Positions 1-64,000 of a DNA stretch of 64,000 nt are shown piece by piece. The notes under the pieces are model-generated. The model had not been told where the DNA came from. It did not search any database and was given only the letters and a program-made list of their open reading frames with translations. This DNA is from Flavobacterium sp. SCGC AAA160-P02 (GTDB lineage: Bacteria > Bacteroidota > Bacteroidia > Flavobacteriales > Flavobacteriaceae). The position numbers and the translations under genes are program-made. The DNA lies in assembly GCA_000383355.1 (NCBI GenBank), contig KB911090.1:13502-77501 (forward strand), in the 5' to 3' direction. Each line of letters starts with the position of its first letter. Positions within the stretch are counted from its first letter, which is position 1.

Positions 1-61
1 CTAGTAAGTATTAACCAATCCGTAACAATTTAAATGACCCTCATGTCCAACAAAGCTGGGT

Positions 62-1378
62 GTGACATATATACGAGTCTCCTATAAATTACCCTCAGAT
101 GTTTGGTACTTATTCCTAGAAGATCCCTTAGGAATGCCTGATAAATGGGAAAAGTTAGACTTTAAAGAAGATAAATATATCAGTTCAAGTTATCAAGATT
201 ATACTAAATGGAAAAAACTAATCTTACCTGGCTCATTTGACAATGTTTTTGAAACAAATGATTTTGATGGAGTTATTTTATTTGAAAAATCTTTTTCATT
301 AAAAGAAGTTAAAGGCGATTATACTCTTACTCTTGGACCTATTAGTGATATGGAATTTACTTACATAAATGGAGAAAAAATTGGTTCTAGTTTAGGGAAA
401 AAAAGTTTAGCTAATAAATCATATAAAATACCTGAAAATCTTCTTAAGACTGGTCAGAATCGTATTGTTATTAAAGTTATAAACCAATACAACAAAGGAA
501 AGGTTGGAGAAGTTTCATTAAATAGCCCTTTGGGAGGTAACATATCATTAAATGGAATATGGAATTATAAAGTTATTGCTGAGGTATACAATCAGTTTAA
601 TGAAAAGGAACAAACGTGGCCCTATTATTCTTTTTATTTATATGAAAATCCGTCTATAAATTTTTCAAAAAGGCCCCAAGTACAAAGCTATACCCAAAAC
701 TCAAAATCAGCACTTTTCAATGGGATGATACACCCCATAGTACCTTATAATATTAAAGGTAGTATCTGGTATCAGGGAGAAAATAATGTTTCAAGATTTA
801 AAGAGTATGAAACTCTATTTCCAGCTATGATAAAAGATTGGCGTAAAAAATGGAATTCAGATTTTCCGTTTTATTTCGTTCAAATAGCGCCTTTTGAGAA
901 TTATAACGGGCTATCATCTTCATTACGAAATGTTCAAAGAAAAACATTAAAAGTTGAAAAAACTGGGATGGTAGTGACATTAGATATTGGTGAAATAGAT
1001 GATATCCATCCATCAAACAAACATGATGTTGGGAATAGATTGGCTGGATTAGCACTATCTAATGATTATGGAAAATCTATTGTTGCTTCTGGGCCACTTT
1101 ATAAAGATTTTGAATTATCTGATAATACACTAATAGTTTCATTTGATTTTATTGGTTCTGGTTTAACTTCTCATGATAAAGAACTTTCAGCATTTGAAAT
1201 TGCGGGTGCTGATAAAAAATATGTTAAAGCAAAAGCATATATTGAGAATAACAAGGTTTACATATATTCTTCTAAAATCCAAAATCCAAAATACGCTAGG
1301 TATGCATGGAAAGATACTAGTGTTGCAAGTTTATTTAATAAAGAAGGGTTACCCGCCTCTACTTTTACCACAGAATAA
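62..1378 (+). pseudogene. Sialate O-acetylesterase, 5'-truncated C-terminal portion
   Basis: The 438-residue reading frame matches the middle and C-terminal parts of bacterial sialate O-acetylesterases. A GH2-like insert domain (about residues 45-150) is followed by the second half of the SGNH fold, with GSIWYQGENN at 233-242 and the distal DDIHPSNKHD block (D314, H316) that supplies the catalytic Asp/His. The N-terminal third of the family, which carries the GQSN block with the nucleophilic serine, is absent. Stops occur in the same frame at 2-7, 23-25 and 35-37, and the other two plus-strand frames also have stops in the first 65 bases. The GTG at 62 is therefore only a formal start. Either the gene is a 5'-truncated pseudogene or a frameshift just upstream separates it from the missing part. 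It runs toward the acetyl-CoA synthetase gene, which is on the opposite strand. The family removes O-acetyl groups from sialic acids and other sugars. Confidence 0.65.
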
Positions 1379-1416
1379 GAAAGAATAATCTCACCACAAT
1401 TATTGGTTTAATAATC

Positions 1417-3324
1417 TTAAAGTACGTTATCTATAATTTCTTGAACTACTTCTTGATTTAACAAGGTACTTGTATCACCTAAGCTATCGGATTCATTACA
1501 GGCAATTTTTCTTAAAATTCTTCGCATAATTTTACCCGAACGTGTTTTTGGTAAACCATTGGTAAATTGAATTTTATCAAGCTTAGCAATGGGCCCTATT
1601 CTATCTGTAATTAATTGGTTGATTTCTGTTCTTAAATTGTTATGATTTCTAGATTCTCCAGTGTCTTTTAATGTAATATAACCATACAAAGCGCTTCCTT
1701 TAATATCGTGTGGAAAGCCAACAATAGCAGACTCTGCAACTGCTGGATGTTCATTAATAGCATCCTCTATAGGTGCAGTCCCAAGGTTATGTCCAGAAAC
1801 AATAATCACATCATCAACCCTACCTGTTATTCTATAATACCCAACTTCGTCTCTTAGTGCCCCATCTCCAGTAAAATACTTGTTATCAAATGCAGAGAAA
1901 TAAGTTTCTTTATAGCGTTGATGATTTCCCCAAATAGTTCTTGCAATACTTGGCCAAGGAAATTTTATACACAAACGGCCTTCCACTTGATTTCCTTTTA
2001 ACTCATTTCCATTCTCATCCATGATTGCTGGTTGAACTCCAATAAATGGCAAAGTTGCATAGGTTGGTTTGGTGGGAGTTACATATGGAATTGGAGAAAT
2101 CATAATTCCACCGGTTTCTGTTTGCCACCAAGAGTCTATAATAGGACTCTTTCTTTTTCCTATGTTTTCATTATACCAATGCCAAGCTTCTTCGTTTATA
2201 GGCTCTCCAACAGAACCTAAAACTTTTAAGGAAGAAAGATCATAGTTTTCTATGAAATCAGTGCCTTGTTTTGCCAAAGCTCTAATGGCAGTAGGAGCTG
2301 TATAAAACTGACTAACTTTATGCTTTTGAACAATGTCCCAAAAACGACCATAATCTGGGTAGCTTGGTACACCTTCAAACATAACCGTAGTTGCGCCATT
2401 TGCTAGTGGTCCATAAACAATATAACTGTGTCCTGTAATCCAACCAATGTCTGCAGTACACCAGTACACATCATTTTCTGTGTATTGAAATGCATTTTTA
2501 AACGTATAGGCAGTATACACCATATATCCAGCTGTGGTATGAACCATTCCTTTAGGCATTCCTGTAGAACCCGAAGTATACAAAATAAATAAAGGGTCTT
2601 CTGCATCCATGATTTCTGGAGCACAATCATCAGAAGCTTTTTCTAATAATGGTGCTAACCATTTATCGCGCCCCATGTTCATATGTATATCTGTTTGTAT
2701 TCTTTTAGCAACTAACACTGTTTCTACACAAGAACAACTTTCTAGTGCTTCATCTACAATTCCTTTTAAATCGATGGTTTTTGCACCTCTATAAGAACCA
2801 TCTGAAGTGATGACCATTTTACAATCTGAATCATTAATTCTAGTAGCCAAAGCAGTTGATGAAAATCCGGCAAATACCACAGAATGTATGGCTCCTATTC
2901 TAGCACAGGCTAATACAGAAATGGCTAATTCTGGAATCATTGGCAAGTAAATACAGACTCTATCTCCTTTTTTAATTCCTTGTTCTTTTAAAACGTTTGC
3001 AAATTTATTAACTCTTATATGAAGCTCATTGTAGGATATATGTTGTGATCCCTCATCTGGATTGTTAGGCTCAAATAAAATGGCTGTTTTATCTCCACGA
3101 GTAGTTAAGTGTCTATCAATACAATTCTCGGTAATATTTAATTTCGCTCCTTTAAACCATGAAATTTCTGGTGTTGAAAAATCCCAATCTAAAACAGAAT
3201 CCCACTTTTTTCTCCATAAAAAATGTTCTTCAGCTATTTCTTCCCAAAAACTCTCTGGTTCACGAATAGACTTTCTATACACTTGATAATATTCTTCGAG
3301 ATGTTTTATATGATAGTTACTCAT
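1417..3324 (-). CDS. acsA: Acetyl-CoA synthetase (acetate--CoA ligase)
   Basis: This 635-residue cytoplasmic enzyme converts acetate, ATP and CoA into acetyl-CoA via acetyl-AMP. It has the full family length and signature set: the ATP-binding loop YTSGSTGMPKG at about 249-259, the WWQTETGG motif in the middle, and the C-terminal KTRSGKIMRR block at 593-602. K598 there is the catalytic lysine and the usual site of regulatory acetylation. It is the last gene of a run that includes an acetate-type SSS symporter with its DUF4212 partner and a CE2-like esterase, 45 bases downstream of the esterase. That context suggests it captures acetate released from acetylated glycans as well as general acetate. 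Confidence 0.95.
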   Translation of the reverse strand: MSNYHIKHLEEYYQVYRKSIREPESFWEEIAEEHFLWRKKWDSVLDWDFSTPEISWFKGAKLNITENCIDRHLTTRGDKTAILFEPNNPDEGSQHISYNELHIRVNKFANVLKEQGIKKGDRVCIYLPMIPELAISVLACARIGAIHSVVFAGFSSTALATRINDSDCKMVITSDGSYRGAKTIDLKGIVDEALESCSCVETVLVAKRIQTDIHMNMGRDKWLAPLLEKASDDCAPEIMDAEDPLFILYTSGSTGMPKGMVHTTAGYMVYTAYTFKNAFQYTENDVYWCTADIGWITGHSYIVYGPLANGATTVMFEGVPSYPDYGRFWDIVQKHKVSQFYTAPTAIRALAKQGTDFIENYDLSSLKVLGSVGEPINEEAWHWYNENIGKRKSPIIDSWWQTETGGIMISPIPYVTPTKPTYATLPFIGVQPAIMDENGNELKGNQVEGRLCIKFPWPSIARTIWGNHQRYKETYFSAFDNKYFTGDGALRDEVGYYRITGRVDDVIIVSGHNLGTAPIEDAINEHPAVAESAIVGFPHDIKGSALYGYITLKDTGESRNHNNLRTEINQLITDRIGPIAKLDKIQFTNGLPKTRSGKIMRRILRKIACNESDSLGDTSTLLNQEVVQEIIDNVL

Positions 3325-3369
3325 TGTGTTTTTTAATTTTTTATTTAGTAATTGATCAATGTTTTTTTA

Positions 3370-4452
3370 TTACCATTCAATATTTTTATCAATAAACTGA
3401 ATTAAACTCTTTGCCATTATTTCCTGATCTTGAATGGACGGATGAACAGATGATTCAATATAGGGCATAAAGTGGGTATAAACTCTATTATCATCTAAAT
3501 TTGCTGTTGCCAGTTTTATATAATCTATCCATTTTGATCCTTTTTTTGCAGCGTCCATACTTCCTAAAGAACACACAATATTTGCCTCTGGATACTTTGT
3601 TCTGATGTTGGCCACAAATTGCTGATAAGCATTAATAATATATTCTTCTGAAGGAGCTTGATCTCCAAATCTTTTTTTAAACTCTTCATTCTCTGGCAAA
3701 TTAACCAACCAAGAATCATTCTGCAGCAAATTAATGATAACAACATTGGGGGTATATGAAGAAAAATCCCATTTACTAGTGCTGTCTGTTGGAATTAATC
3801 TATCGTATATTTCTGGCATAATTAGAGGGTCCCAACTAACGGTAATTCCAATACCACTTTTACAGATACAATGATACTGAGCATTAAAATGTCTAGCAGT
3901 AAGAGATGAATAGCTTAAATAATTATTGGTGTAGGTACTGTCTGGAGAATCATTCCCTGAAAAATCTTCAATAGCATAGCCTGCTGTAATAGAATTCCCA
4001 TAAAATTCTATCTTTCTTTTTTTAGAAGCTGGTTTTGATAAAATCCTTGAACTGTTAGTAAGCTTGAAGCCATAAAAACTTGTTTTTCCTCTATTCCACT
4101 CTGTTCTTCTAAATATCTCAATACTGTGTTTTCCTTCAGGTAAATTTGAAGCTAACTCGTAATATTGTTTGGTTGTATTGGGTCTCAAAATAAAAGTACT
4201 GTCATTATCTAGGATAATGTTATAATAGTTATCTCCTGATGCGTCTTTTAACAATGCTTGAATAGATTCTCCTTCAAAATATATCTTTATTGAACTTCCT
4301 GACCAATAGATTTCTGCTGCTTCTTCTTGAGAGAAATCTATTCTCCCAGAAAATTCTATTTCAGAATTTGAAAAAGGTATCACTAATTCATTGTTGTCTT
4401 TACAAGCCATGAAAACCATAATAATAAATAGCAGTTGATGAATTTTTCTCAT
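3370..4452 (-). CDS. CE2-like SGNH acetylesterase lipoprotein
   Basis: A 360-residue predicted lipoprotein with lipobox cysteine C17 (motif VFMAC). Residues about 25-130 resemble the N-terminal jelly-roll of carbohydrate esterase family 2 (FSGRIDF, then WSGSSIKIYFEG). Residues 148-360 form an SGNH hydrolase with nucleophile S154 in YGNSITAGYA, an oxyanion block NLLQND where the family usually has NLGTND, and distal H337 in SSVHPS. CE2 enzymes deacetylate xylan, mannan and related sugars outside the cytoplasm. The gene sits between an acetate symporter and acetyl-CoA synthetase (29 and 45 base gaps), which fits release, uptake and activation of acetate. The precise substrate cannot be read from the sequence. 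Confidence 0.75.
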   Translation of the reverse strand: MRKIHQLLFIIMVFMACKDNNELVIPFSNSEIEFSGRIDFSQEEAAEIYWSGSSIKIYFEGESIQALLKDASGDNYYNIILDNDSTFILRPNTTKQYYELASNLPEGKHSIEIFRRTEWNRGKTSFYGFKLTNSSRILSKPASKKRKIEFYGNSITAGYAIEDFSGNDSPDSTYTNNYLSYSSLTARHFNAQYHCICKSGIGITVSWDPLIMPEIYDRLIPTDSTSKWDFSSYTPNVVIINLLQNDSWLVNLPENEEFKKRFGDQAPSEEYIINAYQQFVANIRTKYPEANIVCSLGSMDAAKKGSKWIDYIKLATANLDDNRVYTHFMPYIESSVHPSIQDQEIMAKSLIQFIDKNIEW

Positions 4453-4481
4453 GTCTATTATTATCTAAAATTTCATACTAA

Positions 4482-6167
4482 TTAATGTGTTGCATTTCCA
4501 GCACCACTTGGAATCCTAATATTGGCAACTATCTCTTGTACTTCTTTTGGTGGTTCTGGGGTAAATTTAGAAATGATAATAGATACCGTAAAATTAATAA
4601 TCATTGCTACAGTTCCAAAACCCTCAGGTGATATTCCAAACCACCAATCTTCTTTTGTGCCTCCACCAAACCAATCAAATTTAAATTTCAACATATAAAA
4701 TAGCATCACCACAATACCAACTACCATTCCTGAGATGGCTCCTTCTTTGTTCATTTTTTTAGTAAAAATTCCTAAAATAATTGCTGGAAAAAAAGAGGCT
4801 GCCGCCAAACCAAATGCCAAAGCAACTGTAGCGGCCACAAAATCTGGCGGGTTGATACCAAAATACCCTGCAACACAAACAGCAACAACTGCAGATAAGC
4901 GAGCGGCTACTAATTCGCCTTTTTCTGAAATATCTGGTTTAATCATTTTCTTAATTAAATCATGAGATACTGATGCAGAAATAACCAATAATAAACCTGC
5001 TGCTGTAGACAATGCAGCAGCTAATGCTCCTGCTGCCACTAATGCAATAACCCAATTTGGTAATCCTGCAATTTCAGGATTGGCCAATACCATAATGTCT
5101 TTATCTACTATTAATTCATTTTTAGAAGTGTCTGCGAGGTACTGTATTTTACCATCATTATTTTTATCATTAAAAGACAATAAGCCCGTTTCTTCCCAGG
5201 TAGTAAACCAATCTGGCATATTCTTATATTCTTGGTTGTTTACTGTTTCTATCATATTAGTTCTCGAAAAAACAGCAATTGCTGGTGCCGTTGTATATAA
5301 AATCATGATAAATAATAATGCCCAACCGGCAGATTTACGTGCATCAGAAACTTTTTTTACCGTAAAAAAACGAACGATTACATGAGGTAAACCAGCAGTT
5401 CCTACCATTAAGGCTGCTGTAATAAAAAATACATCTAATTTTGATTTACTTCCTGAAGTATATTCAGCAAAGCCCAAATCTCTATGTAAGCCGTCTAACT
5501 TATCTAATAAATAAACCCCATTTGCATCTTGTCCGCCAAATCCTATTTGTGGAATTGGATTCCCTGTCATTTGAACAGAAATAAAAATTGCAGGAACCAT
5601 AAATGCAAAAATTAGCACACAATATTGAGCAACTTGCGTATAAGTGATTCCTTTCATACCTCCCAAAACCGCATAAAATAAAACGATAATCATCCCTATA
5701 ACAACACCTGTGTTTATATCTACTTCTAAAAATCTAGAAAACACCAAACCTACACCACGCATTTGTCCTGCTACATAGGTAAAAGATACAATGAGCGCAC
5801 AAAATACTGCAACAGTTCTGGCAACATTAGAATAATAACGATCTCCAATAAAGTCTGGCACTGTAAATTTTCCAAATTTTCGAAGATAAGGTGCTAATAA
5901 AAGTGCTAATAAAACGTATCCTCCTGTCCAGCCCATCAAATAAACAGACCCGTCATACCCATTAAATGAAATAATTCCAGCCATTGATATAAATGATGCA
6001 GCAGACATCCAGTCTGCGGCTGTTGCCAATCCGTTTGCAAGTGGTGAAACTCCTCCTCCAGCAACATAAAATTCTTTAGTAGAACCTGCTCTAGACCAAA
6101 TTGCGATACCAATATATAAGGTGAATGTGATTCCGACTAAAATCCATGTCCAAGTTTGTAAATCCAT
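4482..6167 (-). CDS. Sodium:solute symporter, acetate/ActP-like
   Basis: A 561-residue inner-membrane protein of the SSS family with about 13 hydrophobic segments. The N-terminal FYVAGGGVSPLANGLATAAD block and the pattern of long loops resemble the cation/acetate symporter (ActP-like) branch. It begins 2 bases after a DUF4212 gene. That pair is a recurrent Bacteroidota and proteobacterial arrangement in which the small DUF4212 protein accompanies this symporter, often next to acetyl-CoA synthetase, as is the case here. Acetate or another short carboxylate is the likely substrate; this rests on family and context, not on a binding-site motif. Confidence 0.85.
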   Translation of the reverse strand: MDLQTWTWILVGITFTLYIGIAIWSRAGSTKEFYVAGGGVSPLANGLATAADWMSAASFISMAGIISFNGYDGSVYLMGWTGGYVLLALLLAPYLRKFGKFTVPDFIGDRYYSNVARTVAVFCALIVSFTYVAGQMRGVGLVFSRFLEVDINTGVVIGMIIVLFYAVLGGMKGITYTQVAQYCVLIFAFMVPAIFISVQMTGNPIPQIGFGGQDANGVYLLDKLDGLHRDLGFAEYTSGSKSKLDVFFITAALMVGTAGLPHVIVRFFTVKKVSDARKSAGWALLFIMILYTTAPAIAVFSRTNMIETVNNQEYKNMPDWFTTWEETGLLSFNDKNNDGKIQYLADTSKNELIVDKDIMVLANPEIAGLPNWVIALVAAGALAAALSTAAGLLLVISASVSHDLIKKMIKPDISEKGELVAARLSAVVAVCVAGYFGINPPDFVAATVALAFGLAAASFFPAIILGIFTKKMNKEGAISGMVVGIVVMLFYMLKFKFDWFGGGTKEDWWFGISPEGFGTVAMIINFTVSIIISKFTPEPPKEVQEIVANIRIPSGAGNATH

Positions 6168-6169
6168 AA

Positions 6170-6424
6170 TTAGCTATCTAGATTGTATTTTTTATCTAAT
6201 TTATTCATCAATCTAATGTAAACAAAAATTAAAATAGTAAATACATAAATTGACCCTTGTTGAGCAAACCAAAACCCAAGTTTAAAACCACCCATTCTAA
6301 TGGCATTTAATTCATCAACTAAGATAATTCCAAAGCCGTAAGAAACAACAAACCATATGGTTAATAAAATTGCTAAGTATTTTAAGTTTGTTTTCCAATA
6401 GCTATTTTGATCGCTTATTTTCAT
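6170..6424 (-). CDS. DUF4212 small membrane subunit of SSS symporter
   Basis: An 84-residue protein with two transmembrane stretches (about 14-33 and 50-70) and the family layout SYGFGIIL...KLGFWFAQQGSIYVF. DUF4212 proteins are encoded directly before ActP-like symporters and are thought to act with them; the existing analogy is to small subunits of other two-part SSS transporters. Here it lies 2 bases before the symporter gene and 7 bases after the LacI-type gene. All three are therefore probably on one transcript. Confidence 0.85.
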   Translation of the reverse strand: MKISDQNSYWKTNLKYLAILLTIWFVVSYGFGIILVDELNAIRMGGFKLGFWFAQQGSIYVFTILIFVYIRLMNKLDKKYNLDS

Positions 6425-6431
6425 TTATTGT

Positions 6432-6989
6432 TTATTTAGTTTGTTTTTTGTTGTGAATTATCTTTTTTTTAGCATCAATTTTTTTAAATATTTCTTTAAT
6501 CAGCTCAACACCAATACTTTTACATTCTTGAATGCTTAAAGACAATTTATCTATATTTCTAACAACTACTGGTATTGAAATATACATAAATTGATGATTG
6601 TCTTTAGGTGTCATAATGATGACAATACCATCTACACAGCCATCTTTTAATCTATCTACACATGTTATCTCCCCATCTTTATAAGAAGAATACTGTTCTA
6701 TTAGAACTTTAGAACCTTTATTATAAGCAAATTCCTGTATGTAATGTAACATATTACAATATACAAGATTATTAATTTCTGGAACAATTACAGCTATTGT
6801 ATTTGTTTTTCTCGATTGTAAACTTAAGGCAGCGTTATTAGGTATGTAATCATATGCTATGGCTAAATCTTTAATTTTATTTTTTGTTATTAAACTTACA
6901 TCACGTCTGTTTTTTAATGCTTTAGAGGCTGTAGAAACAGAAACTCCTGCCATAAATGCTAAATCTTTTAATCTTATGCTAGTTCTCAT
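6432..6989 (-). CDS. LacI-type regulator with shortened effector domain
   Basis: A 185-residue protein starting with a clear LacI helix-turn-helix and hinge (residues 5-60; VSVSTASKALKN, then YIPNNAALSLQ). It continues with the first lobe of the periplasmic-binding-protein-like domain (TNTIAVIVPEI to about residue 150). It then passes directly into a segment resembling the extreme C-terminus of the family (KSIGVELIKEIFKKI) and ends. LacI proteins are normally about 330-345 residues, so roughly 150 central residues, including most of the ligand cleft, are missing without loss of frame. It may still bind an operator but is unlikely to sense a sugar normally. It lies between an SSS symporter gene (14-base gap) and the DUF4212-symporter pair. 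Confidence 0.75.
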   Translation of the reverse strand: MRTSIRLKDLAFMAGVSVSTASKALKNRRDVSLITKNKIKDLAIAYDYIPNNAALSLQSRKTNTIAVIVPEINNLVYCNMLHYIQEFAYNKGSKVLIEQYSSYKDGEITCVDRLKDGCVDGIVIIMTPKDNHQFMYISIPVVVRNIDKLSLSIQECKSIGVELIKEIFKKIDAKKKIIHNKKQTK

Positions 6990-7003
6990 TTATAAATTAA
7001 ATT

Positions 7004-8818
7004 TTATAAGATGATTGCTCTAATTTTACTCCAAGTTTTCATCAATAAAACTCCTGAAATAATTGCAATAATTGTGAGTGGCAGGGCATAGTTATAATCA
7101 CCATAAATCCAATATCCGGTGGCAAACATGCAGCTATAAATTAACACACATCCTAATAACATTGCTAAAATTCCAAATGGCACACTCCATCCTTTATCAT
7201 TATTTTCCAATAATATTCCCTCTTTTTTTCCTTCATTAATTATTTTAATCCATCCGGGACCTCCTGGCTGAATTTTTTTATAAAAATTTTGCAATACTTC
7301 TTTGCTCTCTGGTTGTGTTAAATAAGTGGCGGTTATCCAAATAAATGTTGTTGTTAAAACTACGAATGGGTATTCATAATAATTTTTAAAAACTCCAGTT
7401 TCTGTAGCAAAAAAATAATCCCCTATTGATGTTAATTTTAATACAATTGAGATAATCCCTGAGACAAACATTGCTGTAATTTCACTCCATGAATTTATGC
7501 GCCACCAAAACCACCGTAGTATAAAGATTAGACCGGTTCCTGCACCAAAAACCAATAACAGTTCAAATAATTGTAACGCATTTTGAAGAAGTAATGCTAA
7601 TGCTGCACTTAAAACCATTAAAAATACAGTAGATATTCGTCCAACAAAAACAAGTTTTTTTTCAGAAGCATTAGGGTTGATTTGTTGCTTGTAAAAATCA
7701 TACACCATGTATGATGAACCCCAATTAAGTTGCGTTGAAATAGTACTCATGTAAGCAGCTATTAATGATGTTAACACCAATCCAAGCAATCCGCTTGGCA
7801 ACATTGTAAGCATCGCTGAGTAAGCTAAATCATGCCCTAATTTATCATCTGCAACATTTGGGAAGGCTTGTTGAATACTCGCTAAATCTGGAAATATAAC
7901 TAAAGATGCTAAGGCAACTATAATCCATGGCCAAGGCCTCAATGCATAGTGCATAATATTAAAGAAAAAAGTAGCACCTATTGCATGATTTTCATCTTTA
8001 GCTGCTAACATTCTTTGTGCAATATATCCACCTCCACCTGGTTCTGCTCCAGGATACCAAGAACTCCACCACTGAACAGATAAGGGAATAATTAATAAGG
8101 TTATGATAGCTTCTTTATCACTAAAATCTGGGAGTATTGAGAGCTTATCAGCTACTTGTTCATTTGCTAATAGAGCTTCTATGCCACCTACCTCTGGAAT
8201 ATTTACTAAATAAAAAGCTGCTCCAATAGCGCCCCCCATAGCAACAAAAAATAATACAAAGTCAGTATATACTACACCTTTAAAGCCACCTAATGCGCTA
8301 AATATAACTGTGATTAATCCAGCGCTAATTACTGTTTGCCAAGGCTCTAAACCTAACATAATCCCTCCAATTTTAATGGCAGCTAATGTTACGGCAGACA
8401 TGGTAATAACATTAAAAATAACACCTAAATATACTGCTCTAAATTTTCTTAAAAATCTTGCTGGCGCACCTCCATATCTAAGTTCATAAAATTCAATATC
8501 TGTATTAACATTTGACTTTCTCCATAGTTTAGCATATACAAAAACGGTAAGTAATCCTGTTATTAAAAAGGCCCACCATACCCAATTACCTGAAACACCA
8601 TTTGTTCTAACAATATCTGTAACTAAATTAGGTGTATCTGTAGAAAATGTTGTTGCCACCATAGACACACCTAGTAACCACCAGGGCATGGTTCTTCCTG
8701 AAAGAAAAAATTCTGAAGAACTTTTCCCTGATTTTTTTGAAACATAAATACCTATAGAAAGTGTGATGGTGAAAAATAAAAGAATAATGACAAAGTCTAA
8801 TGTACTTAAAGCTACCAT
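7004..8818 (-). CDS. Sodium:solute symporter (sugar-type)
   Basis: A 604-residue polytopic inner-membrane protein of the SSS family. It begins with a transmembrane segment followed by FFLSGRTMPWWLLGVSMVATTFSTDTPN and contains the usual sodium-site region AAYMSTISTQLNWGSS. It is related to the other SSS proteins at 17690 and 32811 but is from a different branch than the acetate-type transporter. Its position in the glycan locus, 14 bases before the shortened LacI-type gene and after a hairpin terminator, suggests uptake of a mono- or disaccharide produced by the locus. The exact substrate is unknown. Confidence 0.85.
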   Translation of the reverse strand: MVALSTLDFVIILLFFTITLSIGIYVSKKSGKSSSEFFLSGRTMPWWLLGVSMVATTFSTDTPNLVTDIVRTNGVSGNWVWWAFLITGLLTVFVYAKLWRKSNVNTDIEFYELRYGGAPARFLRKFRAVYLGVIFNVITMSAVTLAAIKIGGIMLGLEPWQTVISAGLITVIFSALGGFKGVVYTDFVLFFVAMGGAIGAAFYLVNIPEVGGIEALLANEQVADKLSILPDFSDKEAIITLLIIPLSVQWWSSWYPGAEPGGGGYIAQRMLAAKDENHAIGATFFFNIMHYALRPWPWIIVALASLVIFPDLASIQQAFPNVADDKLGHDLAYSAMLTMLPSGLLGLVLTSLIAAYMSTISTQLNWGSSYMVYDFYKQQINPNASEKKLVFVGRISTVFLMVLSAALALLLQNALQLFELLLVFGAGTGLIFILRWFWWRINSWSEITAMFVSGIISIVLKLTSIGDYFFATETGVFKNYYEYPFVVLTTTFIWITATYLTQPESKEVLQNFYKKIQPGGPGWIKIINEGKKEGILLENNDKGWSVPFGILAMLLGCVLIYSCMFATGYWIYGDYNYALPLTIIAIISGVLLMKTWSKIRAIIL

Positions 8819-9179
8819 CTATTAAAATAATTTTAATTATTCTTCAAACTAAAGGAGTCGTTTCAGTTACTAATATTGAATTATTTGCTGGTTTTATAAT
8901 AGAAATTTATAATTGAGAAAAATTCTTAATTTTATACAATCATGAACTCTATTAAAATGAAAATAAAAGAAGAGTGATATAATCACTCTTCTTGAATTCA
9001 AAATTAAAACTTTATAAACTGAAAAACTCGTTTCATTTATAAAGTAACAGATTATGAGTCTAAAAAAGAAAATATTTCGACAAATGACATCTTAAAGATG
9101 ATTAAAACTGCAAAAAATTAGTCTATAGTTGTTTATATAGAACATTACTCTAGAAAAAACACTCATACCTTTCTTAGTA
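8819..9179. other. Intergenic region with terminator and presumed symporter leader
   Basis: A 361-base gap between the SGNH esterase gene and the downstream symporter gene, both on the minus strand. It contains one strong hairpin (8967-8993) and AT-rich sequence upstream of the symporter start. No convincing coding sequence or consensus Bacteroidota promoter was found. A short open stretch without a start codon at 9023-9121 (plus strand) is not supported as a gene. Confidence 0.6.
8967..8993 (-). terminator. Hairpin terminator after SGNH esterase gene
   Basis: A perfect 12-bp stem (8967-8978 with 8982-8993, core GAAGAGTGAT) with a 3-base loop. Read on the minus strand it is followed by the T-rich tail TTTTATTTTC. 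It lies about 190 bases past the esterase stop codon and ahead of the symporter gene, so it probably separates the two transcription units. Confidence 0.7.
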
Positions 9180-10331
9180 TTAATTTTTTTGAGCTACTAT
9201 TTTAATTAGATTGTTCTTTTTAAAGTTTTCTATTAAATAATCTGCGTATCTCAAAAATCCTAAATCGGTAAGGTGTACACCATCTACAGTCCCATCATTA
9301 TCTAATAAAAGCTCTTGATTGTCTTTGATATAAAAAATATTTTGAAATCCATTTTTTAAAATTTTATCATATTCATTTTTAAGTGCCAAATTTTCTTGTA
9401 TCAATTCAGTTTCTATTGTCTTATCTAGAAAGGCTGTCTTATACATCATATTTTCAACAAAAACAATAGGTGTTGATGGTTGTTTTTTTCTGATAATTTT
9501 TACTAAAGGTAAGACACGCTCTTTCACTTGTTTTATATTCATGTTTTGCAAACATTCAATCACATAAACACTAGCTTTAATTTCAGAAATTAATTCAATT
9601 ATTGGTGTTTCCATTCTACCATTCCCACTAAACCCAAAATTAATACAATCTACATCTAGTTTTCTAGATATAATATTTGTGTGTGCCATCCCTGGTCTGG
9701 AAGCACAACCACCTTGAGTAATACTTGTACCATAAAAAACAATGGGCTTTAATGGGTTGGGCGTCGCTTTTTTAATGGAGGCATTATTATCAATTCCTAT
9801 TTCTAGTTTTGTAACTCCATCGTACAAGGGTAAAAATAATTTATACTCTCTAAATTCAGGAGTCATGTTTTTTATTAGTTCATATTCATTTATACTATCT
9901 GATGGTATGGATTTATTTTGAGATGTCTTAAGACCCACAAGAGCTCCAGCTGTAGTTACATATCTCCATTTGTTATTATACTTTGTATATAAATCTATTC
10001 CTTTAATACCTGTAGATGCCATATGAGGCATATCAAAATCATTTAAAACAGTCCATTTTAAACCAATACTTGTGGAATTCGAATGAAATCTTACAGTTAT
10101 TCCAGCAGATGCTTTTGACAAGTCCCAAACAGGCTCTCTTACTTTTTCTTTATACGAAATAGGCAACCTATCGTAAGGACTCTCCTTTAAAGAGTCAGCA
10201 ATGGCCGTGCCTTCAATTAAAAAATGTTTTCTACCATAGTAGCTGATATTGTTATCTTTAGTGATTTCTTTTTCTTGAGAAAAACCTGTTAGAGAAAGTC
10301 CACTTATTATAATTAATAAAATATACTTCAT
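9180..10331 (-). CDS. Exported SGNH/GDSL hydrolase (two-domain esterase)
   Basis: A 383-residue secreted protein with a signal peptide ending near residue 19 (GLSLTGFSQ). Residues about 30-185 form the beta-sandwich that precedes this esterase type (GxDLY-like N-terminal domain, with KGIDLYTKYNNKW). Residues 195-375 are the SGNH hydrolase domain: nucleophile S203 in YGTSITQGG, a GFSGNGRME block, and D350/H353 in DGVHLTDLG. It follows the SusCD pair by 75 bases across a hairpin and is probably a lower-level part of the same operon. Enzymes of this family remove acyl groups, usually acetyl, from carbohydrates; the substrate here is inferred only from context. Confidence 0.85.
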   Translation of the reverse strand: MKYILLIIISGLSLTGFSQEKEITKDNNISYYGRKHFLIEGTAIADSLKESPYDRLPISYKEKVREPVWDLSKASAGITVRFHSNSTSIGLKWTVLNDFDMPHMASTGIKGIDLYTKYNNKWRYVTTAGALVGLKTSQNKSIPSDSINEYELIKNMTPEFREYKLFLPLYDGVTKLEIGIDNNASIKKATPNPLKPIVFYGTSITQGGCASRPGMAHTNIISRKLDVDCINFGFSGNGRMETPIIELISEIKASVYVIECLQNMNIKQVKERVLPLVKIIRKKQPSTPIVFVENMMYKTAFLDKTIETELIQENLALKNEYDKILKNGFQNIFYIKDNQELLLDNDGTVDGVHLTDLGFLRYADYLIENFKKNNLIKIVAQKN

Positions 10332-10352
10332 TGTAGTTATAAATTTATTAAT

Positions 10353-10386
10353 AAAAAGGGAGATTTTATAAAAAATCTCCCTTTTT
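10353..10386 (-). terminator. 15-bp hairpin directly after susD (attenuator/terminator)
   Basis: A perfect 15-bp inverted repeat (10353-10367 with 10372-10386) around GGGAGATTTT, with a 4-base loop. On the minus strand the stem ends in five T residues followed by ATTAATAAA. It sits in the 75-base gap between susD and the SGNH esterase gene. It could terminate part of the transcripts or protect the 3' end of the susCD mRNA, giving higher SusCD than esterase expression. Confidence 0.75.
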
Positions 10387-10406
10387 AAATTTTAATTTAA
10401 ATATAC

Positions 10407-12101
10407 CTATCTAGCAAACCATAATTTGGTAGCCATTTTATCAGGACCTTGAGTAGACACCGCTGACTGAGCATTAGCAGAATTTGATGTATACACACTT
10501 GTTCCATATTGTAATCTTTGAGGATAAACACCATTAAGATCTCCAGCAAAGCTTATGATATCATTATTAGTTGATTCAATAAACGCTGCACTTGGATAAC
10601 CAGTATCTCTAACAATTGCCCAAGATTCATACCCGTTTGTATAATTAGCTACCCATCTTTGTGTTGCTATCTTTTCTAGCTGTTCTTCCACGGTTCCACT
10701 TAGTGATCCCATGTCAGATGCTAAAAAATCAGATGACGTAGATGTTTGCCATAGAGCCATCGCTTTATCTAAACCTATTTGATAATATGAGTTAGCATCT
10801 CCAGAGACAAGGCCCTTAAGAATTGCTTCTGCTATCATAAAATGTGAGTCGGCAGTTGTCATAACAATTGTAGGAAATATTAGACTAGCTTCATTTGTTT
10901 TCTGAGTAACTATCTCTGAAGGTTCAGAGAATAAATCAGGATGCATATAGCTTTTAATTTTCCCACTTAGTCGGGAAGGTAACCCAACGTAGTTAGTAAA
11001 TTCTGGCATTGTTATAGTTATATCTGTAGCTGTTTCTGTCCAAGTATAATCTGTACCCAAAACAAGACCAGCTCCGTTTAACGTACTCTGTAAAAAGGCT
11101 ACGTGATCATCAATTAGAGCAACATTTTCACCAGTTGTTGGCTTTAAAATTGTCATTGTTCCACCAACACTAGGCTTCGTAATTTTACTTAATCTTGGGT
11201 CATTGTTATTTTGTAAGATATTGACCATAGCTTCAGTCGCTCTCCATTGACTGCCAGCGAAATTATGCCATATATCACCATATGACGCAGAACCTCCCCA
11301 AATATTTGACTCTTCTATATATGCTGCAAATAATGCATCCGTTTCAGCAAGTACTCCTGAAGCAATAGCTTCAGAGGCTGCGTTTGCAGAAAAATCTTCT
11401 CCTGGAGCCCCACTAGCTCTTAATGCAATTCGCAATTTTAAACTATTTGCAAGTTTTTTCCAGTTTTGCATATTCCCGCCAAATATTACATCATTTTCAC
11501 CTAATTGATCAACACCTTCTCCGGTTGTTGTATTTGAACCAATGATAGTGATAGCCTGATCTAACTCAGCAATAATTCCTTTGTAGATATCTATTTGAGC
11601 ATCATACTTTGGTAATTTAATGGCAGGATCAGATGCCTCAGAGTAAGGAATCATTCCATGAGTCTCAGTGAATTGTGCATAATATAATCCTTTCATGACA
11701 AGTCCTAAAGCATAATATTGATCATTTTCTAAAGGTCCATCTTCACCAACAAGATTCATGTAGGCTGTTAAGGTACTATTATAAGCTGCATACCAGTCCC
11801 AGGCACCTAGATCTGTATAAAAACTGTTATATACCCATCCTAAATCACCACTCCAGTCGGAACCAGCCCAACCGTTTGAAATTTGAGCTGAAAACCCATC
11901 AGGATGTATTAAGTCTCCAAACCACAATGGAATCATTGTCGGTCTGTAAAATTGCTGTTGTAATGTAGTTACAAAAAACTTAGCACTAACATCAGAAGTA
12001 GAAAGAGCATCTGGTTGTTGATTAATGTCATTAAAGTCATCTGTACATGACACAGATATTGCCAGCACAAGACTTACTATTATTAAAATTTTATTTTTCA
12101 T
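10407..12101 (-). CDS. SusD/RagB-like outer-membrane lipoprotein (SusD_2 type)
   Basis: A 564-residue lipoprotein with lipobox cysteine in ISVSCTDDF (about residue 19), anchored on the cell surface. The overall sequence fits the SusD-like_2 group: FNDINQQPDA near the N-terminus, a FGDLIHPDGFSAQ region, helical segments with WKKLANSLKLRIALRASG, and the conserved C-terminal NGYESWAIVRDTGYP. SusD proteins cap the TonB-dependent SusC channel and bind the oligosaccharide. The gene begins 17 bases after the susC stop codon and is followed by a strong hairpin. Confidence 0.93.
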   Translation of the reverse strand: MKNKILIIVSLVLAISVSCTDDFNDINQQPDALSTSDVSAKFFVTTLQQQFYRPTMIPLWFGDLIHPDGFSAQISNGWAGSDWSGDLGWVYNSFYTDLGAWDWYAAYNSTLTAYMNLVGEDGPLENDQYYALGLVMKGLYYAQFTETHGMIPYSEASDPAIKLPKYDAQIDIYKGIIAELDQAITIIGSNTTTGEGVDQLGENDVIFGGNMQNWKKLANSLKLRIALRASGAPGEDFSANAASEAIASGVLAETDALFAAYIEESNIWGGSASYGDIWHNFAGSQWRATEAMVNILQNNNDPRLSKITKPSVGGTMTILKPTTGENVALIDDHVAFLQSTLNGAGLVLGTDYTWTETATDITITMPEFTNYVGLPSRLSGKIKSYMHPDLFSEPSEIVTQKTNEASLIFPTIVMTTADSHFMIAEAILKGLVSGDANSYYQIGLDKAMALWQTSTSSDFLASDMGSLSGTVEEQLEKIATQRWVANYTNGYESWAIVRDTGYPSAAFIESTNNDIISFAGDLNGVYPQRLQYGTSVYTSNSANAQSAVSTQGPDKMATKLWFAR

Positions 12102-12118
12102 TGTTACGTATTTTTATG

Positions 12119-15100
12119 TTAAAAAGTTAAATTTAAATTTAATCCTATACTTCTTAAAGTAGGCATAGCATTATGAGACAACCCTTGAACTCCTATAGAA
12201 GTTCCAAGCATAGATTCTGGATCAATATCTTCAGCCTTATTCATAAGGAAAAATAGATTTCTACCAACAACTTGAACTGTTGCACTTTGTATTCCTACTT
12301 TATTAGATTTCACAGGAATACTGTACCCTAATGATAATTCTCTTAATCTAATATTATCCTGGTCATAAATATAATTCTCAGAAATATTAGACATAGCCGT
12401 CCAGTATTGTTGACCTGTAATACTTTCAGTATTGGCACCACCTGTACCTGTATTTGTACCACTAACTGTAATCCCTGTATCACGGTATTGTAAACTTCTT
12501 TCAGACACCCCGTTACGATCTAAATCAGCAGATGTTTGTGAGTATATTTTACCACCTATTCTTGCGTCTATTAGAAAGTTTAATGATAAGTTTTTGTACT
12601 TAATTGAATTTGACCATGCACCTTTCCAATCTGGTTGAGCGTTTCCTAGAAATACATCTGGAGCAGCTGAACCAATTGGTACACCATCGGCATCTACTTC
12701 ACCAGTCCAAACTCTACCGTATATATCTCCAATACTTCCACCTTCTGTCGCGGTAATAGCAACATTACCATCGGTTGAAGTATTGTATCGAAAACTTTCA
12801 ACACCATCTACTAATTCTTCTATTTTATTTTCATTTTTAGAGTAGAAAAAAGATGTATTCCAAGAAAAATCATTGCTTTCTAATAAAGTAGCCCCAAGTG
12901 CAATCTCCAGGCCTTTATTGGTTACTTTACCAATGTTTTCTCTATTGAATAAATATCCTGTAGCCGCTGGTACTGGAACATCAAAAATTAAATCTTCAGT
13001 TGACATATTATAAACAGATACGTCTAATGTAAGTTTATTACTGAACATGCCTAATTCTAAACCAAACTCTGATGAAGTTACAGTTTCAGGTTTCAAATCA
13101 GAATTTAATCTAACTGTAGGAGACAACAATGTGGTAAGACCAAGATATCCTTGCCCAGGAACACTAAAAGTTTGATTAAGCTGGTAAGGATCTGTATCAT
13201 TTCCTACTTGTGCAACACTTCCCCTAACCTTAATTAAATTAAATAGTTCTCTGTCTGGATCAATAAATTTATTAAGAATAGCAGATAAACTTGCTGAGTT
13301 ATACATGTAAGATCTATTTTCTTCACTTAAAGTAGAAGACCAGTCATTACGGGCAGAAACATCTAAATATAAAAAGTTGTCATAAGCTACATTAAGGGAA
13401 CCGTATAATGAGTTCACCTTTTTAATAGCTAATGGAGACTCTTCTGGCGCATTAACAACATTTAAATTTGATATGAAAAATGCAGTCGGTATTTTAAAGT
13501 CTGTACCTCTCACTAACATTCCTTCAGAAGTTCTCTTAGATAAATTACCCCCTACATTGGCTACTATATTAAGTTTGTCTGTAAAATCATGTTTTGCAGT
13601 TACCAAGAATTCAGAGTTTAATTCATTAAATGTACTTTCTCCTATTTCCATAGATCCTCTGCTAATAAAGTGATGTCCTGGCTTATATATTTTAATATCT
13701 CTTATATTGGTAACATCAGCACCAACTCTAACAAAAGCGCTTAGCCAATCTGTAAATTCGTAGTTTATCTTAGCAAAACCTAAAAATCTACTTCTACGAA
13801 CACTCGTCTCGTCATTATATACTTGCCAAAATGGATTCCCAGTATTTCCATCAGCATATCGAATTACATTAAAGTCTTCTGGAGCTCCTGGATTAGCCAT
13901 TTGGTAATCACGTAAATCGTCAACAGCAACATTTCTTGGCATATTATAAACATAAGCTAAAAGTCCTTGAGCTCCTGTTGTTGAAGCTCTATTATTAACA
14001 TTCTGAGTAAAATAAGTAGCTTTGGTATCAACAGTTAGTTTGTCTGATAAATTTGTAACTGCTCTTAAATTAAAGTTATGACTAGCTAGATCTGAATTCT
14101 CCACAATTGAATTAGAAGAATTGTTAGTGTAAGAAAAACGAACTGAAGAATTTTCAGATCCTTTATCGATAGAAAGTGATGTTATTTTTCTTGTAGCTTG
14201 TCTAAAAAAGTCTTTAACATTATTAGATTGAGCACTATATGCCTTATTTGTTCCATTATAATAGGCTTGTTGAGATCCATCTAATGGAGCTCCCCAAGAA
14301 AGTTCTCCCCAGTCATTTAAACGGTCTGTGTAGGCAGCTCCGAAAGAACCTTGACCATACTTGTTTTGATATTCAGGTAATAACATTGGATTATCAATAT
14401 ATAAATTTGATCTTATACTAACACCCAAATTATTTGAACGTGACCCTTTTTTGGTTGTAATTAAAATTACACCATTCCCAGCTCTAGACCCATAAAGTGC
14501 TGCTGCACTTGGCCCTTTTAATACAGAAATAGATTCTACGTCATCAGGATTGATATCAGAAATACCACCACCTGAAATGCTTGGCTCATAACTTGGACTT
14601 CCTCCACTATCAGAACTTCCAGAATTAATCTGTGAACCATCTGAGTTAATTGGTAAAGACGCATTAATAGGCATCCCATCAACTACGATAAGCGCTTGCG
14701 AATTACCTCCCAAAGAATTGTTTCCTCGTATTGTTATTCTCGAAGCAGATCCTAAAGATCCAGATTGTGAAATTTGCAGTCCAGCTACTTTACCTGCAAG
14801 TGAACTTGCAAGGTTATTATCTTTAATAGTATTTACATTTTCACCAGATACTTGCGTTACTGCATAACCAAGAGATTTTTTCTCTCTTGAAATACCTAGA
14901 GCTGTAATAACTACCTCATCTAAAGCTTCAGCACTTTGTTCTAAAGTAACATTGATTGTAGATTCTCCGTTTAAAGTTATCTCTTTGGTTTTGTAACCAA
15001 GATAAGAAAATTGTAACGTGGCATTTTTGTTAGATATTTCAATGGTAAATTTCCCATTGAAATCTGACGTAGTTCCATTTGAAGTGCCTTTTTCTAAAAC

Positions 15101-15229
15101 AGTTACACTTGGCAACCCCATTCCATCAGTTGAGTCTGAAATAGTACCTGTAACTGTTGTTTGCGCAAAACTATTGAATGCACTAAAAACAAATATTATA
15201 AGCACCAAATTCATAATTTTTTGTATCAT
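12119..15229 (-). CDS. SusC/RagA-type TonB-dependent transporter
   Basis: An outer-membrane oligosaccharide transporter of about 1036 residues. The chosen start at 15229 gives MIQKIMNLVLIIFVFSAFNS and a clean signal peptide ending AFNSFAQ. The longer frame to 15340 adds 37 hydrophobic residues with no family match. Next come a carboxypeptidase-regulatory-like domain (TVTGTISDSTDGMGLPSVTV), the plug (YAVTQVSGENVNTIKDNNLA, then SVLKGPSAAALYGSRAGNGV) and a 22-strand-type barrel ending LRSIGLNLNLTF. It is paired with the SusD gene 17 bases downstream. With GH18, GH130 and the SSS symporter gene upstream on the same strand, it probably imports a GlcNAc/mannose-containing oligosaccharide. Confidence 0.95.
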   Translation of the reverse strand: MIQKIMNLVLIIFVFSAFNSFAQTTVTGTISDSTDGMGLPSVTVLEKGTSNGTTSDFNGKFTIEISNKNATLQFSYLGYKTKEITLNGESTINVTLEQSAEALDEVVITALGISREKKSLGYAVTQVSGENVNTIKDNNLASSLAGKVAGLQISQSGSLGSASRITIRGNNSLGGNSQALIVVDGMPINASLPINSDGSQINSGSSDSGGSPSYEPSISGGGISDINPDDVESISVLKGPSAAALYGSRAGNGVILITTKKGSRSNNLGVSIRSNLYIDNPMLLPEYQNKYGQGSFGAAYTDRLNDWGELSWGAPLDGSQQAYYNGTNKAYSAQSNNVKDFFRQATRKITSLSIDKGSENSSVRFSYTNNSSNSIVENSDLASHNFNLRAVTNLSDKLTVDTKATYFTQNVNNRASTTGAQGLLAYVYNMPRNVAVDDLRDYQMANPGAPEDFNVIRYADGNTGNPFWQVYNDETSVRRSRFLGFAKINYEFTDWLSAFVRVGADVTNIRDIKIYKPGHHFISRGSMEIGESTFNELNSEFLVTAKHDFTDKLNIVANVGGNLSKRTSEGMLVRGTDFKIPTAFFISNLNVVNAPEESPLAIKKVNSLYGSLNVAYDNFLYLDVSARNDWSSTLSEENRSYMYNSASLSAILNKFIDPDRELFNLIKVRGSVAQVGNDTDPYQLNQTFSVPGQGYLGLTTLLSPTVRLNSDLKPETVTSSEFGLELGMFSNKLTLDVSVYNMSTEDLIFDVPVPAATGYLFNRENIGKVTNKGLEIALGATLLESNDFSWNTSFFYSKNENKIEELVDGVESFRYNTSTDGNVAITATEGGSIGDIYGRVWTGEVDADGVPIGSAAPDVFLGNAQPDWKGAWSNSIKYKNLSLNFLIDARIGGKIYSQTSADLDRNGVSERSLQYRDTGITVSGTNTGTGGANTESITGQQYWTAMSNISENYIYDQDNIRLRELSLGYSIPVKSNKVGIQSATVQVVGRNLFFLMNKAEDIDPESMLGTSIGVQGLSHNAMPTLRSIGLNLNLTF

Positions 15230-15542
15230 AATTAAAATTAATATGTTAATAATATCTAAATTGAATGAAAAAAACACAAACTCATAAATAATTTCGACTA
15301 ATAACTGATAAAGTAAGGAGTTTGTTAAAATTTTTAACATTTCGAAAGTTATTATAGTTTAAATTATCAATATAGCACTGATATCAATAAGCTATAAATT
15401 AACTTTCTCATATTAAATTAACATCCATTAAACTCAAATTTTAGATAGAGAATTTAAAAGAAAAAATGAATTATTTGACTTTAAAATTGATGTGAAAAAT
15501 TTGTGGTAGATTGTTTCAATCCCTGTCAAATATTTTTAAAAA
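15230..15542. other. AT-rich leader between GH18 gene and susC
   Basis: This 313-base noncoding stretch is very AT-rich and lies upstream of susC on the minus strand. It is long enough to hold a separate susC promoter and leader. I found no hairpin terminator, no clear TTG/TAnnTTTG promoter pair and no supported small gene in it. Confidence 0.5.
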
Positions 15543-16691
15543 TTATTTAATATTATTGAAAAGAGTATTAAGTAATTCTTGATTTTGATCTAAACTATAC
15601 TCCCAAAACATAGCTCCACCAAGTCTGTTTTTTTTAATATATGACACTTTTTGTTCAATTTCTTTTGGTGTTTCCCATGATACAAAAATACTATCTGAGG
15701 CGCTCCATAAATATGAAGCTTTAGCTGAACTATCGTAAGATTTTATATAATCACCTGATGATATTTTCTGTAAAATATCCCAATAAGGAACAATAATACC
15801 AGTAGTCATAGAGGTTTGATAAAGGCCTTCATTTTCTGTTTTAACTTTCTCCCAATATCTGCCATAAAATGGGATCCCCATAATTAACTTATTTGAGGGA
15901 ACACCAGCGTTGATATGTCGAATAATTGCTTCATGACCACTATTCCCTTTAAATTTTTCTTTATTTGATGGGTATAAGTTAGCATGATGACCCGTTTGAT
16001 AATACCAACCATGGTAAAAATCATAACACATCACATTAATAAAATCTAAATATTTATGAGCATTTTTAAGATCTGTGTTATCAATATAGGCTTGATCTGC
16101 TCCTGTGGCTATTGTAAGTAAATAATGTTTCTTATCTATTGCCCCCTGTTTCTCTAATTCATTTCTAACTTCCTCTAAAAGAAGATTGAAATTTTCTTTA
16201 TCTGAAGGTCTAAAATCATTGTCTTCTCCTCTTTGTCCAGGAAATTCCCAATCTAAATCTACCCCATCAAAGCCATGTTTTTTCATGAGTTTAACACTGC
16301 TTTTTGCAAATTTTATTCTGCTTTCTTTATATGCAGAAGTATGTGAAAAATTATTAGACCATACCCAGCCTCCAATTGAATAAAGTATTTTTAATGTTGG
16401 ATTAATTTTTTTGAGTGCTATTAATTTTGAAATTTTTATTGAGTCTGTTTTTAACTCAAACTTTGGTTCTCCTTCTATAATATTTGCAAATGCATAATTA
16501 ATATGTGTTAATTTATTGGCATCAACTAATGAGGGGTCAAAATCCTCATAACCTGCAACGTACCCAATTATTTTTAAGTCTAAATTAGAGTTATTTTGAA
16601 TTTTACTTTCTTTCAAACAGCTAAAAAAAAGCATACTAAAGCAGATAGAAATAATTAATTTTATTGATAGTTTACTGTTTTTGACAATCAT
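15543..16691 (-). CDS. GH18 chitinase-like lipoprotein
   Basis: A 382-residue lipoprotein (lipobox FFSC, C25) with a complete GH18 (beta/alpha)8 domain. Visible motifs are the substrate-site block YSIGGWVW (104-111), the catalytic DGVDLDWE at 142-149 with acid E149, and VMCYDFYHGW later in the barrel. The WEFPG ending of the active-site motif is chitinase-like, although GH18 also includes endo-beta-N-acetylglucosaminidases that cut the N-glycan core. It is 10 bases from the GH130 gene and upstream of SusCD. A surface or periplasmic enzyme that cuts beside GlcNAc fits this context; which linkage it cuts is not settled. Confidence 0.9.
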   Translation of the reverse strand: MIVKNSKLSIKLIISICFSMLFFSCLKESKIQNNSNLDLKIIGYVAGYEDFDPSLVDANKLTHINYAFANIIEGEPKFELKTDSIKISKLIALKKINPTLKILYSIGGWVWSNNFSHTSAYKESRIKFAKSSVKLMKKHGFDGVDLDWEFPGQRGEDNDFRPSDKENFNLLLEEVRNELEKQGAIDKKHYLLTIATGADQAYIDNTDLKNAHKYLDFINVMCYDFYHGWYYQTGHHANLYPSNKEKFKGNSGHEAIIRHINAGVPSNKLIMGIPFYGRYWEKVKTENEGLYQTSMTTGIIVPYWDILQKISSGDYIKSYDSSAKASYLWSASDSIFVSWETPKEIEQKVSYIKKNRLGGAMFWEYSLDQNQELLNTLFNNIK

Positions 16692-16701
16692 AACTTCTAA
16701 T

Positions 16702-17685
16702 TTAAAGACTATTTTCTTTGGTGAATTTAATCACTTCACTTAAGTGTCCAAAGGCTATGGCTACTACTGTATCTGCTGCGCCATAATATATTGCTAATTT
16801 ATCTTGTTCTATGTCATGAAGAGCTGCACAAGGAAATACCACATTAGGAACATCACCTACCATTTCGTATTGTTCTGCAGGCCCCAACAAATAAGGTTGC
16901 GTTCGATATTTTACAATATCTGGTTTGTGTTCGTCTAGAAGAGCAGTTCCCATGGCGTATCTAAATCCGTTGCAAGTATTTATGACTCCATGATAAATCA
17001 TTAACCAACCTTCGTTTGTTAATATAGGTATGGGCCCTGCACCAATTTTTGTACATTGCCAAGCGCTATCTTCAAAAGGAGTTGCTTTCATAACACATCT
17101 GTGTTCTCCCCAATACTTCATATCTGGGCTGTAACTAATATAAATATCTCCAAAAGGAGTATGTCCATTATCACTAGGACGACTTAACATGGCATATTTC
17201 CCATTTATTTTTTTTGGAAATAAAACTCCATTTCTATTAAAGGGAAGAAAAGCATTTTCACATTGGAAAAAATCTTTAAAATCAAATGTATATCCTATTC
17301 CTATTGTAGGTCCATGGTAGCCATTGCACCAAGTAATCCAATACCTGTCTTCAATAAATACAACCCTTGGATCATATTTGTAGTCAGAATCTATCATTTT
17401 GGTGTTTCCTGCTTTCATTTTTATGGGATGATGATTAATTTTCCAATTAATACCATCTTCACTAAATCCAGCAAAAATATTCATTTGAACTGCTTTATTA
17501 TCACATCTAAAAACACCAGCAAATCCATTTTTGAATGACACTACAGCACTATTAAAAATACTATTAGATGAAGGTATATCGTATCTATTAATAATAGGAT
17601 TGGATGAATAACGCCATAAAACATCATTACATGTGTCAGGTTTATTTTGCCAAGGTATACTTGAACTATCTTTTAGTAAACTCAT
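16702..17685 (-). CDS. GH130 beta-1,4-mannosyl-GlcNAc phosphorylase-like enzyme
   Basis: A 327-residue cytoplasmic protein without a signal peptide. It closely follows the GH130 subfamily-2 pattern: [28 protein letters not shown], the catalytic YDPRV block with proton donor D105, [35 protein letters not shown] and IYYGAADTV. Characterised members of this subfamily phosphorolyse beta-1,4-mannosyl-GlcNAc or related beta-mannosides to mannose-1-phosphate plus the acceptor sugar. An SSS symporter gene lies 4 bases upstream and the GH18 gene 10 bases downstream, so symporter and phosphorylase probably handle the same disaccharide. This gene is the strongest clue that the locus targets a mannose/GlcNAc glycan. 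Confidence 0.92.
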
Positions 17686-17689
17686 ATTT

Positions 17690-19567
17690 TTAATTCGTGA
17701 TTTTTCTGACTTTATCGAACCAAGTAAATTTAAGGATTATTGAAGTTATTACAAACACAATTAAAGATATTAATGCTTTTGGGTAATCTCTAATAACAAA
17801 ATAAATTGGCATCACTATCATACTTGATTGCCAAACAATACCAATTGCACAATTTAACATATCTTTCCAAAAGTCAGTATTTTTTTCAATGGCATTATCT
17901 TCTGCTTTTAAAGTATCATATACTGGGTTCCACCAACCCCAAGGATGCACATTCTTATAAAATGATTTAAGTACCGTGATTTCTGTTGGCTTGCTTAAAA
18001 AAGTACCTAATAAGGATCCTAACAATGAGAATCCAAATATGATTGGAAATAAATAAATAGCATGAATGTGAGCTAATTCATAAAGTAAGGTTCCTTCGGA
18101 AAAATTATCTTTATTCTGATCTAATATAAATTGTAAACTAGCAGAAATCAATCCTGCCATCATTCCCCAAAAATAGCCCCAGCCATTAAAACGCCACCAT
18201 ATCCATTTTAAGAGGTTTGCAGCGACATACCCTCCAAAGAGTGCTGATGTTATCCAAAGTGTTAAAGAATTAATAGAATTGGCGAAAAAACCCATTGAAA
18301 CACCTAAACCAACAATAAAAAATGATGCCAAATGACTAGCTTTAATATAATGTTTATCGGTAGCGTTGGGTGAAATATATTTTTTATAAAGATCATTTAC
18401 TAAATACGCAGGTCCTGCATTTACAAATGCTGAAAAGGTAGACATAAAAGCAGCTAACAATCCTGCTAATAATAATCCCTTAATCCCAACAGGCACATGA
18501 AAGTTAATCACTTTGGGTAATAATACTTCAAGATCATGCCCGTTTAAACCAGGGTCTGCATTTAATATTGGCGCCAAGATTACCAGGGCTATTACCACCA
18601 CACCACCAATTAATAAATACCTAGGAATAAATAATATCAAATTTGTAAATCCCGCCATATATGCTGCCTCTTTTACATTTTTTGTAGATAAAATACGTTG
18701 CATATCAAAACTTGGAGTTGGCCCAGCTATACTTGCAAAAAAACCTTTAAACAAAGACATCCCTACAAAAGCACCAAACATTTTAAAACCCTCTTTGTCT
18801 ATTAAATCATTAAAAGCGTTGTAGTTCTCGTTCCAATGTGTAGTTAGTTCCCATTCAAAGAAAATATTTTTCCATTCTTCTGTAATTACTGAAGAAATTT
18901 CAAGATCACTGAAAGCATAAAAGCTATATGCAGCAACAAGAACACCTGCAATAACCATGATAATATATTGGATTACTTCTGTAGCAACCACAGAATACAT
19001 ACCACCCTTAATTGTATAAAATGTTGTTAAAGTAATAATAATAAGCGCATAGGATTGAGCTGATGTTAATACTTCTGATCCCCCTAATAATAGGGTCAAG
19101 TCCCATGGAAGTATTATTGTCATAAACTTTCCAACACCCTCAAAAAAGTAAGCTATAAAACCTATAGCGGCAACAATAGCAAATACAGCCACTATGATAT
19201 GAGAGGCTCTTCCTGCTTTGTTATCACCAAAGCGTGTTAGTATCCATTCTGATCCTGTCATAATATTAGATCTTCGAATCCAAACGGCTAGAAACATCAT
19301 AATAAATATTTGGTTCCAAATAGGCCACAACCACATAAACATAAAGCTTTTTAAACCATATAAGAAAAGAATACCTACCATCCAGGCTGTCCCTGAAACA
19401 TCAAACATTCCAGAGCCATTACTTAAGCCTAAGTAATACCAATTAATAGTTTTTCCTCCTAAAAAATAGGAATCCAATCCTTTAGATGCCTTTTTAGAAA
19501 CTCTCATTCCTACAAAGAGTGTTATCAAAACATAAATGACAATTATTAATATATCTATAGTGTTCAT
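17690..19567 (-). CDS. Sodium:solute symporter paired with GH130
   Basis: A 625-residue SSS-family inner-membrane transporter. It has the N-terminal [20 protein letters not shown] block, many transmembrane segments, and an [21 protein letters not shown] segment in the sodium-site region. It ends with a loop ([15 protein letters not shown]) and two more hydrophobic segments. It is 4 bases ahead of the GH130 phosphorylase gene and 15 bases after the GH92 remnant. The neighbouring cytoplasmic phosphorylase suggests import of Man-beta-1,4-GlcNAc or a similar beta-mannoside; this is inference from gene order. Confidence 0.85.
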
Positions 19568-19582
19568 ATGATTAAAATCTTA

Positions 19583-20017
19583 TTAAATACCCCAGCTTTT
19601 ATTTGGGATTTCTCCCATAACAAAATGAAGTATTCCTTCGTTCATCAATTCGTTATGGGTGATGAATGTTCTGTTTAATTCTTCACCATTTAAGGTTACT
19701 GATTGTATATAAATATTTTTAGTTGAAGCATTTTTAACGCTTACTGAAGAAAGCCCTAATTTGACTTCCAATTTTGCTTCATTTAAATCATTAAAATAAA
19801 GCTGTGCTGAAGTTTTAATTCCAGTAACATGATTTTCATTAATGTATTTTTCGTCTGATACTAGATCAAATTCTTTAATAGATTTTGAGAACTTCGCTAC
19901 AAAAAAAACTTTCTGATTTTTAGCCCATCCTTTGCTATATCTAAATCCAGATATAGTAAACTTATCTACTATTTTTAGTTGTGAAAGTTCTGTATTATCC
20001 CAATAGCAAAACATCAA
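19583..20017 (-). pseudogene. GH92 alpha-mannosidase remnant with catalytic domain deleted
   Basis: The 144-residue frame is a fusion of two distant parts of a GH92 alpha-mannosidase. Residues about 8-88 match the end of the N-terminal beta-sandwich domain (ISGFRYSKGWAKNQ, FFVAKFSKSI, VKLGLSSVSVKNAS). Residues about 89-144 match the very C-terminus (IYIQSVTLNGEELNRTFI, then GEIPNKSWG). A normal GH92 is about 720-780 residues, so both the N-terminus and the whole catalytic (alpha/alpha)6 domain with its calcium site are missing, while the reading frame is kept. No signal peptide is present. It is the first gene of the minus-strand SSS-GH130-GH18-SusCD run and faces the LytS gene. Enzymatic activity is not possible; it is probably a relic. 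Confidence 0.75.
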
Positions 20018-20163
20018 AAAAAATATATTATATTTATATTAGCTTTTTTAATATTCATTATTTATTCTTATTTATTCTAGTAAAAATTGAAAAAAATAAC
20101 TGTTTAACGAATAAAATTAGACGGATGACTACTGAGTTCAGCTAAACGTTAAAAAACTTAAAT

Positions 20164-21213
20164 ATGAAAACAAAAAAAATATTCAAACTTAGTCGAAGAC
20201 ATCATATTCTTTTTTGGTTTTTTTACTTTTTACTAAACACACTTCGTTGGGGAAATTATTTTGATGATTACTTGTATTCACTTAAAACGAATGTTATTGG
20301 TTTTCCAGTACACATGATTTTGGTTTACTTAAATATTTTTATTTTAATGCCTAGGCTTGTTTTCAAAAGAAAATATTTTTCATATATCATTGCTCTTATT
20401 GCTTCTCTTTTGTTGATGGTTTTTATTAAATTTAATCTTACCTATTATCTAGTAAGTGAAAATATATGGCCAGAAGGACCAGCAGTTATAAATGATTTCA
20501 CCTTTAGTTATGCAATTGATATGATGATAGGAGAATTGTATGTAACTACCTTTGTAACTGCTATAAAAATTACGATGGATTGGCTGGAAGAACAGAAAAG
20601 GACGGCAGCATTAGAAAAAATGCAATCTGATACAGAACTCAAGTTTTTGAGGACTCAAATTTCACCTCATTTCTTTTTTAACACCCTTAATAATATTTAT
20701 TCCTTAGCTATAGAAAAGTCAGAAAAAACACCAAAAATTATACTTAAACTTTCAGAATTAATGCGTTATCTATTGTACGAAACAAGAACAAAAAGACAGC
20801 GTTTAGAAAAAGAGATCATCTGTATTCAAAATTATCTTGAATTAGAGTCAATAAGATATGGTAAACTGCTAGATATAGACATGAAAATAAGTGGAGATAT
20901 AATGAATAAGAAAATTGCGCCTATATTATTGCTTTCTTTTGTTGAAAATGCTTTTAAACATGGTGCAAATAAAAATATAGGAAATATAAAAATTGATATA
21001 GATTTTAAAATAATAGAAAATTTTCTTTATTTTACTATTTCAAACCCGGTCCCCAAAGCAATTAAAAACAAACAAATTATAAAACATCCTGGGGGCATTG
21101 GGCTGAAAAATGTTAAAAAAAGACTAGCTCTAGGATACAACCCTGATGAATACGAATTAAATATTGAAAGCAAAGACAAGGTATTTATTGTTAATCTCAA
21201 AATAAAAGTATAA
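20164..21213 (+). CDS. LytS-type sensor histidine kinase
   Basis: A 349-residue inner-membrane kinase with about four hydrophobic segments in residues 15-135. A short coiled linker precedes the His_kinase domain (PF06580 type), with phosphoacceptor H169 in TQISPHFFFNTLNN. The ATPase part has VENAFKHG (N box) and GGIGLKNVKKRL (G box). Its stop overlaps the start of the next gene (TAATG), so the two are translationally coupled. It is divergent from the GH92 remnant across a 146-base gap and may regulate the glycan locus, but nothing in the sequence proves this. Confidence 0.92.
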   Translation: MKTKKIFKLSRRHHILFWFFYFLLNTLRWGNYFDDYLYSLKTNVIGFPVHMILVYLNIFILMPRLVFKRKYFSYIIALIASLLLMVFIKFNLTYYLVSENIWPEGPAVINDFTFSYAIDMMIGELYVTTFVTAIKITMDWLEEQKRTAALEKMQSDTELKFLRTQISPHFFFNTLNNIYSLAIEKSEKTPKIILKLSELMRYLLYETRTKRQRLEKEIICIQNYLELESIRYGKLLDIDMKISGDIMNKKIAPILLLSFVENAFKHGANKNIGNIKIDIDFKIIENFLYFTISNPVPKAIKNKQIIKHPGGIGLKNVKKRLALGYNPDEYELNIESKDKVFIVNLKIKV

Positions 21214-21914
21214 TGAAAATAAGCTGTTTAATAATTGATGACGAACCCTTGGCTATTAATGTTATAAAAAAACACATAGAAGAAGTTGAAAATATAAATA
21301 TTATTGAAAGTTTTAACAGTGCAATTAATGCATTAAACTTCTTAAAAAGTAATACTGTAGATTTAATCTTTTTAGATATAAATATGCCTTTGCTAGATGG
21401 CTTAGATTTTATTAAAAGTTTAGATAAAAAGCCATTAATAATAATTACTTCAGCTTATGACGAATATGCAATAAAAACCTATGAATTAGAGGTCCTAGAT
21501 TATTTAATGAAACCAATATCATTTCCTAGGTTTTTAAAAGCTATCAATAGAGCTTTTAAAGAGCTTGACGCTCATTCAAACTTAAATGTAAAAGTCTCCA
21601 AAAGAGCCCATATTTTCATTAAAGTAGATAAAAAGAAAATGCAAAAAATCTATCTAGATGAAATCTTAATTATTGAGTCTTTAAGAGATTATTTAAAAAT
21701 AACTACGCTTACAAACAAATACATTATTCATAGTACTTTAAGTAATTTTACTGAAAAGTTACCGTCAAACAATTTTATACGAATACATAGATCATTCACA
21801 ATTGCTATAGATAAAATTGAGGTAGTTCAAGGAAATAGTGTAGAAATTGATGGTGTTAAATATGTGATAGGTAGATCTTATATTGAGCTTGTAAAAAAAA
21901 GAATATTACAATAA
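21213..21914 (+). CDS. LytTR-family response regulator
   Basis: A 233-residue cytoplasmic response regulator. The receiver domain (1-120) has acidic residues D9-D10, phosphoacceptor D55 in FLDINMP and K100 in DYLMKP. A LytTR DNA-binding domain follows (about 130-230; KKKMQKIYLDEILIIESLRD, then FIRIHRSFTI). It overlaps the kinase gene by one base and is its cognate partner. LytTR regulators bind direct repeats upstream of targets; I could not identify such a pair in the adjacent intergenic region. Confidence 0.93.
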   Translation: MKISCLIIDDEPLAINVIKKHIEEVENINIIESFNSAINALNFLKSNTVDLIFLDINMPLLDGLDFIKSLDKKPLIIITSAYDEYAIKTYELEVLDYLMKPISFPRFLKAINRAFKELDAHSNLNVKVSKRAHIFIKVDKKKMQKIYLDEILIIESLRDYLKITTLTNKYIIHSTLSNFTEKLPSNNFIRIHRSFTIAIDKIEVVQGNSVEIDGVKYVIGRSYIELVKKRILQ

Positions 21915-22051
21915 CTTTCAAAAATTTAAAAGTATGCTTTATTAAAGTATTCTAACAGACCAATAGATTATAAGAGAGCTCATTCTTGTTTTATTATCTG
22001 AAAAAAATATTAAATCCTCTTAAATTAATTTCTTCTAACAGTACTATTTTT

Positions 22052-22357
22052 TTAATGATTCATCAAAAGCTGATAATTATACATAATTTTATCGACTATT
22101 AATTGCCCATTTTTGATGGTACTAGATTCTACGGTTATTTTAGCAATAACCTTTCCATTTTCAGCAATTCCTTTAATATGAAATTTTCCTCCAGGAAAGA
22201 AAACTTTTAATCCGTCTGATTCATCTTGTAGGTATAAATCAAACTCCCCACTAGTCCAGTTTATAAACTTCAAATAAAGAGCTTCAGAATCAAAAAAAAC
22301 TTCTTCTTTAAGTTCATTAAAGGAGGATAAAGAGAAGGTTTGTTTATTTATACTCAT
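22052..22357 (-). CDS. Small hypothetical protein downstream of nagB
   Basis: A 101-residue cytoplasmic protein without signal peptide or membrane segment, 31 bases downstream of the NagB gene and presumably on its transcript. The alternating pattern (EALYLKFINWTSGEFDLYLQ, KFHIKGIAENGKVIAKITVE) predicts a mostly beta-strand fold. I do not recognise a family. It could be a small sugar-related accessory protein or a fragment of a longer beta-sandwich protein. Confidence 0.55.
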   Translation of the reverse strand: MSINKQTFSLSSFNELKEEVFFDSEALYLKFINWTSGEFDLYLQDESDGLKVFFPGGKFHIKGIAENGKVIAKITVESSTIKNGQLIVDKIMYNYQLLMNH

Positions 22358-22388
22358 CCATTTTAATTTAAGAAAAGCCCTATTTAGT

Positions 22389-24311
22389 TTAAAAATGATA
22401 GCGCTTAAAGGCTTCTATTGCAGCATAATCTGCTAATCCAAAATCATTATATTTTACAGCTGTTAAACGGTTTCTATCTTCAACTCTCACCCAAAATTCT
22501 CTAGAATCATCTCCCTGATACATCACACCGTCTTTTTGAGATTGATGATAAAAAATAGCATGTCTTTTTCTTAATACTTGATCTGGACTCAAAGGCACAG
22601 CCATATCAATTTCATACGATTCCCACTCATGCCAAGCTCCACGATATAACCAAACCCAGCAGTCGTTCATGTATTTTTTATCTTTTACTTCTTTCAATGC
22701 TATAAAAAGGGCATCTAAACAAACCTTGTGTGTTCCGTGAGGGTCTGCCAGATCTCCAGCAGCATAAATTTGATGAGGTTTTATTGTATCAATTAAACTT
22801 GTCATTAAATGAATATCTTTATTTGATAAATTGCCTTTTTTAATAGTACCTGTCTCATAAAAAGGAAGGTTTAAGAAATGTACATTTTTATCCGAAAGCC
22901 CCAAATACCTTGTGGCAGCAAGAGATTCTCTTTTTCTAATTGTCCTTTTTAAGTGTCTTACTTCCAAAGAATCTATAGCATCATTTCTTTTTTTATTTTT
23001 TAAAAAATCAATAATTTCACTAACCTTTTTAGAATCTGAATTTATTTCTTTAGAAACTTCTGCAAATTTTAATGCTTCCTCATCTGAAACAGCAATATTC
23101 CCAGAGGTTTGATAGGCTACATGAACTTCATGACCTTGCCTTAATAATCTATCAAAAGTACCTCCCATAGAAATTACATCATCATCTGGATGTGGACTAA
23201 AAATAATGACCCTTTTTTTTGCGGGATTAGCTCTTTCTGGTCTTTTAGCATCGTCTGCAAAAGGCTTACCCCCTGGCCAACCAGTAATTGTATTTTGTAG
23301 TTTATTAAACATTTTTATGTTTAAATCATAAGCAGCTCCTTCTTGCATTAAAAGACCAGACATCCCGTTAGTGTTGTAATCTTTGTCTGTTAACTTTAAA
23401 ATAGGCTTTTTTAATAAATTACTCAACCAAACAACTGCTTGTAACTTTAAACTAGTATCCCAAATACATGATCTAACTAACCAAGGAGTTTTAACACGTG
23501 TTAGTTTAGCGGAAGCTTCTTTATCCATAACAAAAGTAGTATTGTTATGATGTTGTAAATATGTTGCAGGTACATTTGCACTAATTTCTCCTTCTATTGT
23601 TTTTTTAATTATGATAGTTTTATTTGCCCCCCAAGCAAGTAGCACAATTCTCTTAGCATTTTTAACTGTTCCAATGCCCATTGTTATTGCTTTTCTAGGA
23701 ACATTTTCAATCCCAAAAAAAGAAGGTGCAGCATCAATTCTGGTTATATGGTCTAAAGTAATTATTCTAGTTTCAGAATTAAAATGAGAACCTGGCTCAT
23801 TAAAACCTATATGGCCAGTTCTTCCAATTCCTAATAGTTGAAAATCTAGGCCGCCTACCTTTTTAATTTTCATTTCATAATCGATACAGTACTGAAGAAT
23901 ATTTTTTGCAGTTACAGTTCCATCAGGAATATTGATGTTTTCTGGTAAAATATCTACATGATTAAAAAGATGTTCATGCATAAAATAAAAATAACTTTGA
24001 ATGTTACTTTTATCCATTCCGTAATATTCATCTAAATTAAAGGTAATTACATTTTTAAAACTTAACTCTTCTTCTCTGTGCATTCTAACAAGTTCCTCGT
24101 AAACTTTTACTGGAGAAGAGCCTGTTGCCAATCCTAAAACACAAATAGCTTTTTCTTGTTGTTTTTTTCTAATTAATTGTGCTATTTCTTGAGCAACTAA
24201 AACAGAAGCTTCTTGAGATGATTGATAGGTAATATTATGAATTTTCTCAAACCTAGTGTCTTCAAATTTACCTATGGATTGATAGATTGTTTTTTTTATG
24301 TCAGACATCAT
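22389..24311 (-). CDS. nagB: Glucosamine-6-phosphate deaminase with C-terminal PIG-L-like domain
   Basis: A 640-residue cytoplasmic protein of the long Bacteroidota NagB type. Residues about 25-290 are the deaminase domain, with LATGSSP (61-67), FNLDEYYG (91-98, catalytic-type D94) and GIGRTGHIGFNEPG (161-174, H167). Residues about 365-600 are a PIG-L/LmbE-like deacetylase domain with metal motif HPDDD (374-378). NagB converts glucosamine-6-phosphate into fructose-6-phosphate and ammonia. The position equivalent to E. coli Asp141 is threonine (T165), so the active-site triad differs from the enteric enzyme. It links GlcNAc released by the glycan locus to glycolysis. No NagA gene is visible in the window. 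Confidence 0.9.
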   Translation of the reverse strand: MMSDIKKTIYQSIGKFEDTRFEKIHNITYQSSQEASVLVAQEIAQLIRKKQQEKAICVLGLATGSSPVKVYEELVRMHREEELSFKNVITFNLDEYYGMDKSNIQSYFYFMHEHLFNHVDILPENINIPDGTVTAKNILQYCIDYEMKIKKVGGLDFQLLGIGRTGHIGFNEPGSHFNSETRIITLDHITRIDAAPSFFGIENVPRKAITMGIGTVKNAKRIVLLAWGANKTIIIKKTIEGEISANVPATYLQHHNNTTFVMDKEASAKLTRVKTPWLVRSCIWDTSLKLQAVVWLSNLLKKPILKLTDKDYNTNGMSGLLMQEGAAYDLNIKMFNKLQNTITGWPGGKPFADDAKRPERANPAKKRVIIFSPHPDDDVISMGGTFDRLLRQGHEVHVAYQTSGNIAVSDEEALKFAEVSKEINSDSKKVSEIIDFLKNKKRNDAIDSLEVRHLKRTIRKRESLAATRYLGLSDKNVHFLNLPFYETGTIKKGNLSNKDIHLMTSLIDTIKPHQIYAAGDLADPHGTHKVCLDALFIALKEVKDKKYMNDCWVWLYRGAWHEWESYEIDMAVPLSPDQVLRKRHAIFYHQSQKDGVMYQGDDSREFWVRVEDRNRLTAVKYNDFGLADYAAIEAFKRYHF

Positions 24312-24519
24312 TAAGATTTAGAATAATATGTTAAAGATAAATTTATTATTTTCTGGATTGATGTATTCAAGTTTTTCGACCAAAAACAAGAAATTAGATA
24401 CATAAAACAATTCAATAATAATTTTTAAGTTAAGAAAATTATCTTTTAAATCAATAAATAATAAATAGTGAGTCTAGACAATTAACCTAAAATGTTAAAT
24501 GTTTTTCTATTTTAGTAGA

Positions 24520-25212
24520 ATGAAAAAATTAATTGTTAAATATTCCATAGAGTTTCTTGTTATTTTTTTTGGTATCACAATATCTTTTACACTTCAAGAA
24601 TACTCAAAACAAAATGCTAACTTAAAAAAACAGCAGGATGGATTAAAAAGAGTGTTGAAAGATTTAAAACTTGATGAATTTATTTTTGAATTAACACTAA
24701 GAACTAATACTCATCAAATACAAGCCTCAAAACAAATACTAAATAATAGTATTAGCAATGACAACTATAATTTAACAGTTCCATATTTTGGTACTTTCTT
24801 AAATGATACTGCAATAAAGTCATTAATGTCTACTGGGTTAATTGAAGGGTATGATAATCAAGAGCTAATTACAGATCTCTTAAAATATTATCGTAATGAT
24901 TATGATTTTGTGAAGGATCAGAGTGAGGGAGACGAAAAATTAATGTTTCAACGTCTAGAGTATGTGACTAAAAATTTTGAAATTGATTCTGTTTCGCTCA
25001 ATAAAAAATCAAATTTTGGAGATCTTAATATGCCCTATTTTTATCTTTCAAAAGAAGTATTAAGTAAATTACAAAAAGATAAAATCTACAGAAGTTTTTT
25101 AAACAATATTATATACATCAAAATAGCCTATAATAATTTTGTTGGGAGTGCTCTTAAAAAAAATAGAGAACTTCAAACTAAAACATCCAATCAAATTAAA
25201 CTATATAAATAA
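24520..25212 (+). CDS. Membrane-anchored hypothetical protein (DUF6090-like layout)
   Basis: A roughly 230-residue protein. The start at 24520 (MKKLIVKYSIEFLVIFFGIT) is preferred over 24499, which only adds seven residues. One N-terminal transmembrane segment (about 8-25) is followed by a long helical, charged region (KQNANLKKQQDGLKRVLKDL, then HQIQASKQIL). This layout resembles the widespread Flavobacteriia DUF6090-type proteins, with one membrane helix followed by a periplasmic helical domain, whose function is unknown. It is divergent from nagB and followed by an independent hydroxylase gene. I cannot assign a function. Confidence 0.6.
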   Translation: MKKLIVKYSIEFLVIFFGITISFTLQEYSKQNANLKKQQDGLKRVLKDLKLDEFIFELTLRTNTHQIQASKQILNNSISNDNYNLTVPYFGTFLNDTAIKSLMSTGLIEGYDNQELITDLLKYYRNDYDFVKDQSEGDEKLMFQRLEYVTKNFEIDSVSLNKKSNFGDLNMPYFYLSKEVLSKLQKDKIYRSFLNNIIYIKIAYNNFVGSALKKNRELQTKTSNQIKLYK

Positions 25213-25268
25213 CTATGAGATTTCAAAAAAAAATTAATTTGTAACTTGTGCAATATTTATTTTTTAAG

Positions 25269-26528
25269 ATGGAAACCTACGCAAATGTCTTATTGATTGC
25301 TTTACCAAGTTTTATGGTATTAATTTTAATTGAAATACTTTACGGATTGTGGAGAAAAAACCTGACCTATAATTTAATGGATACTATTTCTAGCCTAAGT
25401 GCTGGAACTACAAATATGATTAAAGATTTGTTGGGAATTGGTTTTATTATTATTTCTTATCCGTATATATTAGATACTATTGCCTTAATTCAACTTGAGG
25501 AAAGTATTGGTTTGTATTTAATTGCCTTAGTCTGTATGGATTTTGCGAGTTATTGGAATCATCGTTTAAATCATTCAATAAATATATTCTGGAATAGACA
25601 TGTTGTACATCACAGCAGTGAAGAATTTAACTTGGCCTGTGCCCTTCGCCAAAGCATCTCAAAAAATATTATTGGTTTTGGTGCCTTATTTTTAATTCCA
25701 GCGGCTTTATTTGGTGTTCCTCCAAAAATTATTATTGTATTGGCTCCACTTCATCTTTTTGGTCAATTTTGGTATCATACCCGTCATATTGGAAAATTAG
25801 GATGGCTAGAATATATTTTTGTGACACCCTCACAACACAGAGTTCATCATGCTATCAATAAAGAATATGTAGACAAAAACCTTTCTGCCATTTTTTGTAT
25901 TTGGGACCGTTTGTTTGGAACCTTCCAAGAAGAATTAGCAGAAGTACCTTGTGTATATGGCACATTAAAACCTGTACAAACCTGGAATCCAATCATTATT
26001 AATTTTCAACACAATTGGGGGTTAGCAAAAGATGCCTGGCGCGCTAAAAATTGGGGAGATAAGTTTAAACTATGGTTTATGCCAACCGGGTGGCGCCCTA
26101 AGGATGTAGCTGATCGTTTTCCCATATCAGCTATTGAAAACATTTATGCACTAGAAAAATATGCCCCAAAATACTCAACATTACATAAAATTATTGCGGT
26201 GTTTCAGTTTGTATGTTTGAATATCTTTATTTATGTTTTTCTATCCTCTTTTGGTGATCTTAGTGTTGGTTCTCAATTAATTTTTGGACTACTCATTTCA
26301 ACAACTATCTTTGGGTTTACCTCTATAATGGATGGTCATAAATGGGCTTTTTTCTTCGAAATTTCTAGAAGTTTTTTAGGTTTATTATTTTTATTATACC
26401 CTTTTAAATTGACTTTATGGGAAATTAATTTTCCTCTTGCTGTATTTACAACAACCTACTTCATAGCAACACTTTTAACAACATTTTTAATGTATCAATC
26501 GCCACCTGAGCGTTCTATATCGTTTTAA
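25269..26528 (+). CDS. Sterol desaturase/fatty acid hydroxylase family membrane protein
   Basis: A roughly 419-residue inner-membrane di-iron enzyme. The ATG at 25269 is preferred to the upstream GTG at 25248, which adds seven unsupported residues. The family histidine clusters are present: HRLNH (98-102), HVVHH (111-115) and HRVHH (190-194), within a set of transmembrane helices. A C-terminal hydrophobic extension of about 100 residues follows. Family members oxidise lipid or isoprenoid substrates using oxygen. The gene stands alone on the plus strand and is followed by a stem-loop; the substrate is unknown. Confidence 0.85.
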   Translation: METYANVLLIALPSFMVLILIEILYGLWRKNLTYNLMDTISSLSAGTTNMIKDLLGIGFIIISYPYILDTIALIQLEESIGLYLIALVCMDFASYWNHRLNHSINIFWNRHVVHHSSEEFNLACALRQSISKNIIGFGALFLIPAALFGVPPKIIIVLAPLHLFGQFWYHTRHIGKLGWLEYIFVTPSQHRVHHAINKEYVDKNLSAIFCIWDRLFGTFQEELAEVPCVYGTLKPVQTWNPIIINFQHNWGLAKDAWRAKNWGDKFKLWFMPTGWRPKDVADRFPISAIENIYALEKYAPKYSTLHKIIAVFQFVCLNIFIYVFLSSFGDLSVGSQLIFGLLISTTIFGFTSIMDGHKWAFFFEISRSFLGLLFLLYPFKLTLWEINFPLAVFTTTYFIATLLTTFLMYQSPPERSISF

Positions 26529-26577
26529 ATAAGAATCTCTAGTAATGATTTCTACGAACTAAAATCATCTGCTTAAA

Positions 26578-26598
26578 AGCATTCTTTTTAAGAATGCT
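26578..26598 (+). terminator. Stem-loop after sterol-desaturase-family gene
   Basis: A perfect 9-bp stem (26578-26586 AGCATTCTT with 26590-26598) and 3-base loop, 50 bases past the stop codon. It is not followed by a strong T-run, so it may be a weak terminator or an mRNA-protecting hairpin. Confidence 0.45.
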
Positions 26599-26727
26599 CT
26601 TATAGTCATTTAACACAGTGATAATAAAAACAGATTCTTTTAAAAAAAAAATTAACCATTTTTTATTATTTTAGTACAAATCTATTTTACGACAAAACTT
26701 CAACTATTTTTATAAAATTATATTCTT

Positions 26728-29148
26728 ATGAAGAAAAAAAGAATTCTTTTTTTTAAGATTACAGGATTGCTAATATTCTTAATACTTCTTAGCGGAGGGC
26801 TCTCTTTTTGGTATGTTAACAAGACGTTCCTGACTTTTGAAAATGGGTATGATGAACAAACTAATTTTAGCGAATTAACCAAAGAGGGCTATACTTTTTT
26901 TGACAGAAATAACAATGGTAAACTAGACGTATATGAAGACCATCGTCATTCCATAAAAGTGCGCGTTCATGATGTGCTTTCTCAAATGACCTTAAAAGAA
27001 AAAATTCACATACTAAAAGGTGCTGGTATGGCTTCTGGTATTGGAATAACAAAACCAGGTGGAATTTCTGGAGCAGTTGGTACTATTGTTCCAACACCAA
27101 GACTAGGGATTCCAACAATATATCTTTCTGATGGACCCGCAGGGCTTCGAATAGAGCCAACTAGAAAGGGTGAAAACAAAACCTTCTACTGCACCGCTTT
27201 CCCAATTGCAACCCTTCTTGCTTCCTCTTGGAATGAAGCCTTAATTTATGAAGTTGGTAATGCTATGGGTAAAGAAGCAGAAGCATATGGAATAGATGTT
27301 ATTCTAGGGCCTGCAGCTAATATTCATAGACATCCTTTATGTGGGCGTAATTTTGAATATTTTTCTGAAGATCCACTACTTTCTGGATATATGGGGGCAG
27401 CAATGGTGAATGGTATACAAAGTAATGGTGTAGGTACATCTGTAAAACATTTTGTAGCTAATAACCAAGAAACAAACCGCTTGTTAAATGATGTTATTGT
27501 TTCAGACAGAGCAATGCATGAAATATATTTAAAAGGATTTGAACATATCGTAAAACGTTCTCAACCATGGACCATCATGTCTTCTTACAATAAAGTAAAT
27601 GGAACTTATACCTCAGAGAGCAACAATCTTTTAACCGATATACTAAGAGATAAATGGGGCTTTAAAGGCTTAGTAATGACAGATTGGTTTGGGGGTAAAA
27701 ATGTTGCTGCACAAATATCTGCTGGGAATGATTTATTAGAACCAGGAACCAACAGACAATGGAAAGCTTTAATTAAAGCCGCAGAAAAAGGAGAGTTGTC
27801 TTTAGATCATATAAATAGAGCCACTACGCGTATTTTAACCTTAATTTTTAAGACTAAAAAGATGCAGAATTATAGCTATAACAATAGCCCAGATTTAAAA
27901 AAGCATGCAGAAATAACAAGAAATTCAGCTTCTGAAGGAATGGTTTTACTAAAGAATAATGATGTTTTACCCTTTTCTGATATAAATAATATAGCCTTGT
28001 TAGGTGTTACATCATATGAATTTATTGCAGGCGGAACAGGATCGGGAGATGTTAATGAAGCTTATACCATTTCTTTAGAAGAAGGATTGAGTAATGCTGG
28101 ATTTAAAATAAATAATATAGCAAAACAGACTTTTGAGACTCATAAAATAGCTACAATTGAAAGTTTTAAAAAACCTGAGGGTTTGGAAGCAATATTTACC
28201 CCTTTTACTCCTTCCGAAATGAAGTATACCACAGAACAACTTCATGACATTGTAACAACTTCTGACATAGGTATTTTAACCTTGGGAAGAAATGCAGGTG
28301 AAGGTGGAGACCGTGTAGAAAAAGATGATTTTTTACTTACAGAACTCGAACATGAAATGATTTATAAAATTACGGAAGCTTTTCACAAAGAGAATAAAAA
28401 ATTAATAATAGTTCTTAATATTGGAGGAGTTATTGAAACAGCCTCTTGGAAAACTTTACCTGACGCTATTCTATTAGCTTGGCAAGGAGGGCAAGAAGGA
28501 GGAAATTCTGTAACTGATATTCTTACTGGAAAAGTGAATCCTAGTGGAAAATTACCTATGACTTTCCCTATGTATTTATCAGACCATGCTTCTCATGATA
28601 ATTTTCCAAAAAACCCAAAAATGATCACGCTAGAAGGTATGGTTAAAAATTTAATATTTCCACCCAACGAAACTCCTAAAGCTAGAAAGGTTAAAGATGA
28701 GGACTATACAATTTACGAAGAAGGAATCTATGTAGGATATAGACATTTTGACAAAAAAAACTTAGAGGTATCTTACCCATTTGGTTTTGGACTTAGCTAT
28801 ACAAATTTTGACTATGAAATGACGGAGATTGATGTTAAAAATGATACCATTAATATTTCTTTAAACATAAAAAATACAGGAACAATTCCTGGAAAGGAAA
28901 TAATTCAGTTCTACATCAAAAAAATGAATTCAAAAATTGATCGACCATCTCAAGAATTAAAGGCTTTTACTAAAACCAAACTCATAGAGCCAGAAGCAAT
29001 GGAACGCGTTTCTGTCAAAATTCCAATAAGAGAATTGAGTTACTGGGATGAAAAAAAGAATGACTGGACTTTGGAAAAAGGAAGTTACAATATAAAATTT
29101 GGTGCATCTTCAAGAGATATAAGACAAATAGAGCAACTAAAGTTGTAA
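26728..29148 (+). CDS. GH3 glycoside hydrolase (beta-glucosidase type)
   Basis: An 806-residue exported enzyme held by an N-terminal membrane segment (about 8-28). A D-N-N-G-D-ED loop at 59-71 (FFDRNNNGKLDVYED) precedes the catalytic barrel and is common in this GH3 group. The barrel carries VKHFVANNQE (239-248) and nucleophile D319 in VMTDWFGG. The second domain has GRNAGEGGDR, where the acid/base glutamate lies, and a fibronectin-III-like domain closes the protein (YPFGFGLSYTNFDY and onward). GH3 enzymes of this layout remove terminal beta-linked glucose or related sugars. It is a single-gene unit beside the DUF5916 gene. The exact linkage is not readable. Confidence 0.92.
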   Translation: MKKKRILFFKITGLLIFLILLSGGLSFWYVNKTFLTFENGYDEQTNFSELTKEGYTFFDRNNNGKLDVYEDHRHSIKVRVHDVLSQMTLKEKIHILKGAGMASGIGITKPGGISGAVGTIVPTPRLGIPTIYLSDGPAGLRIEPTRKGENKTFYCTAFPIATLLASSWNEALIYEVGNAMGKEAEAYGIDVILGPAANIHRHPLCGRNFEYFSEDPLLSGYMGAAMVNGIQSNGVGTSVKHFVANNQETNRLLNDVIVSDRAMHEIYLKGFEHIVKRSQPWTIMSSYNKVNGTYTSESNNLLTDILRDKWGFKGLVMTDWFGGKNVAAQISAGNDLLEPGTNRQWKALIKAAEKGELSLDHINRATTRILTLIFKTKKMQNYSYNNSPDLKKHAEITRNSASEGMVLLKNNDVLPFSDINNIALLGVTSYEFIAGGTGSGDVNEAYTISLEEGLSNAGFKINNIAKQTFETHKIATIESFKKPEGLEAIFTPFTPSEMKYTTEQLHDIVTTSDIGILTLGRNAGEGGDRVEKDDFLLTELEHEMIYKITEAFHKENKKLIIVLNIGGVIETASWKTLPDAILLAWQGGQEGGNSVTDILTGKVNPSGKLPMTFPMYLSDHASHDNFPKNPKMITLEGMVKNLIFPPNETPKARKVKDEDYTIYEEGIYVGYRHFDKKNLEVSYPFGFGLSYTNFDYEMTEIDVKNDTINISLNIKNTGTIPGKEIIQFYIKKMNSKIDRPSQELKAFTKTKLIEPEAMERVSVKIPIRELSYWDEKKNDWTLEKGSYNIKFGASSRDIRQIEQLKL

Positions 29149-29274
29149 TATAATAAACAACCATTATACTGAATGGAAATCTTAAAATATAGCCAATTTT
29201 TTTAAAAATGTAATTTGTACTGATTAAAAAATTATTTTTGACAAATTATTTTTGCCTTAAGTACTCTATGCTTT

Positions 29275-31500
29275 ATGAGAATTTTAATTCTAATTTTATG
29301 TTTTAGTGTAGGACAACTTCTTTTTGCACAAGAAACATTCACGCCAAAAAAGTCTACAGAAAGACAGATTGTTATAGATGGCTTACTCTCTGAACAAGAA
29401 TGGTCTAATGCAGTTAAAATACCTCTAGATATTGAATTTAGCCCCGCTAACAATGAAGCAGCACGAAAAGAAACAACAGCATACGTTACCTATTCAGACA
29501 CCCACTTATTTGTTGGGATTTATGCAAAAGATGATCCCAAAAACATCCGTGCTTCTATAAGACCTAGAGACGATTTTTCTATTTGGAACGATGATCTTGT
29601 ACTGATGCGATTAGATCCATTTTCGGATGCAAGAAACAATCTAGCTCTTGCAGTAAATGCTCTAGGGAGCCAATTCGATTTAAAACAAGTTAATGCATTA
29701 TCTGATAATGATAGATATGATAGCACCTTTAACATTAATTTTGAATCTAAAGCTGCTATTATTGAAGATGGTTACACTATAGAAATGAAAATTCCATTTT
29801 CTGAAATTCCGTTTCCTAACGGAACAGATCAAGAATGGCATATCAATTTTTACAGGAGATATTTTGAAAACGGAAATGAAATTGAGGTAAGTAGTCAAGC
29901 TCGCGATAGGGATAATAGTTGTGTGGTCTGCCAAACTACTGATAACCTAATTTTAAAAGATATTGTTATTGATAAACGACTAGAAATATTACCCTACGTT
30001 TCTAGCAATATTCAGGGATTCAGAACCTCACCTAATGAAAAAATGACCTATGGGTCTGTAAAAGGAAATGTTGGTTTAGGAGTCAATTTAGATATCAATA
30101 AAAACACCAGTTTTGAACTAACGCTGAATCCTGATTTTTCTCAAGTAGAAGCAGATGTTACACAAATAGATGTTAACTCTTCTTTTTCATTACAATACCC
30201 AGAAAGAAGACCATTTTTTAATAGAGGAACAGATCTTGTGAACTTTACCGATGGTGCCTTTTACTCCCGATCAATTATAAACCCATCTATTGCTACAAAA
30301 TTAATAAGCCAGGGGAAAAAATCTCGTTTATTTCTACTAAATGCATTAGATAAAAACTCTGTATACCTGGTGGGTGGTGAAGACAGATCTTATTCTGGTT
30401 TGGGAGGTCAAAGTTTGGTAAATGTGCTGAGATATCAACACCTGTTAAGTCCTAAATCTCGTTTTGGTGGTGTCATGATGAATAAATTCTATAAAGGTGG
30501 TGGCTTTGGTCATGTATTTGGCTTCGATGGTCTTTTTTTATTAAATCAAAATTTACGATTAAGTTTTGAGGTATTTAAAAACATCAATGAAGAACCCATA
30601 AATGATTGGATAGATACTGATGCAACTATTAATGGAAAAACCATTGCTTTAGATGGAGACAAGGTAAATGGTGATGCTTTGTATATACAACTCTATAGGA
30701 AAACAGAACATTGGCAGAGTTATCTTTTTTACCGAAATATTTCACCTCAGTACAGATCTGACGTTGGTTTTGTGGTTAAAAATAATCGTCGTTGGGGAAC
30801 TCTTTTTCATGAGTATAACAATATCATTAATAAACCTGCTCTTCAGTCTTTTAGTTTTGGAACCAAAATAGATCTCGTGTATACTTTTGAAGATTTATAC
30901 AAGAACTTTAGTATTGATTTATTTGCTTCTTTAAAAACTTACGGACAAACAGAAATAAGATATACACTAGATTATGATGCAGTAAAAACCTTTTTAGAGG
31001 TTCGTTTTAATAATTTACCAACACATTCTTTCTCTTTAAATGGCTCACCAAGTGAATCATTTAATTTTAGAGCAAGTGTAGATAGCGGAAAAGACCTTTC
31101 TGTAAATGAAGAGATTCCTGAGGTAGGTAAACTAAAGTCTTCTTTTCTAAGCTTAAATTTTCAAGTGAATGATAATTTAATTATAAATCCATCTCTAAGG
31201 TATTCAAAACTAGAACGATTAGATGGAAGCGGAAACTATTTTGAAGGAAATATTGCTCGTTTAAACGTGAGATATCAATTTAGCAATGCCTTTAATATTA
31301 GGCTTATTTCGCAAAAAAACACCTTTACCAATCAGTTTTTTATCCAGCCGTTGGTGCAATGGAATCCTAACCCATCAACAATATTTTACTTTGGTGGTAA
31401 TCAAAACACCATAGAAGAGATTGAAGGTGCTCACTTTCAATTGCTGCAATTTAATCAAACCCAATTCTTTTTTAAGTTTCAATACTTAATCGGTCTTTAA
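29275..31500 (+). CDS. DUF5916 outer-membrane protein with CBM9-like N-terminus
   Basis: A 741-residue exported protein with signal peptide ending GQLLFAQ (about residue 19). Residues about 20-215 form a CBM9-like/DOMON-type sandwich (IDGLLSEQEWSNAVKI, then WNDDLVLMRLDP). The rest is a DUF5916 beta-barrel-like region with FELTLNPDFSQVEADVTQID and LQYPERRPFFNRG. It ends in an aromatic residue pattern (FFKFQYLIGL) typical of outer-membrane barrels. The family is widespread in Bacteroidota and of unknown function. It lies 126 bases after the GH3 gene; co-regulation is possible. Confidence 0.85.
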   Translation: MRILILILCFSVGQLLFAQETFTPKKSTERQIVIDGLLSEQEWSNAVKIPLDIEFSPANNEAARKETTAYVTYSDTHLFVGIYAKDDPKNIRASIRPRDDFSIWNDDLVLMRLDPFSDARNNLALAVNALGSQFDLKQVNALSDNDRYDSTFNINFESKAAIIEDGYTIEMKIPFSEIPFPNGTDQEWHINFYRRYFENGNEIEVSSQARDRDNSCVVCQTTDNLILKDIVIDKRLEILPYVSSNIQGFRTSPNEKMTYGSVKGNVGLGVNLDINKNTSFELTLNPDFSQVEADVTQIDVNSSFSLQYPERRPFFNRGTDLVNFTDGAFYSRSIINPSIATKLISQGKKSRLFLLNALDKNSVYLVGGEDRSYSGLGGQSLVNVLRYQHLLSPKSRFGGVMMNKFYKGGGFGHVFGFDGLFLLNQNLRLSFEVFKNINEEPINDWIDTDATINGKTIALDGDKVNGDALYIQLYRKTEHWQSYLFYRNISPQYRSDVGFVVKNNRRWGTLFHEYNNIINKPALQSFSFGTKIDLVYTFEDLYKNFSIDLFASLKTYGQTEIRYTLDYDAVKTFLEVRFNNLPTHSFSLNGSPSESFNFRASVDSGKDLSVNEEIPEVGKLKSSFLSLNFQVNDNLIINPSLRYSKLERLDGSGNYFEGNIARLNVRYQFSNAFNIRLISQKNTFTNQFFIQPLVQWNPNPSTIFYFGGNQNTIEEIEGAHFQLLQFNQTQFFFKFQYLIGL

Positions 31501-31659
31501 AATCTAATGTTGTAGAACTAAGATTGTATGAATAAAACTCTATAAGAGAAACATGTTTTTTTAGTCATCTTATTCATAAATTTAATGTGATTTATGACTG
31601 ATACAAAGAGATGAAAAAATAATCCTTTTATGTTGTAATTTTTTTTTTACTTTTAGAGA

Positions 31660-32808
31660 ATGAATAACAACTTTTCTGCCAAAATTGATGGAGCAGAGAT
31701 ATCATGGTTTGCTCCACTGTGCGATGGAGACGATGATTTTCTAGGAAATCGAAATCCTCTCTACAAAAGTTCATGGGAGAATACATCTACTATTGTTAGC
31801 ACTGCTGATGAATTAGGCTTTAAAAATGTTTTGTGTCCTTCCTCTTACCAAGTAGGTCAAGACCCCATATCTTTTGCTGCAGGAATGGCAACTATCACAA
31901 AACAGATAAATTTTCTGGTAGCCATTAGATGTGGGGAGTTACACCCACCTATGTTGGCTAGAACTATCGCTTCACTAGATCATATGCTCAAAGGACGCCT
32001 TACCATTAATATTATTTCGTCTGACTTGCCAGGAATGAAATTATCTTCAAAAGAACGCTATGCTCGTTCTAGGGAGGTCATTCAAATTCTAAAACAATCT
32101 TGGACACAAGATCAAATTAAATTTAAAGGAAAGTATTACCAGTTAGATCTAAACACAAGACCTGTAAAACCCTACCAACAAAATGGTGGCCCGCTACTAT
32201 ATTTTGGTGGCTATTCTCCAGATGGGGTAGATCTTTGTGCAGAATTCTGTGATGTCTACCTGATGTGGCCTGAGACAGAATTTAAATTAAAGAATTTAAT
32301 GGATGTGATGACTCTAAAAGCAGCAGCATACAAGCGAACAGTAAAATTTGGCTTGCGAGTTCATGTAATTGTTCGTGAAACTGAAAAAGAAGCTCGTGAT
32401 TATGCAGATAGTTTAATTTCTAAATTAGATATTAAAATGGGAACTGATATTCGAAATAGAGCTCAAGACGCAACTTCATTAGGGGTTGCTAGACAGTCAC
32501 AATTACGTGAAGAAGCTGATGAAAAATATTATGTAGAACCTAACTTATGGACAGGAATAGGATTAGCACGTTCGGGTTGTGGTGCAGCTATTGTTGGAAA
32601 CCCCGATCAAGTTGTAGCAAAAATTGAACATTATATAGAAATGGGAATTAATTCTTTTATTTTTTCTGGATACCCTCATCAAAAAGAATGTGAATTGTTC
32701 GCAAAATTAGTACTCCCAAGATTAAAAACTGTTTCCTTACCAGAAGTATTTGGACGCATGCCAAAAAACATCCCTAATAGTCCTTTAGCTAACGGACCAA
32801 GAAAATAA
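31660..32808 (+). CDS. LLM-class flavin-dependent monooxygenase, alkanesulfonate monooxygenase-like
   Basis: A 382-residue cytoplasmic flavin-dependent oxygenase that aligns by eye along its length with SsuD. Matching landmarks are ISWFAPLCDGD at the N-terminus, the ARTIASLDHMLKGRLTINI core, FGLRVHVIVRET (Arg and His of the SsuD active site), the arginine in GLARSGCGAAIVG, and FSGYPH with the active-site tyrosine. The position of SsuD Cys54 is occupied by valine (PSSYQVGQD), so the substrate pocket differs. SsuD-type enzymes use reduced FMN and oxygen to desulfonate alkanesulfonates. An SSS symporter gene follows after 2 bases, implying uptake and oxidation of one compound. No flavin reductase gene is visible nearby. 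Confidence 0.85.
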   Translation: MNNNFSAKIDGAEISWFAPLCDGDDDFLGNRNPLYKSSWENTSTIVSTADELGFKNVLCPSSYQVGQDPISFAAGMATITKQINFLVAIRCGELHPPMLARTIASLDHMLKGRLTINIISSDLPGMKLSSKERYARSREVIQILKQSWTQDQIKFKGKYYQLDLNTRPVKPYQQNGGPLLYFGGYSPDGVDLCAEFCDVYLMWPETEFKLKNLMDVMTLKAAAYKRTVKFGLRVHVIVRETEKEARDYADSLISKLDIKMGTDIRNRAQDATSLGVARQSQLREEADEKYYVEPNLWTGIGLARSGCGAAIVGNPDQVVAKIEHYIEMGINSFIFSGYPHQKECELFAKLVLPRLKTVSLPEVFGRMPKNIPNSPLANGPRK

Positions 32809-32810
32809 TT

Positions 32811-34352
32811 ATGATAGATTTTATAATTGTAATAACTTATTTTGTAATCATATTGTTTGTAGCTCTTCGCGGTAAAATTAGTGCAGATAGTTCCGCTGAT
32901 GAGTACTTTCTTAGCTCAAGAAATTTACCATGGTACTCAATTGCTCTTTCTACCATTGCCACAAACATTCAAGGATATCAGTTTTTAGGAATGATGGGGT
33001 CTGCTTATCTTTTTGGTTTAGCTCAAGCCAATCTTGAAATTAATGCAGTACAAGGAATCTTATTAGGTACTTTTGTTTTTGTACCTCTTTTTTTGAAAGA
33101 AAAAATAACAACTGTTACGCAGTTTATTGCAAAAAAATTAGGGAAACGTATTGCTCTTTTTTACTCATTAACTAATATGGCTCTTTTTGCAACTGTTACC
33201 CTTGGAGCTGCTCTTTTTTGGGGCGCTTATGCTGCAGATATGGTATTTAGCGAGCAACTCTCTTTTTTAAGTGACAATAGGATAATTCGTATTGCAATAT
33301 TAATTGTTATACTTGGAGTTTTTTCAGCAATTTACACTTATTTCGGAGGGCTAAGTGCTGTCGTAAAAACTGATATCATTCAATTTGGAACATTACTTTT
33401 AGGAGGTATTGTAGTCTGTCTAACAGCTATTTATCATCTAGGTGGGTGGGAGCAATTATATGTAAAGGTGCCCCAAAAAATGCATCTCCATTTGCCAAGT
33501 GATCACCCTACGCTTCCATGGACACATTTATTTGGTTTATTCTTTTTAAACATCAATTATTGGTGTGCTAATCAAACGGTTATTCAAAGAGCCTTAGCTG
33601 CTAAAAGTATTGCACATGCGCAAACTGGCTTGATGGTGGGCGGGGTACTTAAATACTTTATGGCTGTTATTATTATAGTTCCAGGGATTGCTCTTTATGG
33701 AATTCTAGGCGATAGTCTGTCTGAGCCAGATTTAGCCTTTCCCTACCTAGTAAAAACATATCTTCCAAATGGGGTAAAAGGAATTATACTCTGTGGTTTA
33801 TTTGCTTCGTTAATGAGCACTGTAGATTCTACATTTAACTCACTAGCAACTCTTTGGTCTACAGATATTTATGCAACTTACATAAATAAAAAAGCAACCG
33901 ATCGAGAAAAAATTAATGCTGGAAGAAAAACTATTCTCTTTAGCTTAGGAACTGCCTTAATAATGGGGTTCATTTTATTGTATCTTAAATTTGACAATCC
34001 TAACTCAGCATTTACGCATACCCTTAATAATTTACGTTATTATATTAATTGTGGTATCGTTGTATTAATCTGTGCTTCAGTGTTATTAATTAAACCAAAT
34101 AAAAAAGTTGTATTCATTGCTTTTATTGCTTCACTTCCAATTAATATTGCGCTACAATTCTTATTTCCTGAGATGAATTACTTTCTCAGAGCCTTCTGGG
34201 TAATTTTTAGTAGTTTACTTATTGCATTATTAGGAAATAAAGGTGGTGTTCACAAATTAACATCTCTTTTTCAACCCTCTAGTAGAAGAATTAAAAATTG
34301 GGGATGGGCTTTGGCTATTAGTTTACTATTACTTCATATTATTTTTCATTAA
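32811..34352 (+). CDS. Sodium:solute symporter coupled to the monooxygenase
   Basis: A 513-residue SSS-family inner-membrane transporter (EYFLSSRNLPWYSIALSTIA near the N-terminus; FASLMSTVDSTFNSLATLWS in the sodium-site region; 13-14 hydrophobic segments). It starts 2 bases after the flavin monooxygenase gene, so the two are surely co-transcribed and probably translationally coupled. The partner suggests a sulfonate or another small polar compound as substrate; sequence alone cannot decide. It converges on the DinB-like gene with a 26-base gap. Confidence 0.87.
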   Translation: MIDFIIVITYFVIILFVALRGKISADSSADEYFLSSRNLPWYSIALSTIATNIQGYQFLGMMGSAYLFGLAQANLEINAVQGILLGTFVFVPLFLKEKITTVTQFIAKKLGKRIALFYSLTNMALFATVTLGAALFWGAYAADMVFSEQLSFLSDNRIIRIAILIVILGVFSAIYTYFGGLSAVVKTDIIQFGTLLLGGIVVCLTAIYHLGGWEQLYVKVPQKMHLHLPSDHPTLPWTHLFGLFFLNINYWCANQTVIQRALAAKSIAHAQTGLMVGGVLKYFMAVIIIVPGIALYGILGDSLSEPDLAFPYLVKTYLPNGVKGIILCGLFASLMSTVDSTFNSLATLWSTDIYATYINKKATDREKINAGRKTILFSLGTALIMGFILLYLKFDNPNSAFTHTLNNLRYYINCGIVVLICASVLLIKPNKKVVFIAFIASLPINIALQFLFPEMNYFLRAFWVIFSSLLIALLGNKGGVHKLTSLFQPSSRRIKNWGWALAISLLLLHIIFH

Positions 34353-34378
34353 ATCTAACTAAAAACAATACTGTATTA

Positions 34379-34954
34379 CTAGGGCATTGTTTTTCCGATA
34401 AAAACATTCACTTTGGGGTTTATCGGGTTACCACTAGCTCTTCTATTGGCAACAACTTGGCCAGAGTGCCATATGGCATCAGAAATAGGACCATTAATCA
34501 TATTCCAAAAAGGGAAAGTCATTTTTTCACCATTCCGGTTTAAAATAATTGTTAAGGATGAAAAATCCTTTATATCTTTAAGACTTTGATATACAGCTAG
34601 TAGGTTGTTTAACGTTTTCTCACGCAAGGCTTCATAGCTAAGTTTATCTTGATCATACGTAACTTCTTTCCCTTCCATTGTTAAAACCATCGCTGAGCTA
34701 AGATCATAGATATGCTTAATGACTTCAAAAGTAGATCTACTGTCATCACTTGGCTTATAATTTAAATCTTTTTCTAGCAAAGATTCTGTTGCCCAATAAA
34801 ATCGATATCCTAATCCTTCAATCATTCTTGATACAATATTGGTAGGAGAATAGTCTGATGAGTAGCTGCCTATTTCAAAAAATGGTAATTGTTTTTGTTG
34901 AGAATTCATAGTAACTAAAATTAATAAAAATGAGAGTGTAATTATTTTTTTCAT
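34379..34954 (-). CDS. Exported DinB-like protein
   Basis: A 191-residue protein with an N-terminal signal peptide (MKKIITLSFLLILVTMNSQ) and a DinB-like four-helix domain. Possible metal ligands are the histidines in EVIKHIYDLS and DAIWHSGQVV. DinB-fold proteins are metal-binding thiol transferases or hydrolases in some cases, but most are uncharacterised, and an exported form is unusual. It is divergent from a two-domain exported NTF2-like protein across a 194-base gap. Confidence 0.75.
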   Translation of the reverse strand: MKKIITLSFLLILVTMNSQQKQLPFFEIGSYSSDYSPTNIVSRMIEGLGYRFYWATESLLEKDLNYKPSDDSRSTFEVIKHIYDLSSAMVLTMEGKEVTYDQDKLSYEALREKTLNNLLAVYQSLKDIKDFSSLTIILNRNGEKMTFPFWNMINGPISDAIWHSGQVVANRRASGNPINPKVNVFIGKTMP

Positions 34955-35148
34955 GGCTTATTAAACTTATAAAGTAAAACCAATATAATGGAATTGTTTA
35001 CTTTTTTGCTTTGGAGTAAATATATTTATTTAAGATAATAATTTAAGGAATTTAAATTAAATTTTCAAAATTAATTTTAAATCACAATTAATTATAACTA
35101 CATTAGTTGTTAATAAAAACTAATATTAATCAATTACACTAATTAAAT

Positions 35149-36075
35149 ATGAAAACAAGAAAAATTACAGTGCTATTACTTATGATTCCTTTTTTGGTAA
35201 TGTCTCAAAAAGAAAAAAATGGTAAAGTTTATAAAAATCATCCAGCCATAGCAATCGTAAATCAATTTAACAAAGCGTATGTTGATGGTGATGTTGAAAC
35301 ATTAAAAAGTCTTGTAAGTGATGATTTTAAGATGTGGAATTCTATGAATAATAACCCTAACTACAAAGGAGGAGACATTAATAATCTGACAGGACAATCT
35401 GCCTGGATGAATAAGAATTTTGTAAACATGTCTATTGAAAATAGAGGTTCTGCATATTCTGATGCTATAGAATATAAAGATGATGGAACCTATGTCTATA
35501 CTTTCCAAATGTTTACTGCTTGGGATAAAAACAATGGGTTTAAAATTAAAACACCTCGAAACGGCACGTTTATTTTTGATAAAGAAGGCAAAAAAATAAA
35601 ACGTTTTTTATGGTCTGATAATCAAGCTGCATGGGATAAATGGAGTATTTCTAGAGAAACAGTTAAGAATGGTGTCATTTATAAAGATCATCCATCTATT
35701 GGAACAGTTAGAAAAGTATACTATCATTTAGCACAGGGAAACATTGAAAAAACATTTCAAGATTTTGGTAAAAATGCAAGAATATATGACAGTAATTTAA
35801 CTGATAAAGATTATAATTCTTTAGAAGAACAAATAGAAAGCGTTACCAATGTACTAAGTGAATTTGAAATAGTATCAATTGATGAAGTAGGGTATCCAGA
35901 TTATTTAGACTATGAAGGAAATGGAGGCGTAGCTTTATCTTGGTGGAAATTTACTTTCAAAAACAAGAAATCTGGAGAGATGAAAACAATGAAATTGCAT
36001 AGTCAAATGTGGTTTAATAGTAAGGGCAAAATTGGTAGGGAAGATGTGTATTACAATGGCGCTATTTTTAACTAA
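35149..36075 (+). CDS. Exported tandem NTF2/SnoaL-like protein
   Basis: A 308-residue protein with signal peptide (LLLMIPFLVMSQ). It contains two similar halves, starting NGKVYKNHPAIAIVNQFNKA near residue 24 and NGVIYKDHPSIGTVRKVYYH near residue 177. Each has the alpha-plus-beta cone layout of SnoaL/NTF2-like domains, with aromatic-rich strands such as WWKFTFKNK. SnoaL-like domains bind or isomerise small hydrophobic molecules, but no catalytic residue set can be assigned. It heads a plus-strand group with the next two exported proteins (62- and 19-base gaps). Confidence 0.72.
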   Translation: MKTRKITVLLLMIPFLVMSQKEKNGKVYKNHPAIAIVNQFNKAYVDGDVETLKSLVSDDFKMWNSMNNNPNYKGGDINNLTGQSAWMNKNFVNMSIENRGSAYSDAIEYKDDGTYVYTFQMFTAWDKNNGFKIKTPRNGTFIFDKEGKKIKRFLWSDNQAAWDKWSISRETVKNGVIYKDHPSIGTVRKVYYHLAQGNIEKTFQDFGKNARIYDSNLTDKDYNSLEEQIESVTNVLSEFEIVSIDEVGYPDYLDYEGNGGVALSWWKFTFKNKKSGEMKTMKLHSQMWFNSKGKIGREDVYYNGAIFN

Positions 36076-36137
36076 CAAAACTTGAAATATAAAATTACTT
36101 GTAATACAATAACTTATTATTTATATAAACTAAACAT

Positions 36138-36851
36138 ATGAAAAAATTACTTTTTGGATTTGCATTACTTGCATCTCTTTCAATGACCGCTCAATACTAT
36201 TCTATTACTTATGTATCTGTAGCTTCAGAAAATATTGAAGAATTTGAACGAAAAGAAACTACCTATTGGGCAAAAGTAAAAAAAGCAGCAATAGACAAGG
36301 GTGAACAAAACCTTTGGTTATTGGCGCGTAAAGTAGGAACTGCTGGCAACAATGATGTTAATTATGCCTTTGTAAATGGGTACCCATCATTAGAAGCAAT
36401 GTTAAGCACATCTTGGAATCCTGAAACACTAGGGTTTAATGTTCAAGACGCTATGTCTCCTTATACCGTTTATGAAATTCACAACTATAAAGTGTTAGAT
36501 CAAATTCCTGGGCAGGGAGGAAAATATTCTGTATGGAATTATGCTCGTCCAAAAAATATGAAAGGATTTGTGAGTGAAAACCAAAATTTATGGAAGCCCA
36601 TGATGGAAGAAACAATTAAAAGCGGTGAATCAGGTTTAACAAACTGGGGTATTGGAGCTAAAATTTATCCAATGGGGCAAGATGAAAGTACGGTAATGAC
36701 ATGGGATGGCTACAAAACTCTTGTTGATGCGATGAAAGCTTTAGATGTTTCAGATTTTACGCCACCATCAAAATCAAAAATGAATGATTATGATCCAGAT
36801 GGATTCAGGCTTCGTGTGATTTGGGAACAAGTAATGGCTGTTGAACAATAG
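36138..36851 (+). CDS. Exported protein with two dimeric alpha-beta-barrel-like repeats
   Basis: A 237-residue secreted protein (signal peptide LLASLSMTAQ). Two halves repeat a ferredoxin-like pattern. The first begins YYSITYVSVASENIEEFERK with a following NLWLLARKVG strand. The second begins YSVWNYARPKNMKGFVSENQ followed by LTNWGIGAKIYP. This resembles antibiotic-biosynthesis-monooxygenase (ABM)/EthD-type domains, but I cannot assign a family with certainty. It lies between two SnoaL-like exported proteins and is probably co-transcribed with them. Confidence 0.6.
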   Translation: MKKLLFGFALLASLSMTAQYYSITYVSVASENIEEFERKETTYWAKVKKAAIDKGEQNLWLLARKVGTAGNNDVNYAFVNGYPSLEAMLSTSWNPETLGFNVQDAMSPYTVYEIHNYKVLDQIPGQGGKYSVWNYARPKNMKGFVSENQNLWKPMMEETIKSGESGLTNWGIGAKIYPMGQDESTVMTWDGYKTLVDAMKALDVSDFTPPSKSKMNDYDPDGFRLRVIWEQVMAVEQ

Positions 36852-36870
36852 AAATCTTAAAATATAGAAA

Positions 36871-37395
36871 ATGAAAAAAATAATAGTAGTATTCTTATTG
36901 GCAATAATTACAATTTCTTGTAATAATGTAAATGAGTCAGAAACACAAAGCACTCCTACAGCAATTGGGGTTGAAATTCCTAATGATAGTACAAGAATCT
37001 CACTTTATGGAGGAGATATGACCACTACACGACTTTGGGAGGCATATATTAAAGCACACAATGAAAAAGATTTAAAAACTATTCAAAATATTAATGATGA
37101 TAGTTTTAAAGGATATCCACCTAATGGGGATGTTATTGACGGATCTAAAGCACATATTGTATTTTTAAAAGATTGGTTTTCAAAAAGTAGTCCAAAATGG
37201 ACAACTAAATATATGATTGCCAATCAATTTACTGACACAAAAGGAGTATTAAATCAATGGGTTACTTCTGGACAAGATTTAACTGACACAATAGATGGTG
37301 AAGAAGTTACATTACACCATGTGCATGATGTACTTTTTGTGAATGGAAAAATTAAAATGATTTACGTTTATGAAAGAGCGACAGCAAAAGAATAA
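36871..37395 (+). CDS. SnoaL/NTF2-like lipoprotein
   Basis: A 174-residue lipoprotein (lipobox TISC, C17). One SnoaL-like domain spans about residues 52-170: RLWEAYIKAHNEKDLKTIQN, then GYPPNGDVIDGSKAHIVFLK and a terminal strand IKMIYVYERATAKE. It follows the ABM-like gene by 19 bases and ends a short operon before a strong terminator. Its function is unknown; ligand binding or a small-molecule isomerase role is possible from the fold. Confidence 0.72.
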   Translation: MKKIIVVFLLAIITISCNNVNESETQSTPTAIGVEIPNDSTRISLYGGDMTTTRLWEAYIKAHNEKDLKTIQNINDDSFKGYPPNGDVIDGSKAHIVFLKDWFSKSSPKWTTKYMIANQFTDTKGVLNQWVTSGQDLTDTIDGEEVTLHHVHDVLFVNGKIKMIYVYERATAKE

Positions 37396-37449
37396 AACTG
37401 AAGTTACTCATTTTTAATAAGAGAAAGATTTCAAAAATATTTTTTTGAG

Positions 37450-37476
37450 GCCCTACCACACTGGTAGGGCTTTTTT
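37450..37476 (+). terminator. Rho-independent terminator after SnoaL-like operon
   Basis: A 9-bp GC-rich stem, GCCCTACCA at 37450-37458 with TGGTAGGGC at 37462-37470, a 3-base loop and six T residues. It ends the plus-strand operon of exported proteins and isolates the following symporter gene. Confidence 0.92.
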
Positions 37477-37605
37477 ATAGCATCAACCAAAAAAAACAAT
37501 TTGACTCCTTTTTTTAAGAGTATTATTAAAATTTAGTTTTCTTTTCAACTTAAAAAAATTATCTTCCAGTCCAAAATAATACATTCATCAATTAATCAAT
37601 AACCT

Positions 37606-39252
37606 ATGCTATTCTTATCATTTATTGGATTCACCGCTTTAGTAGCAATTATCTCCTACTTAAAAACTAGAAACATGAAAGAAACCTCTTCAGATGGTTA
37701 CTTTCTTGGTGGACGAAGCTTAACAGCTGGAGTAATTGCAGGATCTCTTTTACTCACCAACTTATCTACTGAACAAATTGTTGGACTAAACGGATCTGCC
37801 TATCAAAGTGGCTTATCGGTTATGGTGTGGGAAACACTTGCTGCCATTGCTATGGTAGTAACAGCCATGTTTTTACTACCTAGATATTTAAAAGGTGGAT
37901 TAACAACCGTTCCTGGGTTTTTAGCAAAACGTTTTGATGTAGCTACAAAAACATTAACCTCCGTTTTATTCTTGTCTGGTTATGTGGTTGTGCTTCTTCC
38001 AGTGATTTTATACTCAGGATCATTAGCCATTAGCGGAATGTTTGATATTCCTGAATTATTGGGAGTAAGTCACACTCAATCTATATGGATTTGTGTATGG
38101 GGAATAGGAATTATTGGATCTGTCTATGCCGTATTTGGAGGCTTAAAGGCTGTTGTTGTGTCAGATTCTATAAATGCAATAGGATTGCTAATTGGTGGGC
38201 TCTTAATTCCTGTATTTGGTTTAATGATGATTGGTGATGGAAGTCTTTTAGATGGCCTTTCTATTTTAACAACTGAAAACCCAGAAAAATTTAAATCTAT
38301 GGGTGGCCCAACAGACCCAGTCCCTTTCTATACCATATTTACAGGAATGATGTTGGTACAATTATTTTATTGGGGAACCAACCAACAGATTATTCAAAGA
38401 GCGCTGGGAGCAAAAGATTTAAAAGAAGGTCAGAAAGGTTTATTATTAGCCTCATTTATAAAAATATTGGGTCCTATTATTGTTGTTTTACCTGGTATTA
38501 TTGCCTTTCATCTTTTTCAAGGAAATTTAGAAAGTGCAGACAGCGCCTATCCAATGTTGGTTAGAAAAGTTCTTCCTACGGCTTGGGTTGGTTTCTTTGC
38601 GGCAGTATTATTTGGAGCCATTTTAAGCTCTTTTAACAGTGTTTTAAATAGTTCTGTAACCTTGTTTGGAATTGATGTTTACAAACAGCACATTAATAAA
38701 GAGGCAGACGAAAAAACTATTGTAAAATACGGGAAAATCTTTGGAGTTGTTTTGGCTATTGCTTCTATGTTTATTGCACCACTTATTGCAAATGCTGGGA
38801 GCTTATTTGATTATTTACAAGAGATTAATGGAATTTATAGTATTCCTATTTTAACCATTATTGTAGTTGGTTACTTAACAAAGCGTGTTCCGGCAATTGC
38901 AGCTAAAATTGGCTTAGCTTCGGGTTGTTTGTTATACATTACTAGTCAGTTTTTTATGCAACCTTATTTTGTGTCCAAGGCATTAGAATTGGCAAAAGAT
39001 GCTGGCATTACAGATGAAGCTGCTTTAGCTTTAATTGAGGCACAAGCATATCCTCACTTTTTAGATGTAATGGCTATTTTGTTTATAATGAACGTAGTAA
39101 TTATGTTAATTATTGGAAAGCTATACCCAAGAAAAGAGGCATTTGTTCAAGAACACACAAAACAAGTAGACATTACTCCATGGAAATATACAACACAAGT
39201 TGGAATAACTATTTGTGTGATTGTAATTGCAATCTATATTTATTTTGCCTAA
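37606..39252 (+). CDS. Sodium:solute symporter (SGLT/YidK-like)
   Basis: A 548-residue SSS inner-membrane transporter of the sugar/SLC5-like branch: GYFLGGRSLTAGVIAGSLLL and TNLSTEQIVGLNGSAY near the N-terminus, FGGLKAVVVSDSINA, QLFYWGTNQQIIQRALGAKD, and the AILSSFNSVLNSSVTLFGID sodium-site region. The GTNQQIIQRALGAK motif is typical of SGLT-like sugar or myo-inositol transporters. It stands alone between a strong terminator and a hairpin, convergent with a CE1-like esterase gene. Confidence 0.88.
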   Translation: MLFLSFIGFTALVAIISYLKTRNMKETSSDGYFLGGRSLTAGVIAGSLLLTNLSTEQIVGLNGSAYQSGLSVMVWETLAAIAMVVTAMFLLPRYLKGGLTTVPGFLAKRFDVATKTLTSVLFLSGYVVVLLPVILYSGSLAISGMFDIPELLGVSHTQSIWICVWGIGIIGSVYAVFGGLKAVVVSDSINAIGLLIGGLLIPVFGLMMIGDGSLLDGLSILTTENPEKFKSMGGPTDPVPFYTIFTGMMLVQLFYWGTNQQIIQRALGAKDLKEGQKGLLLASFIKILGPIIVVLPGIIAFHLFQGNLESADSAYPMLVRKVLPTAWVGFFAAVLFGAILSSFNSVLNSSVTLFGIDVYKQHINKEADEKTIVKYGKIFGVVLAIASMFIAPLIANAGSLFDYLQEINGIYSIPILTIIVVGYLTKRVPAIAAKIGLASGCLLYITSQFFMQPYFVSKALELAKDAGITDEAALALIEAQAYPHFLDVMAILFIMNVVIMLIIGKLYPRKEAFVQEHTKQVDITPWKYTTQVGITICVIVIAIYIYFA

Positions 39253-39282
39253 TCACAATAGAAGATAATTGGAACAAGAAAT

Positions 39283-39300
39283 ACCCACAGTAATGTGGGT
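39283..39300. terminator. Bidirectional hairpin between convergent genes
   Basis: A perfect 7-bp stem ACCCACA/TGTGGGT with a 4-base loop lies between the symporter stop codon and the stop codon of the convergent esterase gene. On the plus strand it is followed by TATTTACTTTTTT, which supports termination in that direction; it may also serve the minus-strand gene. Confidence 0.7.
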
Positions 39301-39303
39301 TAT

Positions 39304-40074
39304 TTACTTTTTTATGAAAGAAAAAACCCAACGGAATAATTCAAGTTCTTTAAAAGCAGTATCCCAACTATTATGACCTACTCCTTCATAAGTTGTAAAT
39401 CTAGTTTCCTTATTATATCGTTTCATGTTTCGAAACATTCTTTTAGAATAGCCATAAGAAACTATAAGATCATTGCTGCCATGAAAAATCCAAAAAGGAG
39501 TATTACTTAGTGTCTTTGACCATGAAGGATTACCTCCACCACAAATTGCAAATGCAGCTGCAAAATAATTTGGCATTCTAGCTACCAACTCAAATGTTCC
39601 CATACCTCCCATGGATAGCCCACCAATATATCGTCTTGTAGTATCAATTTTATATGATTTCTCCAAGTCGTTTAAAAACAACTCTACTAATTCTTGAGTA
39701 CGATATTTCCCTAATTTTTTTTGAAATTTAAATTTTTTCTCCTTTTTTTGAATCTGATTTTTTTGAACACTAGCCCAATATGAATTTTTAGGACACTGAG
39801 GAAATACGACAATTGCAGGATGTTTTTGTCTAAACTCCTTTGATTTGAAAAGAAAACTCCCGTGAATTAACTGCAACTCATTATCATTACCTCTTTCTCC
39901 TGCTCCGTGCAGAAAAACAACCAAAGGGTAAGACTTATTTGGATTATAGTTTTCTGGAAGTAGTATGCGATACGGAAGCGTATCATTTTGGCTTATATAT
40001 TGCTTTGTTTCATAGTCTTGACCAAAAACAACAACAACTGATAACATCAAAAAAAAATAAAGAGGATACTTCAT
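39304..40074 (-). CDS. Secreted CE1-like alpha/beta-hydrolase (esterase/peptidase family)
   Basis: A 256-residue exported alpha/beta-hydrolase with a signal peptide ending near VVVVFGQ. It has an oxyanion block LVVFLHGAGERG, nucleophile S154 in GGLSMGGMG, and D202 (GSNDLIVSYG) and H234 (GVGHNSW) completing the triad. This is the small secreted carboxylesterase/phospholipase-like type, often annotated as prolyl oligopeptidase family or CE1-like esterase, which acts on acyl or feruloyl esters. A lysine-rich insertion at about 105-123 is unusual. The substrate is unknown. Confidence 0.82.
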   Translation of the reverse strand: MKYPLYFFLMLSVVVVFGQDYETKQYISQNDTLPYRILLPENYNPNKSYPLVVFLHGAGERGNDNELQLIHGSFLFKSKEFRQKHPAIVVFPQCPKNSYWASVQKNQIQKKEKKFKFQKKLGKYRTQELVELFLNDLEKSYKIDTTRRYIGGLSMGGMGTFELVARMPNYFAAAFAICGGGNPSWSKTLSNTPFWIFHGSNDLIVSYGYSKRMFRNMKRYNKETRFTTYEGVGHNSWDTAFKELELFRWVFSFIKK

Positions 40075-40206
40075 CTAATAAATATAGGAAATCTTACTAA
40101 GATATTTCTAAAAAAAAACTGACTCATAACTAATCTATTGCACCCATAAAAAAAGGAGCTACCAATACAATGATAACTCCCAAATACTTTTTAATGGAAT
40201 CAAAAA

Positions 40207-41115
40207 TTAGAAATCTCTAGCGTATTGTACCATAGACGTAATTTTACCATCTAGATTAAAGTAGAAAATTTCAAATAATTCTTTTTCCCATACCTTTCCG
40301 TTTTTAAAAACTCTAGTTTCTTTAGACATCACTTGAACACCTGAGGCAGCATCTGTATTGTATATTTTTAAAGGAACAATTGCATAAGGAACCCAACTAA
40401 CAGATTTGTAATCCTTAAACAAATCTCCCATTTCTTCTTTCTTTAGTTTCTGAGCTTCTCCTTTATAATTATTTAAAACAGCCATATCAGTAAAAGGTTC
40501 CGAAAATCCGGCTGCATTCATGTCATTATAATCTTTGATCATTTTTTCTATGATTTCAACTTCATTTCTATCTGAGAAAACTAATGGCCTCCCTGAGTAT
40601 TCGTTAGTACCATCTCCAATAAATTTTCCTCCATAAGATTTTCCAAAATTAGAAGAATCTATAGATTTCCATTGTCTAAAAGCGTCTACTTTTCCATCTT
40701 TATTAAAATTAAAAAACTCCATAAGATCTAATTTTTCATAAGAGCCATTTTTATAATGACGTTCCTCTTTAGACCATGCCAATACTTTAGTGTCTGGATC
40801 ACCTGCTAGTTTTACTGGAATAACTACATATGGTTTCATACTTATAGAATCCATAGATTCTAACCATTCTCGTGTAGTTTCTACTCCATTTTCTCCTAAA
40901 AATGCAGCATCATAATGTTTTACTAACTCGTCTGTATTCTGGGCGCTATATGCCTCTGACAACATCAAAAGCTTTTCTGACATAGCATTGTCTCCAATAC
41001 TATAAGTTTTTCCATAATTATCTCCTTCTACTAGATTTTTACCACCATTTGTAGTACAATTAATTAGTAAAACAGACACCATCAGAAAAATAATTTTTTT
41101 TAAAAATAATTTCAT
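40207..41115 (-). CDS. Lipoprotein with two NTF2/SnoaL-like repeats
   Basis: The start at 41115 gives a 302-residue lipoprotein (MKLFLKKIIFLMVSVLLINC, C20). A longer frame to 41295 adds 60 residues with no signal-peptide logic. Two similar halves end in matching strands, LMEFFNFNKDGKVDAFRQW and LFEIFYFNLDGKITSMVQY, each about 120 residues. This indicates a tandem duplication of a SnoaL-like domain. It is the third protein with SnoaL-like domains within 6 kb. Its function is unknown. Confidence 0.72.
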   Translation of the reverse strand: MKLFLKKIIFLMVSVLLINCTTNGGKNLVEGDNYGKTYSIGDNAMSEKLLMLSEAYSAQNTDELVKHYDAAFLGENGVETTREWLESMDSISMKPYVVIPVKLAGDPDTKVLAWSKEERHYKNGSYEKLDLMEFFNFNKDGKVDAFRQWKSIDSSNFGKSYGGKFIGDGTNEYSGRPLVFSDRNEVEIIEKMIKDYNDMNAAGFSEPFTDMAVLNNYKGEAQKLKKEEMGDLFKDYKSVSWVPYAIVPLKIYNTDAASGVQVMSKETRVFKNGKVWEKELFEIFYFNLDGKITSMVQYARDF

Positions 41116-41480
41116 AATATGAGTTTTTTTAGTTTCTATAAGAAAGTAATTTAGGGAAATTATATGAGGTTTCAAAATATAGTAGTGTCTATTGCCTTTA
41201 AAAGAGACTCCGAAACAGCTAAAGAATTGCACAAAAAAATTTAGTATCTTTAACATAATTCTTAAATTTTTAGAACAAATGATTGTCTGGCACAAAACTT
41301 TAGTTGAAAAAACACGAATTAAATTGAACCTTTCATATTACCAATTGTATTGGATCTGCTTTATAAAAGGAGTTGTGGTTTGTTATATATTGATGCTGTT
41401 TTCAAAATAATCATATCACAATTATCCCTACACTTTTAAATAGTTTTGTACTTTCCATCTTTAATATCACTACATCATAT
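41116..41480. other. Intergenic region containing one possible small gene
   Basis: This 365-base region lies between the SnoaL-like lipoprotein gene (minus) and the DUF1295 gene (plus). Apart from a 43-codon frame at 41279-41410, described separately, it is AT-rich leader sequence for divergent genes. No hairpin or clear promoter was found. Confidence 0.5.
41279..41410 (+). CDS. Possible small membrane protein
   Basis: A 43-residue frame beginning MIVWHKTLVEKTRIKLNLSY with a basic N-terminus and a single hydrophobic C-terminal helix (about 24-41). It is nested in a longer frame that starts at 41192, but the ATG at 41279 gives a more protein-like product. The short basic-then-hydrophobic layout with YYQLYW is typical of small membrane proteins. 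It lies 70 bases ahead of the DUF1295 gene on the same strand. Evidence is limited to composition and position. Confidence 0.4.
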   Translation: MIVWHKTLVEKTRIKLNLSYYQLYWICFIKGVVVCYILMLFSK

Positions 41481-42263
41481 ATGAATTTTCTCTTAGCCGC
41501 TTCTCTCATACTATTTTTAATGGTCATTCTGTGGCTTATTAGTATTCCATTAAAAAATGTTAGTATTGTTGATGCTTTTTGGGGAACTGGGTTTGTGGTT
41601 GTAAATGTTGCCTATTTTATGCTGGAGACTCATATGTATACTCGTAATTTAGTTGTTCTATGCTTAGTGAGTGTTTGGGGAATTCGGCTATCTGCATACT
41701 TATTCAAAAGAAATTATGGAAAGCCTGAAGATTTCAGATACCAAGAATTTAGGCGGCATTATGGAGCAGAAAGATATTGGTGGTTCAGTTTTTTTCAAGT
41801 TTTTGTTTTACAGGGAACCTTAATCATGGTGGTTTCTTTACCATTATTTGGAATTCATCATGAAACTGTTAGTAACGAACTAAACGCCATTGATTATATA
41901 GCTTTATTATGTTGGTGTGTAGGATTTTTATTTGAAGCTATTGGTGATTATCAATTAACAAAATTTAAGAAGAATCCTGATAATAAAGGCACAATTCTTA
42001 AAACTGGTTTATGGCGCTATACTAGGCATCCAAATTATTTTGGTGATGCAACAGTTTGGCTGTCGTTTGGGCTATTTTCAATAGCCTCCGGAGGTTATTG
42101 GCAGATAGTTGGTGCATTGGCTATGATCTACTTAATTATTAATATTTCAGGAGTTGCTATGTTAGAAAAATCATTGCAAAAAACAAAACCAGGATATAAA
42201 GAATACGTAGCATCTACAAATGCTTTTATCCCTTGGTTTCCTAAAAAAGCTAAAAATGATTAA
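41481..42263 (+). CDS. DUF1295 / steroid 5-alpha-reductase-like membrane protein
   Basis: A 260-residue polytopic membrane protein of the DUF1295 family, related to isoprenylcysteine methyltransferases and steroid 5-alpha reductases. Landmarks are VSIVDAFWGTGFV near the N-terminus and the diagnostic C-terminal block LKTGLWRYTRHPNYFGDATVW, with the conserved RHPNYFG, followed by GYKEYVASTNAFIPWFPKK. These proteins probably reduce or modify lipid-like substrates using NADPH. It overlaps the next small membrane protein gene by 8 bases. Confidence 0.88.
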   Translation: MNFLLAASLILFLMVILWLISIPLKNVSIVDAFWGTGFVVVNVAYFMLETHMYTRNLVVLCLVSVWGIRLSAYLFKRNYGKPEDFRYQEFRRHYGAERYWWFSFFQVFVLQGTLIMVVSLPLFGIHHETVSNELNAIDYIALLCWCVGFLFEAIGDYQLTKFKKNPDNKGTILKTGLWRYTRHPNYFGDATVWLSFGLFSIASGGYWQIVGALAMIYLIINISGVAMLEKSLQKTKPGYKEYVASTNAFIPWFPKKAKND

Positions 42264-42522
42264 AGTTCTTTCGGAAAACATATGGCTCATTATTTTCTTT
42301 ATTTGGGGGCTTCCATTGTCTTATTATAGAAGTAATTTCAGAAAAATAGTCTATCAAACAGATAGTTGGTTCATAAATATAAAGCCTTTATTTATTACCG
42401 AGCTTAAGGGGCTTTTTGGCAATCTATATCCAGCAAATCAACACTATAAGAAAGCACGGAATTTTTATCGTTTTTATCTGTTGATCTATTTGGTATTATT
42501 TCTATTTTATTATTTCTATTAA
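42256..42522 (+). CDS. Small membrane protein overlapping the DUF1295 gene
   Basis: An 88-residue frame starting MIKVLSENIWLIIFFIWGLP, with hydrophobic segments near both ends (about 7-20 and 70-87) and a central amphipathic part (LFITELKGLFGNLYPANQHY). Its ATG lies 8 bases inside the end of the DUF1295 gene. An upstream ATG at 42220 is less likely. Translational coupling suggests a partner role. I do not recognise the family. Confidence 0.6.
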   Translation: MIKVLSENIWLIIFFIWGLPLSYYRSNFRKIVYQTDSWFINIKPLFITELKGLFGNLYPANQHYKKARNFYRFYLLIYLVLFLFYYFY

Positions 42523-42527
42523 AATCT

Positions 42528-43409
42528 TCATTCTATTAAAATAGCCTCAATATCTTGTTCTGAAATCACAGGGTTTGCTCCTTTATTTTTAGCAACTAGT
42601 GCACCAACAGCACAAGCAGTGTCTATGGCTTTTTGTGGAGCTACTTTTTTTAGCAATGCGTCTATTAATGTAGCTAAAAAAGAGTCTCCAGATCCAACAG
42701 TATCTGCTACTTTAACCACGTATCCATCATTGTAGAAAAAGGTGCCTTCATAAAAAAGAACTGCCCCTTTGCTTCCTTTTGTAACACAGATATTTTGAGT
42801 AGTTGTATGTGAAGCTATAAATTGTACCTGATCCTCTATCGTTTTAAGTGTAACCCCTAAGCTTGTGCAAATTTCTATAAGTTCATCATCATTAAACTTT
42901 ATAAAGTGTGCTGCTTTCATTAGATTAGTTAACACAGCAATGGTATAATGAGGTGGTCTTAAATTAACATCAAATACAGCAAAACTAGAAAGGGTGAGAA
43001 GTTTTTTAAGAGTAGTTTCTGACTGCTTATTTCTAGAAACTAGGCTCCCAAAAATAAAAGCATCTGATACCTTAACCAACGATAAAAGACGTTTATTTAT
43101 CTCTATAAAATCCCAAGCACAAGGGTGTGTAATGGTATACGAAGCAGCTCCTTTTTGGTCTAAAGCAACAGCTACTTTACTGGTTTCATAATTTTTATTG
43201 ATTTGTATATTACCCGTATAAACTCCTTGTTCTTCAATAAAATGCAGTAATTCTTTTCCATTTTTATCATCTCCGACGCTACTAATGATTGTAACATCAT
43301 TCTGAAAAGAATGCAACCGTAGAGCTACATTTAAAGGTGCTCCTCCTATTTTTTTATGCGTTGGAAAAACATCCCAAAGCACTTCGCCAAAACACGTTAT
43401 TTTATTCAT
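42528..43409 (-). CDS. PfkB-family carbohydrate kinase, fructokinase-like
   Basis: A 293-residue cytoplasmic sugar kinase of the ribokinase/PfkB family. The first PfkB signature region is GGAPLNVALRLHSF (22-35). The second contains DTVGSGDSFLATL (236-248), with catalytic base D242 and its anion hole. Short-type PfkB enzymes with the CFGEVLWDVFP start are usually fructokinases, making fructose-6-phosphate. It overlaps the sugar-porter gene by one base at the end of an alpha-glucoside operon, which supports fructose released from sucrose as substrate. Confidence 0.88.
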   Translation of the reverse strand: MNKITCFGEVLWDVFPTHKKIGGAPLNVALRLHSFQNDVTIISSVGDDKNGKELLHFIEEQGVYTGNIQINKNYETSKVAVALDQKGAASYTITHPCAWDFIEINKRLLSLVKVSDAFIFGSLVSRNKQSETTLKKLLTLSSFAVFDVNLRPPHYTIAVLTNLMKAAHFIKFNDDELIEICTSLGVTLKTIEDQVQFIASHTTTQNICVTKGSKGAVLFYEGTFFYNDGYVVKVADTVGSGDSFLATLIDALLKKVAPQKAIDTACAVGALVAKNKGANPVISEQDIEAILIE

Positions 43410-44761
43410 TAATTAGAATTCGTTAATGATTCTGATACTGCTTCCAAAGATTTCCCTTTTGTTTCTGGAACGTACATTTTTATCCAAACTAATTGCAATA
43501 GCATCATAAATGCAAAAATAGCAAAAACAGTTACTGCTCCAATAGAATTAAAAAGTATAGGCACTAAAGAAGGAATAATTGCTGCCAAAACCCAATGAAC
43601 CGAGCTTCCAAATGCTTGTCCTGAAGAACGTAAATGATTTGGGAAAATTTCAGAAATAAAGACCCAAATAACAGCCCCTTGACCTATTGCATGAGAGGCT
43701 ATAAATGCAAACAATGATATGGGAACAATCATACCAGACCAGTCATTGTAAAAACATAATGAAACAATACTTAATGAAACAATGTATCCAACAGATCCAA
43801 TATATAATAACTGCTTTCTGCCCAATCTATCAATTAAAAACATTCCCAATAGGGTAAAAACAAAGTTTGTAATACCAAGGCCTATAGACCCCAATGCTCC
43901 TGCTTGCTCTGCCAAACCTGCTTCTGCAAAAATTCTATTGGCATAATATAAAATGGCATTAATGCCACTAAATTGATTAAAAAAAGCAATAAAAAAAGCT
44001 AAGGATAAAGGAATCCCATATTTTTTACTGAAGATGCTTTCTGCATCATCTGTGCTTTTTTGAGAATTAACAATCAAATTTACTTGCTCTACTATATCGC
44101 CTTCATTGTCATATAAGCTTCTAAAAACTTGCTTTGCTGCTTCAATATTATTTTTTGCAGTAATTAACCATCTCGGACTTTCAGGAATTGCAAACATCAT
44201 AACTGTGTAAATAATTGCGGGCAATGCTTCTATACCTATCATCCACCTCCAAGCGTCATTACTAATATATTTTGCTAATAAAGCATTGGAAACAAAAGCA
44301 ATAAGAATTCCAAATACAATATTAAATTGGTAAGTAGCGACCAATCTTCCTCGTTTTTCTTGTGGAGCAATTTCTGATATAAAAGAAGGTGCTGCAATAG
44401 TAGAAGCCCCAACACCAATACCTCCAATAAATCTAAATAATGCAAATATCCAAGGGTCTGATGCCATAGAAGAACCTATGGCAGAAATAGTATAGAGCAC
44501 ACCAATAAACACTAAAGTTTTCTTTCTTCCCAATCGATCATTTGGAATCGCTCCAAAAATTGCTCCCAGAACTGTTCCCCAAAGAGCAGCTCCAACAATA
44601 ACAATTCCATGAAATAAATCATTGCTGCCAAAGAGCGTATAGCTTCCCCACAATCTTTGAATATCTTGTTCTGCACCACTAATTACAATAGTATCAAACC
44701 CAAATAAGAACCCTGCTAAAGCAACAGTAATTGACCAATAGTATAATTTTTTTGTATTCAT
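43409..44761 (-). CDS. MFS sugar porter (XylE/GalP type)
   Basis: A 450-residue 12-helix major-facilitator sugar porter. The family signatures are present: NDRLGRKKTLVFIG, the RFIGGIGVGAST loop, PESPRWL after helix 6, IDRLGRKQLLYIG and the terminal PETKGKSLE. It would import a monosaccharide such as glucose or fructose with protons. It overlaps the kinase gene by one base and follows the GH13 lipoprotein gene after 101 bases. The pairing with a fructokinase suggests fructose as cargo. Confidence 0.92.
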   Translation of the reverse strand: MNTKKLYYWSITVALAGFLFGFDTIVISGAEQDIQRLWGSYTLFGSNDLFHGIVIVGAALWGTVLGAIFGAIPNDRLGRKKTLVFIGVLYTISAIGSSMASDPWIFALFRFIGGIGVGASTIAAPSFISEIAPQEKRGRLVATYQFNIVFGILIAFVSNALLAKYISNDAWRWMIGIEALPAIIYTVMMFAIPESPRWLITAKNNIEAAKQVFRSLYDNEGDIVEQVNLIVNSQKSTDDAESIFSKKYGIPLSLAFFIAFFNQFSGINAILYYANRIFAEAGLAEQAGALGSIGLGITNFVFTLLGMFLIDRLGRKQLLYIGSVGYIVSLSIVSLCFYNDWSGMIVPISLFAFIASHAIGQGAVIWVFISEIFPNHLRSSGQAFGSSVHWVLAAIIPSLVPILFNSIGAVTVFAIFAFMMLLQLVWIKMYVPETKGKSLEAVSESLTNSN

Positions 44762-44862
44762 TTTTTCATCTATTATAAATTATTCTTTTTGTCTTTTCTG
44801 AAATTTTTATTCAGAGAATTTCAACTACAATTTATGTTATCTATGAAGTAGGGAATCACTTT

Positions 44863-46287
44863 CTATGGAGATACTTTATTAAGTAAATAATATTGCCAAG
44901 GCGCTAACTGTATTTTTTTTTGATTTAAAATAAGGCTTTTATTCAGAAGAAGATCTTCATAGGTTCCTTCTACATCTAAAATGAATGATTGAACTTGATT
45001 AGATAGGTTTCCAATAAAGTAAACCTCCGCAACTTCTTTACTTCTTTTAAAAGCTACTACATTTTCATTTTCAGTAGTTAATCTTTCATAAGATGCTGCT
45101 ATTTTACCGCCATGAAAAGCTAGATGATTATTTTTTAAGTCTCCTAATTTTGTGAGTAAATTCCAGGTATTTCCTTTTGTTTTAGGAATACTATCTTTTT
45201 CAAAAAACTTTAACCGATGGTTTAAATCATACTCTTGTCCGCTATAAATTAAAGGCATTCCAGGCATTGCATATACCAATGTTGTTAGAAGTTCACTAGC
45301 ATCACCCATTCGTTCTTTGAGAGTACCACTCCAAGAATTTTCATCATGATTGGTCACAAAATTCATAGTAAAATCTGTAGGCTCTAGAAGTTCCTTTTGC
45401 TTATTTATATAGGTATCAAATTCTTTTACAGAAGCTTCACCTTTAGCAATATTATTTAGTATATGATGTCCTTCCCATGCGTATTGCATATCAAAACCGT
45501 TTCTAAAAAGTTCTTGTTGCTCTGCTTCAGCCAGCATAAATAGAGGTTTTATTTTTTTTAATTCAGTTATAGCCTCATTAAAAAATACTGGAGGCACTTT
45601 ATGAGCTACATCCATTCTATACCCATCTATATTAAAGTTTGTAACCCAATACTTTAGATCATTAATCATCTCTTGCTGCATGTCTAAATTATCGTAATTT
45701 AAATCTGCAGTATCTGTCCATCCCCAAGACTTTCCGGTATCTGGGTTTATAGGATCTATAATTTCACCTTGCTCATTTTGAGTATACCACTCTGGGTGAG
45801 AAGTAATCCAGGGATGATCCCAACCTGTGTGGTTTGGAACCCAATCTACAATCACATACATACCATTATCATGTGCGGTATCTATCAACTCTTTAAAATC
45901 ATCCTTATTTCCAAATTCTGGGTTTATAGCTTTATAATCAGATACAGAATAGTAACTTCCCAAGTATTTTTTTCGTTCCTCTTTATCTTCAATTTCACTG
46001 GTAAAAGATCCACCAGTTGCCTTTCTTTTAATTTCTGAAATAGGATTAATAGGCATCATCCAAATTATTTTAACACCCAGTTCTTTGAGTCCTGGAATAT
46101 CTTTTGTGAATGCCTTAAAGGTTCCTTCTTTAGAATATTGCCTAATATTAGCTTCATAAATAACTGCAGTTTCTAGAACTTGATCAGAAATTGGAGCTAT
46201 TACTTTGTCATTTTTATTTACCTCTACATCTTGTTGGCAAGAAAAAAATAGAATTGATACTACTACTACTAAATTTTTTATTTTCAT
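44863..46287 (-). CDS. GH13 alpha-amylase-family lipoprotein
   Basis: A 474-residue lipoprotein (lipobox FFSC, C17) with a GH13 barrel. Visible motifs are DWVPNHTG (148-155), DGYRMDVAH with nucleophile D226, acid/base E254 in MLAEAEQQE, and transition-state stabiliser D315 in VTNHDENSW. A short beta-sandwich closes the protein. It is shorter than SusG and has no inserted carbohydrate-binding module. Being a lipoprotein, it acts in the periplasm or on the surface on alpha-glucans or maltooligosaccharides. It lies 20 bases downstream of the SLC45-like transporter gene. Confidence 0.92.
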   Translation of the reverse strand: MKIKNLVVVVSILFFSCQQDVEVNKNDKVIAPISDQVLETAVIYEANIRQYSKEGTFKAFTKDIPGLKELGVKIIWMMPINPISEIKRKATGGSFTSEIEDKEERKKYLGSYYSVSDYKAINPEFGNKDDFKELIDTAHDNGMYVIVDWVPNHTGWDHPWITSHPEWYTQNEQGEIIDPINPDTGKSWGWTDTADLNYDNLDMQQEMINDLKYWVTNFNIDGYRMDVAHKVPPVFFNEAITELKKIKPLFMLAEAEQQELFRNGFDMQYAWEGHHILNNIAKGEASVKEFDTYINKQKELLEPTDFTMNFVTNHDENSWSGTLKERMGDASELLTTLVYAMPGMPLIYSGQEYDLNHRLKFFEKDSIPKTKGNTWNLLTKLGDLKNNHLAFHGGKIAASYERLTTENENVVAFKRSKEVAEVYFIGNLSNQVQSFILDVEGTYEDLLLNKSLILNQKKIQLAPWQYYLLNKVSP

Positions 46288-46307
46288 TATTACTGCTTTT
46301 ATTCAGT

Positions 46308-47615
46308 TTACATATCTGTGTTTAACGTTTCGTTTAATCTCATGGCTAAAAAAGCTGCAATTGCAAAAAACACTCCTGCAAATAACATGGCATAGATAGC
46401 ATTTCCATCTAATAAATATTTATAAATAGGACCAAAAGTTAGTGTTTCTATTCCCATTGGTATAACAATCATCATGTTTAAGATCCCCATATACACCCCT
46501 CTTCTTTCTTGAGGAACAATTTTAGAAACCATGGTATATGGTATTCCCATCATGGCTGCCCAGCCAATCCCAAATAAGATCATAGGTAATACTACGAGCC
46601 AAGGATCTGTTATAAATGGAATCCAAAATAATGCTATTGCTGTTCCTAATAAACTTAATGCATACATTTTCTTATTCCCAAACTTTAGAGTTAAAGGAAC
46701 TAAAATTAAAGCTATTAGCATTGTAGTTGTGTTGTATGTTAGGCTCATTGCAGCAGATTGAGATCCTGCTTCAGAGATAGAATAGCCCATTGTTTTCATA
46801 AAAAGTGGGGTTGAAAATTGCCAATACACAAACAATGCATACCATTGAAAAAGATACACAGCACCAATTTTCCACATAAATTTTGGCATCTCTTTCAGTG
46901 CTTCTCTAATTTCAACGAAAGGCTTGGCCATTTTATTTAGTAATGATAATTGTTTAATCTTATTGATTTCCTTCAATTCCTCATCTGATGGAGGAATCTC
47001 AGCTGTTTTAAAAACCGACCACAAAATGGTGGTTAAAGACAGTATAGCACCTATATAAAAAGAATAATAAATCCACTGCGGAATTGTACCTGCAACATCT
47101 GCTTCCTCACCAAATAAATATTGAAATAAAAGAATAGATCCTGTAGCTAGTAATGTACCCAACCCGCAAAACAAACTCTGCATTTGATACCCTAAACTCA
47201 ATTGTTTTTCAGGTAATTTATCCCCTACAAAAGCTCTGTAAGGTTCCATGGCAACATTATTACCAACGTCTAAAATCCAAAGTAATCCAACTGCAAACCA
47301 GAGAACTGGACTGTGTGGGAAGGCAAATAGACAGATACTACCTAGCAAGGCACCTATCAAGAAATAGGGTTTACGCCTACCCCATTTTAAAGACCATGTC
47401 TTGTCTGACATTGCACCAATAATTGGCTGTACTAGTAACCCTGTAACTGGTCCTGCAATATTTAATATTGGCAACATGTCTTCTGAAGCTCCTAAATATA
47501 AAAAAATGGGGTTGATTGCTGTTTGTTGTAATCCAAAACTATATTGAATTCCTAAGAACCCAACATTCATATTAAAGATTTGCCAAAAAGATAAACTTGG
47601 TTTCGATATTTTCAT
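46308..47615 (-). CDS. MFS disaccharide transporter (SLC45/maltose-sucrose type)
   Basis: A 435-residue 12-helix MFS protein of the SLC45-like group: NVGFLGIQYSFGLQQTAINP near the N-terminus, the PIIGAMSDKTWSLKWGRRKPY loop, GNNVAMEPYRAFVGD, and the later GMPLI-free but typical MVSKIVPQERRGVYMGILNM block. Relatives transport sucrose or maltose in plants, animals and Bacteroidota. It lies 24 bases after the GH13 alpha-glucosidase gene, so import of an alpha-glucoside followed by cytoplasmic hydrolysis is likely. Confidence 0.88.
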   Translation of the reverse strand: MKISKPSLSFWQIFNMNVGFLGIQYSFGLQQTAINPIFLYLGASEDMLPILNIAGPVTGLLVQPIIGAMSDKTWSLKWGRRKPYFLIGALLGSICLFAFPHSPVLWFAVGLLWILDVGNNVAMEPYRAFVGDKLPEKQLSLGYQMQSLFCGLGTLLATGSILLFQYLFGEEADVAGTIPQWIYYSFYIGAILSLTTILWSVFKTAEIPPSDEELKEINKIKQLSLLNKMAKPFVEIREALKEMPKFMWKIGAVYLFQWYALFVYWQFSTPLFMKTMGYSISEAGSQSAAMSLTYNTTTMLIALILVPLTLKFGNKKMYALSLLGTAIALFWIPFITDPWLVVLPMILFGIGWAAMMGIPYTMVSKIVPQERRGVYMGILNMMIVIPMGIETLTFGPIYKYLLDGNAIYAMLFAGVFFAIAAFLAMRLNETLNTDM

Positions 47616-47639
47616 ATTGGTTAATTAAATATTGGTTTT

Positions 47640-49313
47640 TTAAAACTTTAACACCACCGCTTGGTAGGGCTGCAATGTGATGGTGTTTTTATCAATTAAT
47701 AACTCGTTATAATTATTAATAAGAACTTCTTTAATTTGAACTAAGTTAGATAAATTAATCTTTGATGTTAATTCTGAGAAGTTTAATAGAATTTTCATTT
47801 GCTCATCATCTAAAGTTCTACTGTAAGCATAGATTGTAGGATGTTCTTCTTGAATAATTTCGTATTCACCATACACTAATAACAAATTATCTTTTCTTAA
47901 TGCTACCATTTTTCTGAAATGATTCAACACAGAATTATGGTCATTTTGTTGATTAGCTACATTAACTGTTGTATGATTTTCATGTACAGGTAACCATGGG
48001 GTTTCACTTGAAAATCCAGCGTTATTTGTGTCATCCCATTGCATAGGTGTTCTACCGTTATCTCTTGAAAGTAAGTTTAAATTTTTAAGATGTAGGTCTA
48101 AATCTTCTCCATCTGTAGCGGCTTTTTTATACCCATTAATGGCTGCAATATCTTTATACTGTTCAATTTTTGTAAATCCAATATTTGTCATCCCTAACTC
48201 ATCTCCATAATAAGTATAGGGTGTTCCTCTCATAGAAAGAATAAAGGTATTAAGCATCTTGGCAGAGTAATCTTTAAATGCTGGTTTATCACTTCCATAT
48301 CTGTTTACAAATCTAGATTGATCATGGTTTGATAGATAAATTGAAATCCAGCCTTTTTCAGCAAATGATCTATCCCATTTAGTAAACGATTCTTTAAATT
48401 GAGCTAGGGTACATTTTTCTAAAGTAGTAACCATATCTGTTGCTTCAAAATGATACGCCATTTGCAATTCTTTACGATCCTCATCTACTAAATTATGGGC
48501 ATCTTCTAATGTGCTTCCAACACCCTCTGAAACAGCAAAAACATCGTATTTACTCAAAACCTGTTCATACATTTCTTTGAGATAAGTATGAATGTGAGGA
48601 CCCATACCATGATATTTAATAACGTTTGGTATATTAATATCATAACCCTCTGGAAATGGAGGAAAAGTAATATCCTTACTTACATATTGGAAAGCATCTA
48701 AACGAAAACCGTCTACACCTTTATCTGCCCAAAATTTCATAATATCATATACTTCTTGGCGTACTTTTGAGTTCTCCCAATTAAGATCAGGTTGTTTCTG
48801 AGAAAAATAATGTAGATAATAAGCATCTGTTTGTTTGTCATATTTCCAAGCATCACTATTTTCATCAAAAAAACTCCAACGATGATTTGGCTTTCCTTTT
48901 TCTGCAGGCCACCAATGATAATAATCTCTGTAAGGATTATCACGAGAACTACGAGATTGTTGAAACCATTGATGCTCATCACTACTATGATTGACTACTA
49001 CATCCATTACAAGTTTTATATTTCGCTTATGCAAACCTTGAAGTAGTTCATCAAAATCTGCCATAGTACCGAACTCTTTCATAATGGCACGATAATCACT
49101 AATATCATAACCATTATCATCGTTCGGAGACTCGTATATTGGGTTTAACCAAACCATAGTAACACCCAAACTTTCTATATAATCTAATTTTTGAATGATT
49201 CCTTGTAAGTCTCCAACACCGTTTCCACTAGTATCTTTGAAACTTCTTGGATAGATTTGATAAATTACACCTTCTTTCCACCAATTTCTTTCTTGTTGTG
49301 AGTTTTTAGTCAT
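47640..49313 (-). CDS. GH13 alpha-glucosidase, cytoplasmic
   Basis: A 557-residue cytoplasmic alpha-glucosidase without signal peptide. GH13 motifs are complete: DVVVNHSSDEH (104-114), DGFRLDAF with nucleophile D206, acid/base E263 in AVSEGVGS, and D331 in SNHDQSRF. The residue after the nucleophile is alanine, not the valine typical of alpha-1,6-specific oligo-1,6-glucosidases; this favours alpha-1,4-glucosidase or sucrose-type activity. It is the first gene of a five-gene operon with a disaccharide transporter, GH13 amylase, sugar porter and fructokinase-like kinase. Confidence 0.92.
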   Translation of the reverse strand: MTKNSQQERNWWKEGVIYQIYPRSFKDTSGNGVGDLQGIIQKLDYIESLGVTMVWLNPIYESPNDDNGYDISDYRAIMKEFGTMADFDELLQGLHKRNIKLVMDVVVNHSSDEHQWFQQSRSSRDNPYRDYYHWWPAEKGKPNHRWSFFDENSDAWKYDKQTDAYYLHYFSQKQPDLNWENSKVRQEVYDIMKFWADKGVDGFRLDAFQYVSKDITFPPFPEGYDINIPNVIKYHGMGPHIHTYLKEMYEQVLSKYDVFAVSEGVGSTLEDAHNLVDEDRKELQMAYHFEATDMVTTLEKCTLAQFKESFTKWDRSFAEKGWISIYLSNHDQSRFVNRYGSDKPAFKDYSAKMLNTFILSMRGTPYTYYGDELGMTNIGFTKIEQYKDIAAINGYKKAATDGEDLDLHLKNLNLLSRDNGRTPMQWDDTNNAGFSSETPWLPVHENHTTVNVANQQNDHNSVLNHFRKMVALRKDNLLLVYGEYEIIQEEHPTIYAYSRTLDDEQMKILLNFSELTSKINLSNLVQIKEVLINNYNELLIDKNTITLQPYQAVVLKF

Positions 49314-49467
49314 TACAGTATTCTTAAGATCGTTTTTTAAAATTAAAGCTACTATTATTTACAGTTAAAAGGCTAGTTGAAAGTATAAAATACTATTCAA
49401 TTTTTAGTCTATAATTATTCAGTGAAATAAATTGAACAAAAAAAATAAAAAATGTTGTTTTTTGGAG

Positions 49468-50016
49468 TTAAATTCTAGTGTATTTACCCCCTTTAGAGTC
49501 TGTTATGGTATTGTTTTCTAGTACAAATAGAATGTCTTCATTGTGGTACCTAAAAGTAAATCCTGATTTAGTAATCTTAGGGTAGTAACTTACATATGTT
49601 TTGGATCCTTCTTTAATATCCCAGATAATTCCTCCGTTACTATTTTTAATATGAAACCAAAGATTTCCTGTTTGATTTTTCCAAAGACCTACAAATTGTT
49701 TTTTTAAGCTCTTTGATTCAGGAATAAATTCATTTTTTAAAAAATAGAGACTTTCTTTACGAATTGCAATAGGAAATCTTTTTGCATCTATACTTACATA
49801 ATAATTTCCTTCATCTTCTTGAATTAGATATGTACCATTAAAATCTTTTAACCAATATGATTCGTTTTCAAACAAGATAGAAACTTGAATCATCTCATTT
49901 TTTTTATCAATCCAACTTCCCTCATAGATTGATTTTTCTGAGTTATTACAAGATTGTAATAGTAAGATTCCAATAAAAATGGTTAAAGCTTTTTTCAAAA
50001 TATTCTGTTTAATCAA
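49468..50016 (-). CDS. Small hypothetical lipoprotein
   Basis: A 182-residue lipoprotein (lipobox LLQSC, about C23). The mature part is rich in beta strands and aromatic residues (SIYEGSWIDKKNEMIQVSIL, then LWKNQTGNLWFHIKNSNGGI), suggesting a small lipocalin-like or repeat beta fold with two similar WID/WKN segments. It is the last gene of the FG-GAP operon, 40 bases after the GyrI-like gene. I do not recognise the family. Confidence 0.6.
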   Translation of the reverse strand: MIKQNILKKALTIFIGILLLQSCNNSEKSIYEGSWIDKKNEMIQVSILFENESYWLKDFNGTYLIQEDEGNYYVSIDAKRFPIAIRKESLYFLKNEFIPESKSLKKQFVGLWKNQTGNLWFHIKNSNGGIIWDIKEGSKTYVSYYPKITKSGFTFRYHNEDILFVLENNTITDSKGGKYTRI

Positions 50017-50056
50017 TATTACAAAAAAAAGTATTCCAAAACATCCGCATAAAAGA

Positions 50057-50947
50057 CTATTCTTTAATAGGCATATATATTTCTGCTTTCCATTTTAAGA
50101 CATCTCCTCCAAAATTTGGATTGCTATAAAAGACCTCAAGGGGCTTTTTGTCTATCTTTATATTATTATTTTCTGCATAATCTACTAATGCATACCAAGC
50201 TCTATCTGATGTAATATAGTTTCCGTTATATGTAGCTTTTAAGGCTTTTGCTCCATTATATTGTTTGTACTGAATGCGTGAATCTAACGGAAGAGAATCA
50301 CTTTTTATCACTGGAAAACAGAAATTATAAGCAATACTATCATTTTGTGTATTCCAATTTGTTATTTCAACAAAAGGCGTACCATTCATTGTTATATTTT
50401 CAGCAGAGAGAATACTGGTTAATAATGAATAATTTTGCATCATTCCTCTCGCTTTTTCAATTTGCAAGCCCTTCATAGAAATATAGGCACAATAGGTAGA
50501 TCTTGTGGTGTCTTTTCCTACCACAGTTACTTTAATTTTTTTTAAGTGCTCTTTTAGTTTATCTATAAAGTCTGTTACTGTTTGTTCTGTTCGCTTTTCA
50601 AAACCTGTTTTAGAAAAAGGAATCGAAATTTTGTTTGCTAGACTGTTGTTTAAATCTGTAACATATACATTTACTTTAGAGATAGAATCATTTACCGAGC
50701 TTATAGACCATTCATAATTATAAGTAGTGTCTTTTATCTTAATCTGTTGTGTTAAGTTCGCCAAATTATCTTGTTGAATTGGACTTGAATTCTCTAAACT
50801 AGTATTCCAAAGTTTGATGGTTTGGTTGATAGTCCCTGCACTTGTTTTTACCTTAAAAGTTACTAAATAATCGTAGGGTTTTATGATGAGGTACCAGAGC
50901 AAAAACCCTGCTAAAAGAAACCCAATGATAGCACTTATTTTTTTCAT
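50057..50947 (-). CDS. Membrane-anchored protein with SRPBCC-like and GyrI-like parts
   Basis: A 296-residue protein with one N-terminal membrane segment (about 4-22). The middle part (YDYLVTFKVKTSAGTINQTI) resembles a SRPBCC/Bet v 1-like ligand-binding domain. The C-terminal 130 residues follow the GyrI-like/AraC effector-binding pattern (AYISMKGLQIEKARGMMQNY; ALVDYAENNNIKI; PLEVFYSNP; KWKAEIYMPIK). No DNA-binding domain is present, so it is probably an exported small-molecule binder. It sits 45 bases downstream of the vanadium-haloperoxidase-like gene. Confidence 0.75.
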   Translation of the reverse strand: MKKISAIIGFLLAGFLLWYLIIKPYDYLVTFKVKTSAGTINQTIKLWNTSLENSSPIQQDNLANLTQQIKIKDTTYNYEWSISSVNDSISKVNVYVTDLNNSLANKISIPFSKTGFEKRTEQTVTDFIDKLKEHLKKIKVTVVGKDTTRSTYCAYISMKGLQIEKARGMMQNYSLLTSILSAENITMNGTPFVEITNWNTQNDSIAYNFCFPVIKSDSLPLDSRIQYKQYNGAKALKATYNGNYITSDRAWYALVDYAENNNIKIDKKPLEVFYSNPNFGGDVLKWKAEIYMPIKE

Positions 50948-50992
50948 TTTTTTAACTATAAATATCTACAAAATAGATGTTTGTCCTATTAT

Positions 50993-52336
50993 TTACTTTT
51001 TTGACATGGTTAATTTTTTAGTAACCAATTCTCCAATTTCTCTTCCTTGTCCAACACCTACCTCTACTGCTGCTCTAAAATGAATACCTCCATACATTCT
51101 ACTAATGGTAGCCTCATCTGCAGCCGCATTAAAGGAAGTGAAAGACCGAACTGGTAGCCCATACGGTACCTCAGTATTGTCTGCAAAACTAAAGTTGTCT
51201 CCAAAAATAGACGTTAATACTATTGAAGCAGCTCCAGAAACAACAGAATGGCCACTTGTGTATTCTGGAAAGGGTGGCGTTTGTAAAATAGGTTTCCATT
51301 CATCATCAAAATAGGTGTTAATTAATGTTTCTGGCCTCACTAAATTACTTCTGTATTTTTCATCCCAACAACTAATAAAAGCATCTGCTATTGCAATAGA
51401 TGTTTTGGTGTAGGCAAAAACTGTTCTTTTAAAATCTGCTTCTTCTTTTTTTGCGGCAATTTTAGTAATACCAATCCAATGGGCTCCTGGTGTTATTTTT
51501 TTTACTGCAAACATTAAATGTCCTCGATTTACAGAAACATAAGGGTTACAATCCCAAAATTGTGCAATGGCTATCTCTTCTGAAGCATCCCCTTTTTTGG
51601 TGATTTCTAAACTAACATCATAAACTTCTTTTAGTTCTTTATAAAAATCTGAGTTTTTATTCATTGAAAATTTTGGTGGGGGTACTGGTTTAAATTGTGC
51701 TGCCGAATCAATAACAAAAGATCGTATTTTGTTCCAATGTGGCTCTAAACCATCCATATACGAGGGTGGTGTTGGCTGCCATCTACTTTCGTCTTGAGAA
51801 TCTACACTAAACTTGGGCATGGTGCGTGTTTGTGCATAGTTATCTTTGTTCATCCAAGTAGTTATATGAGCTGCTACTTCCAAACCGTAGGCTTTAGATT
51901 CATTAAATTCTCGTGGGTTTTTAGCTTCCCAAATATTATATAAACTATCTCTATACATTTCAATTTTCTCTTCAGAAAAGATCAATTGCTTGCTAATATT
52001 TAAATGTGCAATAATTGCTGCAAGCGGATAATTTATCTTCTTTGCTGGATTAGGTGATGGAATTGCCTCTAAGTGTTTAATTTGGTTTTTTAATGAGTGA
52101 TAACTACTGTCATTTAGAGCTAATATTTCGTAGGCTGCAATGTTTGGATACACAAAAACTCTACTTGCTACTGGCGGAGAAAATATATCGTGAATCATAA
52201 CATCTACTACTTTATCTATAGCTGTATGAAAATTGTCGGTAGTAACTTCTATAGGTTCTGAATTCTCTTTACATGAGAAAATCAGCAAACATAATGCGCT
52301 TACTATTAAAGAGGTTTTATAATTTTTTATAATCAT
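50993..52336 (-). CDS. Vanadium-haloperoxidase/PAP2-family lipoprotein
   Basis: A 447-residue lipoprotein (lipobox IFSC, C22), probably periplasmic or surface-exposed. All vanadate/phosphate-binding signatures are present with the correct internal spacing: K327-x6-R334-P, the S361-G362-H363 block in EYTSGHSVVSG, and R413-x5-H419 in SRMYGGIH. This set is shared by vanadium-dependent haloperoxidases and type-2 phosphatidic acid phosphatases. The long helical N-terminal half and the soluble lipoprotein form fit the haloperoxidase side better than membrane PAP2 enzymes. Its start lies 20 bases inside the preceding FG-GAP gene, so the two are coupled. Halogenating activity is not proven. Confidence 0.85.
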   Translation of the reverse strand: MIIKNYKTSLIVSALCLLIFSCKENSEPIEVTTDNFHTAIDKVVDVMIHDIFSPPVASRVFVYPNIAAYEILALNDSSYHSLKNQIKHLEAIPSPNPAKKINYPLAAIIAHLNISKQLIFSEEKIEMYRDSLYNIWEAKNPREFNESKAYGLEVAAHITTWMNKDNYAQTRTMPKFSVDSQDESRWQPTPPSYMDGLEPHWNKIRSFVIDSAAQFKPVPPPKFSMNKNSDFYKELKEVYDVSLEITKKGDASEEIAIAQFWDCNPYVSVNRGHLMFAVKKITPGAHWIGITKIAAKKEEADFKRTVFAYTKTSIAIADAFISCWDEKYRSNLVRPETLINTYFDDEWKPILQTPPFPEYTSGHSVVSGAASIVLTSIFGDNFSFADNTEVPYGLPVRSFTSFNAAADEATISRMYGGIHFRAAVEVGVGQGREIGELVTKKLTMSKK

Positions 52337-55300
52337 CTTTTAAATGTGTTAATTCATATACTTGAGCATGGTCATTATTAATAGTTGCTAAAACATATGA
52401 TTTATTTTGAACTTTAATTATATTAAGTTTCTTAACAGCCTTTTGGTTAAAGTCTAGTCCAATTTTATTTCCTAAAACAATCTTATCTTCATTAAAAATT
52501 AATGCTCCAGGAAAAGAATCAAATCTTCCTTGATACGGACTTACGCCAAAATAATTCCCTGCTACTAAAACTTCATTATCTCCATCAGCATTAAAATCGT
52601 ATTCTAAAAAAGCTGAAATTGGTGATACTTGCAACTCGTTTTTAAAAGGAATAAATGTAAATGTATTGTTTTCATTTTTTAAATACCCTGAAGCTAAAGT
52701 ATGTACTTCTAATATACGAGCCTTCTTTAATACTGATTTTTCAAAAATTTCGTCTATTGATTTTCCTGCAAAGCTTTTATAGCTTGTAAACTTTTTCCGT
52801 AAACTTACAATTTGACTAGCCAATTCATCCAATCCTAACAAAGGATAATAAGCTTCATTTTTATAATTGCATAGTATGGTTTCTGTACTTCCGTTACCAT
52901 CAAAATCTGCATAATACATTCTTAATGGGTATTCTTCTGAAGCATTAAATTTTGAGTTTTTACCCCAGTTTCCTAAGAGGTAGTCTACATCTCCGTCTTT
53001 ATCAATATCAAAAGCAGCTATCTGTTGCCACAGACCTGTTAATGTAGCATCTATGAGTTTTTCTTCTGTAAAATTGCCCCTGGTATTTTTAAAAAACTTG
53101 GGTGTCATCCATTCTCCTACCAAAATAAGGTCTACAAAGCCGTCTGTATTATAATCTTCCCAAATAGCATCTGTAATCATTCCTGTATTTTGAAACGATT
53201 GATTTTCTAGGATTGAAAACTTGCCGTTTTCATTTTTTAAAATATAAGAATTAGGCATGGCTCCAAAATTATTGGATACCGTATTATTTCCAACAAAAAC
53301 ATCTAAATCTCCATCATTGTCATAATCTGCTGCTTTTATAACTGCTGCATTTTCAAAGTATGCTGGTAGTTCTTGTTTTTCAAAACCAACACTACTCTGG
53401 GTATAGTAAGTGTCTAATAAAGGTGTCATTTTATTGTAAAAATCTGCCCCTCCTGTTCCAACAATTACATCGTTTTTTTGATCGTTATTTAAGTCAGCAA
53501 TTAGGGCTACAACATCTTCAGTAATAGAATCGTTTGCAATAGTTTGAATATTTTTTTCTCTATAAATACTATCAGTTTGTAAAAACACTTTCGATGGGTT
53601 AAACTTAGAACCTCCAAAATAAATATCTTCTTTCCCATCATTATTTAAATCTCCTACAGCAATAGCAGGACCTCTATCTGAGGTTTGATAAGGAATTAAT
53701 TTTTGGCGATTAAAATCTGTATAATTATCTTCTACATGAGTAAAATGAATGCCTAAATTATTGGAACTCTTTTTAAAAAGAGGTGTTTCTTTTTTAAAGA
53801 AAGATTTATAATTAAATGGTTTTGTGTTTTCTGGACTGATAGTCATTCGCTGATTTACAACAATATTTTTTAGAGTTTGATAGGTTTTATTCGGCCAAAC
53901 AATAGTTATTGAATCTACTTGTTGAATTGCTCCGTACCCAAAATGAACCATTGGTTCTGAAGAAGATTGAAAACCTCTTACCGTGTACAATTCTTTGAAT
54001 TGTAATTTTCCTTGCTCATAGGCGTAAACTTTCGTTCCTATCCCAAAAGTATTGGGTGCTGGATAGGTAAACTTTAATTGAAGATAATTAGCTTTCTCAT
54101 TCGTTTGATTGATATACAATGATACATCTTCATTAATATTACTGACCACTAAATCTAGATCTCCGTCATTATCTAGATCGCCCAAGGCTGTAGCTCCTGA
54201 AACTCCTTTTTTATTTGAAATCCAATCACCAGATTTATCTTCAAACTCTAAATTTTTAGTTCCTTTAAAAATATAATTATGAGCTTCTCCAGAAGGCATC
54301 ATTTGCAATGCTTTTTGGTCTACCAATTTTGTATTGTCTATTTTTTTCTGAATTTGTTCGTTAGAAACAAATTTAATAAAGTCTAGATCATTTGGTCTCT
54401 TTGAAATTCCGTTAGATATAAATAAATCTTGCTCGCCGTCTTGATTAAAATCTGCAAACAAACTACTCCAACTCCAATCTGTAGCAGCAATTCCACTAAG
54501 TAGAGCCGTTTCTAAATAACTAGAATTTTGCTGATTTATATACAGCATATTTCTAGTAAACTGATAGTGATACCCAAACTTTTGAGTTCTTAATTTCTGA
54601 ATCTGAATATTATCATCTCCTTCAGAAGTTTTTAAAACTAGCTCATCTTCAGGCAGCATGTCTAAAGAAATAATATCTGGCAAACCATCATGATTAATGT
54701 CTGCCACATCATTTCCCATAGAAAAACGAGTGGTATGGCCAAAATAGTCTTTCAATTGATCAGAAAAAGTACCATCACCATTGTTTATGTAATAATAATC
54801 ATCTTCATGAAAATCATTTCCAACATAAATATCCGGAAAGCCGTCTTGATTAAAATCTGCAACAGAAATACCCAATCCATAACCATTAATTCCACCAAAA
54901 ATTCCTGCAGATTCACTTACATCTGTAAATGTTCCTCCATCATTTCTTAGCAATCTATCTCCTGTTTGCTCATTTCGTTTGTAACGTAGTTCTGCTTTTC
55001 CAAAAGACTCTTGAGTGTGAATGGCGTGGTTTAAAAGATATATATCTAAATCACCATCTAAATCAAAATCTAAAAATGCTGCAGAAGAGCTATAAGAATC
55101 AAAATCTAGTTGGTATTTTTCTGCACTTTCGGTAAAGGTTTCATCTCCATTATTAATGTATAATTCATTGTAGCCATAAAACCCATGCACACCAACAACA
55201 GCACAGACATAAATATCTAACAAACCGTCTCCATTTATATCTCCCATAACCGCTCCAGTATTCCATGAACTATTACCAGATACACTTGCCTTGGTTGTAA

Positions 55301-55586
55301 TGTCTTCAAATTGTAAGTTTCCTTTGTTTATAAATAGCTTGTTTTTTTCTTGATTTGCTGATAGAAAGATATCTAAAAGACCATCGTTATTTATGTCACC
55401 TAAAGCAACACCACCTCCATTATAATAATATAAATAATCAAGAATATTTAACTCATTAGAAGGTGTAATTGTATTCTTAAAGTTCAAGCCTGTTTCTTGA
55501 GAAGTTGGATTCTTAAACAACAGCTCCTTTTGATTACATGCGAATAATAGCAGAGAAAAACACAGTATAATTACCTTATTATTCAT
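52317..55586 (-). CDS. FG-GAP/ASPIC-UnbV lipoprotein (third of three)
   Basis: A 1089-residue lipoprotein (LLLFAC, about C17). I count seven DxDxDGxxD-type calcium-loop repeats (from DINNDGLLD to DLDNDGDLD). Next comes one ASPIC/UnbV domain with the signature GFQSSSEPMVHFGYG and IVWPNKTYQTL. Seven more repeats follow (from DLNNDGKED to DFNADGDNE). This predicts two seven-bladed integrin-like propellers joined by the ASPIC domain. The family is CRTAC1-like; its members bind calcium and probably act in surface adhesion or polymer handling. It overlaps the upstream paralogue by 8 bases and the haloperoxidase-like gene by 20 bases. Confidence 0.88.
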   Translation of the reverse strand: MNNKVIILCFSLLLFACNQKELLFKNPTSQETGLNFKNTITPSNELNILDYLYYYNGGGVALGDINNDGLLDIFLSANQEKNKLFINKGNLQFEDITTKASVSGNSSWNTGAVMGDINGDGLLDIYVCAVVGVHGFYGYNELYINNGDETFTESAEKYQLDFDSYSSSAAFLDFDLDGDLDIYLLNHAIHTQESFGKAELRYKRNEQTGDRLLRNDGGTFTDVSESAGIFGGINGYGLGISVADFNQDGFPDIYVGNDFHEDDYYYINNGDGTFSDQLKDYFGHTTRFSMGNDVADINHDGLPDIISLDMLPEDELVLKTSEGDDNIQIQKLRTQKFGYHYQFTRNMLYINQQNSSYLETALLSGIAATDWSWSSLFADFNQDGEQDLFISNGISKRPNDLDFIKFVSNEQIQKKIDNTKLVDQKALQMMPSGEAHNYIFKGTKNLEFEDKSGDWISNKKGVSGATALGDLDNDGDLDLVVSNINEDVSLYINQTNEKANYLQLKFTYPAPNTFGIGTKVYAYEQGKLQFKELYTVRGFQSSSEPMVHFGYGAIQQVDSITIVWPNKTYQTLKNIVVNQRMTISPENTKPFNYKSFFKKETPLFKKSSNNLGIHFTHVEDNYTDFNRQKLIPYQTSDRGPAIAVGDLNNDGKEDIYFGGSKFNPSKVFLQTDSIYREKNIQTIANDSITEDVVALIADLNNDQKNDVIVGTGGADFYNKMTPLLDTYYTQSSVGFEKQELPAYFENAAVIKAADYDNDGDLDVFVGNNTVSNNFGAMPNSYILKNENGKFSILENQSFQNTGMITDAIWEDYNTDGFVDLILVGEWMTPKFFKNTRGNFTEEKLIDATLTGLWQQIAAFDIDKDGDVDYLLGNWGKNSKFNASEEYPLRMYYADFDGNGSTETILCNYKNEAYYPLLGLDELASQIVSLRKKFTSYKSFAGKSIDEIFEKSVLKKARILEVHTLASGYLKNENNTFTFIPFKNELQVSPISAFLEYDFNADGDNEVLVAGNYFGVSPYQGRFDSFPGALIFNEDKIVLGNKIGLDFNQKAVKKLNIIKVQNKSYVLATINNDHAQVYELTHLKDDYKKL

Positions 55587-58500
55587 TGATTAAAAATAGT
55601 TTTGGACGTTCATTATTAATAGCCGCTATAAGGTAGGTCTTTCCTTTATTATCTTTAATTGTTTTTAAATGTTTTACTTCATTCTTAATCACAAAACCTG
55701 ATGTATTGTACTCTTGCCAAGTAAACCCTAAGTTTCCATCACCTAATAAAACCGATCCATAATTTGCATCTAATCTAGAATATTGAGGTTTAAATTCAAA
55801 GTTGTTTCCTGCCATAATAATATCTAAATGACCATCATTATTAATATCGGTACACACAATTCCGCAGACACAAGAAAGCTGAACACGACTTGGAAGTTTT
55901 TTTACACTAAATTTCCAATCACCTTCGTTTACAGCAATAATTGTTTCTGAAATACTACTTTGCTTCATAATTGAATTTTCGAAAATTGATGGTGAAAATA
56001 GTTCATCAATAGATTTTTTAGCATATTCCGAGGCCTTTAAATTTTGCTTTTTCAGAGAGACTAACTGAGCTGTTAATTCTTTTTTCATATGAATTGGATA
56101 GTCTTTTCCATTCTTATGATTGGTCATAATTTGCTCAAAAGTTCCATTATTATCAAAATCATTCACCCACATTTTTACAGGATTTTCAAAAGAGGTTTTA
56201 TGCATGGTATTACTCCCTTGGTTTCCGAGGATAAAATCTACATCACCATCATTATCTAGATCTGCAGCTTCTACAACATTCCACATTCCAAATAAATTAT
56301 CTAGGGTTGAAGTTTGTTTGATAAGTCTTCTTCCATTATTGATGTAGATTTTTGGTGTATCCCATTCAGAAACAGTCATCAAATCTTTTTTGCCATCTTT
56401 GTCTATATCTTTCCAAATTGCATGAGTAATCATTCCTGCATTTTTAACATCATAGGCTACTTTTTCTGTAGTATCTGAAAAAGTTCCATCACCATTATTT
56501 TCTAAAAATTGATGACTAGGGTTTACTCCATAAGTTGCTACCAAACTTCTAGCACCAACAAAAACATCTATATCTCCGTCATTATCAAAATCATAAGGAG
56601 CAATCACTGCAATGTTTTTTCTTAAAGGTGGTAGTTTTTTTGCTGCTGGCTCAAAAGTTCCCTTCCCGTTATTAAGATATAGTCTTACCTTATAATTATT
56701 TTGCTCCCCTATTTCATTTCCGCCTGACCCAATCATTAAATCTAAATTTCCATCTCCATTGGCATCAAAAAAAGTAGCAGTGGTATCTTCAAATAAGGCA
56801 TCTTTTTCGAAAGATTTTTGAATTGATAGCGCTACTTTTCCATCTCCTAGATTTAAATACAAAAGACCCGATTGATTTTTTGCTCCACCAATATAAAAAT
56901 CTTCATTACCATCATTATTAATATCTCCAACTGCCAAGGCAGGCCCTTCTTGCGATAACATTTTATTAATTAAGCCTTCATAATCAAAGTCGGAATAACT
57001 GTTTTCTTGATGTTTTACTAACTTTGTTTTTTTAATTTCCGTTAGCAGCGTCTTTTCTTTCTTAGGTTTAAAAGGCTTTTGAACTTCAGTAGCGTCTAAT
57101 TGCTGTAAGGTTAGCGTTGTGTTTACAGCAACATTGCTCCACTTTTGAGTTGTATTATCTGGCCAAATTACACGCAAAGAATCTATGGTTGTTACCTCGC
57201 CCAGGCCAATGGTCATCACATAATCCATAGAAGATTGAAACCCTCTTGAAGGCATTTGCTCCTGTACGTATATATTGTTGTTATTAAAAATTTTTACAGT
57301 ACTTCCTATGGCAAATTTATTGGCTTTTGTACCTTCCAATTTAATTTTTAAATAACTATTGTTGGTTAATGAATCTGTATTGTTTCTATAAACAAAAGGC
57401 AACATGTTTACATTATTAATGACCAAATCTAAATCGCCATCATTGTCTAAATCACCATAAGCAACACCATTTGACAAACTAGGTGTTTCAAAACCCCATT
57501 CCTTATTTGCATTGTCAAAAGTAATATCACCATTATTTCTATAGGCATAATTTGGTTGAGGTTTTACTGGCATTTTATTAATAATAGAATCTATTGCCTG
57601 TTTTCTACCTGTTAAAGCCATTTTTTGAATGATTTCATTTGCAAAAAAGTTAACAAAATCTAAATCTGTTAAATCATGATTAATTCCGTTGGTAATAAAA
57701 ATATCTCTGTTACCATCATTATCCATATCAAAAAGTAACCCAGCCCAACTCCAATCTGTTTTTGCAACACCACTGTGATAAGCAACCTCAGAAAAAGTGC
57801 TATTCCCATTGTTTAGCTGTAGCGTATTTTGGATGTATTGCTGAGAAAAATCTTTACTTTGTTTTAATTTAAAAACATTGTAACCTTCAAATTCCATTAC
57901 AGACTTCACTCGCTGATCTGCTTCAGGCAACATGTCTGTAATAAAAATGTCTGCATTTCCATCGTTATTAATATCTGCAATATCTACACCCATGGCAGAT
58001 AAACTTAAATGAGAGGTCCAATTGGTAATGTCTTCTTTGAAAGTACCATCTTGATTGTTGATATACAGATAATCTCGTTCATAAAAATCATTAGAAACAT
58101 AAATATCTGGATACAAATCTCCATTCATATCGGTAACCATGACGCCTAAACCAAAACCTATTAAGCTTCCATAAATACCTGCCTGCTCACTTACATCTAC
58201 AAATTTACCATTGTCATTTCTTAATAGCATATCTCCAACACCTCTAAATATTTCTGGAACATTTGCCCAGTCTTGAGCTCTTTTATCTCGTTGTTCTGCA
58301 TATCCTAGACTACTTACAGGAATGTTGCTGTTATTTAAAATATAGGCGTCTAAATCTCCATCTTTATCATAATCAAAAAAAGAAGCATGTGTAGAAAATC
58401 CTGTTTTAGCAAGGTTAAATTCAGCTGCTTTCTCTGTAAATGTTAAATCTCCATTATTAATATACAGATCATTATCATGGTTATTGCCTTTTAAATTTCC

Positions 58501-58932
58501 AGCATTACTTACATAAATATCTAGTAAACCATCTTGATTGATATCTACCATTACAACACCTGTAGACCAAGGTTTGTTTCCTTCTATTCCAGCACTTATA
58601 GAAATATCTTCAAATGTTAAGTTGCCTTTATTAAGATATAATTTATTAGCCACCATATTACCTGTTAGATAAATATCTGCTAGGCCATCATTGTTAATAT
58701 CTCCAATAGCAACACCTCCTCCATTGTAGAAGTTTCTATATTTAAAAATATTAAAATTCTTTTGGTTTTTAACTTTATTGAAAAAGTCAATGCCTGTTTC
58801 TTTGGCATCTAATAATGTGAATAGGGTCTGAGTCTTACTTGCGGTAGACTTATTTTCCTTCTCTAAATTACAGGAATAAATTACCGCGATCATCAGTACT
58901 AAAATAATTTTTCTTACTATAAATTTTGTCAT
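55579..58932 (-). CDS. FG-GAP/ASPIC-UnbV lipoprotein (second of three)
   Basis: A 1117-residue lipoprotein (VIYSC, about C21), paralogous to its two neighbours. The first propeller opens with YNGGGVAIGDINNDGLADIY and holds seven calcium-loop repeats. The ASPIC/UnbV domain has GFQSSMDYVMTIGLG and VIWPDNTTQKW. The second propeller opens EGPALAVGDINNDGNEDFYI and holds seven more repeats, of which the sixth (DFDNNGTFE) has a weakened calcium loop. It shares one base with the upstream paralogue (stop/start overlap at 58932) and overlaps the downstream one by 8 bases. It is predicted to be exported and surface-anchored; the ligand is unknown. Confidence 0.88.
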   Translation of the reverse strand: MTKFIVRKIILVLMIAVIYSCNLEKENKSTASKTQTLFTLLDAKETGIDFFNKVKNQKNFNIFKYRNFYNGGGVAIGDINNDGLADIYLTGNMVANKLYLNKGNLTFEDISISAGIEGNKPWSTGVVMVDINQDGLLDIYVSNAGNLKGNNHDNDLYINNGDLTFTEKAAEFNLAKTGFSTHASFFDYDKDGDLDAYILNNSNIPVSSLGYAEQRDKRAQDWANVPEIFRGVGDMLLRNDNGKFVDVSEQAGIYGSLIGFGLGVMVTDMNGDLYPDIYVSNDFYERDYLYINNQDGTFKEDITNWTSHLSLSAMGVDIADINNDGNADIFITDMLPEADQRVKSVMEFEGYNVFKLKQSKDFSQQYIQNTLQLNNGNSTFSEVAYHSGVAKTDWSWAGLLFDMDNDGNRDIFITNGINHDLTDLDFVNFFANEIIQKMALTGRKQAIDSIINKMPVKPQPNYAYRNNGDITFDNANKEWGFETPSLSNGVAYGDLDNDGDLDLVINNVNMLPFVYRNNTDSLTNNSYLKIKLEGTKANKFAIGSTVKIFNNNNIYVQEQMPSRGFQSSMDYVMTIGLGEVTTIDSLRVIWPDNTTQKWSNVAVNTTLTLQQLDATEVQKPFKPKKEKTLLTEIKKTKLVKHQENSYSDFDYEGLINKMLSQEGPALAVGDINNDGNEDFYIGGAKNQSGLLYLNLGDGKVALSIQKSFEKDALFEDTTATFFDANGDGNLDLMIGSGGNEIGEQNNYKVRLYLNNGKGTFEPAAKKLPPLRKNIAVIAPYDFDNDGDIDVFVGARSLVATYGVNPSHQFLENNGDGTFSDTTEKVAYDVKNAGMITHAIWKDIDKDGKKDLMTVSEWDTPKIYINNGRRLIKQTSTLDNLFGMWNVVEAADLDNDGDVDFILGNQGSNTMHKTSFENPVKMWVNDFDNNGTFEQIMTNHKNGKDYPIHMKKELTAQLVSLKKQNLKASEYAKKSIDELFSPSIFENSIMKQSSISETIIAVNEGDWKFSVKKLPSRVQLSCVCGIVCTDINNDGHLDIIMAGNNFEFKPQYSRLDANYGSVLLGDGNLGFTWQEYNTSGFVIKNEVKHLKTIKDNKGKTYLIAAINNERPKLFLINE

Positions 58933-61900
58933 TATTTATTTGCCTTTAAAAAAATAGGTGTATCATTATTTATAGAAATAACATAAAATAATTCCTCTTT
59001 AATTTTTAATGTTTCTATGTTTCTAGCTTCTCCAGAAATATTAAAATCCTGGTCTAAACTTTCGTTAAAAAAACCATTTGCATTGTTCAACAAAATTAGA
59101 CCATGAGAGGCATCTAATTTACCCAATTGTGTGTTAATATTATAATTATTTCCAACTAAAAGAACATCCGTAAAACCATCGTTATTAAAATCGTTAAGAG
59201 CTATGTCATTAACAGAAGATACTTGTGCCATAAATGGCAATTGATGTTTTTTAAAGGTGCTATTTCCCATATTCTCAAAATAACAACTACCTAGTTCAAA
59301 AACTTGTTTTTTGTAGGCTCCTTTAATCTTTTCTTTCGGAAGAAGTTCTGTAAATGAAGCATCTGCAAAATCCTTGTAGGATAAATATTTTTTATTTAAA
59401 AATGGCAATTGCTTCACCAATTCATCTTTAGAGGCAAAGGGCGTTTCTTGTTTTTGATAATAATAGGTGATAACTGGGTCTACAGAACCGTTATCATCAA
59501 AATCATTGCTATACAGCGTTATGGGTTCATTTTCGCTTGCCTTCAATCGAGTATTTAATCCCCAATTTCCTGCAATAAAATCTAAATCTCCGTCTTTATC
59601 AAAATCGGCTACTTTAATTGTATTCCACCATCCGTTTGTTTTTTCTAACTGAGTGTTTTTTTGAAGTATTAATTTTTTGCCATCATTTAGAAACACTTTT
59701 ATAGGCATCCAATACCCGGCAACTATTGCATCTAAAAAACTATCATTATTCAAATCTTTCCAGACAATATCTCGTATGTTTCCACTTTCTTTAAAATCAA
59801 GACCAAATTTTTGCGTTACATTAGTGAAATTTCCTAATCCATCATTCTCAAAAATATAGTGTGTTGGTGTTTTTCCAAACTGCCAAGGAAGTATATTTGA
59901 AACTATGGAGATGTCTTTGTCTCCATCATTATCTATATCTATTGCTCTTACTTTAGAAGCATTAATTTCAATTGTTGTAAACTGAATGGTATCTCTTTTA
60001 AATTTTCCTTGATAGTTAATGTATAATTTTGGTTGTAAAGGAGTTCCTTTTTTAAATTCGTTGCCTCCACTAACTACCAACAAATCTTTAAAGTCATCTC
60101 CATTGGCATTAAACAAAACAGCATATACATCTTCGTGAATTGCAGTATTTTTAAAAACTGAATCTTGCACAGAAGTAAATTGGCCTTTTTTATTTTGAAT
60201 AAAAAGCTCACTGGCTTGAGATTTTCCTCCACTAATAAATAAGTCTTCTAATCCGTCATTATTTATATCAGAAACTGCTATATGTGGTCCTAAATTAGTA
60301 CTTGCATAAGGTATTATTTGATCTCTATTAAATTCTAATGATTGTGAATCTTTGTGTTTAAAACTAAGAATAGAATCTTTATTTACTAAAAAAGATGGTT
60401 GTTTTTTAATCGCTGTATGACGATAATTTTTTGTGGCATCCTTATAAAAAACTTCTATTTCTTGATTGGTTTCTACATTTTTTAATGTTTCATATGCATT
60501 CGTACTCCAAATAATTTGTAATGAATCTATTATGGTAGCATCTCCTAGTCCAAGATGTATTTTGGGTTCTACAGATGATAAGTATCCTTTTGTTGTATAG
60601 TTTTCTTCGGTAATTATTTGATCTTTATAGTAAGCTTTTACGGTTGCTCCAATTCCAAAAGTATTGTTAGAATTCCCTATAAACTTTACTTTTAAATAGT
60701 TGTTCTGATAAATTTTATTTGAATTGTTTTCTAATACATACGCTTCTTCATTAATGTTATTAACAACTAAGTCTAAATCGCCATCATTATCTAAATCTAC
60801 AGAAACACCTCCGTTACTAAATGAGTTTCCGTGAGATAACCAGCTAGAAGTTACATTACTAAATGTCTTGTCTTGATTGTTTTTATAAAAATAGTTTTTA
60901 ACTTTCTTTTGAGGGATTTGCTTGGACAGTTCTAAATTCCTTTGAGATTTTTCTGTTGCTAACTGTTTTTGAATGGCTTCATTTGAAATGAAGTTTATAT
61001 AATCCATATCATTGGTGGCTCCTAAAATACCATTTGTGATATAAAGGTCTTTAAAGCCATCATTATCATAATCTCCAACTATCGGGCTCCAAGACCATTC
61101 TGTTGCTGCAATACCGCTTAAATAAGCCGCTTCACTAAAGGTTTCATTACCATTATTATAATGCAAGGTATTTTGCATAAACTGAGGGGCGTATCCATTT
61201 TTTAAATAATATTGATAGGTCTGGTATGGAAATTCTAATCCAGATGTTTTGTATGTTTTTAGATTTTCGGGAAGCATATCTAAGGAAATAATGTCCATTT
61301 TGGAATCATTATTTAAATCAGATATTGCATTACCCATTGAAAAATGAGAAGTATGGCCTAAGGCAGTCTTATCTTTAGATATAACCTCTTTAAAAGTATT
61401 GTCTTTTTGATTTATATATAGGTAGTCATTTTCAAAAAAATCATTACCTACATAGATGTCTGGGTAACCGTCGTTTGTTACATCTCCAATAGATAATCCT
61501 AAGCCATATCCTATTTTTCCTTGAAAAATTCCAGATTGAGAAGATACGTCTTCAAACTTCCCTTGTTTATTTTCAAATAATTTATCTCCAGACATTTGAT
61601 CTACTTCTGTTCGTATAGAACCTTTCCCATAATTACTATTAGGATATAAAGAATGATTCATTAAAAAAAGATCTAAATCTCCATCTTTATCATAATCAAA
61701 GAAAGAAGCTTGTGTTGCAAAAGAGGCAATGTCTAAACCATAGAAAGAAGCAGCTTCTTTAAACCTAGGAATTCCATTGTTATCTGGACCTTCATTTATA
61801 TATAATAAGTTGTTCCCTTTAATTGAATTATGTGCTCCTATTTTACAAATATAGATATCTAGAAATCCATCATTATTAATATCTACGGTAGTGACGCCTG

Positions 61901-62225
61901 TAGTCCAAGGAATTGAATTATTTATAAGTGCCTGTTTGGTAATGTCTTTAAATTGAAGACCTCCTGTATTTAAATACAATTTATCTGCAGTTTGGTTTCC
62001 TGTAAAATAGAGATCCGCTAAACCATCATTATTAAAATCTGCAGCGGCTACTCCGGCTCCGTTATAATAATATAAATAGTTTAAAATATTTAAATCAGTG
62101 GTACTTGTTAAGTTATTTTGAAACTGTATTTGAGTTTTATTACTAGGTAAGCTAACAAACAAAGAATCATTGTTGTTACAAGATACTAATAAGAAAAGAA
62201 GACTACATACTATAAACTCTTTCAT
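58932..62225 (-). CDS. FG-GAP/ASPIC-UnbV lipoprotein (first of three)
   Basis: A 1097-residue lipoprotein (LLVSC, about C16). The first calcium-loop repeat is at residues 63-71 (DFNNDGLAD) and the second starts at D115. Seven repeats precede the ASPIC/UnbV domain (GYLSSVEPKIHLGLG, then IIWSTNAYETL) and seven follow it (from DINNDGLED to DFNNDGFTD). The same 7-ASPIC-7 plan is found in the two downstream genes, which therefore arose by tandem duplication. It follows susD after 119 bases containing a strong hairpin, and shares one base with the next gene. It may act with the SusCD pair at the cell surface. Confidence 0.88.
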   Translation of the reverse strand: MKEFIVCSLLFLLVSCNNNDSLFVSLPSNKTQIQFQNNLTSTTDLNILNYLYYYNGAGVAAADFNNDGLADLYFTGNQTADKLYLNTGGLQFKDITKQALINNSIPWTTGVTTVDINNDGFLDIYICKIGAHNSIKGNNLLYINEGPDNNGIPRFKEAASFYGLDIASFATQASFFDYDKDGDLDLFLMNHSLYPNSNYGKGSIRTEVDQMSGDKLFENKQGKFEDVSSQSGIFQGKIGYGLGLSIGDVTNDGYPDIYVGNDFFENDYLYINQKDNTFKEVISKDKTALGHTSHFSMGNAISDLNNDSKMDIISLDMLPENLKTYKTSGLEFPYQTYQYYLKNGYAPQFMQNTLHYNNGNETFSEAAYLSGIAATEWSWSPIVGDYDNDGFKDLYITNGILGATNDMDYINFISNEAIQKQLATEKSQRNLELSKQIPQKKVKNYFYKNNQDKTFSNVTSSWLSHGNSFSNGGVSVDLDNDGDLDLVVNNINEEAYVLENNSNKIYQNNYLKVKFIGNSNNTFGIGATVKAYYKDQIITEENYTTKGYLSSVEPKIHLGLGDATIIDSLQIIWSTNAYETLKNVETNQEIEVFYKDATKNYRHTAIKKQPSFLVNKDSILSFKHKDSQSLEFNRDQIIPYASTNLGPHIAVSDINNDGLEDLFISGGKSQASELFIQNKKGQFTSVQDSVFKNTAIHEDVYAVLFNANGDDFKDLLVVSGGNEFKKGTPLQPKLYINYQGKFKRDTIQFTTIEINASKVRAIDIDNDGDKDISIVSNILPWQFGKTPTHYIFENDGLGNFTNVTQKFGLDFKESGNIRDIVWKDLNNDSFLDAIVAGYWMPIKVFLNDGKKLILQKNTQLEKTNGWWNTIKVADFDKDGDLDFIAGNWGLNTRLKASENEPITLYSNDFDDNGSVDPVITYYYQKQETPFASKDELVKQLPFLNKKYLSYKDFADASFTELLPKEKIKGAYKKQVFELGSCYFENMGNSTFKKHQLPFMAQVSSVNDIALNDFNNDGFTDVLLVGNNYNINTQLGKLDASHGLILLNNANGFFNESLDQDFNISGEARNIETLKIKEELFYVISINNDTPIFLKANK

Positions 62226-62290
62226 GTTGTAAGAGGTTATTATATTTAAAGAAGTTTAAACCACTTCAAAGTAAATAAGTTTTGTAAATA

Positions 62291-62320
62291 ATTAAAGAGG
62301 GTAAAAATACCCTCTTTAAT
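62291..62320 (-). terminator. 13-bp hairpin directly after the second susD
   Basis: A perfect 13-bp inverted repeat, ATTAAAGAGGGTA at 62291-62303 paired with 62308-62320, with a 4-base loop. On the minus strand it lies 24 bases past the susD stop and is followed by AT-rich sequence without a long T-run. It may be a partial terminator or a 3'-end stabiliser separating susCD from the FG-GAP genes. Confidence 0.7.
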
Positions 62321-62344
62321 TTTAATATCAATAAAAGATAAAAT

Positions 62345-63892
62345 TTAGTATCCTGGATTCTGAACTAAATTAGGATTTGATAACAATGCTGTTAATGGAA
62401 TTGGGAATAAGTTTTTATTCGCATCTCCAACAGCTGCTGGGTCTTTAAACTCCCAGTCTTTTGTAAATTGACCAAATCTAATTAAATCGTTACGTCTAAA
62501 AAATTCAACATACAATTCTCTACCTCTTTCGTCTATCATATCATCTAAACTTAGAGATCCTAAAGGAGTTGCATCCCTTAAAACTCTTAATTCATTTACT
62601 TCAGCCAAAGCTTCACCGGCATTTCCTGCTCTTAACATTGCTTCTGCTCTCATTAAGTGAGCATCTGCATATCTGAAAATAGTTTCGTGAGCTCTAAAAG
62701 AATCTTCATTTGTACCATTAAAAGGGTGGTACTTAATAACTCTAATGGCTTGTGTTTCATTACTATTAGTTAAACTAAAGTCTCTTGAATACACCAAAGG
62801 ATTTCCTGCTCTATCTGTTAAAGCTTGTCCAGTACCAGAGTATTGCTGACCTACTAAGAAGCCATACCCCATACCATAGTTGTCTGTATTATTTGCATTT
62901 GAAGCGTCTGGTACCCATCCTCTTCTTTCTTCTTGTCCAGAACCTACATAGTTTTCATTGGCATCTCCTTCAAATAAATCATAAAATTCAGCTAACGTAG
63001 AAAAACCATTCCAACCTCCACCTTGGTTAGGCGTTACCATGTTGTAATGCATACCATTCCAGATTCTGTTTCCAATTCCTATGTTTCCAAACAAAACGGT
63101 TTCTGTATTTACAGTTGGTTCAAATAATTTGAAATATCCATCCTGTAAAGCAAATCCACTAGCTTCAACAGCATTTACAGCATTAATTACTTCTTGGTAA
63201 TTAGGTGCTGAACCTGTATAACGTTCGCTGTTTAAAATTAATTTTGCTTTTAGAAAGTTAGCCGCTGCTTTAGATGCGCCGTTTGTTTCCATACTTGGAC
63301 CAGTATTAGGCAATCCTCCAATAGCTTCGTTTAAGTCATTTAAAATATAAGCATAGGCTTCAGATGGTGACAGTACAACTGGTGTTGCAACTGGATCATC
63401 TGTAGCTTCTCTAAATGGATTTTGACCCCACATATCTAACACAAAGAACATGCTGAAAGCTCTTAAAAACTTTGCTTCAGCTACTTGTTGCTGAGATGAA
63501 TTACTCAGAGGATCAATAATTTGACTTGCTTTTAACACCTTAGAGTTTAACTGGTTCCAGGTACTTAATAAGAAACCATGATCTACTTTCCATGTATGAT
63601 TGTGAAGTGAACGCCACAATCCGTTATCTCCCCAGTCACTTCCTCTTGTAGGAATTACTTGCTCGTCTGTAGTTACTTCGTTCAAAGCAAAGAAATTTGC
63701 CTGATCTCCTAACATACCCCATGTTTCACCATACAGTCCGTTTAGCGATTCTTGTGAATCAGCTACCCCTGTAAAAGAAACATCTTGTATCACTGAATCC
63801 GTAGCCTCAAGTTCTAAATCTGAACAAGAATAAAGTGCTGTCATGGAAATAAGTGATAGTAAAACTATTTTTAAATTAAATTGTTTTTTCAT
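62345..63892 (-). CDS. SusD/RagB-family outer-membrane lipoprotein
   Basis: A 515-residue lipoprotein (ALYSC, about C23) of the classic RagB/SusD family. It has the N-terminal helical part (SQESLNGLYGETWGMLGDQA), AKFLRAFSMFFVLDMWGQNP, the AAANFLKAKLILN helix, and the conserved C-terminal DMIDERGRELYVEFFRRNDL followed by NLFPIPLTALLSNPNLVQNP. It lies 12 bases after the SusC stop and would cap that transporter and bind its substrate. It is the second SusD of the window and unlike the SusD_2-type protein at 10407. Confidence 0.95.
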   Translation of the reverse strand: MKKQFNLKIVLLSLISMTALYSCSDLELEATDSVIQDVSFTGVADSQESLNGLYGETWGMLGDQANFFALNEVTTDEQVIPTRGSDWGDNGLWRSLHNHTWKVDHGFLLSTWNQLNSKVLKASQIIDPLSNSSQQQVAEAKFLRAFSMFFVLDMWGQNPFREATDDPVATPVVLSPSEAYAYILNDLNEAIGGLPNTGPSMETNGASKAAANFLKAKLILNSERYTGSAPNYQEVINAVNAVEASGFALQDGYFKLFEPTVNTETVLFGNIGIGNRIWNGMHYNMVTPNQGGGWNGFSTLAEFYDLFEGDANENYVGSGQEERRGWVPDASNANNTDNYGMGYGFLVGQQYSGTGQALTDRAGNPLVYSRDFSLTNSNETQAIRVIKYHPFNGTNEDSFRAHETIFRYADAHLMRAEAMLRAGNAGEALAEVNELRVLRDATPLGSLSLDDMIDERGRELYVEFFRRNDLIRFGQFTKDWEFKDPAAVGDANKNLFPIPLTALLSNPNLVQNPGY

Positions 63893-63904
63893 CTTTTATA
63901 TTTT

Positions 63905-64000
63905 TTAAAATTTTGCGTTAATTCCAAAAGTAATTGTCGTTGGATTTGGATATGCTCCATAATCCATTCCAATAGAAGGTAAATTACCTCCTGTAGCAGA
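63905..64000 (-). CDS. SusC/RagA TonB-dependent transporter, 3' end only
   Basis: The last 31 codons of a minus-strand gene run off the window edge. The product ends YGAYPNPTTITFGINAKF, the typical final beta-strand of SusC-type barrels, with the pattern P-x-P-x-x-I-x-F-G-I-x-x-x-F. It is followed after 12 bases by susD, the standard SusC-SusD order. The rest of the gene lies beyond 64000. Confidence 0.9.
   Translation of the reverse strand, partial: SATGGNLPSIGMDYGAYPNPTTITFGINAKF

What the first reader, a model, noticed from the sequence alone, without database searches (positions are those of the whole stretch)
19583..20017. In-frame GH92 fossil: N-terminal strand block fused to extreme C-terminus
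The protein reads as GH92 up to VKLGLSSVSVKNAS and then immediately as the GH92 terminus (IYIQSVTLNGEELNRTFI). The catalytic domain, about 400 residues by family comparison, has been removed without breaking the frame, and the N-terminus is also gone. The remaining frame is intact at the head of an operon. It shows that the locus formerly included an alpha-mannosidase, which supports a mannose-containing substrate.
Basis: partly seen in the sequence, partly recalled or inferred. Interest (0 to 1): 0.62.

Follow-up and report, generated by a model that had tools for sequence, protein, structure and literature searches.

The report
Decaying alpha-mannosidase gene heading an operon
A marine flavobacterium carries the remains of a sugar-cutting (alpha-mannosidase) gene that has lost its working core, and several relatives have lost the same gene in other ways while keeping its neighbours; it is an ordinary gene remnant with an unusually clear history.

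Summary
Minus-strand frame 20017-19583 is the end of the GH92 N-terminal domain (Pfam 150-236 of 236) joined in frame to the extreme C-terminus (419-464 of 464). Against the intact congener G161 it keeps residues ~184-275 and ~697-747; ~420 residues between are gone. One correction: native start and signal-peptide codons survive upstream (20058-20017) in another frame, so there are two deletions plus a frame break.

The slot is native: in 64 of 80 named loci a full-length GH92 lies directly upstream of the same transporter gene. Six genomes of the genus, the window's included, hold remnants there instead, of at least four shapes; two of these six (G125, G129) rest on likeness to a third. On an rpoB tree the four relic carriers tested need three changes, two of them forced. 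No other genome searched shows this exact form. Resolvable junctions lie at or near repeats of 5-7 bases. The C piece is 95% identical to G161, the N piece 58%, which suggests a recombined allele.

Verdict: a real, probably young pseudogene in a mannose/N-glycan-type PUL. Repeated loss of the lead GH92 is the interesting part.

The parts
19583..20017 (-).
20014..20058 (-). Native GH92 start codon (20058-20056) and signal-peptide codons, ending at TGA 20016-20014, which overlaps the ATG (20014-20012) of the fossil frame
   Evidence: Read from the sequence; likeness to the start of the intact G161 protein printed; the same stretch in the relics of G014, G125, G129, G130, G156
19727..20002 (-). 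N piece, residues 184-275 of the G161 GH92
   Evidence: tblastn, 59% identity over 92 residues
19727..19735 (-). Junction of the large deletion, with AAATG shared by both flanks in 3 of 5 relatives printed
   Evidence: shared in G161, G098, G148; not in G021, G059
19583..19726 (-). C piece, about residues 699-747 of the G161 GH92, with the stop codon
19533..19732 (-). Stretch of raised identity to G161 (176 of 198 bases), from the junction to about codon 12 of the transporter gene; possible imported tract
17690..19567 (-). Sodium:solute symporter (SSF) gene, intact, 625 aa, starting 15 bases after the fossil's stop
16702..17685 (-). GH130 gene, nearest solved relative UhgbMP
15543..16691 (-). 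GH18 gene, nearest solved relatives chitinases
20100..20122 (-). Spacer element GTCTAATTTTATTCGTTAAACAG, alike in intact G161 and in relic loci; its GTCTAA core was found in each of the 15 spacers printed
   Evidence: no shuffled control for this motif
20164..21914 (+). Divergent histidine kinase and LytTR response regulator genes

Best explanation
This is a pseudogene: what is left of the first gene of an operon (GH92, SSF transporter, GH130, here followed by GH18) in a mannose/N-glycan-type polysaccharide utilization locus of a Polaribacter-like flavobacterium. The full gene coded a secreted GH92 exo-alpha-mannosidase. Two internal deletions removed about residues 19-180 and 276-696, and the signal-peptide frame no longer reads into the rest. 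The large deletion probably ran between short direct repeats; it stayed in frame because both copies lie in the same codon phase. The two ends survive because they hold the operon's control region and the approach to the transporter start, which are still needed. Deletions with other breakpoints have hit the same gene in relatives. Shown: identity, slot, missing parts, remnants elsewhere. Inferred: the repeat mechanism in the window, why the ends survive, absence of function.
For: Domain pieces in order. Same slot filled by full-length GH92 in 13 genus genomes plus one contig-cut and in 64 of 80 named loci. Other remnants in the slot: G156 (residues 3-67 plus the last 13, in frame, in a locus whose transporter DNA is 99% identical to that of intact G161), G130 (2-70 plus tail, out of frame), G014/G125/G129 (faint), Flavobacterium sp. 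JAS (124-195 with stops). Relic label: three changes on the rpoB tree, two forced by well supported branches. Both flanks of the large deletion carry AAATG in the same phase in 3 of 5 relatives printed; a GH92 of another locus in the one-contig genome G021 lost exactly 1725 bases between AAAAAAG copies. Native start is out of frame.
Against: The two pieces still read as constrained coding sequence (pN/pS about 0.05 and 0.36), though this mostly reflects time before the loss. AAATG is not shared by the two flanks in G021 and G059, and the true parent sequence is unknown. The first deletion could not be placed. No reads, no expression data.
Confidence: 0.88

Rival explanations
1. Deletion and arrival of a foreign C-terminal piece were one event: DNA from a G161-like relative recombined by homology in the transporter start and joined at a few matching bases inside GH92, replacing the middle of the gene (homology-facilitated illegitimate recombination, HFIR). 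This is a special case of the best explanation, not its opposite.
For: C piece 95% identical to G161 (other orthologues 47-65%), N piece 58% (others 48-55%). Where G161 differs from the majority the window shares its residue at 13 of 14 C sites but 16 of 41 N sites, Fisher p 0.0005. Raised DNA identity starts at the junction and ends near codon 12 of the transporter gene. The transporter is 80% identical to that of the sister G125 while its neighbours are 90-97% (SusC 97, SusD 96, GH130 95, GH18 91, HK 90; RR 87), so exchange has touched this operon. 3-10 bp micro-homology is usual in HFIR (passages of PMC3240628).
Against: Windows of equally low synonymous difference (pS 0.36-0.41) occur elsewhere in the operon between the same two genomes, so the DNA signal alone is weak. 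An exchange first and a deletion later explains the data as well. Direction of exchange unknown.
Confidence: 0.25
2. The remnant is still useful: translated by re-start at the overlapping TGA/ATG, it carries ribosomes up to the transporter start, or is a small protein of its own.
For: Frame open to 15 bases before the transporter; TGA of the native-start peptide overlaps the ATG of the fossil frame; the G156 remnant is likewise in frame and the G130 frame ends near the transporter start.
Against: No second genome with this form in the searches made. No plus-strand frame of 60 codons remains at this place in L099 (G014) and L170 (G125), though the transporter is intact there. Neutral decay leaves such a frame open in 60% of simulated runs at 0.02 substitutions per site and 27% at 0.05.
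Confidence: 0.06
3. The short form is an assembly artefact (collapse or chimera of the host's GH92 with that of a co-occurring relative).
For: The genome is a fragmented assembly (80 contigs, 88.8% complete), and the ancestry change lies at the junction.
Against: A chimera needs two switch points within about 200 bases and differs from G161 at 22 of 198 sites. Comparable losses appear in other assemblies, among them a named strain (L158) and, for another GH92, the one-contig genome G021; sisters G125 and G129 also lack the gene.
Confidence: 0.05

Closest known systems
Glycoside hydrolase family 92 (exo-alpha-mannosidases, e.g. PDB 6f8z, 2wvy)
   Same: Both pieces align in order with the family; intact orthologues fill the same slot.
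   Different: Nearly all of the catalytic domain and most of the N-terminal domain are missing; it cannot be a working member.
Sulfatase-free GH92-rich PUL of Polaribacter, Formosa, Aurantivirga and NS5 (Krueger et al. 2019, PMC6794258, passages seen)
   Same: GH130, GH18, CE2-type, GH3 and a CBM9-domain protein in the scanned part of the window.
   Different: The GH92 at the head of the operon is a remnant; no GH20 among the 20 proteins scanned.
Bacterial pseudogenes made by deletion between short direct repeats (general knowledge, recalled)
   Same: Joins at or near repeats of 5-7 bases in the cases that could be resolved.
   Different: Several remnants of one gene at one slot, from a very recent in-frame one (G156) to strongly faded ones.

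Membership tests
GH92 alpha-mannosidase (working member) | N-terminal beta-sandwich domain complete | tested here: not met
   Only 150-236 of 236 profile positions, plus a signal-peptide start in another frame
GH92 alpha-mannosidase (working member) | Catalytic domain with its acid and base residues | tested here: not met
   Only 419-464 of 464 profile positions remain. That the catalytic residues lie before this stretch is recalled, from no call
Remnant (pseudogene) of GH92 | Homology to separate parts of an intact orthologue in the same genomic slot | tested here: met
Remnant (pseudogene) of GH92 | No expression or function | not testable with these tools
   Needs RNA, protein or removal data
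Sulfatase-free GH92-rich PUL | GH130 and GH18 beside GH92 genes, SusC/SusD pair | tested here: inconclusive
   GH130 and GH18 met; GH92 only as a remnant; SusC/SusD named from my reading of the sequence and from likeness among relatives, no family search made
Sulfatase-free GH92-rich PUL | No sulfatase genes | tested here: inconclusive
   None among 20 proteins scanned between 62 and 34352; the rest of the window was not scanned
Homology-facilitated illegitimate recombination | Foreign DNA joined by homology on one side and by micro-homology on the other, with a resident deletion | tested here: inconclusive
   Ancestry change at the junction, p 0.0005; AAATG in 3 of 5 relatives; parent and donor unknown

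The most novel reading that the evidence does not exclude
Loss of the lead GH92 is a repeated, selected step in this clade: lineages with small genomes drop the costly secreted mannosidase but keep the importer and the GH130 phosphorylase, and so live on partly trimmed mannose-containing glycans released by neighbours. The ends of the gene persist as the leader of the streamlined operon, and in the window the loss came about by taking up DNA from another Polaribacter.
Probability: 0.2. Interest if true: 0.55.

Novelty: new member of a known kind. Interest (0 to 1): 0.36.

Why it matters
As a single case it is an ordinary pseudogene. With the relics in relatives it gives a staged series (intact, fresh in-frame deletion in a nearly identical locus, the window, strongly faded, gone) of one gene lost more than once from a locus whose transporter and GH130 stay. 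That makes a question about marine glycan use testable: whether such bacteria have become importers of sugars cut by others. It also warns that family hits alone can mislead: both pieces of this dead gene pass Pfam's cut-offs and could be counted as a working mannosidase.

Tried and rejected
Chance match: rejected, two Pfam hits over cut-off in the right order.

A conserved short protein: no second genome with this form (one search is a sample of the family at E <= 1e-18, so a diverged form could be missed). The in-frame short form of G021 matched over its full length only in itself among 166 genus genomes (whose list is cut at the weak end).

In-frame joins as a sign of selection: three of four joins (window large deletion, G156, G021) are in frame, G130 is not; by hand, chance of three or more at one third each is about 0.11. 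Dropped as evidence.

Import shown by DNA alone: weak, because windows of equally low pS occur in GH130, GH18 and later in the transporter gene. Kept only as a rival, on the residue-sharing test.

Arenibacter: 9 of the 80 survey loci, all Arenibacter, lack GH92 upstream and no remnant in them exceeded the shuffled control. L100 has the transporter in another context, without the kinase, and no remnant. The C-terminal trace of G125 alone (22.7 bits) lies within the shuffled range (best 24.3 of 260), that of G014 (25.8) just above; I count G125 and G129 because their spacers plainly resemble that of G014 and share the signal-peptide stretch.

Structure prediction was not run: a single-sequence model of a remnant would not decide anything.

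Literature: 'Polaribacter, GH92, gene loss' gave one paper (PMC9213526, listing only); 'GH92, pseudogene' gave 14 (listing only). From listings I cannot say whether this loss is in print.

Full report
WHAT IS THERE. The frame at window 20017-19583 on the minus strand is open for 144 codons. Pfam places residues 6-90 at the end of the GH92 N-terminal domain (150-236 of 236, E 1.5e-13) and residues 91-136 at the end of the catalytic domain (419-464 of 464, E 2.2e-9), both above the curated cut-offs. NCBIfam's GH92 model matches in two stretches, well below its full-length cut-off. Solved GH92 structures match the pieces apart, e.g. 6f8z_A at 163-250 and 673-718.

BREAKPOINTS. Against full-length orthologues the N piece corresponds to residues 184-275 and the C piece to about 697-747 of the G161 protein (748 aa). 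About 420 residues between are missing. So the gene has lost a first block (about 19-180) and a second (about 276-696), and its start is out of frame with the rest. The TGA overlaps the ATG of the fossil frame, which would allow re-start of translation; that is a possibility read from the sequence, not shown.

THE SLOT. The window lies in genome G000 (2.54 Mb, 80 contigs, 88.8% complete), which has one other GH92, in a 997-codon frame on another contig. In gene maps of relatives a full-length GH92 stands directly before the symporter, which is followed by GH130, in 13 genus genomes (G161, G148, G167, G098, G066, G021, G013, G026, G111, G118, G121, G065, G059); in G115 GH92 is cut by the contig end. 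The divergent kinase/regulator pair is next to GH92 in 10 of these 13; G148 and G167 have other genes there, and the G161 contig begins 266 bases before GH92. In G066 the symporter itself is split in two frames. In a survey of the 80 best named loci found with the transporter, 64 have a full-length GH92 directly upstream, one (L157) is cut by its contig, two have remnants (L108, L174) and 13 gave no hit at E 1e-3: nine Arenibacter, L099, L100, L158, L170. By equal contig lengths L099, L108, L119, L123, L128, L157, L170 and L174 are the records behind G014, G130, G161, G118, G059, G115, G125 and G156, so the two surveys overlap. Titles of these genus records mostly name Polaribacter, Flavobacterium or a higher rank, one Tenacibaculum; 'Polaribacter-like' rests on that.

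OTHER REMNANTS. G156 keeps residues 3-67 (98% identical to G161) joined in frame to the last 13; its transporter gene is 99% identical in DNA to that of G161, whose GH92 is whole, so this loss is very recent. G130 keeps residues 2-70 and a few tail codons, out of frame. G014, G125 and G129 keep the signal-peptide stretch and faint C-terminal traces in spacers of about 427 bases; no plus-strand frame of 60 codons is left there in the records of G014 and G125 (G129 not tested for this). Flavobacterium sp. JAS (L158) keeps residues about 124-195 with several stops, 45.1 bits against a best of 24.3 in 260 shuffled controls; G014 scores 25.8 and G125 22.7, so the latter is not significant alone. 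Nine Arenibacter loci and L100 show nothing above the control. An rpoB tree of 20 genomes (G014 had no match and G129 only a fragment, so both are missing) joins G000 with G125 (100/100) and G156 with intact G161 (97/97), and leaves G130 elsewhere; the relic label (4 rows) needs three changes, two forced by well supported branches, and shuffled labels need 3.7 on average, so the label is not clustered. The window's genome and its sister have different remnants; whether they share a first loss is open.

HOW THE DELETIONS AROSE. Both flanks of the window's large deletion carry AAATG in the same codon phase in 3 of 5 relatives printed (G161, G098, G148; not G021, G059), which would give an in-frame result without selection. 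The G130 junction reads as a join at ATGGGA, present on both sides in G161; the G156 junction lies two to three bases from the same repeat. In the one-contig genome G021 a GH92 of another locus has a 200-codon in-frame remnant; against intact G015 the two halves overlap by AAAAAAG and exactly 1725 bases (575 codons) are missing. The window's first deletion could not be placed exactly. No null for repeats of this length in such AT-rich DNA was run.

MIXED ANCESTRY. The C piece is 95% identical to G161 over 43 residues (pS 0.37, pN 0.019), other orthologues 47-65%; the N piece is 58% (pS 0.71, pN 0.25), others 48-55%. Where G161 differs from the majority, the window shares its residue at 13 of 14 C sites and 16 of 41 N sites (Fisher p 0.0005). 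DNA identity to G161 is 8 of 25 just before the junction, 20-24 of 25 per block from there to about codon 12 of the transporter, then 13 and 20 of 25. Against this, 43-codon windows with pS of 0.36-0.41 occur elsewhere in the operon. The transporter is only 80% identical to that of sister G125, while SusC, SusD, GH130, GH18 and HK are 97, 96, 95, 91 and 90% and RR 87%, so pieces of this operon have been exchanged. An exchange with a G161-like allele is likely; a single event (HFIR, passages of PMC3240628) is possible.

SELECTION. A neutral simulation with an assumed AT bias leaves the frame open in 60% of runs at 0.02 substitutions per site, 27% at 0.05 and 8% at 0.1: the loss is probably recent. 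The more faded relics have no such frame while their transporter is intact, so a lasting need for the frame is not supported. The motif GTCTAA lies in the spacer of each of the 15 loci I printed, intact, relic or without GH92 (not all loci were included and no control was run). It fits the view that the ends remain because the operon still needs its control region; this is inference.

CONTEXT. Neighbours scanned include GH130 (nearest to UhgbMP), GH18 (nearest to chitinases), CE2-type and other SGNH esterases, further symporters, a glucosamine-6-phosphate isomerase/PIG-L fusion, GH3 and a CBM9-domain protein. PMC6794258 (passages) describes sulfatase-free GH92-rich PULs with GH92, GH130, GH20, GH18, often CE2, sometimes GH3, GH2 or a CBM9 gene, in Polaribacter and others; PMC6298971 (passages) suggests alpha-mannose-rich N-glycoproteins as a target of GH92-rich PULs. 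All six relic genomes have at least one other GH92 match: in G014 only partial frames, and in G156 one of its two has two stops in its N-terminal part. So mannose removal need not be lost altogether. Relic genomes are 1.9-2.5 Mb as assembled, most intact ones 2.9-4.7 Mb, but intact G161, G148 and G115 are small too and several are incomplete, so a link to genome size is only suggested.

VERDICT. The observation and its main interpretation are right. It is a pseudogene, ordinary in kind, made more interesting by repeated loss of the same gene.

Noticed in passing
L038:4617-5216 (G021, C1:3770616-3771215): In a one-contig genome, another GH92 is reduced in frame to its N-terminal part and last ~65 residues (200 codons); the join is at a 7-base repeat when compared with intact G015.
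   Followed up: yes
L037:4986-5288 (G011, C60): A 101-codon frame with only the C-terminus of a GH92, between a 983-codon GH92 frame and a 339-codon gene alike to the one behind the L038 remnant.
   Followed up: partly
L209:738-974 (G065, C1): A 79-codon frame with only the N-terminus of a GH92 in a one-contig genome, before unrelated frames.
   Followed up: no
window 6432-6989 (-): A LacI-type regulator gene ends after 185 codons with only its DNA-binding domain recognised by Pfam; the same place in sister G125 (L089) is more broken.
   Followed up: partly
window 17690-19567 (-) against L089 (G125): The transporter is 80% identical to that of the sister genome while most neighbours are 90-97%, a sign of exchange inside the operon.
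   Followed up: partly
window 22389-24311 (-): One protein joins a glucosamine-6-phosphate isomerase domain to a PIG-L (de-N-acetylase) domain.
   Followed up: no
L065:9396-11272 (G066): The transporter gene is split into two overlapping frames although GH92 before it is whole.
   Followed up: no
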